Shown here piece by piece: positions 1 to 64,000 of a stretch of DNA of 64,000 nt. A model generated the notes under the pieces. The model was given only the letters and a program-made list of their open reading frames with translations, ran no database searches and had not been told where the DNA came from. Source of the stretch: Capitulum mitella (lineage: Eukaryota > Arthropoda > Thecostraca > Pollicipedomorpha > Pollicipedidae); assembly GCA_030062745.1 (NCBI GenBank), contig CP099849.1:12374144-12438143 (forward strand), written 5' to 3'. Numbering within the stretch: the first letter of the stretch is position 1; every line of letters starts with the position of its first letter. The position numbers and the translations under genes are program-made.

Positions 1-703
1 CAACGTTATGCAGCAAACGTGGATATTTCTGATAACAGCCAGGTCGACAGTCTTCAATTTCCAAAACACTACTGTCCCCATATGTTCTGCCCAATAACTG
101 GGATGTGACGACCTCAACCAATTACACCCACATGCTCAGTCTTTGCATTTCTATCTGCTACTGTTTGTACCTCTTCATGTAAACCAGCACGGTGATGCTA
201 TTGAAAAAAAAAAATTTTTGTCCTGTCCTAACATCTACAGCAGCCACACCAGTGAAATGTTAAACTTACGCTCAAGTTTTGCAAAGGTTATCTAATTTTC
301 TCCAATCGAAGTCCGGAGAATGAAAAATTGAGTTCTTTGGCCAGGTAGCCGCTAGTTTCGGAGAAAAGTAGGTTCTGCGTGCGACATCGCCGGCGCCCAA
401 CACACTCTGGATTATTTCCGCCACTACAGCACACCTACCGACCACGGGAACGAGTGTCTCCACACTCTAGGCGGGGCGGCACCACCCCCAGCGGCAGACC
501 TGGCGCCACAGCGCAGGCTCGGCGCCGCCATGCATCGCCTTCATAGCCGGCCACCATGGTCTGACCTACCCCACGCCCGGCTGGGGGACCGCGTCCGCTC
601 CCAGATGCGACAGTTAAGCGAAAAGCTTCACGCCACGTCACGCCACGCCACCAGAAAGAAATAGGTGGCGCTAGCGTCGCGACCTTCGAGCGCCGCGATC
701 CGC
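1..703. other. 3' flank of the tetraspan gene, no coding signal
   Basis: This stretch lies downstream of the stop codon of the minus-strand tetraspan gene and probably holds its 3' untranslated region. I see no AATAAA on the minus strand here, so the polyadenylation site is not placed. Short open frames on both strands are GC-driven and resemble nothing I recognise. Confidence 0.4.
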
Positions 704-892
704 CTAGGCGCGCTTAAGGCGGAAGGCGACGAACGCGTCGACCAGGTAGATGACGGCGTTGATGACACAAAGCGAGCCCATGGCCAAACCAGCGTCACGA
801 GTCTGGCTCGAGCCTATTCTGTCGTAGACCTCGAGAGCCATGATGCCCGCTGTGATCATCATGATGAAGCCAACCAGGTTATACAGCGTCTC
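704..892 (-). CDS. MARVEL-like tetraspan protein, terminal exon 3 (TM3-TM4)
   Basis: Last coding exon of a small four-helix membrane protein. The acceptor is gccgttcgcag before GAG ACG CTG, in phase 0, and the frame runs 62 residues to a stop at 704. It holds two long hydrophobic segments: one beginning LYNLVGFIMMITAGIMAL, then, after a short polar loop with an EVYDR motif, a second around GLAMGSLCVINAVIYLVDAF. It ends in the basic tail FRLKRA. The hydrophobic pattern and the G-L-A-x-G-S core resemble the last two helices of MARVEL-domain proteins such as the arthropod Snakeskin type. That family likeness is from memory, not a search. Members sit in plasma or junctional membranes; the exact function is unknown. 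Confidence 0.85.
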   Translation of the reverse strand, partial: ETLYNLVGFIMMITAGIMALEVYDRIGSSQTRDAGLAMGSLCVINAVIYLVDAFVAFRLKRA

Positions 893-1510
893 CTGCGAAC
901 GGCACAGTCTCGTCAGGGGCGGCAAGTGGACTTCCTTTCCTCAGGACCATTTCAAATACGGCACAGTCATCGATAACAGGTAACAACAAGGATTCAAGTA
1001 CTGACAAGTCACAAGAAGCGTCGTGTGAGCACTGCGAAATGGATGGGAAAATTTAGATTACGAAAATCTGCGCCACATGCACAATGGACTTTTGGCGTGA
1101 ATTTGACCAAGACCGCATTAAAAAAGGACGTTTTCCTGATATGCTAGAGGTAATAATTTTTCTTTCTCAGCTCATCCCCTACAAATATTTTTGTTCTTCA
1201 ATGCAGCGTTGAAAAACATCAGATACTACATTACGTCAACCAACGAATGGCATATCTGGAGTAAATGTGTCAAAACTTCTAGCATCTTAATATTGGGGCA
1301 AATCTTATTGTCACGCCCGCTGTGCATTATCGCCTTGACCACGATGAGCGCAACACTGCTGCAAGCGGCCACCACAATCGGCAGTTCTACGAGCCACACG
1401 GATCACGCAGCCAGAGGCCCGCAATCGCCGGCTTCCACGACGCCCGTCGACGGTGTCAGCTCGCGGGGCGCCCACTCCCCGGGCACTGCACGCCTGCGCC
1501 AGCCACTCAC
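893..1510 (-). other. Intron 2 of the tetraspan gene
   Basis: Intron of 618 bp with donor GTGAGT next to 1,511 and acceptor CAG next to 892; phase 0. AT-rich in its middle. No embedded feature seen. Confidence 0.75.
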
Positions 1511-1696
1511 CAGGAAGGACTTCTCGATGGCGATCTCGCCGGCGACGAGCGCGATCAGCAGGGGCGTGGTGACCAGCACCATGCCGCCGCAGGCGATGAC
1601 GCCCACCAGCTGACGGTTCAGCGCATCTCCGGCCGAGCTGCCGCCGAAGCCCAGTCCATAGTGGCGGATCAGGCCCAGGCAGGTCAGGCACAGCGC
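1511..1696 (-). CDS. MARVEL-like tetraspan protein, exon 2 (TM1-TM2)
   Basis: Internal coding exon of 186 nt (62 codons), phase 0 at both ends. The acceptor is cgtctgccgcag before GCG CTG TGC; the donor is TTC CTG followed by GTGAGT. It encodes the rest of the first helix (ALCLTCLGLI), a Gly/Ser-rich first loop, and a long second helix around QLVGVIACGGMVLVTTPLLI, ending in the charged stretch GEIAIEKSFL. It follows either of two first exons (9,232-9,288 or 18,868-18,921) and precedes exon 3 at 704-892. The joined proteins are 142 or 143 residues, a normal size for a compact four-helix MARVEL-like protein. Confidence 0.85.
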
Positions 1697-4431
1697 CTGC
1701 GGCAGACGCAGCCGGTCAGACGTCAAAGGAGGAGCCGCCGGCCCGGTCACCGGGTCCTCTGACAGCCAGCACAATGGCGCATGGTCAGGTGTCAATGACG
1801 GGACGATACGGGACGTGGGCCGCGTTATATGTTTGTCGATATGACCACCAGTGAAATGTGTGTCGTGCTAGTTTCTGTACAAGAAGAAATAGCGAATGAC
1901 AAATGTCACGTTAATTTCTGTACAAGAAGAAATACCACGTCGCAAACAGGACAATAACGAAGAAAAGCACCACCTGATTAACAGCAAAAGTATTTTATGC
2001 ATTATCAGTCCTCCATCCCATTCATATGGACACGACATTCCAGCGACATCTCTTCGAGTATCCGTGCGGTGCCAACAGTGAGACCGCGTTGACCTGTGTC
2101 CTGCTGCTAAGCCAGCCTGTTGCAGCCCAGCGATGGGCACGCCCCCCCCCCCCCGCCCCGCGGTGCTCAGTCTGCCAGAGGGCGGGCGTGCTGGGTCGTT
2201 ATCGATTTCACAGCTGGTTCGCCAGGGTGTGGCCGAGTCGTGCAGCCTTAGCCCCAGTACAACTGCGTCGGCCGGCAACAGTGTCCACCACTCGACCCGG
2301 GCGCCAGAGCCGACTAGTGCAGCAATGTTGCACCCCAGCGGTGGTTACTGTTCCCGGTCTGATTATGTTTATCTATGCATAAAAAAGACAGAAGCGGACC
2401 CGCAGGCGACGGGCGCGCCCCTTTTCTGGATTTCTAGCAACGCCATCAGAAACCACTGGACGATTATGACGTTCCTCATCGCAACCGCGCGCCGTTTGCT
2501 GAAATTCTCGAGCCACGCCTTCAATTGATATAGCGGTAAATATTCCGTATCGGATTTTCAGGACAGGACAACGGCCACGAAAACATTCCGCCGTTACTCC
2601 ATCAGCGTGCAGCCTACGCCTGTTTGTTACTGCGCGTCGTACCAATAGGCAACCATTAGGGCGTGTGTTAAAAATTCACTGTTTGTCATCGGGGTGCACA
2701 CGGCTGACAAATGAAGCAACGAATCGTCGACCGTGACATCATCGAACACTGCAGCTCCACATGGCCAGGGCCCTGATTGCATCCACCCTGTTTTTCGGAG
2801 AGCACGGAAAACAGGGAGGGTTTACGCGGGCGCCGTCACCCAACCGGCAGGGGAGGGAAGGCACGTAGTTACCGTGCATATATACAAAGAGTTTTCTTGG
2901 ACTGGTGAACCAATACGTAAACGATCTTTCGTTTCACTTCAGTAAAGTGACATCTATTTGTAGAACGCTGGCTGGCGGTCCCAATATTTCAAGGCTCTGA
3001 CGGCAAGGGAAACCACCATCGCCGCCGCCCGCTCCGTCCAGCGTCTTCATCAGAGCAGGTCACCGCACCCCAGTAGTTTAGACAGCCAGTTCGGCGCGCC
3101 GGCAGCCCGCGGCACGGGCTGCATGAAGCCGGCCGTCTGGCGCAGCCAACGTCAGCGCACTAAAGCATAAATTAGCCGGGAGGCCACGCGGGCAGTAAAG
3201 CTTCACGGCCGGCCTGCAGGCTGGCTTGCGGCTTCGGCGGGCGCCGCAGCCAGACGCCGTCCCAACTCTCCTCTGAACTCCGAACTCTGAACTCCGAGCC
3301 CGAAACGCCGCATGCCGGGACAGAACGGCGCCTGACGTTGTCTGTCACCTCCCTTCCCCCGCTCCCCAGAAGGAACCAAATCATTTAGTCGTGTTCGTTG
3401 GAATGTTGAGGTGTCTTGAGGACGAACTATTCAGAACAGCCGCAAAGGAACGAATCGTGCAGGCACGCGGCGCAGGATTTGCCTCTAATAAAGGGCGCGA
3501 GACACGTGCCAACACGCGGTGCTTCAAGACTCAAACAGTGGGAGAATCTGACAAACTAAGGCCTGGGAGGAGGGAGCTCGTGACGCACCCGTAGGGATGT
3601 CAGAGATGCGAACGTTGTTCTTTACGTGAAGGCGCCACACTGCTTCAAAGCAATTGTCGCTCTATCGTTGAAACAGTGTCAGGTAACTTCCGGCAGACGC
3701 ATCAGCAGTGCCTCCCGCAGAGCATCAGCGACATGTCCCTACCGTTCCGCCAGTGGGACAAGCACTAGTTCGGTCCGGGCCGGTCGGCACGGACCGGAAC
3801 ACGCGCCGGAGGAGGGGAGGGGGCTGAGCCGGCCCCGCCCAGGTGCCGTCCCCAGCTAGCCCGTAGCGCCGGCTGACATCTGTTTGTATTCGGGCGCATT
3901 GTTCATGTAAACAGAGGATATGGGACGCAGCCCGACGGCGGACGGCGGCGCGCCGGCTGTGGGGCCGCACCGGTGGCGGTACAGGGCCGGATGTAGAGGG
4001 ACAGAGGAAGAGGGACGGGGCATGCTGTGGAGTGACACGGGTAGAGGGTCAGGGCAGGCTGTGGAGGGAAGGAGGTAGAGGGACAGGATAGGACAGCACT
4101 GAAAACGTGGGAAAGATGATGCAGGATCAGTTGTGATGGTACACAAGATCCTACCACAAAACCGAACGAACTTCAGATTGCATAGCATTAGTCGAAAATG
4201 AGACTGGGTTTACGCCAGGCTTGTCTCCGCCCCAAGCAAACCTGGACTTTTCGCACGAGGAGGACGTGAAGAGAGAGTGAAGAGGTTTCAAAACGGATAA
4301 CATGCGCCTAGAGCGAGCGTCAAAAGACTGTGAATAGCAACGCACGACAGTATGGCAGGGACATTCAAAGCATGTCCACAACTTATTCACATGCGTGCCA
4401 AACTGGCTGTAACACAGATGCCGACGGGTAG

Positions 4432-4543
4432 CAGTTACAAACAGATCCTCACTAAACAAGGAACAGTGTCGCCCAGACTCAGCACATCAGTTACAAACAG
4501 ATCCGCACAGAACAAGGAACACTGTCGCCCAGACTCAGCAAAG
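4432..4543. repeat. 56-bp tandem duplication
   Basis: Two adjacent 56-bp units, each starting CAGTTACAAACAGATCC and ending near CCCAGACTCAGCA. They differ at a handful of positions, which suggests a fairly recent local duplication. No coding role is seen. Confidence 0.85.
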
Positions 4544-4785
4544 ACAAGAAGGAAACTATCTTGGTACCAGGGGTGTCGATCTGTATTCTTTCGAGGGGGC
4601 CCTGGCCAACCCAATGCTGATCTGGGCCCTTCCAATGTTGGTTTGGGCAACTCTAATATTTTCCGCCAGTTTTAAAGGGAAATGGGCGAAAATAACAAAA
4701 GAAATGGCCGCAGTAGATGAAAGATAGCCAGAAAGTATAGCATAAGGCATAAAGTAATGTACTCCTTCTCTCTTTCTATCTTATA

Positions 4786-4793
<8 letters not shown>

Positions 4794-4841
<48 letters not shown>
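4794..4841. repeat. (AT)n microsatellite
   Basis: About 48 bp of uninterrupted AT dinucleotides, flanked by a short TG run. Confidence 0.97.
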
Positions 4842-4847
<6 letters not shown>

Positions 4848-7800
4848 CACATATGCCTACATACATAGGATATACGCGGTTTTTTATTTGAAAAATAGTA
4901 ACAAAAACTCGAAAATTTCCACTGATCAAAACAGAGTGGGCTAAATCCATTGAGAAACTCACATATGGGGGGAGGTTAAGTTGTCGGGCCCACGGCTCGG
5001 CCCACCCAATCATTTACAGAAACTGACGCCCCTGCTTGGTAAACAAAGAGATGATCCTTAATCTGGACCGTCCAGTGAAAACAGAAAAGATGCGCTTTGC
5101 AAATGGCTGTATTATTTTCCCGACAAAGCGAAACGCACGCCACAGCATGGGAAATTCGGTGTCTGGACAATGCCTTCCTGTGGCTCGCGATTCACTCCTT
5201 TACACCACAGAAACCTAACTCTCGGCAGTGCCAGGCTGTTTGTTCCAGAGAGGTCGCAGAACCGATATACCGCAGCCAGGAAAAACGACACACCACGTCG
5301 AACGAAACTGCCTAGCAACGCCTGTTAGATACATTAGTTGCCCGGTAATTGAGAAACAGTCGTTTTAGTTTCCTGATAATTCTGCCTGGTGGCAGGGCCT
5401 ACCGCTGAATATTTCATTCACGCGACACCACGAATGGACGCGCACACGTACGATAACGGTTCACAGCGAACGATTGTCTAGATATTCCGGCAACGAGCTT
5501 TGGCATCGTGGCGCGCTGCCACGCAACGGCGGGCGGGCGGCGTCCCCCCCCCCCCCCTCCTGCCACAGCAGCGTCATTGCACGGGAGTGGCGGCGGTGCG
5601 TGGGCCGCCCAGCTGCAGCCGCGCACCCGTCGAACTTCATTATCTGTGAACATGGGCCGGCTGACGGTGGGCGGGAGGGGCGGCATCTGGCTCGGCGGAG
5701 GGAGGGGAGAGGGGTGAGGCCCCGTCCACTGACCGCCAGCCCGTGTCCCCTGGAGCGTGTAGCGTCGCACGCAGGCTGCGTGACGACGCCACCGGCCAAC
5801 GGATGACGGCGGCCGGCCAGTGCGCCGCTGGCTCGGCCGGTTCCAGCAAGGCAAACTGGGCCCCGCATGGCCCGCAAGACCGCTGGGTCAACTGTACCCT
5901 ACCGGATCCGGAGGAGTTCACAGAGCCTGAGTCGACCCGCTGGGTTCGGCGCAGCCCGCTCGGCTCCACATTACCAATGGCGTATAGCATGCCATTCGCC
6001 GGGTGCAGTGGAATTCACGCGGCCCAGTGTAACCCCACACAGGTGAGCCGCGTCAAGCCGTGTCAGTCGGCGCAACCCTACTTCACTGGGCACAACACCT
6101 TATACAAAGGTAGCCCTCCAGGCGGACAGAAGCTGGGCACGGTTCGGTGGGATGTTTGGACGTCCCGCCTAATTTGAAGGCTCTGTAGCTCACAGGACTT
6201 CCGGCGGAAATGGTGCCTACGATGATCGCAGCTCCGGTGGAGCTCGAATTCCAGGGAGAACGTTTCCAGGTGGCAGAATCGCAGCTCTGCCGGAAGGGGA
6301 GACCGAACGAACACGTAACCGTCAGTTTTTGCGGAATTTTGAGCAGCACGCCTGTCCCCGGGCCGCAGCGCTGGCCATCGGTTGACATGGCTGTGTAGAC
6401 GCTGGGAAGATCCTTGTAGAAGAGTAGCTCCGAGCGACCGACCGATCAGATGCTGCCGACAACGAAGGCGGTGGCCACAGCGGCCAGCCGGTACATCTCA
6501 GGCCCCGCCGCTCAGACGGCTTCGTCCACAAGGATGACAGGCTCGTTTACTCTACAGCTCAGCACCTGTCATCTGCCACTTACACCCCATCACGAAGCAT
6601 GGAGCCATGAAACCGCGTCGTCGTGGGAGGCGTGCGCTACCAGTAAACGGACCAGAGCACCAACCGGACATAATCAGAGATGAGATCAGGCAGCCGCTAC
6701 ATGCTCAGAGAAGTCCAGACTCCCATTAGCCCCTTCTCAGCCTACCCGAGCTTTTCGATAAACAATGAATGAAGGAGAGATTAGGCCGAGCCGTCTCGTA
6801 TCGCCCCTCACTGCGGGGCCGCAGAGCTCGTCTGGCAGCGGGCCGTGACCCTGGCCGAGTTCCCCTCGCAGCGTCTGCAGCAGCGTCACCCCAGGCCGCC
6901 CCCGCGCCCGTCTGCGGACGCCCGTGAACAGCGCGGCGCCGGCTCCTGACGACTCGGCTTCCAGACCGCTGCGGCGCTGAGAATCCGATCCAGTTTGCGC
7001 GCCGCTCAGCGCACCAGCGCCGCGCGCGCTTTCTCCTGGCGCGGTTGCAGCGCGCCACGGGCGGCGGCCGCGGCAGCCACATCTGCGAAGCAGGCCGCCC
7101 ACCACCGCCGGCCGACGGGCCGGCCGGACTCGTCTGCAGGCGAGAGCGGCGGCTGGGCTGATGCCCGGCCCCCGCGCGGCTCCCAGCCCCGCCCCGTGCC
7201 GGCCCCGGGCTGCAGGGGCTAAACTGGGTCAGCGGCGCCGAGCGCAGCTCTACAGACGCCGCCGCCCGGTCGCGGCCGCTTTCTCCCACGCCGATGACGG
7301 ACGATTCCGGTGGCCGGCAGATGGCGTCGACGCACATGACTCGTGAACGAACGCCACACAGCGGACACTGACCAGGCGCGAACCCAGGGGGCGCACTGCA
7401 CGCCCCTCCCCCTCGTGACTTCTCGTAGTGACGTCATTCACGACAGGTTGCTGTGTTAGGCCGAAGGGACGTATATTAAAACCAAACCCCTCCCGCCCCT
7501 TCCTGAACCTGTGTCCGTCTCTGCCGACCGCACGATGGCAGCCGGACTTAAGCCCAAAAGCGGCGGTGCGTCGCCCTCACAACTCGCCGCCCGCGCACGA
7601 CATCGGCTGAAGTCACCTTCTGAGAATCAGGCCCCGACAGCGCGGCTCCGACGTGCCGCGACCACTGCCGATTTTCCGAACGACCAGCGCTAAGCCGGCG
7701 AGGGCCGAACGATAAGCTGCGAAGCGTCGCCGGCGCGCGAAGGTACGGGCCACCCGGACTGCACGCCAGCGCCCGGCGCAGGATCGACGCGGCGTCTCTC

Positions 7801-9231
7801 GGTCGACTGCGTGACCGTGGACGACTGGCTCATGGCTGCATACGACGGGGCGGGGAACGGGGAACCGAATCGTCGGGAAACAGGTGCCGTATGTTCGTGT
7901 CGGACATTCAACAGGTTGCGGCGTTGTGAAAACCGAAGGCTTCAGAAAGCGACGAACGTGTGCGGTCGCGAAACCGACGCTGATTTTAAGCTTCAGTCGC
8001 ATACGGCATTGTCTGCCTTCCCTGGCTTGATTTGATGAGCATTGGGCATCTGTAACCGTAGACATCCTCACTGAAGTTTCCAACCCAATGTTCCGCTCAC
8101 ACACAGCCACCCCCAGTCGGTCGTTCCCCCGGCCAGTTGGACCGCGGCGCCGCGGGGCGTGACCGACCTCTGGTGAGGGCCGGCCCCTCCGGCTACGGCA
8201 TGCGGCGAATGCGCGTAAGCGCCAGCTTCGAAGCCAAGCCGCTCGCCGTGCGCGGGCGGCTTGGCGCGCGGGGGAGCCGAAACAAAGGTGGCCGCGACGC
8301 GCCGACCCAGCGAGACGGGAGATGCGGCGGCGGCCGCTCACGGTGAGGTCGCCGCGGGAAGGCCGGACCGATCGGACACGGACCCGGTGTCCGGTCTGGC
8401 CACCGTTGTGCAGATGGCTGGGAACAGTCGGCACCTAAATCGAGCCAGCCCCGCTGCGAGCCTGGCTCCGCGCCGCCCCCCCCCCCCTCTGGTGGCGGGG
8501 CGTGGCGCAGATGGCACTATTCGCATCAATACTCAATCCGCACCTTGCGCAGGCCCCCGGCACCTTGAGCAAGGCCATCGGTGTAGCGGGTGTCCAGATA
8601 TCTACGCCGGACCGCGGGGCGACGTAGTCGAACCGTCCGTGCCCTCTAGTCAACTGCAGGCGACGCCTGTGACGTGTATACCGCGAAAAGAGCCACGAAA
8701 CGCAAGCTGGCACGCATCTTTCTCCTCCCCAAGCTTTATAGCTCTTCCTGCAGTCTGTAAGCATCTGCCATCAACATACGATGGTCTCACCCTTCGGCCA
8801 CGAATGCAACTTTTTGAAATAGATTGGGGCACCTGCATTTACATTATCTTGAGAACTCAAAATCATCTTGAGTGCCCACCCCATGTAGTTCCAAATTAAG
8901 TTCACAAATGCACGAGGTGCCCGGCCAACATAGGGCTGCCGAAGCATCCACAAAATTAAGAACACGACCTACACCCACGCCTTCAGGAGACAACGGGGGT
9001 TTCATAACAATTCCCGACGGTTTCTCTTTATCTTTCGCCTTTCACCCTCAGCCCGCTCACCCCGCGTCCTCCACGCCCCCGACTTCCGTTAATCGCGCAG
9101 TCCGCGGACGAAACGACGCTGTAAACGGAGCGCGTCCCGCGGCCTCGTTTCCGCCGCAGCGGCTAACGCCCCGGCGTGCAACGGCTTCCATCGCGGCGCG
9201 TCAAAGCTCGGCGCGGCAACGCCACACTCAC

Positions 9232-9288
9232 GATCTGGAGCAGCTTCAGGAAGCCGGATGGCCTGCACAGGACGCGGACGTTTGCCAT
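9232..9288 (-). CDS. MARVEL-like tetraspan protein, alternative first coding exon (proximal)
   Basis: Encodes 19 residues, MANVRVLCRPSGFLKLLQI, ending in phase 0 directly before the donor GTGAGTGTGG. The ATG has an A at -3 and a G at +4, a good animal start context. The peptide supplies a short cytoplasmic N-terminus and the start of helix 1, which exon 2 completes. A second exon at 18,868-18,921 encodes a clearly related peptide with the same phase and donor. The two therefore look like alternative first exons with separate promoters. No matching duplicate of exons 2 and 3 was seen, which argues against two tandem genes. CpG-rich sequence lies just upstream on the minus strand (9,300-9,600). 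Confidence 0.78.
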
Positions 9289-9600
9289 GCTGATGTGCGC
9301 GAGCTTCGCTGACGCCGAGCGGGAACCTGCGATCACTCGTCTGGCGCTCGCGACGGCCGGAGTACGTTTACGTTGAGTCCGCCCGCGCCTTTCGGAACTG
9401 CGCGACGCTGGCGCCTCTGGCGGCGGCGGAGCGAACCGTCAGCCCCCGCTGAATGCTGCGTTCCGTGGCGTCACCGACGTCAAGGTCGCGAGGCACGGCG
9501 TCGGCCGCGCGTGCTGGTCGGTGGGCAGACGGGAGGCGAACGAAGGGGTGTGCCGGTCGTTGTAGGCGTGCGGAGCGACCCCCGGCAACCTCAGATGACT
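9289..9600 (-). promoter_or_regulatory. CpG-rich putative promoter of the proximal first exon
   Basis: GC- and CpG-rich DNA just 5' (minus strand) of the proximal ATG. No convincing TATA box. Promoter function is inferred from position and composition only. Confidence 0.35.
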
Positions 9601-10288
9601 CACTGAGATCGGACTGAAACAGCTATGGCATCAGACGGATGGAACTCGAAGTATAGTGACAGGCGGGAAGGGATAAGTGGAACCAAACGGGATGTGATCT
9701 GAGATGCAGGTACAGGAGCCCGAATGGGATCCAGGTTATGACGTGAAACGATAATGTTCAGCTTTAAGCGTGTGTAACGCCTGCACCTAAAACACCAGAG
9801 ACTGACTTCAGCGTCTGGCATTTTCATACGATGCCGATCAAACGTTAAATCAAGCGTGACAAGGGTGACGTAAATCGACCGACGGACGACATATCTTAAA
9901 TTTCTAGATAAATGACAAAACTGAACCATGTCCAACTTTTGACCGACGTCGCACCCATAAGCCCACAATGCGTCCGTAATGGCTGCTTGATATGTATCAT
10001 CCCGCCAACTTTCAAAATGATATTTTTAAGCCAAATAGGGCCCGTCATTGCAAAGACGGGCCTCATTTGGCTTAAGAATGTTCTTTGTGGCGATCTGCCT
10101 CCGTGAGCAAAATTATGGACACGCTGTCCTTGGCTCCCGCTAGATTTTTGGTTGTTTCGATATGAAAGAAAATATCTGAAACGCTGCACCGTCTTTGAGG
10201 GACATGGGATGCACTGTTAAACGGCTACAAAATACGACTTCTCCCATCTTCACAGCAGTCCAGCCGACACTCAGCTCCGATATTTAAG

Positions 10289-10622
10289 CAGGCACGTAGC
10301 CAGGGTTTTCCTCCGGGCGGGGGAGGGGAGCAAATGTAAGATTTTGCCATATGCCACCGGTATATAACGAAATTTAGAGGAAAAACAGCAATTACCTCAT
10401 AAACAGCAATTTTATGTAACTTACCTCATATTTAACGCACAGAAAAAAGCATATAATGTTTGCCTTTGCAACACATATATGATCGCTATTACGTATTCCT
10501 GTGAAATTGCTAAATATCCCGTGAAGACAGCTTGGTTCGGGGAGCATGGCCCCCATGGGCCATGGGGGCCATGCCAAATCAAACCAAAAGGGCCCCCATG
10601 GCCCCTTTTGGCTACGTCGCTG
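10289..10622. mobile_element. hAT-type MITE
   Basis: 334-bp element without coding capacity. It begins CAGGCACGTAGCCAGGG and ends GGCTACGTCGCTG, an imperfect inverted repeat of the widespread CAGGGGCGTAGCCA type. It is flanked by a perfect 8-bp target duplication TATTTAAG (10,281-10,288 and 10,623-10,630), which assigns it to the hAT superfamily. Near its 3' end is an internal palindrome of GGGGGCCATG/CATGGCCCCC type. Confidence 0.88.
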
Positions 10623-10630
10623 TATTTAAG

Positions 10631-12347
10631 TGTCATTTCATTTCTCTAAGTATATCTTTTTGCCATACCAAAGCAGCACCATAACTCAGTATGCACTACG
10701 TTTATTGTTGTATGGCAACCTCTACTCATCGGAGGATCACTGAAATGAAAAAAACTTTATGCTTAAAAAAAGTATGCTGTTCTGGAATACCAGCTAAGGG
10801 AAATGTCCTTCGAGCATCAGAAAGAGAGCTCTTCCAAATTAATTCTTTATCCCGTCCTTTAGCGTCTGATCAACATATATCCGTGTATTTCTAATGATAC
10901 GATGATATTCGATGTTAATCCGCACGAGAACAACCTTTTTTCCCCGAAATGACAAAGGAATTTTCACTGTAAATCATGCGCATTTTATGTGTGTTGGGCA
11001 TCATATATGAACGCAGACACCCATTTACTTACACTGCTTACAGACACCCAAATAGTAAATACGTCTTCCTAACTTTACCGTATTACGTAAGTCTTCCTAA
11101 CTTTCCTGTCATCAGAGGACGGACTCTCAGACTTCGCTGCATGCTCATCATGACTCTTGTTATGCACATCAGATCCGGACCAGCTTGCAGTTTTATTCTA
11201 AGGCTGCGATAGTTGGCTCAGGAAGCCAATGCGCGGTTCCTCGTAAACTTGTCCATCATCAGTGACTTCAGATGTTGCGCTTCATTTGTGGAATTGCCTG
11301 ACACCGGAATACTGTTCGCTTCATGGAAGTGAAAGCATTTTTATCTGTATGGTAATGCTCACCTCCCACCGTCCCACACCGACGCCGGCACGCTTGTCAA
11401 AGTACGGCAAGAGACTGCAAACCTTATCCACAGATATTTGGGTTCCTCGGTCGCGTTTCTAGCAAGGAAGTGCTTTAACCGTAGGCTGCGATGACCTTGC
11501 ATGGCGCGCCGTGCGGATGTTATCGCCTCCCAGCGCGCGGGCGTCTCCCGCCATCACCGCGATAGGCGCGCGACGATGCGCCGGATCTGCCGCGTCCGCG
11601 CCAGGAAACAAGACCGCATTCCGCGTCTCACGCACGCCCGGCGTCGACCTTGACGGGCCGAGCTGGCAGGCCCTGCACGGCTGCGCGCCGCTGCGGGGCC
11701 GTGCATGTGATGCCCGGCGGGCGGGCCGGAGCCGGCCGGGGGGGGGGAGGCTTGACGATGAGATCATCCGGCTGTCCGCGCGGCCCCGGCTCTGGACTCA
11801 CTCACGGCCGCGACTCGAGGGGAGGGGAGGGGAGGGGAAGAGCTGTGGCTTTAGGCCGAGCGTGACTGGTTTGAATGACCGGTCAGACTAGTCCGAGAAA
11901 CTCGTCACTCACTGGCCGGGAATTTGAAACAGTATTTTTTGTGAGAGTTGTGCTGCTGGTCAGATGTGTGCTTTGCCCTCTTGAAAACGAGAATCACGCT
12001 AGTGTTAATCCATGCTGCAAAAATTGTCTTGTTTACAAAGTGCAAAAGCAGTACAGCTGGACAAAACCAAGCTTGCTCCAGCACCAATATTGGTCTATTG
12101 CAAATTGCAAAATATTCGTACAATATTTTTTATTCACTTTTTTCATTCATTATTAATTCGTAAAAATATTTCTTTATGAAATAGTCACAGTTGATTCCAC
12201 AGAGAGATCAGTAGGCAATATTGCACATACACGTTTAGATGTCAAGAAATTTGGGACCACCTGATCTCTATGGCATACGAGGTATGTTGGCAGAATATGA
12301 TTCAATGATATTCCAGTATTTGCGGTGCCACAATATTCACATCCCAA
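10631..12347. other. No gene seen; contains a CpG-rich block
   Basis: Mostly AT-rich intronic DNA of the long tetraspan transcript. A CpG-rich block at about 11,460-11,870 has open frames on both strands but no start or splice signals that tie it to a gene. Confidence 0.4.
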
Positions 12348-12618
12348 CAGGAACGTAGCCAAGGAGGGGCATGGGGGCCATGGCCACCCCTGAGCCAAGC
12401 GATCTACACTAGATATATAGCGATTTCGCAGAAATACGGAATAGTCATCATATATAAGTTGCAAAAACATAAATTTTATGTCATCCTGTGACTTAAATAC
12501 AAGGTCAACTGCGTAAAATTGCTGCGTTTTCCTATAAACTTCGCCATGTTCCAGTGGTGCATCACAAAATTTGACATTTGCCCGCCCCCCCCCGAGGAAA
12601 ATCCTGGCCACGTGCCTA
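12348..12618. mobile_element. hAT-type MITE (degenerate target duplication)
   Basis: 271 bp starting CAGGAACGTAGCCAAGG and ending AATCCTGGCCACGTGCCTA, inverted repeats of the same type as the element at 10,289-10,622. The flanks CATCCCAA and CATCTACA match at only 5 of 8 positions. Internal sequence (GCGATCTACACTAGATATATAGC) is shared with the MITE at 15,095-15,371. Confidence 0.7.
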
Positions 12619-12709
12619 CATCTACAGAAGGATATTTCATTTTAGCATCTCTGAGTTCTGTTGGACTGGAAGCAAACCGCTAAGCCAAAGACGTCAGCAA
12701 CCAGCTTTT

Positions 12710-15700
12710 GGGGCGTTCCAGAAACAAATCGACCAGGCTCCTACCAAAATTAACACACCATAGTCTCGAAATTTGATGACATTTGGTCCGGTGTATAATC
12801 TGTGGCTGAGATTTCATATTTTCACGTCTCAGGTCGGTCGGACAGGCGGTTTTTGCGCCAGAGCAGTTTGAAATTTTGAGATTTGATGATTTTTGGCCAA
12901 ACCTTTGGTGAAATAATGTGTATTGGCTCAATAACCAATGACCATGTTTTCAGAAACTGGGTATCGTGGTAATGGCGAAATGCTACATCTTTCTGCTGTT
13001 CGCATTTCCCCAAATAACTTTCCCGTTTTATTTGACATTGAAACCTATTTTGAAAGTCAAATTTTTAAGATGTGGCCAGTGATTCGGATTGAAACCTTTT
13101 ACAGGCAAAATGTACTCCATGGAATTCTCATTTGTTTCAGATCGAGAGAAGCCCCCCATTTTAGTTTTTAATGTTACAAATTGCACCTCAAATTCGCGAT
13201 ACTTTCGTCAAAAACGTCCTTATCGGGAATTTCAGACCTGGGCCGGCTAAAAGTAGTATGAAAGACCAGCGAAAGTAGTCCTGAACGCCCCAGGTCATTG
13301 TTTTCTTCCATGATTGTCATCTGTCGCCCGCTGCGAAGATGTAGTTATATTTTTCTCCACGATAGCTGGTGGTGCTGCAGGGCTTGACCCTCATTGCACG
13401 CCACAGGGAAGTGCATGGCGGGGGCGGTAAAGCGTTAAAGCTCAGTTTGCACGAGCGGTAATGCGTCGCGGACTCGACCGACACGGAATCGACGGTCGCA
13501 CGGAATGACGCCACCCAGACTTCGATGACTTGACACTTCGATGGACTCCACCGGCAATGCAGTCAGCTAACTGCGTTATCATCACATCCCGCAGTTCCAT
13601 TTCTTGGTTTCTCCTTTGAGGTGTGAAATTTGTGAGGACTGTCGATTGGGCAGGCTGGGAAGATTTTTTGTCCCTTTGGCCCGCCCGCGCCAGTCCTCAG
13701 ACCCACTTTTCTTGTGCCCTTCTCTCTTCCAGCTCGGGAACCGTTAGGAAAAAACAAAAACGCCTTAAAAGTAGAGCTTACATTATGTAAAACAAATCAG
13801 TTAAACTAAAACATCTCATAGTCATTCGCAACTAAAAGTTGTGGAATTTTACAACGCGCTCTTCCACCCGGGCCATGCAGCAGCGGACGAAGACTGCCTG
13901 TTGTCTCACGCTGTCAGCCCAGCCGTACTAGCAGGGGAGGAGACAAGCATCATACAACTTTCTTTGTCCCACAGACATAGCTATAAACATAATTATATAA
14001 TTTTTAATTATTATATATATATATTTAATTTTTTATTTTATTTTATATTTTTAATTATTATTATTATAACATAATTAATAATTTCCAGGAAGACACTAAT
14101 GGGCTGGGCTTGGAACGCACATCATCCCCCTTAATTTGTATATTTATATGCCAAAATATGTCAAAATATTGAATAAAAAGGCCATTTTAAGTGTCTTTTC
14201 AACTTCTCAACCAAATGTTTTGGGCTCAAGTAGGTCCTTGAATTGAGATGACCTTCAATGACTTTTAATGACCTTAATCCCCTTGAGGGCGATAAATGGT
14301 ACACATCAGGGATACTTCGGGTGAAAAACGCAATTCATGCCATGAAACTAAAAAAGTTGCCCCACATACCTGTAGCTAAAAGCGAGCTGAAAAAGGAAAA
14401 TAACTTTGGCCTCGGTCTGACGTCCGGTGCATTGACTGAGGCCAATCATCTCTTTTCACTTATCCTCATGATGCCATAGTATAACTGTCTAGTCCCAAAA
14501 TGCATTTTTTAAGAAGAAATGCACAGAGAATAAAGTTTCTCGAAAACGGCCAAACTTTTCCTTGATCTCCGGCCACTGACCTAACCTTTTCGAGAAATTC
14601 CCAGATAAACTTTTCAAGGCCATTGACAATATAAGGTCATGTACCACAACACATTTAATACTTTTGAATTCCTAAACTTTCTTTGACATGGTAGTATAAA
14701 CTTTTTTGACACGGATCCCTTTAACCAGACCTAGGTCATTCAATTGACTCGCCCAAAATTAACGTTTCTCCAAAATGTGCGCAATAAGTGCAAGTAAAGG
14801 TACTGAAAATTTGGCAGCGTCACGCGCCGCAGTTTTCTCGGTATTCTGAAATACATAAGGGGTGTGTCCAAACACATCCGCAGCGTTAAAGGCGCCTTTC
14901 TCGACCGCCGGGAAGAGGATGGAAAATTGGCCTCCTAGTGAGAGAGCTCAGAAACGACCCAGATGGTCACTTCAGGTATTTCCGCATGCAATGGAAAACA
15001 TTTAATACCATACTGAGTCAGAAGTTGCCACAGCTTTATCTGTGTTGACCGCAGTATTTTCGAAACAAATGCGGCCACCAGTCTGAAGCTACGGCAGGGA
15101 TGCAGCCAAGGGGGAGAGACCATGTGGGCCATGCCCTCCCCCCTGAGCCAGGCGGTCTTCACTAGATATATGGCTGTTTCTCAGGAATACGTAACAGTGA
15201 TCATACATATATATATGCTGCAAAAACAAGCATTATATGTTTTTCTGTGCAATAAATATGAGGTCAGTTACATAAAATGACCGTTCTTGTGATAAATTTT
15301 ATGTTTTCCCAATGGAATATGGCGACATTTGACGTTTGGCCATCCTGAAGAAAATTCTGGCTACCTGCTTGAGCTACGGTGTCAAACGCAGTCATCATAT
15401 TCGTGTATGGAAAATATTTCAATGATGTGGTGACGAGCATATCAGCTACTCTCATTTCCGTCCTTCTTCGTCCATTTTGACAGCCAAGCCGATTGGGCTC
15501 GCCACACCGCCTGTCCACTGCCCAGTCTGCGACCGCATCGGCTGAAAACTTCGATTTTTTTCAATTTAGCGGTCGGTTTCGTCGCGAACGACACCGAGTG
15601 ATTCTTTTACATGTATTTCTATTCAATTTTTTTCCATAACATCATCATGTGATAAACTGACACGCATACCATAAACCAATTATATCTCTAATTCTTATAC

Positions 15701-16236
15701 CATTTTTGGCCGGTAGCGTACGGGGAAATGCCCAACGAGGATATTTTCAACCAAGATGTCATAAATTATACGTGTATGTACAGTTTTAAACACAAAAATG
15801 GGAATTTTTCTCGATTTAAAACGAATCAAAACCCTTTGGAAAACATGTTACCTGTGCACAGTTTCAATTGGAATCACCGACCACACTCTCAATATTTGAT
15901 TTTGAAAATATGTTTCAAGACCAAATACAGATCGAACAAAATTTTAAAAATGCGAATAGCAGAACACCACAACATGTCGTCCTCATCACAACAATATCCG
16001 GTTTTTGAAAATGTGAGCATAGGTTTCTGAAATAATATACATTACCTCGCTAAAGCTTTGGCCAAAAATCATAAAATTTAAATGTTCAGAGTGCTCTAGC
16101 GTAAAAACCGATTTTCAGACGGAGCTGAGAAGTGGAAATCTGACACCTCAGCCATTGATTACCCCCTGGACAGAATTTCATTGTGATTTGAGACTATAGC
16201 GTGTTACCCCCTGGTCGATCTGAAGTGAAATGCCTC
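12710..16236. mobile_element. Long-terminal-inverted-repeat element, copy 1
   Basis: Non-coding element with terminal inverted repeats of about 470 bp (about 12,710-13,180 against about 15,770-16,236), clearly alignable with indels. The termini read GGGGCGTTCC and, inverted, GAGGCATTTC. The flanks are TTTT on both sides, too simple to call a target duplication. A second copy lies at 21,278-25,339. The interior includes an AT-rich expansion (about 13,980-14,090) absent from copy 2, and a hAT MITE nested at 15,095-15,371. No transposase frame is visible, so it is non-autonomous; the superfamily is undecided. Confidence 0.75.
15095..15371. mobile_element. hAT-type MITE nested in the long-TIR element
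   Basis: 277 bp, from CAGGGATGCAGCCAAGG to GGCTACCTGCTTG, flanked by a perfect 8-bp duplication AGCTACGG (15,087-15,094 and 15,372-15,379). The second long-TIR copy has the uninterrupted sequence CTGAAGCTACGGTGCC at about 24,460, an empty site that confirms insertion. Confidence 0.9.
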
Positions 16237-16369
16237 TTTTATGTTTGAATACGCTTGACTGGATTTGTGGTCTAATCAACCAGTCTCTGTGTTATCAACC
16301 ACCTGCAAAGCATTTAAATACGTACATTTTTCGAAAAATGACGACGTCTGTTTGTGTGTTTGTTTTCAT

Positions 16370-16514
16370 CACCGGCGCAGCCAAAGGGGCAGGGCCGCCC
16401 CTTTAGGTCTACGTCTTGGTGAAAACCATTATAACGTCGTCTTCCCAGCAGGCGGTTTTCGTATGGTTTCAGCTCACACTGAGCCCCCTTAAGAAAATCC
16501 TGGCTGCGCCCCTG
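16370..16514. mobile_element. Short hAT-type MITE
   Basis: 145-bp element from CACCGGCGCAGCC to GGCTGCGCCCCTG, with near-perfect inverted ends. It is flanked by GTTTTCAT and GTTTTGAT, an 8-bp target duplication with one mismatch. No coding capacity. Confidence 0.85.
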
Positions 16515-18867
16515 GTTTTGATCGTCATGTGCGGTGCCGCCATCATGGACTCACTGACGTGGGGGGCAAGCAAGGGCCTAGAAACCGAGATGAACTGAGG
16601 CAGATGCAACCTCAGTCTGTCTGCACTGGCTTCATCAGACTGGGAGGACGTTTGGCATCCAAGAGGCAAAGTCTCTTCTGAATCGCCAGTACCGACCTCT
16701 ATGCAGAATGCTTTGATAAACACATCAATGCAAATGCAAGACTGGCTATGGAAAAAATGGCCACATATGATTTATTCATAAGACTAGAGAATGCGCATGC
16801 CAAGGCAGTCGGTACAATGTCACTGTTGGTAATACTGATCGAATAGCTTGTCTTTTGCAGCACTATACTGATGTCTGGAAAACAAAAATTACGTATTTCA
16901 CTGCCCGCAATGTGCCTACTGCGTGCTCAGGTTGAGATATAATCTGCTATACGCCTTGTCATCGTCACCAAACAGTGGTCATGAGCCAAAGGCACCAAAA
17001 AATTCGCGGATTTGTTTGCGTATTAATATGCTTTTGGATCCATTTCAATTACTCTGCACAGACCTTTACTGCTTTTACCGATTGGCTCACCATAATATTT
17101 TCCTTTCAGTTCCTGGTTATTGAACCAATCGCCAAGCAGCATACGCATTTGTCATTTTTCGTACAGCAGTTTTGTGAACTGGCACTTTTTGGAGATAAGA
17201 ACATCGTATCGTGTGGGACAATTCACAAAACAATCCTCCGTGGACCAATTCACGATTACGACCACTGAGAAACCTCATGTAACTGTACGTATCGCATCAT
17301 CTGGGGACCATGCACGGCTGACTGGGTAAGTACGTGAGTTGGCCGAATTTACGCACGAATGACGAAAAGAAAAAAAACAAGGAGACACCAGTCGCTGGCT
17401 GGATCGTGCTCAATTCACTTACATTATTGGAACGCTAATTTCATCTGTTCCTCGAACGACGTCATCAGACGGATAAGGTGTGCCCCTTGCGCAACGTTTC
17501 CAATCCCTGTGGAATGGATCCTTGATCCTCACGCTATGCGGTAGCACAGAGCAGCGTTCCAGAGATCCGGTGTACGGCTCGACCGCAGCCGTCCTTCACG
17601 GCGAGACGATAAAGAACGGGCTGCCGCCAACCGACACGTCATCCGCCACCCGCCGCCCGTCGACAGCTCGTCGTTACCGTTTTTGTCCAGGTACTTTGTC
17701 TCACGCTCCGCAGTCGAGCTGCGGAATGTTGCGTTGCGGAATGGTCCGCTGCGGAATGGCCCACTGAGGAGCAGCCCGCCACTGAATGGTTCGCTGGTAA
17801 ATGCCCGCCGCAGAACGGATCCGCTGCGGAATAGTCCGCGGCGGATCGGCTCGCTGCTGCGGAGTGAGATCGTCGCTCCGTTGGACCGGTGGGCGCGAAG
17901 CGGATCCGGTGACCAGCACGGCCGGAGATTTACCGCGCCTGGCCGCCTGATGAGATGATCTCAGCGTGGGAGAAAGTGCCGGCGCGGCGGGATAAAAGCC
18001 ACGAGCTGGCCGCGTGGACTTTCTACCGAGGAAGACTAATCTGACACGTGACCCATCCCGAGCATCATCACGGACGTTAGCAGGAATATCTGTGACGCAT
18101 AATCACTCGTATAATGAAGCCCGGTGGACGTGAGATCTGCATGCCTGCATTGCATGCTGATATCACGGGAAGTGCGTCCCTGTGATATTCGGGGATACCG
18201 TGGTCGTGCCAAGAGAAACATCTCATGAGCAAAGGAAACAAGCCTCCGTGATTCAAGACAGCCGTTGGCACGGGCAAGAGTCTGACCAGCGGACAGTCCT
18301 GGTACAGCCTCGACAAAACAACGCGCTGAAATTGCGTACAAAATTGCGAAATTTTATTATTGTTAATGTCGTTAATCTTTCGCGTTAATGTTATTTAACG
18401 CGACAGAAAAAGCAAACCTGAGACCAAAATTGGGGTCAGGCATGATAAAGGTGTTATAGGTTTTATATGTGAGATAGTCTTTTTGTTTGTTAACTGACCT
18501 CAGATCACCTTATTCAGCACGATAATGGAATGCAGTCGTCTTCACAAACTAAGGATCCTCTTCATATTCACGGCCTACGTGTCTCGGTACCTCGGACTCT
18601 CTAACGCATGTTTCAAATTCCTAGCATCATATTTCCATGCCCAAGCGACCGGAAACGCTGCCTGGAAATCGGTTACGAAATGCCGTCCCCTGTTTACCGT
18701 CCCGTCTAATTCTGTCGCTAGGTATGCGGCGCGGCGAGTGCACACGCGTAGCCGAATGCTGCATGTCAAAACAAATCACTGCGCGTGCCAAAGTGGCAAG
18801 CCATTTCCCACGCTGCGTACATCACGACCAAGTGAAAACAGCGCACGGGGCGACGCGGCGTACTCAC
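16515..18867 (-). other. Intron DNA of the long tetraspan transcript, no gene seen
   Basis: Apart from the 15-bp minisatellite at 17,718-17,870, I see no exon, RNA gene or recognisable transposon here. Confidence 0.4.
17718..17870. repeat. 15-bp degenerate minisatellite
   Basis: About ten units of a 15-bp motif close to GCTGCGGAATGGTCC. Because 15 is divisible by three, the plus strand reads as an in-frame five-residue repeat (L-R-N-G-P type) inside a 91-residue open frame. With no splice or start evidence I treat it as non-coding. Confidence 0.85.
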
Positions 18868-18921
18868 GAGCTCCAGCAGCTTCAGCAAGCCGGATGGCTT
18901 GGCCAGGTCCCGGATGCCCAT
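18868..18921 (-). CDS. MARVEL-like tetraspan protein, alternative first coding exon (distal)
   Basis: Encodes 18 residues, MGIRDLAKPSGLLKLLEL, then the donor GTGAGTACG in phase 0. The motif L-x-[KR]-P-S-G-[LF]-L-K-L-L-[EQ]-[LI] is shared with the proximal first exon at 9,232-9,288, so the two are related and interchangeable before exon 2. The 54-nt reading frame, good start context (C at -3, G at +4) and strong donor support a real exon. The two isoforms would differ only in the first dozen cytoplasmic residues. Using this exon gives a transcript of at least 18 kb across both introns. Confidence 0.75.
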
Positions 18922-19275
18922 GGTGCGTCTGCGTGTTGCGGGAGTCGCCGGCTGTGCTGCGAACGCCAGGGGGTGCCGTCTGGTACTGCTGGCGCCCTCC
19001 GAGTTGCCACCGACGGCCGCCGCCGCCGGCGCTGGCCAGGGGTCGCCGTCGACGGCCCGTCCACTCGTCCACACCAGCCCGTCCACCCGTCAGAATTGGC
19101 CGGAGTCCGCGCCAGTCCATCCACCTGTCCACACCACTCCGTCTGCCGTGATAGCTGGGCAGAGTCCGCGACCTGCGGCCCGTCTGCCTATCCACATCAA
19201 TCTTCCCGCCCGTCAGAGCCGTCCAGAGGCCGCAGCTGACTGCCCGTCCACATCAGTCAGTCCACATGTCCGTGA
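18922..19275 (-). promoter_or_regulatory. CpG-rich putative promoter with degenerate CCGTCCAC repeats
   Basis: GC-rich DNA directly 5' of the distal first exon. It contains a degenerate array of CCCGTCCAC-like words (about 19,050-19,270). The position suggests a promoter or 5' untranslated region; there is no direct transcription-start evidence. Confidence 0.35.
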
Positions 19276-21277
19276 AAATCAGATGTGCATGATGGCCACA
19301 AAATTAGACGACCCGTCATCGTTCACACAAAGCGCATTGTTTCGTCTTTATTTCCCTCTGTTCCGTTCATGTCTTTCAACGCAATACTATCCGCAGCGTG
19401 ATAGTATTGGGGATATTCTGTGTCCCCAGTCATTACCATGGTCGAGGCCAAAATGACATCTAAATACGTTCATCTGCCACGTGTCCTGTTTGTTAGCTCC
19501 TCCTTGTGCGTCCCGTATTGTTTATTTACCCTCGATCTGTCGTTGCACATGGCAAACATGTCCAAAAATCCCGTGTAGGTAATACGAGCGTGACCAACGC
19601 TTACGAACGCAAAAGGTGATCAGTCATGGTTATTGGCAATACCTTTGATCATAATCACATCTTGATAGGCAAAGTATTATAAACTACTTTGCATTCTCTT
19701 GAGCTTGTCAGTTCCCCTGTGACTGAGATAGCCAAGGGCGGAAACGGAGTGAAGCTTGTTCCTTCATCCACCCGAGTTCGAGAAATGTTTCTCGTTCAGT
19801 GGCGGCGCCACCGACGGGCAGTGAGCGCAATTATCGTGTCCCTAACGGGGGGAAACTTAACATCATCCCAGTGGCGATGCACTGGAAAAAATTTCAAAAT
19901 GTCGTTTGTCATCGCTGTCTTGAATTCGTGGCCCCGCCACTGATCTCATTCCAAACGGTGGCGGCGAGTGCACCAAAGCCGTTGTTTGCGACAACTCGAC
20001 CCTCATGCGGCCGCCCACGTACGTGGTCATGTGAGCCACGATTCCGCTGCTGGAACACGTGTTCTGCTACGTTGCTTCGTGTCGATAAACCTGCTCCCTC
20101 CCCCCCTTCCTTCTCCCCACATATCCAACATTTCCTGTCGTCCGACGTCAGCGGTGTAGCCAGAAGGCATCCTCTTCCGACGTTTCCTCGCCCTCCAGCT
20201 CACCCTCATTGCTAACCCCTCATTTTCAAACGCTCATCGTCTTCCTACCTTACATGGCATTCTGATAGTGGCGATGGAGACAGTAATAAAGGCGGAGCTT
20301 GTTCGTGGGAGGGGACATTTCTGGCTCCTTCCAGGCCAGGGGTTGCAATTCGTCGATCCCTGTACCAGGTCGCCAATGGAAAACTTTGCATCGGCTGTAA
20401 GAAAAATGGAAGACGTGAAAGCACGAAGATGTGAAAGGAGCAAGGCAAGCACTCATAAAAGGAAAGTAGATGACAATGTCGAATAAGAGGGGGACAGTGT
20501 ATTGTTTGTTAAAGACAGATCGCCATTGGAGGATTTCAGTGTTGCAGGGAATATCCGACAGACCGTTTTGGGAAGAACCGCACCGCTCCGAAATGACAGG
20601 CAGTTTTGTTTATCTGTCGGACCCGTCCAAGTCTGACGTGCTGTTTCAGAGAGTCTCATCATGCGAGGCAAACATAAAACAAATAAGCAAAATGCGCACA
20701 CCCAGAAAAGAAGCTACTGAACACACATTAATGTCTAAAAAACACACACAACGTGTAAAGGAGTGCGCAGTTAAATGAGTTTGATGTGTTGCAGCAGCTG
20801 TCAGTCGGGGCGGAGCCTCCAGGATGGTCCTGAAAGGCATGGGCTCTGTGTGGAAGAAAAACCACCTTGTGGTGGGGTGGCCACCTCGGTAAGTTTGCGC
20901 ACTGCGAAATAACGGTCTTCGGCCCTTTCGCTTGTTAAACATCGTGGGGTTTTTATTGGCTTACAATGCAAGCATTTGTGATTTCGTCATGGCTTTACAA
21001 TTACACGATAACCACCTTTTCATTGGTTTCTTCTCCGAAAAGACTTAATAAGCATCAGAAACACTGTTATTCAGTAAACGATATTCAACTCAACTTTAGC
21101 CATCTTCGAGCGGGCACGGTCCCTTTAGCTGCTTGTATACATTCTCTACACTGCGCTGGCCTGTTGTTTATTCTTTCTGTCGCGAACTTAGTGTGATTAA
21201 TTTACCATTACAGCGAACCATAGACATCCGTGTTTTATTCGTAGAGGCAATAGAGTGACTGTTCGCAATGCATAGAA
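19276..21277. other. Upstream flank of the tetraspan gene, no gene seen
   Basis: Contains the hAT MITE at 19,797-19,942. The other open frames are short and unrecognised. Confidence 0.4.
19797..19942. mobile_element. Short hAT-type MITE
   Basis: 146 bp with ends CAGTGGCGGCGCCACC and CCCCGCCACTG. Flanks TTCTCGTT and ATCTCATT match at 6 of 8 positions, a worn 8-bp duplication. Confidence 0.75.
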
Positions 21278-24200
21278 GGGGCATTCCTGGACAAATCGAC
21301 CGGGCACTTACTAATATTAACACACCATAGTCTGAAATTCTGGCGAAATTTGGCCTGTTGTGTAATCTGTGCCTGGGATTTCATCTCATTTATTTCAATT
21401 TTTTTTATTTTTACTTCTTAGCTCGGTCGAACGCTCGGTTTTTATGCCGGAACAGTTTGATATTTTAGATGACCATGCCGCATGGCATTGGCCCGCATTA
21501 CACGCCACAGGGAAGTGCGTGGCGGGGGCGGTAAAACGTCCAAGCTCATTTTACATGAGCGGTAATCCGTCGCGGACTCGACCGACGCGGTCTCGACGGA
21601 CGAACGGAATGACGCCATCCAGATTTCGAAGACGTGAGTGACACCTCGACGCACTCGACCGAAAATGCAGTCAGCTAACTGCGTTCAGCTGATCATACCC
21701 CGCAGTTTCGTTTCTTGACTTCTGCTTTGAGGTGTGAGATTTGTAAGGACTGCCGATTGGGCCGGTTAAGAAGATTTTTTGCCCCTTTTAACCCGCCCCA
21801 GACTGGGGGGACGGTTGACCGCCACCCTGAGGTTTTCCCAAGATTGCGAAAAAACGAACAAACGCAGCGCCACGAAACTTTGTCTTCCTCTTGCTTGATC
21901 ATTTTTTCACCTCGTATTCAATTTTCCTCCCCAGGTCATGTAAGGTGTCTGACCTAGGTCAGGACAAATGAACTGATGTCCAAAAAAGTTTAACGCCCTG
22001 TAACTTTTTCGCAAAACATGACATCACAATAAAACTTTCAAGGACTAGAGATTCTGATAAGTGCGACACATTTTCTATCTCGGAATTTTTCGCAAGTGTC
22101 CGGGACATTGACCTAAGGTCAAGCCCATTTTCAACATAAGTCGTCCTTTTTCCGAAAATTGACGGAATTTTTAAAACAATTTGAGTGTGAGGAGACCCAG
22201 ACATGCAGTTTCCGTCAATGGACAAAGTTTTAGTGACCTCCGACCACTGGCCTGAGGTTAGGTCACGAATAAGTGTTATGAGTCAAAATGCACTGCCATC
22301 AAAATCGGCGATGAATGACTCAGGTCAGGTTGAAAATGGCAGAACTGGCTTGCACAGTTGCGACTAATACCAACAAGTTTAAAATGTTTCAAAAATTGCA
22401 TATTTTGCACATAAAGAGACTTTCGCGAATAAAGCTCCGTCAGTTGTGTAGATTGTTAACTACTGAGTTTGTCCAAAATCAAAGCATGAAAAATCATCCC
22501 AAGAAACAGAAGGATCAAGAAACAACTTTTGGAATGGCATATTTACGAAAAAACGCAGTTTTTATTTCATTCCAGTTATTTTATCGAAAAAATAAATTAG
22601 TTTCCGTTAATTTCATACCGACTTCATCGACGGCGCCCGCCGTGCAGCGTAGCAAAAATCACCGTGTCTTTAATTCAACGTTTCTGCGTATGCATTAAAC
22701 AAATCGGAGAGATCAGACGTGTATCGGCATCTGCGGACTTTTACCTGTCCGCTGGTGCCTTCATCTAGACTTTATTAGTCACAGCCCTTGAGATCCAGGC
22801 CGTTTCTGGGTCTCATGCAGATAGCTATGAGAAAGCATATGTAGGGCGTAAATGGCTTCCATATTATCCAAAACTAAAAATGGCATCAGTTGCAAGCTGC
22901 ACTTGGCACAGGCTTTCCAGCGGTGTGCTTATTTTATCGTGCGACCAACCGTTCGTGAGTCAGACGGGGACGGTCAACCGTCCCCCCCCCCACACACGGG
23001 CGTGCATGGCGCCGACTGCCAGTCGGACGCGGGTTAACCCGTCTTGTACCAGTCGTCAGATCTACCTTTCCCGTACCTGGGGGTGTCTGAACACTAGTCC
23101 CTTTCCAACTCGCGAACCGTAAGAATAGAAAAAAACGTCGCAAAAGTACAGCTTACATCATGCAAAACAGATCAATTAGACTAAAAAAATCTCGTTGCCA
23201 TTTGCAGATAAAAGTTCATGCTTTTACAATGCGCTCTTTCGCCCACGCCATGCAGTAGCAGGTGAAATCTGCCTGCTGTCTCACCCTGTCAGCCCCGCCG
23301 TACTAACAGAGGAGAAGACAAGCAGCATACTGCCTTCTTTGTTCCACAAAGCATGATTATAAGCATAATTGCAAGAGGACACGACGGCGCTGTATTTGAC
23401 ACATATCCTTTGTAATGGAAGGGGCTTAGGGTGCACACAACCACCGCCTAATTGGTACATTTATGGGCCAAAACGCGCCAAAATATGAAATAAGAAACAT
23501 TTTATGTGTCTTTACAACTTCCTGACTAAACTTTTTGTGATCAAATAAGTCCTTGAATCGAGACGACCGTCTGTGACTTCAAGTGACCTTGACCTCCTCG
23601 AGTGCGATTAGTGAAATGGTATACATCAGGGCCATTTCGGGGGAAAAAGACAATTCATGCCATAAATCTAAGAAAAAAATGTTTTCCCAAAATGCTTGCA
23701 CACAACTCAGAAACGGAAGTAAGACCACTGGAAAATAATTTTGGTCTCGTCCTGAACTCCGATGCATTGACTGAGGTGAACCATCTTTTTTCAGTCATGC
23801 TCATGATGCTCTGCTATAACTGCCTTCTCCCCAAATGCAGTTTTTGAAAGAATAAAAATACAGGAAATACAATTTGGCAAAAGTGGCTCAACCTTTTCTT
23901 GAATTCTGGTTATTGACTTAACCTTTTCGGGAATTTCCAAGAAAAATGTTTTAAGGGCATTGGCAATTTAAGGCCATATGTCAAAACACAATTTAATATC
24001 TTGGAATTTGTCAATTCTATGGCAGTCCGAATTATTTTTGACATGGGTACGCTTTAACCAGAGCAAGGTCATTGATCTCACCCAACCCGAAATCAACCTT
24101 TGTCCTAAATGTGAAATACGTGCTAAAATATATGCAAAAATTGGTACGTGTGAAACATATGTGAAAATAGGTATTGAAAATCTGGCAGCACCACTCGTTG

Positions 24201-25339
24201 CCGTTTCCTCTCTTTTCTGAAAAACCTAACTGGTGCTTCCAACCACATCAGCAGCATCAAAGACGTCGTTCTCGACCGCCTGGGAGAGGACGGAAAATTG
24301 GCCACCTTTGTGACAGGGTTGAGAAACGGCCCACGAGGCCACTTCAGGTATTTCCGCATGCAATGGAAAACATTTAATACCATACTGAGTCAGAAGCTGC
24401 CACAGCTTAATCTGTGTTGACCGCAGTGTTTTTGAAACAAATGCGGCCACCAGTCTGAAGCTACGGTGCCAAACACAGTCATCATCTTAGTCTGTAAAGA
24501 ATATTTCAACGATGATATCATGACAAGCATATCAGTTATTCTCATTTCCGTACCTCTTTGTCCATTTTGACATCCAAGACGATTGGACTCACCGCATCGC
24601 CTGCCCACAGCCCAGACTGCGACGGCATCGACGGAAAACATGGATATTTTCAAGTTTGTGGTCGATTCCGCCGCGAACGACACCGAGTGTTTCTTGTACA
24701 TGCATTTCTGTTCAATGTTTGTTCATAACATCAAGTGATCAGCTGACACGCATACCATAAACCATTTATACATGTATATATATATATTTATATACACATA
24801 TATATGTCATTTTCCGCCTTTAGCGGACGAAGAAATGCCCAACGAGGATATTTCAACCGATATGCCATGGATTAAATATATATCTATAGTGTTAAAGACA
24901 AAAATGGGGTATTTTTCTCGCTTTATAACGAATCAGAACTTTCTGGAGAACGTTTTACCTGTTCACAATTTCAGTCGGAATCATTGACCACACCCTCAAA
25001 ATTTGGCACTGGAAGTAGGTTTTACAGTCAAATAAAAACCAACAGAAACTTTAGAAAATGCGAATGGCAGAACATAGCAGTATTTCGTCCTCAGTACAAG
25101 GATATCCAGTTCTTGAAAATGTGATTTTTGGTTACTAAATGAGGTTTTGGTTACTGGGTTGCGCCAAAAATCATCAAATTTAAAAATTTCAGATTGCTCT
25201 AGCGCAGAAACCAGTCTTCAGACGGAGCTGAGAAGTGGAAATCCGACGTCCCAGCCGCAGATTACCCTCCGGGCAGAATTTCATTACAATCTGAGACTAT
25301 AGTGTGTTAACGCCTAATGGATCTAACGTGAAACGCCCC
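21278..25339. mobile_element. Long-terminal-inverted-repeat element, copy 2
   Basis: Second copy of the family at 12,710-16,236, in the same orientation. It starts GGGGCATTCC and ends GAAACGCCCC. Most of the inner left inverted repeat is deleted, so sequence jumps from about 21,470 to the homologue of about 13,360 in copy 1. A TTAA-flanked element (21,792-23,033) is inserted in it. Stretches around 24,345-24,460 are almost identical to copy 1. No transposase frame. Confidence 0.75.
21792..23033. mobile_element. TTAA-flanked (piggyBac-type) non-autonomous element, family B copy 1
   Basis: 1,242 bp between two TTAA tetranucleotides (21,788-21,791 and 23,034-23,037), with ends CCCGCCCCAGACTGG and, inverted, CCCGCGTCCGACTGG. 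It interrupts long-TIR copy 2; the corresponding site in copy 1 (about 13,675) is continuous. TTAA target duplication with a CCC terminus is the hallmark of piggyBac-superfamily elements. No transposase frame. It carries paired AGGTCA-type half-sites (TGACCTAGGTCA near 21,950; TGACCTAAGGTCA near 22,110). Confidence 0.85.
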
Positions 25340-25896
25340 ATAATTTGATAACTCAAATCATCTACTGCCGTGCAGCACCAGAAATATCATTATTTCCTTG
25401 CTCTGTTACTGTATTAGAAGCATATGCGTGGCAGAGCACCTCTAACCATCTCGGGGGGGGGTCGGCGTTGCATCATTACTGCAAGACGGTGATGGCATGA
25501 ACAAGGAAACTGGTTCATGTGCACGGGAGCCACAACCCAAGGACGTTTAAATATGTGGAAGTAAGTACGACGGATGGCAGTACCATGACTCTACCACACA
25601 CGTGATTATGCTGGGCGCAAAGCTAACATTCAACGACGCAATGTCTGGGAAGGATGGGGATGGGTGGTAAGTGGTTCAGAACGGGTGACAAGAGCGAAAG
25701 ATGAAAACCCTAGAGCAAAAGATTAAGGAGGGAGTTGAATGTATCTGTTGGTAAGGGTGAGAGAGAACAAAATGAAGGATCCAAATAGAATAGAGGAGCC
25801 GACGGAGACAAACGGGTTGAGAACAATGCCAAGAAAAATAAAGCGGTAGGTAAATAAATAGGCAAAGGAATAAAAAAGAGAGGGATGGAAGGGGCG

Positions 25897-25912
25897 TGAG
25901 AGAGAGAGAGAC

Positions 25913-25950
<38 letters not shown>

Positions 25951-25970
25951 GGGGGGAGAGAGAGAGATCC
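25897..25970. repeat. (GA)n-rich microsatellite
   Basis: Imperfect purine tract of GAGAGA with short AAA and GGG interruptions. Confidence 0.95.
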
Positions 25971-27329
25971 AGGTCCTGTTCTGCACTCTGTCTCTGCGGC
26001 TGCAGTATGCTGCCGACCGCTCCATGTTGCCGACCCGTCCAGACTGTGTGGGTGTGCAGAAGTCGACCTACGGGCGCCTAAATGGCGTTGTAAATTGGTT
26101 TGATTGTGTTGCTGGGCCGCTGCGCAATATAGTCATTCGTTCACTCCGGCATGTTTAGGCTCGTTCCATTGAGGTCACTTCTGTACCCTGCTCAGTGGTC
26201 CCTGGCCCGTCTCGCTTCACAGTCAAGTTCGTTTGCATTTCTTTTGGAGCCACACCATTTTATTTCTCTCTCCTCCTTTCTTTCCCTTCCCTCTTTCGCG
26301 GTATTGGCCAGAATCTCCCTCCGATTGACACCAGCTGATAATTCGATAGACGGTGTCAGAAAACTTGCGGAACAGACCATGGAGCCTCTCTCATCTTTTA
26401 CGATGATCCACTAGTCCCCCCGACAAATGGCGGGTGAAACTGTGGCGGCCTGGGACGGAGAGCTGGAAGAATGGCTCCTGGATCTCTGGATCTGACCCAG
26501 ATATTTTCCGACCCACTCCAAGCGACTCTCCGACGCCCCACGTGACCGATATGGTTAGACCGATCCGAAGGGTTTGACATAATGCCAGCTTGTTCTTGGA
26601 CTGCTTGTGCGGCAGTTCAATACGGTATGCACTGAGCATAGTGCAGTGGCAGTGGGAAAATTATGGGAGGAGACCCTAAGACTCTCTGACTTGATCGCTG
26701 CTGGCCGAGTGGTATTCGTCACCCTTGGAGAGCATTAACGTCCTGAAGTTTCTGGGCGTTGACATGGCTTAAGGACGCGTGGAGCGTATGCTCATTTACA
26801 TAATGCTACGTTCTACTCTCTGGTCATGCCACATTGCATGTTGCTACGAAGGCACGGTCCCACTGTTCCTGTCGCACTAATTAAGGGCTGCAGACGCTCG
26901 ATACCGCACTGCTGGAACAAACTGATGCTCAAACGAAGTCCAGCAAACAGGTTTCCGGTATTTCTGGTTGCTGGTATCCGAAACCTGAACGGATCGCGAC
27001 GCCCAGCTTGGAACGGCGCCAACGGTGCAGTGACGTGACGTCAGCAACCAGTATATATTGGCATCCTGCGATTATGTGGCGGTCACCTCTTATCTCTAGC
27101 AAGAGACGCGTCATGCTGTCCTCAGGCTGTTGCAGCACTGTGTATATAATGTATAATGCGTAATAAAAATAATGCCGTCCGTATTATACGTACGAGCTCT
27201 GTTCCGTGTAAACCCATCGGGTCGTCGGCCGAAATGGTCGAAAAGAAATAGCGACGGCATGAAGAAAGCGTATCCAGGATATTACGTACCTGGGACAAAG
27301 CGTACCCAGATATTATACTAATTGCCGCA

Positions 27330-28100
27330 CGGCACAGCCTCTGGCGATTCGTGTTCGGTGCGGCGGCGCTCGGCGAACTTCGTTCCCAGCCCTCAGAGGC
27401 GGCGGGCGTCTCGTATCAGCACCGCCACTTCCCCTGGCGGAAGGCTGCGTCCTGGACGCCGCCGCCCGACCGCCGGTCGCGGCCGTCTGACGTCACCCCG
27501 CTGTGTGATCTCACCCGGTGATGTCACTGCACGAGACCGGGCCGGCCGCGCCTCCGCCGCCCCCGCCGACCGCGTGGAGTCACACGGCCGCGGCCGGCCG
27601 GACGCCGCGGCGGATTCGTCACGCGCATAACGACCGACGACTGACGAGCCGGCGCGTGACGAGCGGCGGCCGGCACGCCCAGGCCCGGCGGCGCCGATCC
27701 GGCCGTCGCGTGACGGGCCGGCCGGCACTTACCGGCTACATTATTCAGGCCGATTTGGCGAGACCGTGCACAGCGTCGGCGGCGTGAACAATGGCCGGCT
27801 GTTGCTGCGAAGCAAACAGCGTGCCGCGCTCGCCCGCGCCGGCCGGGCCTCTCTGAGAGGGTCACGGACCGCGGCCACCAGGCCCGCGACGTCATGCCGC
27901 TGACTGGGCCCGGATGATGACGTCGCCTCGCTGGCTGGGCGGTTGGAGTTCTTAGGAGTCGTCCGACGGCGACTCGCGTGGGCTGAGTCGTGAGTGAGTC
28001 AGCGGCCAACAGCCGGATTCAGAGTCAGTGAGGGGCGAGTCAGACGGGCGAGCCGTGCCGGCGACGTCATCAGACGGTGACGTCAGGCTTTCGGTCGCGC
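27330..28100. promoter_or_regulatory. CpG island with CRE-like TGACGTCA sites
   Basis: About 770 bp of very CpG-rich DNA between the two recognised genes. It contains perfect TGACGTCA palindromes at 27,488-27,495 and 28,078-28,085 and one-mismatch versions at 27,887, 27,918 and 28,062. TGACGTCA is the binding site of CREB/ATF factors. This could be the promoter of an unrecognised transcript; no adjoining exon could be assigned. Confidence 0.45.
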
Positions 28101-28619
28101 CTGGACGTCGCCAATGAAGCCTGGCACCGGCTCCGATAATGTCCCGGTGAACACAGGTGCTACCACTTGAATGGCAGAAGGAGTTTTGTTTGTCTGCTCA
28201 AATGAGGTGTGGATTTATGCCGAAAATATATTCTCTCACGAACGGAAGCAACATCGGCAGGTAAGTGGTTCATTTTGGAAAGTGTCTGGAAAAAAAGACA
28301 TAAGATTGGCGTCAGATATTGATTTCGTGTCTGATGTCGACAAGCAGAGAGGCTCTAACTGTCCTTTTTGGCAGACGAAAGCCAGCAAGCCATTCTATTT
28401 CGGCGGTAATGAGCGAACGTGATTAGTTCATTCGAGGGTAGATAATGAGAGAACTTACATAACATACCTAATCATACGATCGGTGAAAACCAGGGTTCTG
28501 ACCCTTTCCTCCCTACTTCAGTGCAAGTTTACAGACAACTCTTGAATATGCTCTCTGTGATCAACAATGTTGATGCCCAGGAAAATGTCTGAAAATGACG
28601 CAATACGTAGGCTATGTAT

Positions 28620-28690
28620 CCGTATGTATGTATCCGTATGTATGTATGTATGTATGTATTCGAAGACATGTATCCGTATGTATCCGATCA
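28620..28690. repeat. (TATG)n-type microsatellite
   Basis: TATG/TATCCG repeats with a partial duplication of the word CGTAGGCTA on either side. Confidence 0.9.
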
Positions 28691-29251
28691 ATGCGTAGGC
28701 TAGGTATCCATAAGATTATTTAACCCATTGCCGACGGGGAGGGGGTTGACTGCCTCCTCTCCCCCTGAGGTTTTCCCAAGACTGCGAGAGAGCGAGCAAA
28801 CACAGCACCACCAAATTTTGTATTGGACCTATGTCCAAAAACGTTTAGCGCCCTCTTCCTTTTTGGGGGAACATGATATCGCAATAAGACTTTCAGGGAT
28901 TAGACACCTTGAAAGCTAAAACAAATCTGCTATCTCAGATTTCTCCGAAACATCCGGGTCTTTGACCTAAGGTGAAGCTCATGTTCAAGACTTGTCATTT
29001 TTTTCGGAAATTCACGGTTTTTGTGTAACATTTTGAGTGTGAGGTGATTCAGATATCCAATAAACGTCACTGGGTAAAATATTAATGGCCTCCAACCGTT
29101 GACCTGAGGTTAGGTCACCAGTAACTGTTATGAGCCAAAATGCACCGTTCAACCGCCATCAAAACTGGCGATGAACGACCTGGGACGGATAGAAAATGGA
29201 AGAATTGGCTCCCACAGCTGCAAATGATACCAGGAAGTTCAAAAGGTTCAA

Positions 29252-30459
29252 CCCTATTCCCGGCAGGGGGCTGAATCTGCCCCTCTCGGGTTTTTTGCTT
29301 GCCAATTCCAGGCTTTTTAACGCAGCTTCACCGAAACTTCGTCACTTTTCCTAGCTATTCCTTGTACGCGCTGTGGGAAAAATTTCAAAATTCTATTTTG
29401 ATCAGGGGCGGAGCCAGGCAACGTTTTTGGGAGACACCTCAGGCCATTTTTGGCCATGTTGAGGGTAAAAGGAAAATGTCTGCCAAAAACAGCGTTTTTA
29501 AGATAGAATTTAAATTTATGTGAATGTATACCTAAATAGTTGGGCACTGCGCAGATGTAATTTTGTTCATCTGAGGTCCTTTTACAAGGTCAGGTCAAGG
29601 CCAAAATTAAAAATTTGTTTTTTTGCAATAATTTCGGCGCCGTTTTTTGAAATGCCAAACCCAGATTGTATATGACGTAGAAGGGTGCCCTCTACTTGTG
29701 TACCAAGTTTCAGCGTGATATCTGGTCGGGTCAAGAAGCTATGACCTAAAATATCAGTGCACGTACCCTATATCGCAATAGCCATAAAATGATTTTTTTG
29801 AAATAGAGTGGATTAAAATGATTGAAAACGTTTACAGATAATATTAAGTGCACACGAGATCATTCTAAGTGACCCCAAGGTCACTGGAGGTCATTTAAGG
29901 TCAAAGGTCACAAGTTGATCTGAAGAACGTGTGACCATGACAGTTTCCCCTTTTTCATGTCCCTGGCACCACCTATGCTAACATTATACAAACATTGTGA
30001 TGCGATTAGTACTTCTTTAGCATAACATGACTAGCAGAAGCCAAAAAAGTGTTTTTGCCTTTTTTGTTCGTTCAGTTGTTGGAAAACTAATCCTCCTATT
30101 TTTGAAACCCTGTGAACGCCCATGAATTTTCTCAAAATTTCAGATTTGTGTACCCATGGTAAAAGCCCTATCCATAATCTCTCGATTCATGCCAGTTTCA
30201 TTGACATCGGTCGATAAACAAATGAGTTATAACAAGTCCAAAAATACCCCTGATTTTGACATTTTTGCCCCCCTGTGTCCATACATTTTAAAAATTTTGA
30301 AAATTTCTTTTTATAAAAATGTAGTTCATGTCATGGCAAATCGAATGCCGTTTGTTGCGATGAAATCGGATGTGTAGTTCTCGAGATCTCAGGGGGGGGG
30401 GCCGAATCCGCCCCCCCGGCTGGGAATCGACCATATCGTTTAGCCCTCCGGGAATAGGG
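29252..30459. mobile_element. TTAA-flanked non-autonomous element, family A copy 1 (nested)
   Basis: 1,208 bp with ends CCCTATTCCCGG and CCGGGAATAGGG. The right flank is TTAA (30,460-30,463) and the left is TCAA, one mutation away. The sequence is largely the same as the copy at 58,500-59,709. No transposase frame; piggyBac type by TTAA target and CCCT terminus. It carries four AGGTCA half-sites at 29,878-29,910 and a poly-G/poly-C stretch near each end. Confidence 0.87.
29878..29910 (+). promoter_or_regulatory. Cluster of four AGGTCA half-sites (DR4-DR4-DR1)
   Basis: Half-sites start at 29,878, 29,888, 29,898 and 29,905. The last pair, AGGTCAAAGGTCA, is a perfect DR1, the type bound by HNF4/RXR-class nuclear receptors. 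The same array is conserved in the second element copy at 59,132-59,164. Binding has not been shown. Confidence 0.5.
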
Positions 30460-31085
30460 TTAAACAATTACATCTTTGGGGAATAAACAGGTTTTCGCGA
30501 GTAAAGCCCCGGCAGTTGTGTAGATTGATTGCTACTGATTTGTTCCAAAATGTAATCATGGGAAGCCAACAGAAGAACCACTAGAACCAAAACACACCAC
30601 TTGGCGAGGCTTATGTCGCCAGAATAAGGGAACGCTTAAACTAGTTACCTGTAATCCCATCCCGTGTTCGGCAACGGCGTCCGCCGTGTTTTGACGCGAG
30701 GATCACAGTTCCTTTAACTCAGCGTTTCGGTGTATATATCAAACACATTGGAGAAATTAGACGTGTATCGTCATCTGCGGACTTTTACCTGTACGACTTT
30801 ACATCGTTGGTGCCTTTACCTAGGCTTACTAATCACAGTCCTTGAGATCCGGGCCGTTTCTTGGTTTCATGTGAGCGGCTATCAGAAAAAAATATATAGG
30901 GCATAAATGGCTTAAATATTATCCAACATTCAAAATAAGGCCAGTTTCGAACTCTAATCGTCACGAGCTATCAAACGGTATGCTTATTTCTTTGGCGCGA
31001 CAACCCGTTTGCCAGTTAGAAGGAGAGCGCCTCCCCCCCCCTGGTCGGGCGTGCATGGCGCTGACTGCCGTCGGGCAGGGGTTAA

Positions 31086-34035
31086 AAAGTAGGAAAAAAT
31101 AGTTTATGTGTAAACTTCCATCATATTGAAATCCCTTACCGCACATAACGCGGTGAAATTAGTGACACAACTCATCTACAGGGAACTGAAAAGTGTACAT
31201 CGTTTGATTTAAGGATCTAACGGGTGTCTTCTAAAATTTGACACAAATTCCTTGCATCTCAGATTTAATATTGCGCGAAGGTATCAGCATGATATTATAC
31301 ACACATATTTTGGAGTCTGCTCTTTCCAATGCTAGCTTTATATCTCAACTTCGCACCCACCGCGGCCGACGGCACCGAAATGGTACCATCCGCTTGCCTG
31401 GTACCTGATTCATTTGAAGGCATGCGTTTACCTAATAAATGACACAATTTAGTACCAATATTTACAAGCATGATAAACAAGTCTATCGAAACTGAGAATA
31501 GAGCTAAATGGCAACCCATTTATGAAACAATGAAAAAAGGAAGTTTTTCTTGTAATGTTGCCACAGAAAATTGCACACTGTACAATGTACAGCGTACAAT
31601 GTGCAACGTACAAATGTCTAAAAAAAAACATTTTGCGCCTAAATGAATGTATGGGCCATAAGTTCGCATGGTTAGAACCCATCCTAATGCTCATTCCTCT
31701 TACAATGGTTTGCTCATTTTCTGTTCCATGCATTGTTAGTTGTGGCATTAACTTTATGTTAGAGATACATATAAGACGCATACATGTGGGTGATTGTCCG
31801 TGAACATTCGCCTTCTCACCTATGACCTCAGACGCCAACATGCTTACATACTGGGATTTTTTACTTCTTGGCTTTTAATGCAAATTGAATTTGGACATAG
31901 TGCAGTGTTTCGAGCACATAATCTGGACGTGTGGAGTTCGTAACATTGGTGACAAACAAACAGAAGCACGGTTTTTGCTAGTTCTCATGGAACTGAATCA
32001 TGAATGGAATCGCGAATTGTGAATCGCAAAACCAATAAAGTCTTGATGTTAAAAACGGCCTATGAATCAGTATCGAATCGATTACCTGTTTTCCAATGTG
32101 AATCGCAGTCCGAATCAGAATCACCGTCTTAAACTGTGAGTCAAAATCGAATCGGTTCCCAATTTCGTGAATCGCTTACTTACTCCTTTGAAAGTCTTAC
32201 TCCATGATTTCCTCGAACTCTCAGAACAGCTCTAGTGCGGCTGTTGGGTTATGCCATGCCAAGGATGTCACAATAAACAACCCAGAACGGGAGATTCTCA
32301 TATCGGCATCATAGTTTTCAGTCCCCAATCATTCCATTTGCGCCGGATACCTTTTGTGGTTCGATCTTATGTTGCCTTCTGTCACGATTCAGAATCAGAG
32401 AAGCCGAAGCAGATGCTTCAGATTACACAAACCAGACCGGTTCCGTCACGGCTGACGTGGAGAAACTCGCCCGCTGGGTGACCGACGCTCAGCACGCGCG
32501 GGAACTCTCCGACGGAGCGGACCACACCACTTTCATTACCGGCTACACGTGAGCCCGCCAACCAAGCCAATTTCACTCGCGGAAAATCCAGCCGAGGTGG
32601 ACGATTCGTGTGAAGTCCTGTTTTATGCGTCGACGGGTCAGAGCCATTTCACCATAAGTTTTTCTTCATTGTCGGGACGAATAACCTTTAATGTTCAAAA
32701 CCACGGAATGCTATTTTTCCAAGACAAAAAGGGCAGAAAATGATGATGTCGCTGTCCAAGGCAGCAGCCATTATTTCTCCAGAGAAGGAGGGTGGTCCAT
32801 AAAGCCCACATTAAGAGCAAAATGATCATCTTAAATATAGGAAGCATCCAATTTGGGGGAGCAATCTTCCTTTTGGAATAAAACAAACCTTCACGACGTT
32901 GACCCTTCTCGAACATAAAGGGATTCAGTTTTGAGAACATTTGTGCAAAAAAACATGGATATGTCCAAAAAAGCAAAATCAGTTAAAAGTTCATTTAAAT
33001 TAGATGAAAATTAACACTGAAATATGGCACTTGTATTATCCAGGAGGGATTTTTAGATGTTCGAAATATTCAGTACATCAAAGGGAAATATCCTTTTTTG
33101 AGATCAGAGAACAAATTTTGTGTATAGAGTTCCATGTTTTTATTAACTCATGCGTAAATATTATTCCGAATGAATTTAATCCCATATTGCTTATTCAAAA
33201 GTTCAGGACCTGCACGTAATTTTATCTGATGGGGAAGAAACCCGGGCATTAAATTCGTTATTATTTTATCATTTTATTTTTGTAAAAAATAGTAAAATAC
33301 GTGCCCAACTCGTAGGAAAAACAGTCATCTCTTTTGGCTGTCATCAGGTTCTATCGACAGGTTCCTCGCTTCGATAGAAACTTTATCGACTGACCCATGT
33401 CACGCCACAGGCCTGGACTACCGTGGAGGTAAAACAGTGGTAACCAGGACTCCTGAATTTCTCGTTGCCGTGTGGCTGGCCGATGTTTGCTTAACGTTGT
33501 TAATCGCGCTGTGCCAGCCTGGTGGAAAATGTTTGGATTTCAGGGTTTAAGTGCGAGGTCTCCGTGGTTTTGAAGATGAAACGTAAACAACTCTTGCCAG
33601 TTCCGCGCACCACCATCTGTGATCTGTTGATCTAAGAATCAATGACATCGACAGGTTCAGGCATTTTATTAGAATCCAGTCTGACTAAACCAATGCCAAA
33701 TAATCCTGATATGGCGTGGGTAAAGACTTCAGATATCTTGATGACCTTGGCTTAGTGCCTAATGTAAGAACAGTCAAACGAAGAGTTCGTTTTCCATATA
33801 ATGCAAAGACGCATATGGAAAAAAATACAAAAACAGATGTCGACTCACGTGTTTATAGTTTTGCCTTTGTCTTTTGATCACAGTTTCCTTTTTATGGCAG
33901 CATTTAGCAACTGCACCCCTGCGGAACCTCGCCAAGGAAAACCATTCGATATGCATCATGATCCAACGTCTTTTTCAAAAGCCATTTACACCAATCCCAA
34001 TAAAAGCTGACTACCGGGTGAGCCAACCGGAGCGT
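31086..34035. other. No gene seen; GATTC-rich degenerate repeats
   Basis: AT-rich DNA. At about 31,980-32,170 it holds GAATCG/GATTCG words of the kind that make up the palindrome at 35.7-36.1 kb. A nested GTACAATGTAC motif occurs near 31,570-31,610. No exon with convincing splice sites. Confidence 0.4.
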
Positions 34036-34238
34036 TCAGCCAAAAGCTGCGCCAGCGTCTTCATTCAGCGCCATCCGATCCACGCCGTCTCCGAGGTAAC
34101 GAAAGAGCTCTGCACATTCGAGCAGCTCCGCCGCACGTGTGGCCTCCTCCACCACGGCCACAGGCACGTCCCGTGTCGGCCTCGGTGACACTGACCTCGA
34201 GCTGTCGGCCGGCGCCGGGTCGACCTGGTCCCTCTGCC
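34036..34238 (-). CDS. Candidate terminal exon, product unknown
   Basis: GC-rich minus-strand frame ending at a stop (34,036-34,038). The last part reads like real protein: VAVVEEATRAAELLECAELF, followed by RYLGDGVDRMALNEDAGAAF. A phase-1 start after cgacgagcag at 34,238 would be compatible with the phase-1 end of EGF exon J at 40,313, making this a possible C-terminal tail of the EGF gene. However, the acceptor has no clear pyrimidine tract, no transmembrane exon was found between, and another frame upstream (DDRDQHVLTDVADGLLSDEQ) competes. An AATAAA lies about 370 bp downstream at 33.67 kb. Confidence 0.22.
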
Positions 34239-35701
34239 CTGCTCGTCGCTCAGCAGACCGTCTGCCACGTCTGTCAGGACGTGCTGATCACGGTCGTCCT
34301 GTCGCGACAGACATCGGTCCGGCCAGGTCTGGCGAGAGCGCGATCTCCTGATCACGCCTCCTTTACAGCTACGGACCAGTAGGCGCGGCCTGCCGCTCTC
34401 GGACGCTGCGAAATCCCGACTTCGTGAAACGAAAAGACTGAGGCGCGCCATCTGGGTGCCATGATGCATGTTAAGTGGTTCTGACACATTAGCCCTGCTG
34501 CATAACGCAGCAAAAGATGGAACGCCATTATATATTTCAATATGCTTAAGCTGTCAAAATGAAGCTTCATGTGTATGAAACGTAAAATATTTCTGGAGCG
34601 GGTTGCGATTTTTTGTTAGCTCGAGCGAGGCAGAGCACCCTTCGAATCCCAAACTTACATGGCTTCTTTGGTCTTCATGTTTAGCCTTATATTGTTATGA
34701 ATTCATTTGAACAGTTAACAAAGACACGAGTTTTGTGTTTTATCGGGGTAAACAGGAATCTGAAGGCGCAGTGACAATGTGATGGATCTTTGTTCACACT
34801 TTTTCAAACAACACGCGAAATGGTCCTAGTGTCTTAATAAAACTTGAAATGAAAATGTTTGTTTTTATAATCATCCCACACGCCACCGAACAAACACACA
34901 TTTCTGGCACAAAAATCTGTGACGTGACGTTTCAAGCCCTCTGTTTTGCCTGTCTTCTTTGCCGTGTTTTGGTTTAGCCAGAAATGACTGATATTAGTCT
35001 GCAAGTCCACCTCCCCGTCACTGAACCCCTCTGCCTCTGCTTCACGAAGCACTGCGCCGACCCATTCGTTCATTCACTGCCGGGACAGACCGCTCATACC
35101 ACCGCGCACATCCATGGCCGCGAATTGTTCAGAACTGGCTATCTTGAAAAGCGGTCATCTGGTCGCCTCGCGTCAGTAATATCAATACGTTCTGTAGATC
35201 GTTCGTCGTTGTTGAGCCACCTAGGAATCCGTGTGGAGGTCAGAGCCTTCACCAGACATGTCATTTTTCATCTGATGGACTGCGCCCTTTGCGTTTGTTT
35301 TCTCAGCGTCAACTATGTAGTCCGCAGCAACATTTCCAGATATTCCAGGTACACGTCGACATGGTCGTAAGGAACATGTGCTTATGTCATGTCCTGGGTG
35401 CCCTTTGGTAAGAGAGCTTGGCACGATGTTTCCTCGTATCAAATGTTTCGTCAACATGAGCAATATGGAATGGTCCTCTCTCTAATGATTTGGTCTCCCC
35501 AGCAATGGGGCGTGATGTCCCTCTGGTCAATTTTGTAATGTGACATTCATGGTCGTCTTCAAGATGGAAACTTTGCACCAATTATTAAGTATCAATTTCA
35601 CAAACCGCATATTTTTTCATCCTTGCATTATACACACTGTACAATGAAACGATGAGTGCTGGCAGACTTGTGCTCGATTCAAGCGGAATCAGAGCCGAAT
35701 C
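34239..35701. other. No gene assigned; unrecognised open frames
   Basis: Minus-strand frames at about 35,390-35,580 (KSLERGPFHIAHVDETFDTR) and 35,340-35,390 (HVDVYLEYLEMLLRTT) have protein-like composition. They cannot be joined or assigned; they could be transposon debris. Confidence 0.25.
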
Positions 35702-36091
35702 CGGGTTTGCCTCCATTTGGCCCGGAGTTGGATTCGGAATCGATTCAGTTAGGATATCTGTTGAGTCGGATTTGGAATTAATTCGGTTAGTCTATGGAAA
35801 CACTGGAATCGGAAGCGAATCACATGACAAAATGTCCGATTCCGTTTTTACGACAGTGTAACCTACTATTGATTTGGTGTAAAAAAAAATATATATATAT
35901 ATAACTTTTTTGACACCAAAGCAATAGCAGGTTACACTGTCGTAAAAACGGAATCAGACATTTTGTCATTTGATTCGCTTCCGATTCCAGTGTTTCCATA
36001 GACTAACCGAATTAATTTCCAATCCGACTCAACAAATCTCCGTACTGAATCGATTCCGAATCCAGCTCCGGGTCAAATGGAGGCAAACCCG
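35702..36091. repeat. Near-perfect palindrome, two 179-bp arms around a 32-nt AT spacer
   Basis: The left arm (35,702-35,880) and right arm (35,913-36,091) are the same length and differ at only about a dozen positions when inverted. The spacer (35,881-35,912) is poly-A plus (AT)n. The arms are rich in GATTCGGAATC words and are followed by (TA)n. The transcript would fold into a long hairpin. It may be a foldback transposon or a relic of inverted duplication; no target duplication was identified. Confidence 0.9.
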
Positions 36092-36339
36092 TATATATAT
36101 ATATGCAACCGTTAACAGTCATGCATGTGCTTGGGTAATAGACTTTGAGAGCAGTTTTGGGCAGCTTCATGCCAAGGGTCTGTTTATTTATGGTGGCATG
36201 GGCTGGATATTGCCTATCAGGTAGGTAGGCAGGTAATTGGGAGTGAGGCTGTGCTCCGAAATATAAAACAATTTACATCAGATCAAAGGCTCTTCAGCTC
36301 AAGGCAAGACAAAGAGGTAAGAAAAGGATGCACAAACAT

Positions 36340-36521
<182 letters not shown>

Positions 36522-36626
36522 TATACACCATCTTGCATGAGGTGAATCGAGTAAGAGAAAAGCACACGACACCACTGAGAAGTTTTAATGGTCGTGATGA
36601 AAATTTATGGCTTAGGTAGCTGCAGT

Positions 36627-36923
36627 CAGGGGTAACGTTTTATTTAAATAATAAGGCGGGAGGGGGGAAGCCAAGGACCTGACTGCCTAACCTTCTCCCT
36701 GGATGAGCTTGTCGACGGATTTAACCACTTTTTTGGTCCATATTAATTTTTATTTGTAATTTTGGGTTATCATTTACCATCTGCAAAGCTTTCTTCTCTT
36801 TAAAACTGATAGAAAATATTGGGTACATGCCTACTAAATAGGGATCTGCCTAAATCATCTGAGGGGGGGCAGATTCACATTGGGAGGTCATGGCTGCTGC
36901 CAAAGAAAATAAATTGACCCCTG
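36627..36923. mobile_element. Probable hAT-type MITE
   Basis: 297 bp with ends CAGGGGTAACGTTTTA and AAATTGACCCCTG. Flanks GCTGCAGT and GTAGCAGT match at 6 of 8 positions. No coding capacity. Confidence 0.6.
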
Positions 36924-37109
36924 GTAGCAGTAGGTTTATGTACCTGATTACTGATATTCTGATATTTACATGTGTATAGGTATGTATGTATGTATGTATG
37001 TATGCATGCATGTACGTGTATATATGGCATATATATATGCGCGCATCATTTCTTATTGATTACAATGATCTGCATAATTTTGCGGCTATATTGCATTTAC
37101 AGTATTTGG

Positions 37110-37260
37110 AGGAATCAGATTCGGATTCGGAATCAGACTTTCAGCCGCATTGGAAATGGATTTAGAATCGATTCCACTTGTAACTGGTTGCTTGGAATTG
37201 GATTCGGATTCGGAGTCATTGGTCTCGTTACGGAGTCGGAATCGATTCCAGTCAAGCAGA
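37110..37260. repeat. GATTCGGAATC-rich degenerate repeat
   Basis: Many GATTCG/GGAATC words, matching the composition of the palindrome arms at 35.7-36.1 kb and of a patch at 31.98-32.17 kb. Probably fragments of one repeat family. Confidence 0.55.
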
Positions 37261-39534
37261 ATCAAGCACAAGTCCGTGGGACAATGGCAGATCCAGAGAG
37301 GGGCGAGCGAGCCATTGTCTTTTTCTTTGACGGTCCGAGGGTTTTCAGATACGTCCTAAAATGCAACTGAAATGAACGCAGTTGATAGAAAAGGAAAGAC
37401 AACGTGGCAAGTTATATTTGTGTCGCCCAGGAACTCGACATTTGGCCACAAGCTCTGCTTAGCACTGGTTCCAGTCGCAAACATTATTCTATGAAACGCC
37501 TCGGATCAAATTTTTAAAAGAAAAACAAAAGTCTCACAAGGTCCCGACTTACGAGGGGCCTTCGAATCCGGAAAGGATCTCCATAGACCAATCATCCCCG
37601 CCGTGGAAGACCTCTGAATCCATCACTGCCGCGAGACACGTCATTTGTCTGATGGGTGTCGGCTATTATAAACGCCTTGAGAAAGACTGCCGGCTCGGCG
37701 CTTGACGCCGTATACTGTCACCCGACATGTGCCATTCTGCGTGCCAGAAACCGTCGGTAATGATAACTTCTGGACAGCTGTGATATAGTTTGCAGACTGT
37801 CGTGCATGGCTTCTTCTGACGCCCGTTGATGTCTGTTTTAAAGACGCCTGGGGCCAATGGTGCTATGTACGCAAAGCAAACAGACACTTAGTGTAGGTTT
37901 ATGGTGCCATGAAAAGCTGGTTTGGAATCGTTCGGTAACTGGTGTGGTTTGGGCCCAGCCGGTAGCTGCTTGTGCGTGAGTCACAAATCTCAACGGAATG
38001 CAACCTGCAAGAAATCACGTGCATGATGCCGGACTGCCGTTAGTAAATCCGCGAGGCAATCTAAGAGATGCTAGGTCCTTTGAAAAAGAAGCATTTTCAA
38101 GCAAAATGCCCGTAAATTCTCTTAGAGCTTTCCCTACGTGAAAACCCAATGACCGCTAGTCGACCAACCAATGACCTCTAGTCGGGCTGTGACTTGTTGT
38201 ATCGAGGTCGCTTTGGAGATCGTGAGACAGCCGAGATCGGACGCGGTGTTGACGAGGCACAGCTGGTAAACGCTCCCCGGCGGGGCTTGCGTGCGTGATT
38301 TCCGTGTTGTTCGCGTCATCTTTGAGCTGGTGAAGCCTCAGCCGGTGGCGGCTTGCATCTGTGTTTGACGGCTGCCAGCCCCCCCCCCCTCCCCGGTCGT
38401 TGCGGAGGCCCGCCCGGCGACGGCGCCAAATGACGCGTTGCGCGATGTTTTTGCAGCAAAACCGGCAAACACTCGAGCGCCTCTGCGCGCTGTTCAGGGT
38501 GGTGTTGCGTATTTCGTGTCGTGAACTTACAAAACAGCGGACTACGGTCCATCAGGCCGCTCCGATTTCTACCGATGTGAGGAAGCTGTGCTGCGATAGT
38601 GTTGGGAGATCTGAACAATAAACATGAAGCCTGCAAAGCGTTAGTAGCTCTTCAACTAGCAGTGTATTTCCTGGGCTTGGAAACTATGATGCGGCGCAGC
38701 TGTGGCCCAGCCACCACAGCTTAACACCCGTACGAAGAGCTAGCAGCAAACCATTGCACAGCTACACAAGTCAGTAGAAACCATCGCATCTGCAAGGCCT
38801 GTTATCACATACGCAAACGGCGAAAACGCCACATACTACAAACGGCTACAAGCATCGTCAACCTGGTACCAGCACTATGACTACAAGCAATGAAGTCTCC
38901 AGTGCGCTACCAACCGCTTTTCAGCAAGCGTGGTCATCAGTTTTATTATGAAGGCGCACCAGACTTCGGTGGACTATTTCCGTCCCACAGACACAAAACA
39001 CCACACATGAGGCTGCATGAGAATCTGAACGCCCAAGGCACAGCACAATAAGTCACATGAGAACCCGTCTGCGCCCGGGGGCTGCGTGTCGAGTCGCGAG
39101 AGAATCGTGGCCGCAGCGAAGCCATGTCGCAACGTCACGAGCGAATCGCAATAAAACAACCACATCGAAAGCTGCAACAAACACGGGCGACACCGGCCAA
39201 TGGAAGTCGAACACCGAAAATCCTACAGCGTTCACTCTGCACTCTAAGAGGCTGTTAACTAAGCAGGACCGTCATGAGTACACACTATTAGCGCTATGGT
39301 CTCTACCGGCTAGAGTCCATTGTTCCTCATGTTAAGCTGTCCTACAGCAACATCGACCTTGCCGTGAGATAGCTGTGAATGAAGAGTCCTTAAAGCTCCG
39401 ATCTTGTGTCGTTCAGACTTGCACTTCTCAACACGTAATATTCTGAAATGAAGAAAGGAGGGTAATAATATTCCGAAATAAAGGAAGAAAGGTATGTTTT
39501 TACGAACTGTTTTCAACACACCGGACGATTAACC

Positions 39535-40020
39535 CTAGCCGGGCCGGCCTCATGCCTAGCCGGGGGATCATGACCCTCTCCCAAGATATCGAGAAGTACA
39601 AGTCCCACAGAAAAAAAAACTAATGGAAAGCCCTTGGAAAAACTAGAGGAAAGCAGCTAGATTTTTTCAAATAAGACCAATATTAAGATCATCAGACGTC
39701 ATCTTAGGTGAAATTACCCTGTTAACATTTTTGGCAGAAAATTTGATAACCATGGCTTCTACGTGGTTCAAAAAAGGCTTAACATTGAAAAGACAGGCTG
39801 ATTTACGTAAGTGGGGCGAAAATATGTTTGAAGCAAAATTCGAACATTTTAAGGAAAGACAAAAACCACCTTCTTATATGGGCAGGAACCTCGTTTTTTC
39901 TGAGTGTGTAAGTATGTTTCATGGCTGGAATACTCCGCAACTATGTAAATATGTCTCAGCATATGAAGTTTGCAACTGTCATATCAAAGTCAAACAAGGC
40001 CCAATTAAGTCAACATCTTG
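39535..40020. repeat. Family C dispersed repeat, copy 1
   Basis: Aligns in direct orientation with about 44,470-44,985 (shared words include GGAAAGCCCTTGG and GAAAACTTTGATAAC-like sequence). It begins TTAACCCTAGCCGGG, a TTAA plus CCCTAG terminus suggestive of a piggyBac-type end. No matching right end, so probably truncated. Confidence 0.65.
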
Positions 40021-40312
40021 GGAGTAAGATACGAGTACCTTCAGCTAATTGTCCTTTGCCGTGGGTGCTTCCATTACGCTCAAGGAATCGCGCAAGATAT
40101 CGCACTGGGTGGCAATTTTCAGTTACCCAGTTTTCGTTTGCAAGACATGCCATAGTTCTGACGGTTAAGTTGCGTGCAGTTCGCGTAACAGCACCGAGGA
40201 CCGCAACGCTCATAAAACGTCTTCCAAGAGCGTTTCAACAGCAGGCCGTCGCACAGCTACTTGTCATATGCCCCGCCTTTGCTATTTTCCTGCCGCGCCA
40301 ACCGGCACTCAC

Positions 40313-40555
40313 CATTGACCGACTGGCAGCTGTGACCGAGCCGAGCCGGGCCGCACTCGCATAGGCCGGTGACCGGGTCACAGGTGACCCCGTCCGGGCA
40401 GCGGCAGCGGCGCCGGCAGGCTGGTCCGTACCTGCCCGCGGGGCACGGCTGCCGACACCGTTCGCCGCCCAGACCGGCCGGGCACGCCGCCGCCCCGGTC
40501 ACGTGATCGCACGGCGTGTAGGCGCAGACGTTGCGGCAGTCCTGGCCGAACGTCC
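40313..40555 (-). CDS. MEGF6-like EGF-repeat protein, exon J
   Basis: 243-nt exon, phase 1 at both ends. Acceptor ctctctctgcag before GG ACG TTC; donor AATG followed by GTGAGT. It continues the laminin-type EGF run: TFGQDCRNVC, then CDHVTGAAACPAGLGGERC, CPAGRYGPAC and a complete six-cysteine repeat ending CECGPARLGHSC. In the first repeat cysteines 2 and 4 are replaced by Tyr and Ala. This is the last exon I can place; the phase-1 end implies at least one further exon downstream. Proteins of this type are secreted or cell-surface adhesion and scavenger-like molecules. Confidence 0.85.
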
Positions 40556-40710
40556 CTGCAGAGAGAGGAGGGGGCGGGGGGGGGGCACGTTCAAGACCAG
40601 GCGATACCCGGCCAACCCAGGTAAATAGCTGAACCGTTCGGGAGCCACGGTTTATGCCGGTGGAAATCTGCAGAGATCGACGCGCAACGTACATCGAACT
40701 CTGCATGGAT

Positions 40711-40965
40711 AATTAACGTAGCCAAAGGGGGTCAAAAGGGCGAATTGACGCCCTCGTAAGAGACAGAGATTTCCAATAACAGGCTAACATCATAAACGAT
40801 TTGTTTACAAGACAAAAATATTTGAAAAAATAGAAAGCAATATGATTTATCTTCAAAATCTCCAAATGTCATTTCGTAAGGTCAGCTTCTCCACGTTTGC
40901 AATGAAATATCGGATCTTTCTATTATAGCCTGGACTCGCATGCAAAAATCCTTGCTACGCCACTG
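40711..40965. mobile_element. Possible hAT-type MITE in intron I-J
   Basis: ACGTAGCCAAAGGGGG on the left faces TCCTTGCTACGCCACTG on the right, the same inverted-terminus style as the other MITEs. The flanks show no clear 8-bp duplication and the left terminus is damaged. Confidence 0.4.
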
Positions 40966-41286
40966 GCTGCTGGTGGCTAGGCAGATGTTATAGCTAGGTC
41001 CATTCGCTTCATTCTGCGTCATTCCCCTTTAAGTCTTATGATATTTACTATTTCATGGTTTGCAAGGATTCTTCATTAAACGAAGCGAAGACACTTAACA
41101 CTGATATATCCGTCAACCAGAGAAAAACCCAACAATTGACAATTAGGCCACACCAGCCGGAATCGTTCTATACCTAAATTTCTGTACACGTGATGAGGAG
41201 GGTGGTAAGTTTTTAATCACGCGTTAATATGCCGTCACGGACAATTTATGCCGCACCAGGTGGCAACGCTATCGCAAAGCACATAC

Positions 41287-41389
41287 CCTGAGGGCAGACA
41301 TGTTGGCACAGCTGACCCATATATCCCGGCAGACACGTGCAGGCGCCCGAGACGGCATCACACTGGCCTCCGTTGTAACACCAGCACAC
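41287..41389 (-). CDS. MEGF6-like EGF-repeat protein, exon I
   Basis: 103-nt exon. Acceptor ctctcccccag before GTG TGC TGG (phase 0); donor CAGG followed by GTATGT (phase 1). It encodes a complete laminin-type EGF core, VCWCYNGGQCDAVSGACTC then LPGYMGQLC, with all six cysteines, and begins the next repeat (HVCPQ). It joins exon H (GAG|GTG) and exon J (G|GG) with matching phases. Confidence 0.87.
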
Positions 41390-41941
41390 CTGGGGGAGAG
41401 GCCATTGTTCAGACAGGATGCGTCACTGACTGGCTAATCGGACCGCACTGGACGTGCTGAACAGGCAGCTCGTGCTGATGATTATGTGAGCATGGCATGT
41501 CTGTGACCTCTATTGAAACTCTGTACAATGAACATAGCAAGTGCCACCCATGGCGCCTGGTTATCTCCATTAGCTTTTATTTTTACTTACCATCTTGCTT
41601 CAGTATGCAGGATGGGAGAGGACTTAACACTAAAGATGAGAGGATGGGTGAAAATCAGCTTCAGTGCAAAACACCTGAGTGGAGAATTTCCATCTGCATG
41701 GCTTTTAAAAGTTTTGGAAACCTCGTTTTACGCCAAGATTTCCATAACTTACCACGGACTTTTATGTGAAACAATTCACACTGACAAAAAGGCTGATTCA
41801 CAGTCAAGACGTGCACACCAATATATCTTCCTTCATGTTTATTTTACCAGGGACTTCTTCAAACAAATGGTCCCTCCCGTTCGACTCGACCTCTTCCAGG
41901 ACCGGGAGGATTTCCGGGCAGTGTCCGAGCCAGTGACCCAC

Positions 41942-42119
41942 CTCGGCGCACTGGCGACCGTGGAAGCCTTCAGGACACTTGGAGCCACACAATCGGCCAA
42001 AGAAGCCCGACGCACACGAGCACGTGCCGCCCACGTGGTCCAGCGCGCCGCCGTTCCGGCAGCGGCCGCGGTACCGGCAGTTGGGACCGTACCGGTTACG
42101 GCGGCACGGGGCCCGACAT
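41942..42119 (-). CDS. MEGF6-like EGF-repeat protein, exon H
   Basis: 178-nt exon, entering in phase 2 (completing an Arg codon from exon G) and ending in phase 0 at GCC GAG before GTGGGT. It encodes CRAPCRRNRYGPNC, then RYRGRCRNGGALDHVGGTC, then CASGFFGRLC and CPEGFHGRQC. Compared with the neighbouring repeats, cysteines 1 and 3 of the middle domain are Gly and Leu, so a whole disulfide partner pair is missing. A long plus-strand frame covering this exon is its antisense shadow. Confidence 0.87.
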
Positions 42120-42421
42120 CTACCGGCAGAAACGGAAAGCTCAATCGAATTAACTTCGTCGTGGAATTTGACATGGATGCATTCTGTGACATCAGCGTAA
42201 TGTGTACAGGTGTAAGGAAGAAACAGCAATACAAGTGGCCTGTCATGTCTTCCGGGTGCCCAGTCTCCATACCGTTACGCCCGGCACCAATAACATACCA
42301 CCCAGACCTGTCTCTGCGGTCTCATAGCTCTAAAATGATCAGAACTGTTCGAAACAAATAGTCAGTGCGAAAAAGTCAAACCAGTGTGTTAGAAATAAAA
42401 TGCTCTACGCATCTTTCTCAC

Positions 42422-42500
42422 CTTCGGCCCCTGAAGCCAGGAGGGCAGACGCATTTCCCGTCTTCGTTGCAAATTCCACCATAACAACGGCAGCGGTTTC
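42422..42500 (-). CDS. MEGF6-like EGF-repeat protein, exon G
   Basis: 79-nt exon. Acceptor gccacttacag before GA AAC CGC (phase 1); donor CGAAG followed by GTGAGA (phase 2). It encodes NRCRCYGGICNEDGKC then VCPPGFRGR, a complete EGF core whose sixth cysteine is supplied by exon H. Confidence 0.85.
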
Positions 42501-42946
42501 CTGTAAGTGGCTTCAGTTATTCGTTTTCCCTCTTAACTGTTCTTTTCCTTTGTGCAATATATGTGTCACGCATTTACTGGCGTCCAGTTGTAAAAAAGAA
42601 CTGGTTTATCGTAAGACCGTCCAGTCTTCTAGTAAACCAGCACGCGGACTTACTTAAAAAGTCGCTGGCAAGCAAAGTCTGGGAGTAATAAGAAAAGAAA
42701 AGAAGGAAAGGATACAATAGGTAAGTTCCAAATGTCACGCACGAGGGAACGTCAAACTTTTCTATTTTTACTTTGCAACGTCCGGACATCTAAATGCTCG
42801 GAAAGACTTTTTCCATAAAACGTCCGGAAGTCCAAGTGCTCGGAAAGACAAACTGGATAGAGCAACATGTCCTCAGAATGAACTTGCAGAATCTCATCTA
42901 AGAATATTCCAGGCTGTTGCAAGGGCTACGATACCAACTACACTAC

Positions 42947-43169
42947 CTTTGCGATTTTTCGAACGCCCAGTTATCTCGTTGTCCAGCATGTTGCCATCCC
43001 TGGTGGTCGAGCCGCCAGTAGAAGTTTGGCATTTGCCCGTTAGATGGTGACACCGTGACTTGGGGCAGTGGTCGCACCGCTCCGCACACCCGGCTCCGTA
43101 CGAGCCCCTCGGACACTTCGATCTACACCGTTCGCCAGAGAAGCCCGGTTTACAGATGCAGGTTCCTGT
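42947..43169 (-). CDS. MEGF6-like EGF-repeat protein, exon F
   Basis: 223-nt exon entering in phase 0 after tgtctcacag. Encodes TGTCICKPGFSGERC, CPRGSYGAGC, then CDHCPKSRCHHLTGKC and about 30 cysteine-free residues up to the only usable donor (AAAG before GTAGTG, phase 1). The first two thirds are solid. The cysteine-free 3' part, where the fifth and sixth cysteines of a repeat are expected, is odd: it may be a decayed repeat, or the true 3' border may differ. Confidence 0.72.
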
Positions 43170-43649
43170 CTGTGAGACAGCAAACGAGAAAGAGTTTGCT
43201 CAGTAGCGAAAGAAACACACCTTTTCTCCCGCCCGACGTGAGCAAACTGTGAACAATCAACAGTCAAATTCCTCGCCATTGTTGGGCCCAAACCCGCATA
43301 TCCATACCCATACCTAGTCTCTCCGGCTCTAAGGGTGCACCATTCAAACCATGTTACCACATCTCATAGCACTGCTCCGAAGTGGTCAGAATTAGTAGAC
43401 AGGATTCAAATTAAGGGCATGTCCTTGGTGTTATCTAGAATGAGTTCGACGACATGTTCATTTGGACTGAGATAAGACTGAGTGATATTCCACGATTCAT
43501 TTAACCGGGGAAAGCTGACATGCATCAAGGTCATGACATCGAACATCTACGTCAACTGATCTGATGTTCTCATATTTTCCACGCTGCAGCGCCAATGACC
43601 ATGCTTGACATTCGCGAATACAGATGTCAAATGAAGACCACAAACTCAC

Positions 43650-43797
43650 TTCGGCATTGCATTTGTACGTGTTTCGTTTGTAGCAGGTGCATTTGTTCTG
43701 GCAGTTGATACCAAACGTTCCTCGGGGGCAGATCTCGTAACACTGCGGCCCGAAATAGCCAGGCGGGCACTCACAGTACCCAGACTGGCGATTGCAC
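43650..43797 (-). CDS. MEGF6-like EGF-repeat protein, exon E
   Basis: 148-nt exon. Acceptor caaattacag before G TGC AAT (phase 2); donor GCC GAA before GTGAGT (phase 0). It encodes RCNRQSGYCECPPGYFGPQC, CPRGTFGINC and CTCYKRNTYKC, i.e. the second half of one laminin-type EGF repeat and the first half of the next, which exon F completes. All cysteines are present. Confidence 0.87.
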
Positions 43798-44139
43798 CTG
43801 TAATTTGAAACACAAAACAATTACACAGGTGTGTTACGGCAAGATGGCGGAGATGGCTGAGGGAGAGGAGCTATTATATTTTGCAGCTGGGGTCTAATGA
43901 AATCAGAGAGCGCAGCAACTCTGGCCTTTTCCCCGGTCTCCAATGCGCCAGAGTGGGACACATACATTCGTTATAGGAATTCCGTTTCCTTGTTACATTG
44001 CACGCCAGGGGTACATTCATTATATTTATCTATTATTACATACATTCATTATATTTACTATTCATCACATTCATTATACATACATCATACATTCACGGTA
44101 ACAGCAAGCACTTTCCTATGGAAGGGATCAATACGAGGG

Positions 44140-44152
44140 GGGGGGGGGGTGC
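44140..44152. repeat. Poly-G tract in intron D-E
   Basis: Run of about 13 G residues, a likely length-variable site. Confidence 0.9.
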
Positions 44153-44241
44153 CACCGCATAGTTCAGGAACAAGACGCATGGCGTGCACGTCAGAGTACA
44201 CAATGACTGTTATTTTAGGTGAGTAACGCGGTTACTCGTAC

Positions 44242-44356
44242 CTGTTACCGGGACAACGTATCGGACAGCGTTTGTCGCAGTTTTGTCCGTACTGTCCGGC
44301 AGGACAGCCGTCCTCGCACCGTTCGCCGCTGACGCCGGCTGGACAGCTGCAGTGAC
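44242..44356 (-). CDS. MEGF6-like EGF-repeat protein, exon D
   Basis: 115-nt exon. Acceptor gtcacccag before GT CAC TGC (phase 1); donor AACAG before GTACGA (phase 2). It encodes HCSCPAGVSGERC, CPAGQYGQNC and CPIRCPGN. The phase-1 start completes the Gly of exon C's HHVTG, giving the typical HVTGHCSCPAG core, so C and D are consecutive coding exons although separated by 16.9 kb. The phase-2 end completes Arg in front of the first cysteine of exon E. Confidence 0.87.
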
Positions 44357-44469
44357 CTGGGTGACCCCGACCAGGTCAGGTTGTCGCCGAGGTCACGGGC
44401 ACCCAATCAGCGCAGAAATGAGTCAGGAAGTATCAGCGTTCTCTGCTCGACGTACTTTGTAACTGAAGG

Positions 44470-44985
44470 TTGATCACGAAGAAAACCACATCATGAAAAC
44501 CCCAAGATCTTGAGAATTTTGAGTCCCCAAGAAAAAGTAGAAGCAGCATTGGAAAGCCCTTGGCAAAAAGAAACAAACAACAAACTGGACGAAAACACCC
44601 AGATTTTTTCCGTTAAGGTCAATATGAAGGTAACCACAGGTGATCTTATGTCAAATTATCCTGCCGACGTTTCTGGCCGAAAACTTTGATAACGAAGCCC
44701 TACGTCTCTCAAAAGGGATTCATTAGGAAAAAAAGGCCTAGTTTACCTATGTGAGGCGGAAAAAAGTTCTTGAGGCCAAAGTCAACCTTGCAAGGAAAAT
44801 GGAAAAATGGAGGCAAAAATCACCATTTTGTAAGTGCAGGAGTGTAGTGTTTCTGAATGTACAAGTATGTGTCTTGGCTGGAATATGCCGAAAATTTGTC
44901 TGGCGCTCTGGTCTGTCTGAAGTCTGCAACTATCGTATTTAATTTAAGCAAGGTCATCCTAGATCAAGGTACTGATGCTCATACA
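44470..44985. repeat. Family C dispersed repeat, copy 2
   Basis: Direct-orientation, diverged match to 39,535-40,020. No clear termini on this copy. Confidence 0.6.
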
Positions 44986-47050
44986 TCGGGCGTGTCTGGT
45001 GTTAACCGTTTCATCTGCTACATTACCATTAATCATATACTAAAGCATGACATTCTATAACGTCTGACCACGTAATATCCCTTCTGCATCAGGAAACCTG
45101 TGGCTCAAAGCCTGTTTCACGTGAGTCACTTAGATACCAGTCGGCGGACACCCCCGCAGTGCATTGGCCTAATATATGGCGGAAGGTTCTCTCACTACGT
45201 CAAGGGTTCTATCTTGGCGACCAAAAATAAGAGGACGGGGCAATACATGCTGTATAGAAGAAAGACATGGGTGTAGTTCTTATCATCTGTGGCCATACAA
45301 GGCGTTTTTGCATTGAAAACAAACATTTTATTTCAAGAGGTTAAATCAGGCCAGCCGGGATCAAATGGGATTAGTTCACCCTTGGCAAGTAAGTTTGTAT
45401 CATATATTAGTGCTTCCGAAGCATACATGACTACCAATGAACATAACACGACTGTAAACCAAAGAGTTGTCCCTTGTTTACGGATATACAAATTCGGTAT
45501 GAAACATGACCTAACCTCAGGTCACGAGTCAAAGGCAGGGTGTATTTTAAGAGCGAATCACTGGTGGGATTTCGGGATTTCGGGCCGTCGAATTATGGGT
45601 AACATACAAAATCTGGATATTACACCGATCTTGTTTTGTCTGACCCTGTCGGGGTTGGGATTGGACGGGCTGGTGTGGCGAGATTAGCGGTCACACGTGG
45701 CTGAAAGTTGGGCCGTCTCAAGGCAGGGCCTATTTTACATGTTAACTGAGGGGGGGGGGCAAATGCCCCCTCAGTCGGACACTTTGCCCCCTCAGTCAAG
45801 AGCCGTTGCCCATGCAAAGAAAAAAAGCAGCCACGTGTCATAGCGTAACCAGGAGAGTATTCCATAAAGCGCTGCGCACGAGGTCTCGTGAAGCAGCATC
45901 TTGTCAACGAAGGATGTGTTGAATCAATGAGTAATGTGGGAGCACACTTAGAAGCATCACTTTGTAATACGTATCGCAGGCACACCTAGTGACCGCTGGC
46001 GAGCGTGTTTCGTAATTAGTACGCCGGCACCCGATGCGCGATTGTTTGGTGAGTGGCCAAGGCGTTTCATTGCATCGTAAGCACGTTAAAAATGATGATG
46101 ACCATCTTTGATGTGTTCAAGCGCAAGAAAACTGAAGGGTGAGCTGGTGGGCAGGGCGGTTTCGCTGTGGTGAGATAATGTTTATATGAATGCGGTAACA
46201 GTCTAGCAGTGCTGTAGTCATCATCAATCATCCTGATCCGAAAACCCTGCTAAAATCCCAGTACCTAATTGGTAGAACTTCATTGAACTAGGCGGTTAAA
46301 CCCGAGTTTTACGCGAAGAAAACAGAAAATTAATCAGTCATATATTAAAACCGTTACTCTTGCTGCTCCTTGTGCATGGGCTTGAGCATCCCATGACCAT
46401 GCTTCATCTGCTTCACGAACATGGCATAGCCAAGACTGCACATAATGACGAGTGTAAATGATATCTCACTGAGGCGGGGCTAAGGCGAATATTTCAATTT
46501 GAGGTGACTTTTTTATTTTGGGGCCGATAATCTGGAAAAGGAGCAGTTTGTTCCGCCTGTGTTGGGACAGCTTTTGCACTTTTGCGTAGTGTTGAAAAAC
46601 ATATGGCCAAATTTCAGTGAGAAACTGTATTTTGGGGATAGATGAGATCAACAGAAACTATCCCTCACAGGCAACCTACTGCCTCATTTAAGGAAGAATC
46701 GAAGCTGCCGCAACATCTCGTCAATATCCTGGCCATCTTTTGCAGACTGTGACTTATATATTTGAAATACCACACCTTGCCATGCCACGGTAACCCACGG
46801 TGCCGGTCTGGCAATTTCCCGCGCTTTCTTAGACGTCAGGATATTTAAGGACCACCTGCGTCAATGCAGAAAATACCTTTTGTAACGGAAGTCTGTGCCA
46901 CTATGGCTGCACCACGAGAAAAAAAGCCGAACTTTGGTTGACCGGTGCTCAGAACTGCCTTCGCGGGGAGAAGTGCTGCAGCGATATTTTCAGTCCCACC
47001 GTGTGGATAGGCTTACACAGAGGTAGGTCAAAACACAGATCGTCCGCGAA

Positions 47051-49125
47051 ATGATGAGGGTGTGGAACAAAGCCCGTATTCTCACTGCACCGGAACGGAA
47101 AGTGATAAAGAAGCTCAACAGGAAGTATGACCAGTACCAAGCTGTCATCAAAGGCAAATGCTGGAGGTCCACCCCGGAAACTGACAAGAAGAATGGATTT
47201 AGGGACAACCTCAAAAACCTTTTTTGGCCTTGCCCTTGTCGGCACCATGAAGATCATCAAAACCAAGAGGATAAAGACATTCTCCAGGCCCAAAGGGAGC
47301 CAGGTCGCCGAGGCGTCATGGTGGTATTCGATAAGTTCCCCTTCTGAGAAGGAGGAGCGAGCTCTTCGACGACAACAGTAGGCCGAAACTTTAAAGGGCC
47401 CACCGTTAGATTAAACAGTAGACCGAGCAGGAGGCAACTGCCCAGTTGGAATACTCGTCTACCGACAACACACAACTGACAGATCAGGATGACCCGCAGC
47501 CCTTGGCCATACCTTCGAAGCGGCCCTGCAGGAGAGCCAAGAACATCGTCACTCCTGGTCAGGCAGCAGCCCCTCGATCGGACCAAGCTCAATGATCACT
47601 CTGGAGTCCACTTCCTATCGGCGACGGCTTCGGCCCTCGGCCACGACTCCTCTGAACTGGCGATCACAGAAGCTCGGCCAGGCGGGCACGGAGATCGCAA
47701 AGGAAAGCCACTGCGGACGAAATCTAGCATTCTTTCTCCGCGCCACCCAACCTGGTGGTCCACTGGGACGGCAAACTGTTAACTGACGATGGAAAGGAAA
47801 AGGTGGATCGACTCCCTGTCATTGTAACTGGTCCAAGAAGTGCCGCCAAGCTCTTCGGTGCTCCGAAGTTTGGAAGTAGAGCCGGAGCAACGCCAGCCGA
47901 CGTTGTCGCGCATTGTCTGGAAGAGTGGGAGGTTTCGGACAAGGTCGTCGGCATGAGCTTCGACACCACCTCCAGCAATACTGGACAAGTTGTGGGAGCA
48001 AGCACGCATCTTCAACAGAAGCTTGAGTGACAGCCTGTTCACTTCGCTTGTCGTCATCATATCTTCGAACTGATGGAAGAAGCGGCTTTCTCCACGCGCT
48101 TCGATCCGTCCTCGGGACCGGGATATCCTTGTTCAAGCGCTTCAAGAAGAGATGGAGGCTCATTAATTGGAACAAGTTTGAACCCATGATGTATGAAGAC
48201 CTGGAGCCAGCAGTGGTCGAGACGTTTTTCTCCTCCAAGGGTCGTGTCGTCGCCTTCTGCCGTGAGAAACTCGCTGAAATCCAGCCTAGCGATGATTATC
48301 GTGAGTTCTTTGAGGTCTCGATCATCCCCTTTGGTCAAGAGCCTCCACGGGGAATCAAGTTCCGCAGCCAGGTGCTCTCCAACGTGCCAGATGGATGGTT
48401 CCATCGTGCCAGATGGATGGGGCGCATAATCTGCGGGATCAAGATCTTCTTGCTTTGCCATCAGTTCTCCGTGACTCTCAGTGAACTGGGAGCACTCAAG
48501 CGCTTCGTCTCTTTCATGGTTGTTTTGTATGTCAGTGCATGGTTCTGCTCTTCATCGGCGGTCAACGCTCCCGTGCACGACCTGGCCGCTCTGCAAAGCC
48601 TGATTTGAATGCTGAAATCTCGAAGGGGATCTCCAAGGAGCTCGCCAATCACCTGTTATCTATTATGACATTAGATACGACATATAATTTATTATAACAA
48701 TCACCTATCATGGTACCCCAGCGAAGAACTGACTGGTGTGTCGTTCTTCGACGAGGGCGTGCCATGTGAAATGAAGAGGAGGATGATCGCGGCACTCCAG
48801 GAACAGGGATCGTAGAGTCCTCCCAGCGTGCGCAGGTGGATCTCGCAGCAAGAGGAGGTTCTCGTCTCAGGAAGATCATCGTCGACTTCATTACCGCAAA
48901 ATCGGTGGGCAACCTGAAAGCCTACGGCATCAACATGGACTTCCTTGCCGCCGATCCCGCTGACTGGGAGACAGCACCTGGCTCCAAGAACGCTAAGGAA
49001 GTCCTGTGCGGGATCGCGGTAGTTAGCGACTTCGCCGAACGAACTGTGGCTCTTATCCAAGTGTACAATAAGGTACTGACGAAGGATGAAAGGCAAAAGC
49101 AGTACCTGCTGCAAGTCGTCGAATA
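47051..49125 (+). pseudogene. Broken transposase gene of hAT-like copy 1
   Basis: Frames in the order of a single long transposase-like protein, separated by stops and frameshifts. The N-terminal piece has an EDKDILQAQREPGRRG motif (47,051-47,347). The central piece runs from VHWDGKLLTDDGKEK to GMSFDTTSSNTG (47,755-48,030), then a CRHHIFE motif in another frame near 48,050. A large C-terminal piece follows (48,130-48,608), and the last part ends around AVVSDFAERTVALIQVYNK (48,836-49,126). I recognise this pattern as a protein family scattered through invertebrate genomes and usually left uncharacterised. The D-T-T-S-S-N-T-G motif looks like a catalytic-core strand of RNase H-fold transposases. 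Not functional as it stands. Confidence 0.75.
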
Positions 49126-49642
49126 GCATCGTCGCCAGGACCCCGAGACCACAAAGAGGGTCGAATTCCCACCATTCCCACCTAAGCCACACTGCTGCCG
49201 ACAGGACCAGTGGCCTCTAACCTGAGACAGAATGTGAAGTGTCTTTCGATCCGGTGTGTCAAAGGAGTACTATGATGTGCATTTTATGCATATCGTGCGC
49301 TTGGTTTAAAAAACTGAAGCACAACACACGTTTGGGGGCATTTCAGACACACCTCTCCCTGAACGAATCTCCCAGGGATCACAAGTCCATGGAAAATGTG
49401 TTCTTGCTGGGGATAAATGGAATGGTGTTCTTTGACTTTAATGGGCTCGGAATGCACAAAAGCCGGCGCAAATTTCATCAAAATAAAATGAAATCCAGCA
49501 CAAACGACATACAATCTTCGTGTGAAAGTGGTTAAGAGTGTTGGACCAAGGCCATATTTTGTACACATGATTTCCTCCAAAATATATATCAGTTAATGAC
49601 AGAGCGCTCTGGAAAAGTGGAAAGTGAAAAGTCGTAATTCGC

Positions 49643-49645
<3 letters not shown>

Positions 49646-49702
<57 letters not shown>
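49646..49702. repeat. (AT)n microsatellite within hAT copy 1
   Basis: About 57 bp of AT repeats; a homologous tract in copy 2 lies at 54,163-54,212. Confidence 0.97.
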
Positions 49703-49709
<7 letters not shown>

Positions 49710-49910
49710 CATACCTTCCTTAGGACAGTATTTATGTAGGCACCTTTTCCTTAGGAATATATATATATATATATGTAGATAGATAGATGAAGTGGACCAA
49801 ATTCAGTAAGAACGCAAATGCCCGGAGGGGGGGCGGGTCTCGGCCAATACGTCTCGTTCGCAGAATTGCCCCCGCAGTCATTTTTCCCTAAAATAGGCCC
49901 TGTCTCAAGG

Positions 49911-52900
49911 GGTTTGGTGGCACAATGCATAATGCTAGATTTTCGGATTTCAGGGACGGCGGGGCTTCGCGTGACACGCGCTCGAGTCTCCCATAGAGTT
50001 TGCATGCATTTTTTGACGAAATCCGACACATTTTCGAAAAACTTCGAAGCGCGTCGCTTCCGGGCGCCCCAACCGGGCAACAACGGGTCGCACCGACACA
50101 AAACCGGCTGCATTCGACAAGGAATCGATTGGGTAATTGCATCGTATGGAAGAGGCCAAACCGGGACCTGGCGCGTGCTGGCCGCGGGAACACGAAAAAA
50201 TGCCCGTTTTGCAAAGTTTCAAAATGAGGTCATGATCTCGGAAACGGATCAAGACAAGGACTTGACGACACGATGACCAACCACAACAGGGCACCGGCAG
50301 GAAATCATTTACTGGAGTCGATCTAATCCGCCGGACGGGTAGTCGCGGCGCGCGTTCAAAGTGGTTTACACTGTAACTTTGAGCAAAGGCGTCAACGTCT
50401 GACACGAAGTTGGAACCAACGGAAAGGCCATTCTTTTGCCGTTCCGATGATGCCAGATATTAACCAGGAGGCTGCGGTCGCTCCTGCTATGCGACGTCAC
50501 GTGAACCGATGTAGGAGGCGATTTCGCCCATTTTCAAGTGAGCTCGAGACGATTACCAACCGTCGACACGGCGTAATTCCCGACGCCTAACCGCCAGCCC
50601 ATGTAAAACACCGCACGTGGGGACCAGCGCGTTACGCGCAATAGCCACGGGAACACTAAAAAGTCATTTTGCAAGCTTTACAAAAAAAAAAAACTATGAC
50701 TAAATTCAATCTTCAGTTGCAGCGACTCGGCGACTCGGCGACTCGGCGGCCCCACGTCACAAGGAATCATGCATATCATTCCGTAGGGTCGATCTCGCCC
50801 ACCAAACGGGGTTGCCACGGCACGCGCTTAAAGTGGAGATAAATGCGGGGATTTTCGGTTTTCGGTTCCTTTGTGTTTGCACTGTAATTGCAATGGTACG
50901 GAGGGTGAGCTTACTGGTAAAATTAACACCAATAAAAGGAAAGAATTTTCGCTGCCTTGACCCTTCAATAAAATAATCATAATGCACCAAACCTTTACTG
51001 TTGCGCCGCATCAAGTAAATTGGTGCAAGTCGTGATTTTGAGCGAAGTCGACATCTTGCAATGACATCGAGCAAAGACGACATATATACGTGTGACTGAC
51101 GATTGTGGCGATGTCACTAGAAATATACCGTTAAAAAATACCACCACTATGTTCCTCAGTCATTTGTGAACACGTCAGTACATGCCATCTGGTGTCTCTA
51201 GTTGTGGTCGGTTCAAGCAAGGTCTGCATGTCGCGTTTTGCGTGTTTTTCTTGCCAATCATGGTCGAAAACCAGCCTGTCTTGTGCTTAACTGAATATTT
51301 TTTATTCCATTCCGCTCCATTTGACCTTGACGCGACCTCCAATTTTGAGACTTCAGATATGCTACAGAACTGAAAAATGGCGCTGCAAGAGGCATATAGG
51401 ATCGATCAGATATATGCATTGTCAGACATGTATCTGGTAGACAAACAAACACAAACAAGGTCACACAGAGATGGACAGTTATTGGAAGATAGCATGGATG
51501 CAGAATTGGGATAAATTTTGGCATGGAAAAATAAACTCATCGGACCTTAAAACATGACACTGATAACATATTTCCGGATCTTTGTTTCAAAAGGAAGACA
51601 ACACATGAATGGTTCAAGCTACTGGTGTGGAATTCCATACCAAAAACTTTCGTTGGTATGGAAAACTCCATACCAAAGGTACACAAAATTAAGACCCTGG
51701 AAGACAATTACAGATACAGGGAACGAGACGAAGACAAAAAAAGGGGGCAGAGACAGACGGAAACCAGACTGACTGTCAGGGAACAAAGAAAGAGTAAGTG
51801 AATGTAGGGGAGTCTGAGGGACACTGAGGAGACCGGCGGAGATGGACAGAGACGGAACGATGAAAATCGACGGAGACCGATGGAGGGCAGTGGAGACTGG
51901 TCAGGACCAAAATAAACTAACGGAGATCAGCTGAGACCAACAGAGACCGATCGACATCAAACGATATTAAGAGAAACCGAACGACTGACTGGCTGATGGA
52001 GACCAAAGGAGGCCAACAGAGATTAATGGAGGTCGAGCTAGATCGAAGGAGACCAAGCAAAACGGATGGAGATCCAGCGGCACCGAGGAAGACTTGCTGA
52101 CACAGACGGAGACGGAGTGCGAATGGTCTTCATGGAGACTGAGGCTGTGAAAACTGACGAAGACGGAATAGAAAAAAATTGCATCTGTTCAACCAGGGAA
52201 AGCGAAAAAAAGCGGGGATGTGGCAGTAACCGCTTTGTACTCCAGGGCGCTGCATGAAGCAACATTGGTTGAAAACAGGCGTGGAAAAAGATTCTGATCG
52301 AAGCGCACTGCGCTCTTTTCCGTGACATTTAAACAGACAGTGTGAAGCACTGTGCTCAAAACGAGCGTGCGTCCGAGCGCGAAGTGCGAGGACATACGGA
52401 CAGACCAAACGGCCGAAGGCAGTTTTTTTCATGGAAGCTGGCAGCGCGGTTGTAAAACAGCACTATGAGCAGTTTGAACCAGACTGAAGCGCGCAGCGCG
52501 ATTGTCGAACGGTGCTGGCGTGAGAGTTTTGCGGAAACCAGACTACCGAAGTTTGGTTCAACAAAACGAACATGTCTGTTGGCAATGAAGCGTGCAATGC
52601 GATCCTGGGGCAGTCCCGCGATCAGTTCGATCAGCTTTTCGGCCGAAACTTGATTCTAACGCAAAATTTGTACGCGCAAAGGGTTTTAAATGCGCAGAGT
52701 TGCAAGCGGCCAAAAAAGCGATCGGTGCGTCCGAGAAACGCACGTCCCTTGTGGCGCACATGGGGATCTAGGAGGTCGCGTGTTGGGGGTACTTGAGCGG
52801 GGGCAAGCCGGCAAAAAGCCGTCGGCTGGCGCCTTTATATCTGTGGGCCCGCCAGGCGGATTCTTTGTATTTTTGTGCGATCAGTTTTACCTCGCTGACG

Positions 52901-54042
52901 ATCGCAGCAGTCAATGAAAATGAACCAGTCATATCGGGATACTGTAGAATCGTCATAAGCATAAAGATCACTTTTTGGTGATATTTTGTCCTAACCTTCT
53001 TGCTCATTTACGCCGATCACACTGCTGCTCATGGAATTTGTTTGTCTGACGTTCTTTGTTGTATAAAAAGACAGCTGTGCACCCATTTTTGTTTTCTTCT
53101 TTTTTTACGGACATCTGCCTCACCACAGACTGATACTGCTCACAGTCTCTGCCTGAAACGTTTCAAAGACATGGTCGGGCGTGAGTTGCTGGCAAAACAC
53201 CGTTTTCACTGGAGAGGGGGATTTCGCTGTGTATTGGGGGAGATTTGGCCATCATTGGTGGGGATTCCCCTTCCTCCCCAGTCAAGATGTTAAAATAGAC
53301 CCTGGTCATACGGTACAGTTATGTCTGCCAATGACCCAAGAAACGTATTGGTGCGTATCGGAACTTCAGAATTGCTGAACCAGTCCTACAATGTCAAAAG
53401 CGAACGGAGAAAGGTCGAACATTCAGTTTACCAAGGTAAATGACCTGGGCATTTCGGGAAAAATCGAGATAACGGAATTTTCTATTTGCCATGTTCTATC
53501 AATATGCAAAGTTTCATGTAAGTCAATACAGTTCACAAAAGTTTGTCTTTTTTTTACTTTAATTTTGTGGAAAATGGTCTTATTTGATCTGCTCCAGGTC
53601 AATGACCTAAGGTGCCTCTGGGTTTGTAAATTGGCGTGAGGTGTAAAAATGATGCTTGGAAATGTAAGTTTAGTATCTCTACGCCGTTTCATATTCTTTT
53701 TTTTTTGCTAGCCTCAGAAAATCTGAGGAGGTTCTCATTAAAACCCCTCCCCCGACCCAGCGAAGGTTAGAACGGAAAGTGGTAGCATTCCTTGTAAATG
53801 AAGAATAAATCCAGCATATTCTGGACGTTTAATGCTCATGCCCTTTCTGCGGGGCAGGACACTGCTGACATGGCTTGACTTGAACGCTGCAAAGAGGCTG
53901 CTTCACAGTACAGTACCTACGTGATCACCACCATGGTGAGCAAGATTCTTGTTAAGTGGTTGACACTGTGGGATAAGCTAAAAAACAGTATGATTTCAAT
54001 ATGTATCAAACTCTTTCACAGGCGGATTCATAAAAAAGTAGT
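49911..54042. other. Intron DNA between the hAT copies, no gene
   Basis: Two diverged direct repeats (about 50,000-50,380 and 50,580-50,850, sharing GGGAACAC and GGTCGATCT words) and a purine-rich minisatellite. No exon or recognised element. Confidence 0.4.
51820..52115. repeat. Purine-rich degenerate minisatellite (GGAGACCRA-like)
   Basis: About 300 bp of 10-12-bp units related to GGAGACCGA, strongly purine-biased on the plus strand. Units are diverged. Confidence 0.75.
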
Positions 54043-54159
54043 GTGTCTGACAGGGCCTATTTTAAGGAAAAATGACTGCGGGGGCAATTCTGCGAACGAG
54101 ACGCATTGGCTGAGACCACCCCCCCCCCCCGGGCATTTGTGTTAATGAATTCTGTCCAC

Positions 54160-54162
<3 letters not shown>

Positions 54163-54212
<50 letters not shown>
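54163..54212. repeat. (AT)n microsatellite within hAT copy 2
   Basis: Homologous to the tract at 49,646-49,702, so it was part of the element before the copies moved here. Confidence 0.95.
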
Positions 54213-54214
<2 letters not shown>

Positions 54215-54326
54215 TTAAGGAAAGGACATATATCTATATAAATGTTTTCCTAAGGAAGGCATATATATTTATATATAAGGGCGAATTACGATGAACAATT
54301 CCACAGCGCTCTGTCATTAACTGATA

Positions 54327-56059
54327 GGGGAGACCGGGGTAAAATGTTGCATTTTTTACCTTTTCGATCCTGGAACGAAAATATTTCGGGTTGGAGAACA
54401 TTTTCTCGGGTTTTCACAAACTCTGATATTTTGCCTTTGTAGCGGATATGAAAAGATCCCGAAATAACGACTTTAAGGTATCGAAATTAATGTTTCAAAA
54501 AGTCACTTCAGCTGTTACAATTAACCCCAGGTACGGGGTAAATTGTAACAGCACCTAGGGTCAAATGTGACATGTTAGCGAATGGTGTAGTGGTGTAGTG
54601 AAAGCCACTTTTGTCGAAAACGGCCTTTATTGAACAACATTGTCTCTTACATCCTGAGCCTTTCCTGGATTAAAATCGCAGCTCCAATACAAAAATACGA
54701 CTTCGCAACGGCGTAAAGCTCAAGTACTCCAGCAGCTTTTCCTGAATTAAATAACAGCTCTACCTTTATCAGGCCAAAAACCGACGCTTCATCAAAAGCA
54801 GAAGACTTCTTCATCATCACTGCAATTTTCCCTGCGTGCTGTCTTCCGAGCCCACTCCCCACCAGCCGTCGTCTTCTTCTCTTCATGCTTGTCCTCGTCA
54901 AGATTGAGCTTTCTCGATGCTTGTTTGCAATCCTTTCGACTCTCTTTTAGCTCTATCGCTCTCTTTTCTGGAGTGTCAGTCAGAATTGCAGCCTTCCGGT
55001 TTCGACTCGCACGGCTGTTTTTTCTTGGACCTGCCTTGGGTAACGGCCGAATCGCTTCACGGGTGAGCTGCTTCGAGACGATCCCCAATGGACAAGATTG
55101 TCCGATCCCCGATGGACCAGGCTTGTCGATCCCCAATGTATCAGCCCCTGCAGGAATGATGCATGATATATATCATCCATGATGCATGGATATAGTAATG
55201 TATTTTCATTGTAACATTCAGAGGAAGACAAATTAAACTATATACAAATGTCCCATACTTTCCCCAGAAATATCCAAATGAAGTCAAACCAGAATTATTT
55301 AATCAATAAAATAATCAATAAATAAAATAGTAAAGTATCTTAATAAATCCGCTGTGAAGGTGAAACATATACGGTAAGACGAGGTGACTAGCCGCCAAGA
55401 ACGTAACCACGTCTTAAAATTAAAACTGATAAAACAGCACCTAAGAGGTAAATCAGGGACTGGTGACAATAACACCGTAAGTATGATTTTTGAATGATAT
55501 TGATATTGAATTTGGGGACAAAATTGCATGTTGATTAATTGGACGGGGCATGTTTCCATAGCCTCCGCCCCCAGTGGTTACATTTATGCCAAGTGCATTG
55601 ATATTTTACATAAATTTAGGTTTAATTGTCTGGCCATAGGGGTCAATTGTAACACTGTTACATTTGATCCCAGCAAAAATGTCACAATTGTCCCCGACAC
55701 GCCACGCCATCTTTCAGACAAAAATGACGCAAAACAAGGCGGCGTGGGCGGCAACTAATGCACTTATTTTTTGACCAGGTACCCCCACCCACCCCACACA
55801 AACTCTTAAACCCGTGTCTAGTAAGATACGTGAATGAGCTGATCATATTAAAAAATAAACAAAGTTACAATACACTGTAAAAAACACAATTGTGAAGAGC
55901 ACAATTGACTCACCCGCCGCACCGGCCTGAAACCCCGTGAGGAAAAGGAACAGCTTACTGCGCATGTCCAGTAGTGCCTCCAGCGTCATCCATTTGTAAG
56001 TTTCGAAGTTAAAGCGTCTGTTACAATTGCCCCGTGTTACATTTGACCCCGGTCTCCCC
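54327..56059. mobile_element. pogo-like element with TA target duplication, internally deleted
   Basis: 1,733 bp with inverted ends GGGGAGACCGGGGTAAAATG and, at the other end inverted, GGGGAGACCGGGGTCAAATG. It is flanked by TA on both sides. hAT copy 1 gives the empty site (ACTGATATATATTTTGGAGG, inverted). The TA duplication and a minus-strand frame resembling the tail of pogo/Tigger transposases place it in the Tc1/mariner superfamily. It is too short for a full transposase. Confidence 0.85.
54792..55136 (-). pseudogene. pogo-like transposase C-terminal fragment
   Basis: 115-codon frame with IRPLPKAGPRKNSR and KAAILTDTPEKRAIELKES, then a basic Lys/Glu-rich stretch and an acidic DDEEVFCF end. 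The P-x-P-K-A-G-P-R-K and I-L-T-D-T-P-E-K words recur in the C-terminal part of pogo-type transposases after the DDE domain. The DNA-binding and DDE domains are missing, so it is a remnant. Confidence 0.65.
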
Positions 56060-57677
56060 TATGTCTCTGGAGGAAATCATGTGTGCAAAATATGGCCTTG
56101 GTCCAGCACTCTTAAGCACTTTCACACGAAGACTGTATGTCGTTTGTGCTGGATTTTATTTTATTTCAATGAAATTCGCGCCGGCTTTTGTGCATTCCGA
56201 GCCCATTAAATTCAAAGAACACCATTTCATTTATCGCCAGTAAGAACTCATTCTCCATGGACTTGTGATCCCTGGGAGATTCGTTCAGGGAGAGATGTGT
56301 CTGAAATGCCCCCAAACGTGTTTTGTGCTTCAGTTTTTTAAACCAAGCGCACGATATGCATAAAATGCACATCATAGTACTCCTTTTGACACACTGGATC
56401 GAAAGACACTTCGCATTCTGTCTCAGGTCATAGGTCACTGACCCTGTCGGCAGCAGTGTGGCTTAGGTGGGAATGATACTTCAGTCCTCTTAGTGGTCTC
56501 GGGGTTCTGGCGACGATGCTGTTCGACGACTTGCAGCAGGTACTGCTTTTGCCCTTCATCCTTCGTCAGTACCTTGTTGTATACTTGGATAAGAGCCGCA
56601 GCTCGTTCGGCGAAGTCGCTAACTACTGCGATCCCGCACAGGACTTCCTTAGCGTTCGTGAAGCCAGGTGCTGTCTCCCAATCAGCGGCATCGGCGGCAA
56701 AGAAGTCCATGTTGATGCCGTAGGCTTTCAGGTTGCCCACCGACTTTGCGGTAATGAAGTCGACGATGATCTTCCTGAGACGAGAACCTTCTTTTCTGCG
56801 AGATCCACCTGCGTTCGCTGGGAGGACTCTACGATCCCTGTTCCTGGAGTGCCGCGATCATCCTCCTCTTCATCTCACACGGCACGCCTTCGTCGAAGAA
56901 CGACACACCAGCCAGTTCTTCGCTGGGGCACCATAATAGGTGATTGTTATAATAAATCATATGTCGACTATAATGTCATAATAGATAATAGGTGATCGGC
57001 AAACTCCTTGGAGATCCCCTTCGAAATTTCAGCATTCACATCAGGCTTTGCAGAACGGTCAGGTCGTGCACGGAAGCGCTGACCGCCGATGAAGAGCAGA
57101 ACCATGCACTGACGTACAAAACAACCATGAAAGAGACGAAGCGTTTGAGTGCTCCCAAATCACTGAGAGTCACGGAGAACTGATGGCAAAGCAAGAAGAT
57201 CTTGATCCCGCAGATTATGCGCCCCATCCATCTGGCGCGATGGAACCATCTATCTGGCACGTTGGAGAGCACCTGGCTGGGGAACTTGATTCCCCGTGGA
57301 GGCTCTTGACCAAAGGGGATAATCGAGACCTCAAAGAACGACGATAATCATCGCTAGGCTGGATTTCGGCGAGCTTCTCACGGCAGAAGGCGACGAAACG
57401 ATCATTAGAAGAGAAAAACGTCTCGGCCACTGCTGGCTCCAGGTCTTCATACACCATAGGTTCAAACTTGTTCCAATCAATGAGCCTCCATCTCTTCTCG
57501 AAGCTCTTGAACAAGGAGATCGCGGTCCCGAGGACGAACCGAAGCGCGTGGAGAAAGCCGCCTCTGCCACCAGTTCGACGATATGATGACGACAAGCAAA
57601 GTGAAAAGGCCGTCACTCAAGCCTCTGCTGAAGAAGCGTGTTTGCTCCCACAACTTGTCCAGTATTGCTGGAGGTGG

Positions 57678-57740
57678 TTGGGCGCCGAATGACCCTGCAG
57701 TCGGTGCGCCCCTAAGCCCCAATAACCAACCAACCAACCA
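57678..57740 (+). mobile_element. 5'-truncated SINE-like retroposon
   Basis: 63-bp insert ending in AATAACCAACCAACCAACCA and flanked by an 11-bp target duplication GCTGGAGGTGG (57,667-57,677 and 57,741-57,751). hAT copy 1 has a single GCTGGAGGTGG at this site. A short body, a simple-repeat tail and a target duplication longer than 10 bp fit LINE-driven retroposition of a SINE fragment. Confidence 0.75.
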
Positions 57741-58499
57741 GCTGGAGGTGGTGTCGAAGCTCATGCCGACGACGTTGTCCGAAACCTCTCAGTCTTCCAG
57801 ACAAAGCGCGACAACGTTGGCTGGCGTTGCTCAGGCTCTACTTGCAACTTCTAAACACCGAAGAGCTTGGCGGCACTTCTTGGACCGGTCACAATGACAG
57901 AGTCGATCCACCTTTTCCTTTCCATCGTCAGTAACAGTTTGCCGTCCCAGTGGACCACCAGGTTGGGTGGCGCGGGGAAAGAATGCTAGATTTCGTCCGC
58001 AATGGCTTTCCTCTGCGATCTACGTGCGCGCCTGCCCGAGCTTCTGTGATCGCCAGTTCAGAGGAGTCGTGGCCGAGAACCGAAGCCGTCGCCGATAGGA
58101 AGTGAATTGCAGAGCGTTCATTGAGCTTGGTCCGATCGAGGGCTGCTGCCTGACCAGGAGTGGCGATGTTCTTGGCTCTCCTGCAGGACCGCTTCGAAGG
58201 CATGGCCATGGGTTGCGGGTCATCCTGATCTGTCAGTTGTGTGTTGTCGGTAGGCGAGTATTCCAGCTGGGCAGTTGCCTCATGCTCGGTCTGCTGTTTA
58301 ATCTAACGGTGGGCCCTTTAAAGCTTCGGCCTACTGTTGTCGTTGAAGAGCTCGCTCCTCCTTCTCAGAAGGGAACTTATCGAATACCACCATGACGCCT
58401 CGGCGACCTGGCTCCCCTTGGGCCTAAAGAATGTGTTTATCCTCTTGGTTTTGATGATCTTAATGGTGCCGACAAGGGCAAGGTCAAAAAGATTGTTAA

Positions 58500-59709
58500 C
58501 CCTATTCCCGTCAGGGGGGGGGGGCGGAATCCGCCTCCCTCGGGTTTTTTGCTTGCCGATTCCAGGCTTTTTAACGCAGCTTCACGAAACTTGGTGACTT
58601 TTCCTAGCTATTCCTTCTACGCGCCGTGACAAAATTTCAAAATTCTATTTCGCTCAGGGGCGGAGCCAGGCAACGTTTTTGGGAGGCACCTCATGCCATT
58701 TTTGGCCATGTTGAGGGTAAAAGAAAAATGCCTGCCAAAAACAGAGTTTTTAAGATAGAACTTAAAACTTTATATGAATGTATAGCTAAATAGTTTGGCA
58801 ATGTGCATATGTAATTTTGTTTATCTGAGGTCAATTTACAAGGTCAGGTTAAGGTCAAAAGTTAAAATTTGTTTTTTCACAATAATTTCGGCGCCGTTTT
58901 CTCAAATGCCAAACCCGGAACAAATATGACGTAGAAGGGTGCCTTCTACTTGTGTACCAAGTTTCAGCTCGATATCAGGTCGGGTCACGGAGCTATGATC
59001 TAAAATGTCAGTGCGCGTACCCTAAATCGCAAAAGCCAAAAAATGAATTTTTTGGAATAGAGTGAATTCAATCGATTAAAAACGTTTACAGATAATCTTG
59101 AATGCACACGACATCATTCCAGGTGACCCCAAGGTCACTGGAGGTCATTTAAGGTCAAAGGTCACAAGTTGATCTGAAGAACGTGTGACCATGACAGTTC
59201 CCCCTTTTTTATGTCCCTGGCACCGCCTATGCTAACATTATACAAACATTGTAATGCGGTTTGTACTTCTTTAGCATAACATGACTAGCAGAAGCTAAAA
59301 AAGTGTTTTGGCCTCTTTTGTTCATTCAGTTATTAGAAAACTAATCCCCCTATTTTTAAAACCCTGTGAACGCCCATGAATTTTTTTCAAAATTTCAAAT
59401 TTGCATACCCATGGTAAAAGCCCTATCCATAATCTCTCGATTCATGCCAGTTTCATCGAAATCGGTCCATAAACAACGGAGTTATAAGAAGTCAAAAGTA
59501 TCCCCCATTTTGACCTTTTTGCCCCCCTGTATCCACAAATTTCGAAATTTTGAAAATTTCTTTTTATAAAAATGTAGTTCACGTCACGGCAAATCGATTG
59601 CCGTTTGTTGCGATGAAATCGGATAAGCAGTTCTTGAGATCTCAGGGGGGGCCGAATCCGCCCCCCCTGCCGGGAATCGGCCATACCGTCTAGCCCTCCG
59701 GGAATAGGG
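58500..59709. mobile_element. TTAA-flanked non-autonomous element, family A copy 2 (nested)
   Basis: 1,210 bp, perfect TTAA at both sides (58,496-58,499 and 59,710-59,713), ends CCCTATTCCCG and CGGGAATAGGG. It interrupts the transposase gene of hAT copy 2; copy 1 is uninterrupted at about 47,210. Close sister of 29,252-30,459 in the same orientation. No coding capacity; piggyBac type. Confidence 0.92.
59132..59164 (+). promoter_or_regulatory. Cluster of four AGGTCA half-sites (second element copy)
   Basis: AGGTCA at 59,132, 59,142, 59,152 and 59,159, the same spacing as in the copy at 29,878-29,910, including the perfect DR1. Confidence 0.5.
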
Positions 59710-61271
59710 TTAAGGTTGTCCCTAAATCCATTCTTCTTGTCAATTTCCGGGGTGAACCTCCAGAATTTGTCTTTGGTACTGGTCAAGCTTCCTGTTGAGC
59801 TTCTTTATCACGTTCCGCGCCAGTGCAGTGAGAATACCGGCTTTGTTTCACACCTTCATCATTTCGCGGACGATCTGTGTTTTGACCTACCTCTGGGTAA
59901 GCCTATCCACACGGTGGGACTGAAAATATTGCTGCTGCACTTCTCCCCGCGAAGGCAGTTCTGAGCACCGGTCAACCAAAATTCGTTTTTTTTTTCTCGT
60001 GGTGCAGCCATAGTGGCACAGACTTCCGTTATAAAAGGTACTTTCTGCATTGATGCAAGTGGTCCTTAAACATCCTGACGTCTAAGAACGCGCGGGAAAT
60101 TGCCAGACCGGCACCGTGGGTTACCGTGGCATGGCAAGGCGTGGTACTTCAAATATATAAGTCACAGTCTGCAAACGATGGCCAGAATATTGGCGAGATG
60201 TTGCGGCAGGTTTGATTCTTCCCTAAATGAGACAGTAGGTTGCCTGTCCGGGATAGTTTCTGTTGATCTAATCTATCCCCAAAATACATTTTCTCACCGA
60301 ATTTTGGTCATATGTTTTTCAACACTGCGCAGAAGTGTAAAAGCTGTCCCAACACAGGCAGAACAAACTTCTCCATTTCCAGGTTATCGGCCCCAAAATA
60401 AAAAAGTCACCTCAGATTGAAACATTCGCCTTAGGCCCGCCTCAGTGAGATATCATCAACATTTGTCATTATCTGCAGTCTGGGCCATGCCATGTTCGTT
60501 AAGCAGATGAAGCATGCTCATGGGATGCTCAAACCCATGCACTAGGAGCAGCAAGATTGACGGTTTTAATAATGACTGATTAAGTTTCCGTTTTCCTCGC
60601 GTAAAACTCGGGTTTAACCGCCTAGTTCAATGAAGTTCTACCAATCAGGTACTGGGATTTTAGTAGGGTTTTCAGATCAGGATGATTGGTGATAACTACA
60701 GCACTGCTGGACTGTTACTGCATTCATATAAACCTTATCTCACCATAGCGAAACCGCCCTGCGCACCAGCTCGCCCTTCAGTTTTCTTGCGCTTGAACAC
60801 ATCAAAGATGGTTATCATCATTTTTAACGTGCTTACGATGCAATGAAACGCCTTGGCCGCTCACCAGACAATCGCGGCATCGGGTGCCGACGTACTAATT
60901 ACGAAACACGTTCGCCAGCGGTCACTAGGTGTGCCTGCATTACGTATTATAAAGTGATGCTTCTAAGTGTGCTCTCACATTACTCAGTGATTCAACACAT
61001 CCTTCGTTGATAAGATGCTGCTTTGCGAGCGCAGCGCTTTATGGAATACCTTCCTGGGTACGCTAGTACACCTGGCTGTTTTTTCTTTGCATGGGCAAAG
61101 GATCTTGACTGGGGGGGCAAAGTGTCCGACTGGGGGGGAATTTGCCCCCCCAGTTAACATGTTAAAATAGGCCCTGGTGTCTGACCCAAGAAGCACATCC
61201 ATGTTTGCATTCTCTTTTCGTGGTTGTCGGTGACAACTTTCCGTCCCACCAGTGGTGATGATCCCCCTCAC

Positions 61272-61394
61272 CTGTCACATGGTGACAGGTGCCTCCGTTC
61301 AGGCAGACACACAGCTGGTTGCAGCCGTCACCATACGTGCCCGCTGGGCACGGCAGGCTGCACAGAGGCCCCGTGTACCCCAGCGGGCAGTCGC
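61272..61394 (-). CDS. MEGF6-like EGF-repeat protein, exon C
   Basis: 123-nt exon, phase 1 at both ends. Acceptor ttcaccgccag before GC GAC TGC; donor ACAG before GTGAGG. It encodes [21 protein letters not shown] and the start of a laminin-type EGF repeat, [14 protein letters not shown], completed by exon D. It is the first laminin-type unit after the two calcium-binding EGF domains; that order is the one seen in MEGF6-type proteins. Confidence 0.88.
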
Positions 61395-61596
61395 CTGGCG
61401 GTGAAATGCCGAACTAATGCAGATAACAGTCTCGGGAACAGAAGGGAGTGGCGTTGGCGACGAACGTGGCCAATGTGCGATGTTAATTTCCGTGACATTT
61501 ATGACCATTTCGACGTTTTCAAAACATCTCAACCTGAGCGCAGAATGCAAAAAAGCAGGCCGCCACGCGATGAGGAGCCTGTGACGGCCGTTTTAC

Positions 61597-61735
61597 CTGG
61601 CGCCGGCAGTTGCGGTGCCCTCAGCCGGGCGTCGTCGGCTGCGGACGGTCCGTCGCCCTGCACCTGGGACGTCCGACCCAGCTCCGGGGACAGGCCGTCG
61701 TCCAGCCCTCCTGGAACGACTGGAGACACCCGCCG
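61597..61735 (-). pseudogene. Possible decayed EGF exon in intron B-C
   Basis: GC-rich block with an acceptor-like gggctgtacag and a donor-like GCCAG before GTAAAA. One frame reads CLQSFQEGWTTACPRSWVGR followed by PRC, reminiscent of the second half of an EGF repeat, but it meets a stop and its phases fit neither neighbour. Borders are approximate. Confidence 0.25.
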
Positions 61736-62114
61736 CTGTACAGCCCAGGCCGGCGACGGCCCGCCGACCGCCGCATACCGGCCCACCCCTAAAGCTAATC
61801 CGAATTTATTGCCCGGGATTTACCGGCGGGCAGCACAGTGGACAGCCGCGACGGCTGAGAGGCATTCAAACGGACGCCGGCTCCGATCGCGACAAATATT
61901 GCAACTGATTCAGCTGCTAATGCGTGTAAATCTGTGCACGTCGCCGAGCGGGCGCGTTCAGCGTATTGCGGCCTGTTGCTAGTGTTCCCTGGCGTAAACG
62001 TACCGCACTGGCAGAGGCAAAGAGCCCGAGTTTGACCCCACAGCTAGCGCACTTTGAATTCGTTAGCAGGACCTCTCGTCAGCTGTCAGCCACAGGGACA
62101 CGTGCTGCACTCAC

Positions 62115-62237
62115 TGACGCACGAGTGCTGGTTCTGCACCAGCTGAAAACCGGCGCGACACGCGCAACGGTACGAGCCGTCCGTGTTGGTGCAGTCCTGC
62201 TCGCAGCCACCATTCTGGACCGAGCACTCGTCCATAT
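62115..62237 (-). CDS. MEGF6-like EGF-repeat protein, exon B (calcium-binding EGF)
   Basis: 123-nt exon, phase 1 at both ends. Acceptor tctctgccgcag before AT ATG GAC GAG; donor GTCA before GTGAGT. It encodes [16 protein letters not shown] then [15 protein letters not shown], a complete six-cysteine EGF domain with the N-terminal D-x-D-E-C calcium-binding motif and the C-x-[DN]-x4-[FY]-x-C hydroxylation pattern. Its 3' splice site has been amplified upstream as a 26-bp minisatellite (62,223-62,535). Confidence 0.9.
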
Positions 62238-62535
62238 CTGCGGCAGAGAGTACTAGTCTATGTCTGCGGCAGAGAGCACTCGTTCATATCAGCGGCAGAG
62301 AGCACTAGTCCATGTCTGCAAACAGCAATCACCAGGCAAAGAGCACTCGTTCATGTCTGCGGCAGAGACCAATGGCCTATCTCTGCTGCAAACAGCAATC
62401 ACCTATGTGTGCAGCAAAGAGGACTCGTCTATGTCTGCAGGAGAGAGGGCTCCATATCTTCGACAGACAGCATTGGCTCCCATCGAGGGAAAGTTTATGT
62501 CTGCGGCTGATGATATTCGTTCATGTCTGATTTGG
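62223..62535. repeat. 26-bp minisatellite built from the exon B 3' splice site
   Basis: About nine units, several exactly 26 bp, others carrying an insert around CAAACAGCAATCACC. On the minus strand each reads close to CTCTCTGCCGCAGACATGGA followed by CGAGTG: the pyrimidine tract, the AG and the first codons of exon B. The unit nearest the exon is the real acceptor. Confidence 0.88.
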
Positions 62536-63266
62536 TGACCATGCATCTCTTTGACAGTTAACATTAAAAAAAGGACAGAAGTACATGACCATAAAACAAC
62601 CTTGTGGAAAAGAAATGTTCGGTTAATTTTTCGGCATAGATATCCTGTAACCTAACCTATGCCTACGACTTAATTTTCAGCATTCCTTTTCCCAGCCCTT
62701 CGCCTGTATTTCCTTTCCGCACGGTCAGAAACACCGTTAGGTCTATTCTGCACTTACTATCCAAATAGCCTTTATGCTAAAAATGGGTCAGCTGAATTTC
62801 TCTGGACCTATTACAGCTGTTCCAAAACTTTAGGAAATGAGGTAAAACATGAAAACTAAATTTCCAGAATGTCGTAAGCCTTGGGGTTGTTCTTCAGTCA
62901 GGATATCCAAACTAACATTGCACTAAGTTGTGCAAAAGTCATCACTGTTACATCACGTCCTCATTTTCAGGCAATTCCAATAAAATATCGCATGCGATTT
63001 CCATAGAACTACCATGCTACATTTCGCCAATAGGTAGCGGCATTTTACCGATCCGTAAAGATCCCTTACGGCCTGCCGTGTGTGATGGCTATCGAATTCC
63101 TTGAGTGCTTGCTGTTCGTTCGTGCAGCACCATGTTTGTTATTATATCCACATCGACTTCGAAGCACGCAATCCAGATCAGATAGGCGCTGCCTAACCAT
63201 AGATCACATCAAGATAAGCCATCAGCAAACATTGGCCGGAGGCGGCCCGGGTGGCCGCGTTCAGAC
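62536..63266 (-). other. Intron A-B, no further feature seen
   Basis: AT-rich intron sequence between the minisatellite and exon A. Confidence 0.6.
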
Positions 63267-63387
63267 CTTGGCAGTCGGTGCCGTTCAGCAGGAGGTAGCC
63301 GACGCGGCACGAACACCGGTAGCTGCCCGGAATGTTGTCACACTGGTGCTGACATCTGTTGGCGCTCTCAGAACACTCGTCCACGTC
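63267..63387 (-). CDS. MEGF6-like EGF-repeat protein, exon A (calcium-binding EGF)
   Basis: 121-nt exon. Acceptor gcgtcccgcag before GAC GTG GAC (phase 0); donor CCAAG before GTCTGA (phase 1, a weak donor). It encodes DVDECSESANRCQHQC then DNIPGSYRCSCRVGYLLLNG and TDCQ: six cysteines, a D-x-D-E-C calcium site and the Asp/Asn hydroxylation pattern. The phase-1 end makes the Asp of exon B's DMDEC. The gene continues upstream past the window end. Confidence 0.85.
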
Positions 63388-64000
63388 CTGCGGGACGCCA
63401 GGAACATTAGTAAGCGCACGGGCTATTTCATCGACGTTTCCGACCGTCAGGATCATTTTGAAGTAAGAAGAGCTAAGGCACAAACAATGGGGAATACATC
63501 TCCCAAATCCAATGCCGACACCTGGCATGGTATGCCAGTTTTTTTAGTGTTTCCAAATTCATGGCTGAAAATGGGGAGTTGTGCCCTGTCCCACATTTCA
63601 GGGATTTGAACATTAGGCCTATGGTTATGATCGAAATAAAATAACATTTTGCCCAGACCTCAGTAGTTTTCGGGAACATCTTGCAAAGTCCCTTTTAGGA
63701 AGCTGGCCACGAAAACATGGGGACAACTTGTCGTGTGGCCTCTTTTCGGCTAAAAATTGCAGATATTTTGTTTTCAAAACAAAAATTGTTTCTACACATG
63801 CAATTTTTCCAAAATGTCGACGTCAAGTGGCCGAATTCCGAAGAAAAATTCACATTTAGCAGTAGGTTAGGTTACATGGATGGAAATTGCACCCACACCC
63901 TAACACATGGTCTAAATCCGCCCGTGATCCCACCACTTCGAAAGAACCGGAACTGGTCACATGGCTCTAACCACACCCAGAACCAGTGTGGTTAGAGCCA
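63388..64000 (-). other. Intron upstream of exon A
   Basis: No further exon recognised before the window ends. A perfect hairpin sits at the very end (63,962-64,000). Confidence 0.5.
63962..64000. repeat. Perfect 15-bp inverted repeat with 9-nt loop at window edge
   Basis: TGGCTCTAACCACAC at 63,962-63,976 and its exact complement at 63,986-64,000. It may extend beyond the window; it could be one end of a palindromic MITE. Confidence 0.8.

Follow-up and report, generated by a model that had tools for sequence, protein, structure and literature searches.

What happens at an exon whose acceptor site has been copied many times into the intron in front of it? The question is raised by exon B of an EGF-repeat gene of the barnacle Capitulum mitella, which lies on the minus strand of contig C11 in an assembly of 477 Mb and 16 contigs. 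We analysed a stretch of 64,000 nucleotides of this contig, called the window here. Exon B starts inside a 26-bp minisatellite, of which about 290 nt lie in the intron upstream. This structure is real, but it is of an already known type, the 'mirage', which is the name given to exon-border repeats in amphioxus (PMC3087553).

The splice sites of the gene are predicted. They were placed by an approximate acceptor matrix together with the open frame and the EGF motif, and the splice-site scores are likewise approximate. Exons A and B match the Pfam family EGF_CA in two stretches (E-value 7.4e-18 for the pair), and candidate exon B is supported by this match, by its open frame and by a GTGAGT donor. 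More cysteine-rich candidate exons are found downstream of these two, to about 40.3 kb. When exon C and four later exons were scanned with Pfam, exon C and three of the four had no match, and the remaining one had a single sub-threshold EGF_2 match. The features are listed in Table 1.

Table 1. Positions of the exons, splice signals and border arrays (window positions unless a contig or locus is named)
Feature	Position	Strand	Remarks
Exon A	63267..63387	(-)	121 nt by splice-site scoring; EGF_CA; starts DVDECSESANRCQHQC
Intron A-B	62238..63266	(-)	1029 nt
Exon B	62115..62237	(-)	123 nt; EGF_CA; phase 1 at both ends; first 13-16 nt within the array
26-bp border-spanning minisatellite	62224..62529	(-)	TRF and wraparound alignment; clean to about 62470, degenerate past that
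True acceptor AG	62238..62239	(-)	at the CTCTCTGCCGCAG-ATATGGACGAGTG junction; score 6.98, 5th of 66 AGs scored
Decoy acceptor -26	62264..62265	(-)	score 7.40; TAG after 3 codons, peptide listed as DID-stop
Decoy acceptor -78	62316..62317	(-)	score 7.51; in frame with exon B, yet TAG after 3 codons, peptide listed as DMD-stop
Decoy acceptor -119	62357..62358	(-)	score 6.03; stop ahead of exon B
Decoy acceptor -148	62386..62387	(-)	score 6.67; stop ahead of exon B
Decoy acceptor -197	62435..62436	(-)	score 10.77, top of the intron; stop ahead of exon B
CTGAT	62288..62292	(-)	only branch-point-like yTnAy motif within the array; A 52 nt before exon B; unit 2
EGF acceptor array, C15:17216225	L064:6268-7735		74-bp units, 16.6 copies, 95% matches in main part
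EGF acceptor array	C2:28076289		degenerate
EGF acceptor array	C2:36496118		about 33 bp, three copies
EGF donor-side array	C2:28097773 (L074)		the one donor case among 74
LDL-receptor-A exon array	C11:1350767-1351045 (L076:7268-7546)		69-bp units, four copies, across the acceptor

The repeat unit consists of 13 nt of the acceptor side and the 13 nt with which exon B starts (CTCTCTGCCGCAG followed by ATATGGACGAGTG), and it contains the pyrimidine tract, the CAG and the codons for DMDEC. A preliminary description of this DNA had placed such a unit across the intron-exon border; TRF and alignment agree with it and its coordinates hold. TRF reports 26-bp arrays at 62222-62319 (score 140) and 62336-62447 (score 98), as well as a 67-bp higher-order duplication (26+41) at 62268-62403 (score 186), and wraparound alignment traces the units from 62529 down to exon B. 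The intron part alone scores 230 in this alignment, whereas none of 100 Markov shuffles scored above 34. Eight upstream units are in or near register and two are degenerate, so the 'about nine' copies counted before were a fair estimate. These ten units share 14-24 of 26 positions with the exon copy, and the identity to the exon copy drops with distance (Spearman -0.69, p 0.03, n=10 units).

As the units bear exon-derived sequence (the DMDEC codons and variants of them), the exon border appears to be the seed of the array. When the genome was searched for the unit pattern, allowing at most 3 mismatches, seven matches came up, five of them in the window array; the reversed-pattern control gave one. 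One match lies at another EGF-like exon (L069), where such an array is absent, and one on C2 at an EGF acceptor, at the edge of the examined DNA. There is no second cluster of matches in the genome, and we therefore rejected an origin of the array from a dispersed repeat. Tandemly duplicated exons are ruled out because the units contain only 13 of the 123 bases of exon B. No arrays were found at other borders of the window gene, where ten acceptor candidates reached at most 20 and ten donor candidates at most 16; the score of 20 belongs to the exon H acceptor and equals its null maximum. The exon A acceptor likewise showed no array.

We scored 66 AGs in intron A-B and the first bases of exon B. 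There are 21 AGs in the 290 nt preceding exon B, and five of the array decoys, with scores of 6.03-10.77, are within 1 bit of the true acceptor or above it. The earlier observation that several copies keep an intact pyrimidine tract and CAG is thus borne out by these five. It had also been argued that use of a decoy would usually break the protein, as 26 is not a multiple of three and some units contain an in-frame TAG. Read on from exon A, all five strong decoys indeed hit a stop before exon B. In five arrays, with the LDL-receptor-A array left out and phase 1 assumed, there are 28 decoys with scores no more than one bit below that of the true site. Of these, 26 stop before the exon, two shift its frame and none is open in frame.

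The branch-point-like motif of the array is not placed for the true acceptor. With decoy -26 as the acceptor, the exon would start 26 nt after the A of CTGAT. At this position unit 2 carries CTG and the other units mostly CAG. Outside the array, TTAAC is a branch-like candidate 321 nt upstream. If CTGAT were used, decoy -26 would be favoured by the first-AG preference reported for acceptor choice (PMC7317903). This mismatch between the true acceptor and the placement of CTGAT with the first-AG preference is the real puzzle of the locus. RNA folding of 121 nt of the array was not more stable than that of shuffled sequences (z 0.46).

The preliminary description knew of no described example of such an arrangement, and this does not hold against the published amphioxus mirages (PMC3087553, PMC3902484) and a cited human donor case (PMC4526556). 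Mirages are reported for the amphioxus genes Adh3, BflGb6, BflGb9, troponin C and PGBD5 (PMC3087553; the last two in PMC3902484). They are described on acceptor as well as donor sides, with units of 10-160 bp in Adh3 and the globins, and two haplotypes differ in unit number; somatic instability is cited for Adh3, and intron gain from mirages has been proposed (PMC3087553). RT-PCR of Adh3 and globin is reported to suggest that regular splicing is undisturbed (PMC3087553), and the Adh and troponin C mirages reportedly yield no aberrant mRNAs (PMC3902484). At exon B, likewise, a tandem repeat crosses the exon-intron boundary and its units bear splice signals, some of them intact. In contrast to the amphioxus cases, the arrays described here are in an arthropod genome, at EGF and LDL-receptor-A exons; furthermore, one and the same exon border carries an array of 26-bp period in two paralogous genes.

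Other known systems are less similar. The minisatellite of human IFI6 (6-16) is cited as supplying multiple splice donors and several mRNAs (Turri et al. 1995, cited in PMC4526556; reference entry PMC2572611). It resembles the exon B array in being an exon-border minisatellite that multiplies a splice site, but according to this citation the IFI6 donor copies are used in mRNA, whereas the unit at exon B is an acceptor, which sets it apart from an IFI6-type donor minisatellite, and its strong decoys all lead to stops. The variable internal tandem repeats of human segmental duplications may be located where exons and introns meet, and changes of gene structure that include the formation of introns are attributed to them (PMC2812944). 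Those repeats vary between recent paralogues and half are said to be in coding sequence (PMC2812944), whereas the exon B array lies nearly entirely in the intron and consists of diverged units. The units also distinguish the array from a further class of competing acceptors. NAGNAG sites are tandem acceptors with two AGs 3 nt apart; they share with exon B the competition of AGs at one exon, but here the spacing is 26 nt with the whole signal copied, and strong decoys at -26, -78, -119, -148 and -197 rule out this class. Our literature search, with most subscription papers outside its coverage, showed no arthropod example of border repeats among the papers listed, which is weak evidence of absence.

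Besides the window gene, border arrays recur in this genome. At least 150 Chitin_bind_4 matches are over the cut-off (150 of 627 candidates scored), and an abundance of this domain is a hallmark of arthropods. The EGF exons surveyed were taken from two overlapping lists of 64 and 149 matches. The first batch of 73 gave 51 usable acceptor and 62 donor candidates, the others being without a candidate or at the edge of the DNA. A second batch added 16, of which three were at the edge and the remaining 13 gave six acceptors and 12 donors. Single-exon EGF strings on C5 were excluded because their domain repeats mimic arrays, and one C5 match away from them was retained. With a border self-similarity threshold of at least 32, which was set after the scores were seen (the null maxima of the positive cases are 20-24), arrays are present at 5 of 57 acceptors and 1 of 74 donors; some listed EGF matches fall in one exon, so a few of the tested borders may not be real.

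The five acceptor arrays are that of the window, that of a paralogue on C6 and those at C15:17216225, C2:28076289 and C2:36496118. The 74-bp array on C15 sits in an array of 9.8 x 148 bp (L064:6268-7735), which ends about 9 nt into the exon, and it has no distance gradient in unit identity. Most of its copies have acceptor and branch-like motifs. Of the mirages we found it is the most homogeneous and the likeliest to be polymorphic in length. On the donor side, a weaker case at C10:25340870 (L009) scores 28 against a null maximum of 22. Both here and at C2:28097773 short repeats place copies of the 5' splice site region just past the exon, judged by eye and with weak to moderate scores. A further score of 28, at C10:25334889, was discounted because the match is a neighbouring EGF exon 314 nt upstream.

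To LDL-receptor-A exons we applied the same survey on two C11 stretches, with up to two candidate sites per side. Of the 16 exons listed one was at the edge, and among the 15 examined one has an array crossing its acceptor, so border arrays extend beyond EGF exons; no donor candidate of these 15 exceeded 20. The numbers of arrays at acceptors and donors differ with p 0.085 for EGF exons alone. Pooled over both domains they are 6 of 72 and 1 of 89 (p 0.046), or p 0.089 without the C6 paralogue, which was found by homology. A bias of the arrays toward acceptors is therefore only suggestive.

The C6 paralogue is the best match of exon B outside the window (C6:13199569, 76% identity), and a matching exon A' lies upstream. 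As in the window, the start of its exon B' falls within a 26-bp array of the same register (TRF score 108, 3.2 copies). Wraparound alignment extends this array to about nine upstream units, with an intron-only score of 180, while none of 60 shuffles exceeded 28; a distance gradient is non-significant (5 units, p 0.55). Each array prefers its own unit over that of the other (248 vs 94 for the window, 180 vs 70 for C6), and the cross scores are still above those of shuffles. Outside the arrays, the compared intron stretches (736 and 286 nt, same strand) have five 8-mers and no 9-mer in common. We further compared the unit halves in seven window and six paralogue units, omitting the most degenerate. 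The intron halves are similar within the arrays (0.80 and 0.67) but not between them (0.46), and the exon halves are similar both within (0.69, 0.73) and between (0.66). Either an old common array was homogenised separately in each gene, or one border expanded twice at the same period.

The dS between the C11 and C6 genes is 1.25 for exon B and 0.72 for exon A, both with a wide error as they rest on about 40 codons each. An old whole-genome duplication has been reported for barnacles, with paralogue Ks peaks of 0.8-1.0 (PMC11331182). That C11 and C6 are ohnologous is unsupported by the one synteny check made, in which the best non-C11 paralogues of a C11 LDL-receptor-A exon are on C13, not on C6.

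Taking these results together, the exon B array is probably a mirage that grew from the exon edge, with decoys that are mostly ignored or lead to mRNA decay. Slippage or unequal exchange would have duplicated in tandem a stretch with 13 bases on either side of the intron-exon border, after which the array would have expanded outward into the intron. Selection on the protein and the splice site would fix the exon-side copy, and the outward copies would drift and at times re-expand, as the 67-bp duplication may indicate. The exon-proximal acceptor is the likely one in use, as no other site leads into the EGF exon in an open frame, and as exon definition, with the donor downstream, would favour the short exon. 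Decoys would then be ignored or would yield early-stop transcripts cleared by decay. The array and its register, the distance gradient, the single cluster of unit-pattern matches and the decoy stops argue for this origin and fate, as do the similar arrays at other exons and the reported normal splicing of published mirages (PMC3087553, PMC3902484). Several observations speak against it. Given the first-AG preference (PMC7317903), so many AGs should disturb splicing. Moreover, CTGAT is placed for decoy -26, the true site is not the top scorer on an approximate matrix, and the gradient is non-significant in the paralogue and absent on C15.

Alternatively, the decoys may form a functional bank of poison acceptors, in which stop-bearing mRNAs, depending on the number and state of the units, set the amount of full-length protein and the array is kept by selection. 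Five decoys that rival or beat the true site and all lead to stops are what this would predict, and it would account for the 26-bp array at the same border of the paralogous exon, whose compared intron is otherwise so different, and for a CTGAT best positioned for decoy -26. However, the distal units have drifted as expected of neutral sequence, and over units 1-7 the C, A and G columns are kept in 7, 6 and 6 of 7 without clear excess over the mean of 5.6 in the other columns. Drift alone also predicts stop codons in copies so diverged, and amphioxus mirages are reportedly spliced normally (PMC3087553, PMC3902484). We consider such a function unlikely. That changes in repeat number might tune splicing, as the preliminary description suggested, is a conjecture; published mirages reportedly leave splicing undisturbed, and all five strong decoys at exon B lead to a premature stop. 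An extended version seems improbable to us as well, namely that the arrays at B and B' derive from one array predating the gene duplication and were kept by turnover anchored at the exon edge, while the remaining intron lost detectable similarity, because they act as such a bank, setting protein dose via mRNA decay.

It is also quite improbable that the array weakens recognition of exon B, which would then occasionally be skipped with the loss of one EGF domain. Skipping would preserve the frame, as exon B is in phase 1 at both ends, and AGs newly arisen between branch point and acceptor are reported to cause it often (24 of 49 such NF1 mutations, PMC7317903), but amphioxus mirages reportedly do not act so (PMC3087553, PMC3902484). 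An assembly artefact or chance similarity is hardly credible: tandem repeats are prone to assembly errors, but the units have 2-12 of their 26 positions different from the exon copy, which is not accounted for by a single read stretch having been mis-assembled again and again, the shuffles remain far below the array score, and a second array exists on C6.

What is new is the extension of mirages from amphioxus to an arthropod genome, in which they occur at 5 of the 57 acceptors tested in EGF exons and at one LDL-receptor-A exon out of 15. The recurrence in one genome and the arrays at one border of two paralogous exons go beyond the ordinary. They open to testing the questions of how a spliceosome gets past so many good AGs, whether new introns or exons are seeded by border minisatellites and whether such arrays are selectively maintained.

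The window contains further repeats. A repeat of roughly 3.9 kb is present in two inverted copies, 91-94% identical, at 45724-49579 and 56068-61176, between candidate exons C and D. A 1.2-kb piece, present also at 29266-30463 (90%), interrupts the second of these copies at about 58.5-59.7 kb, which resembles a nested insertion. Diverged direct repeats (73-86%) between 13373-16234, 21476-25337, 21976-22392 and 28831-29251 may be copies of a transposon or stem from an old segmental duplication.
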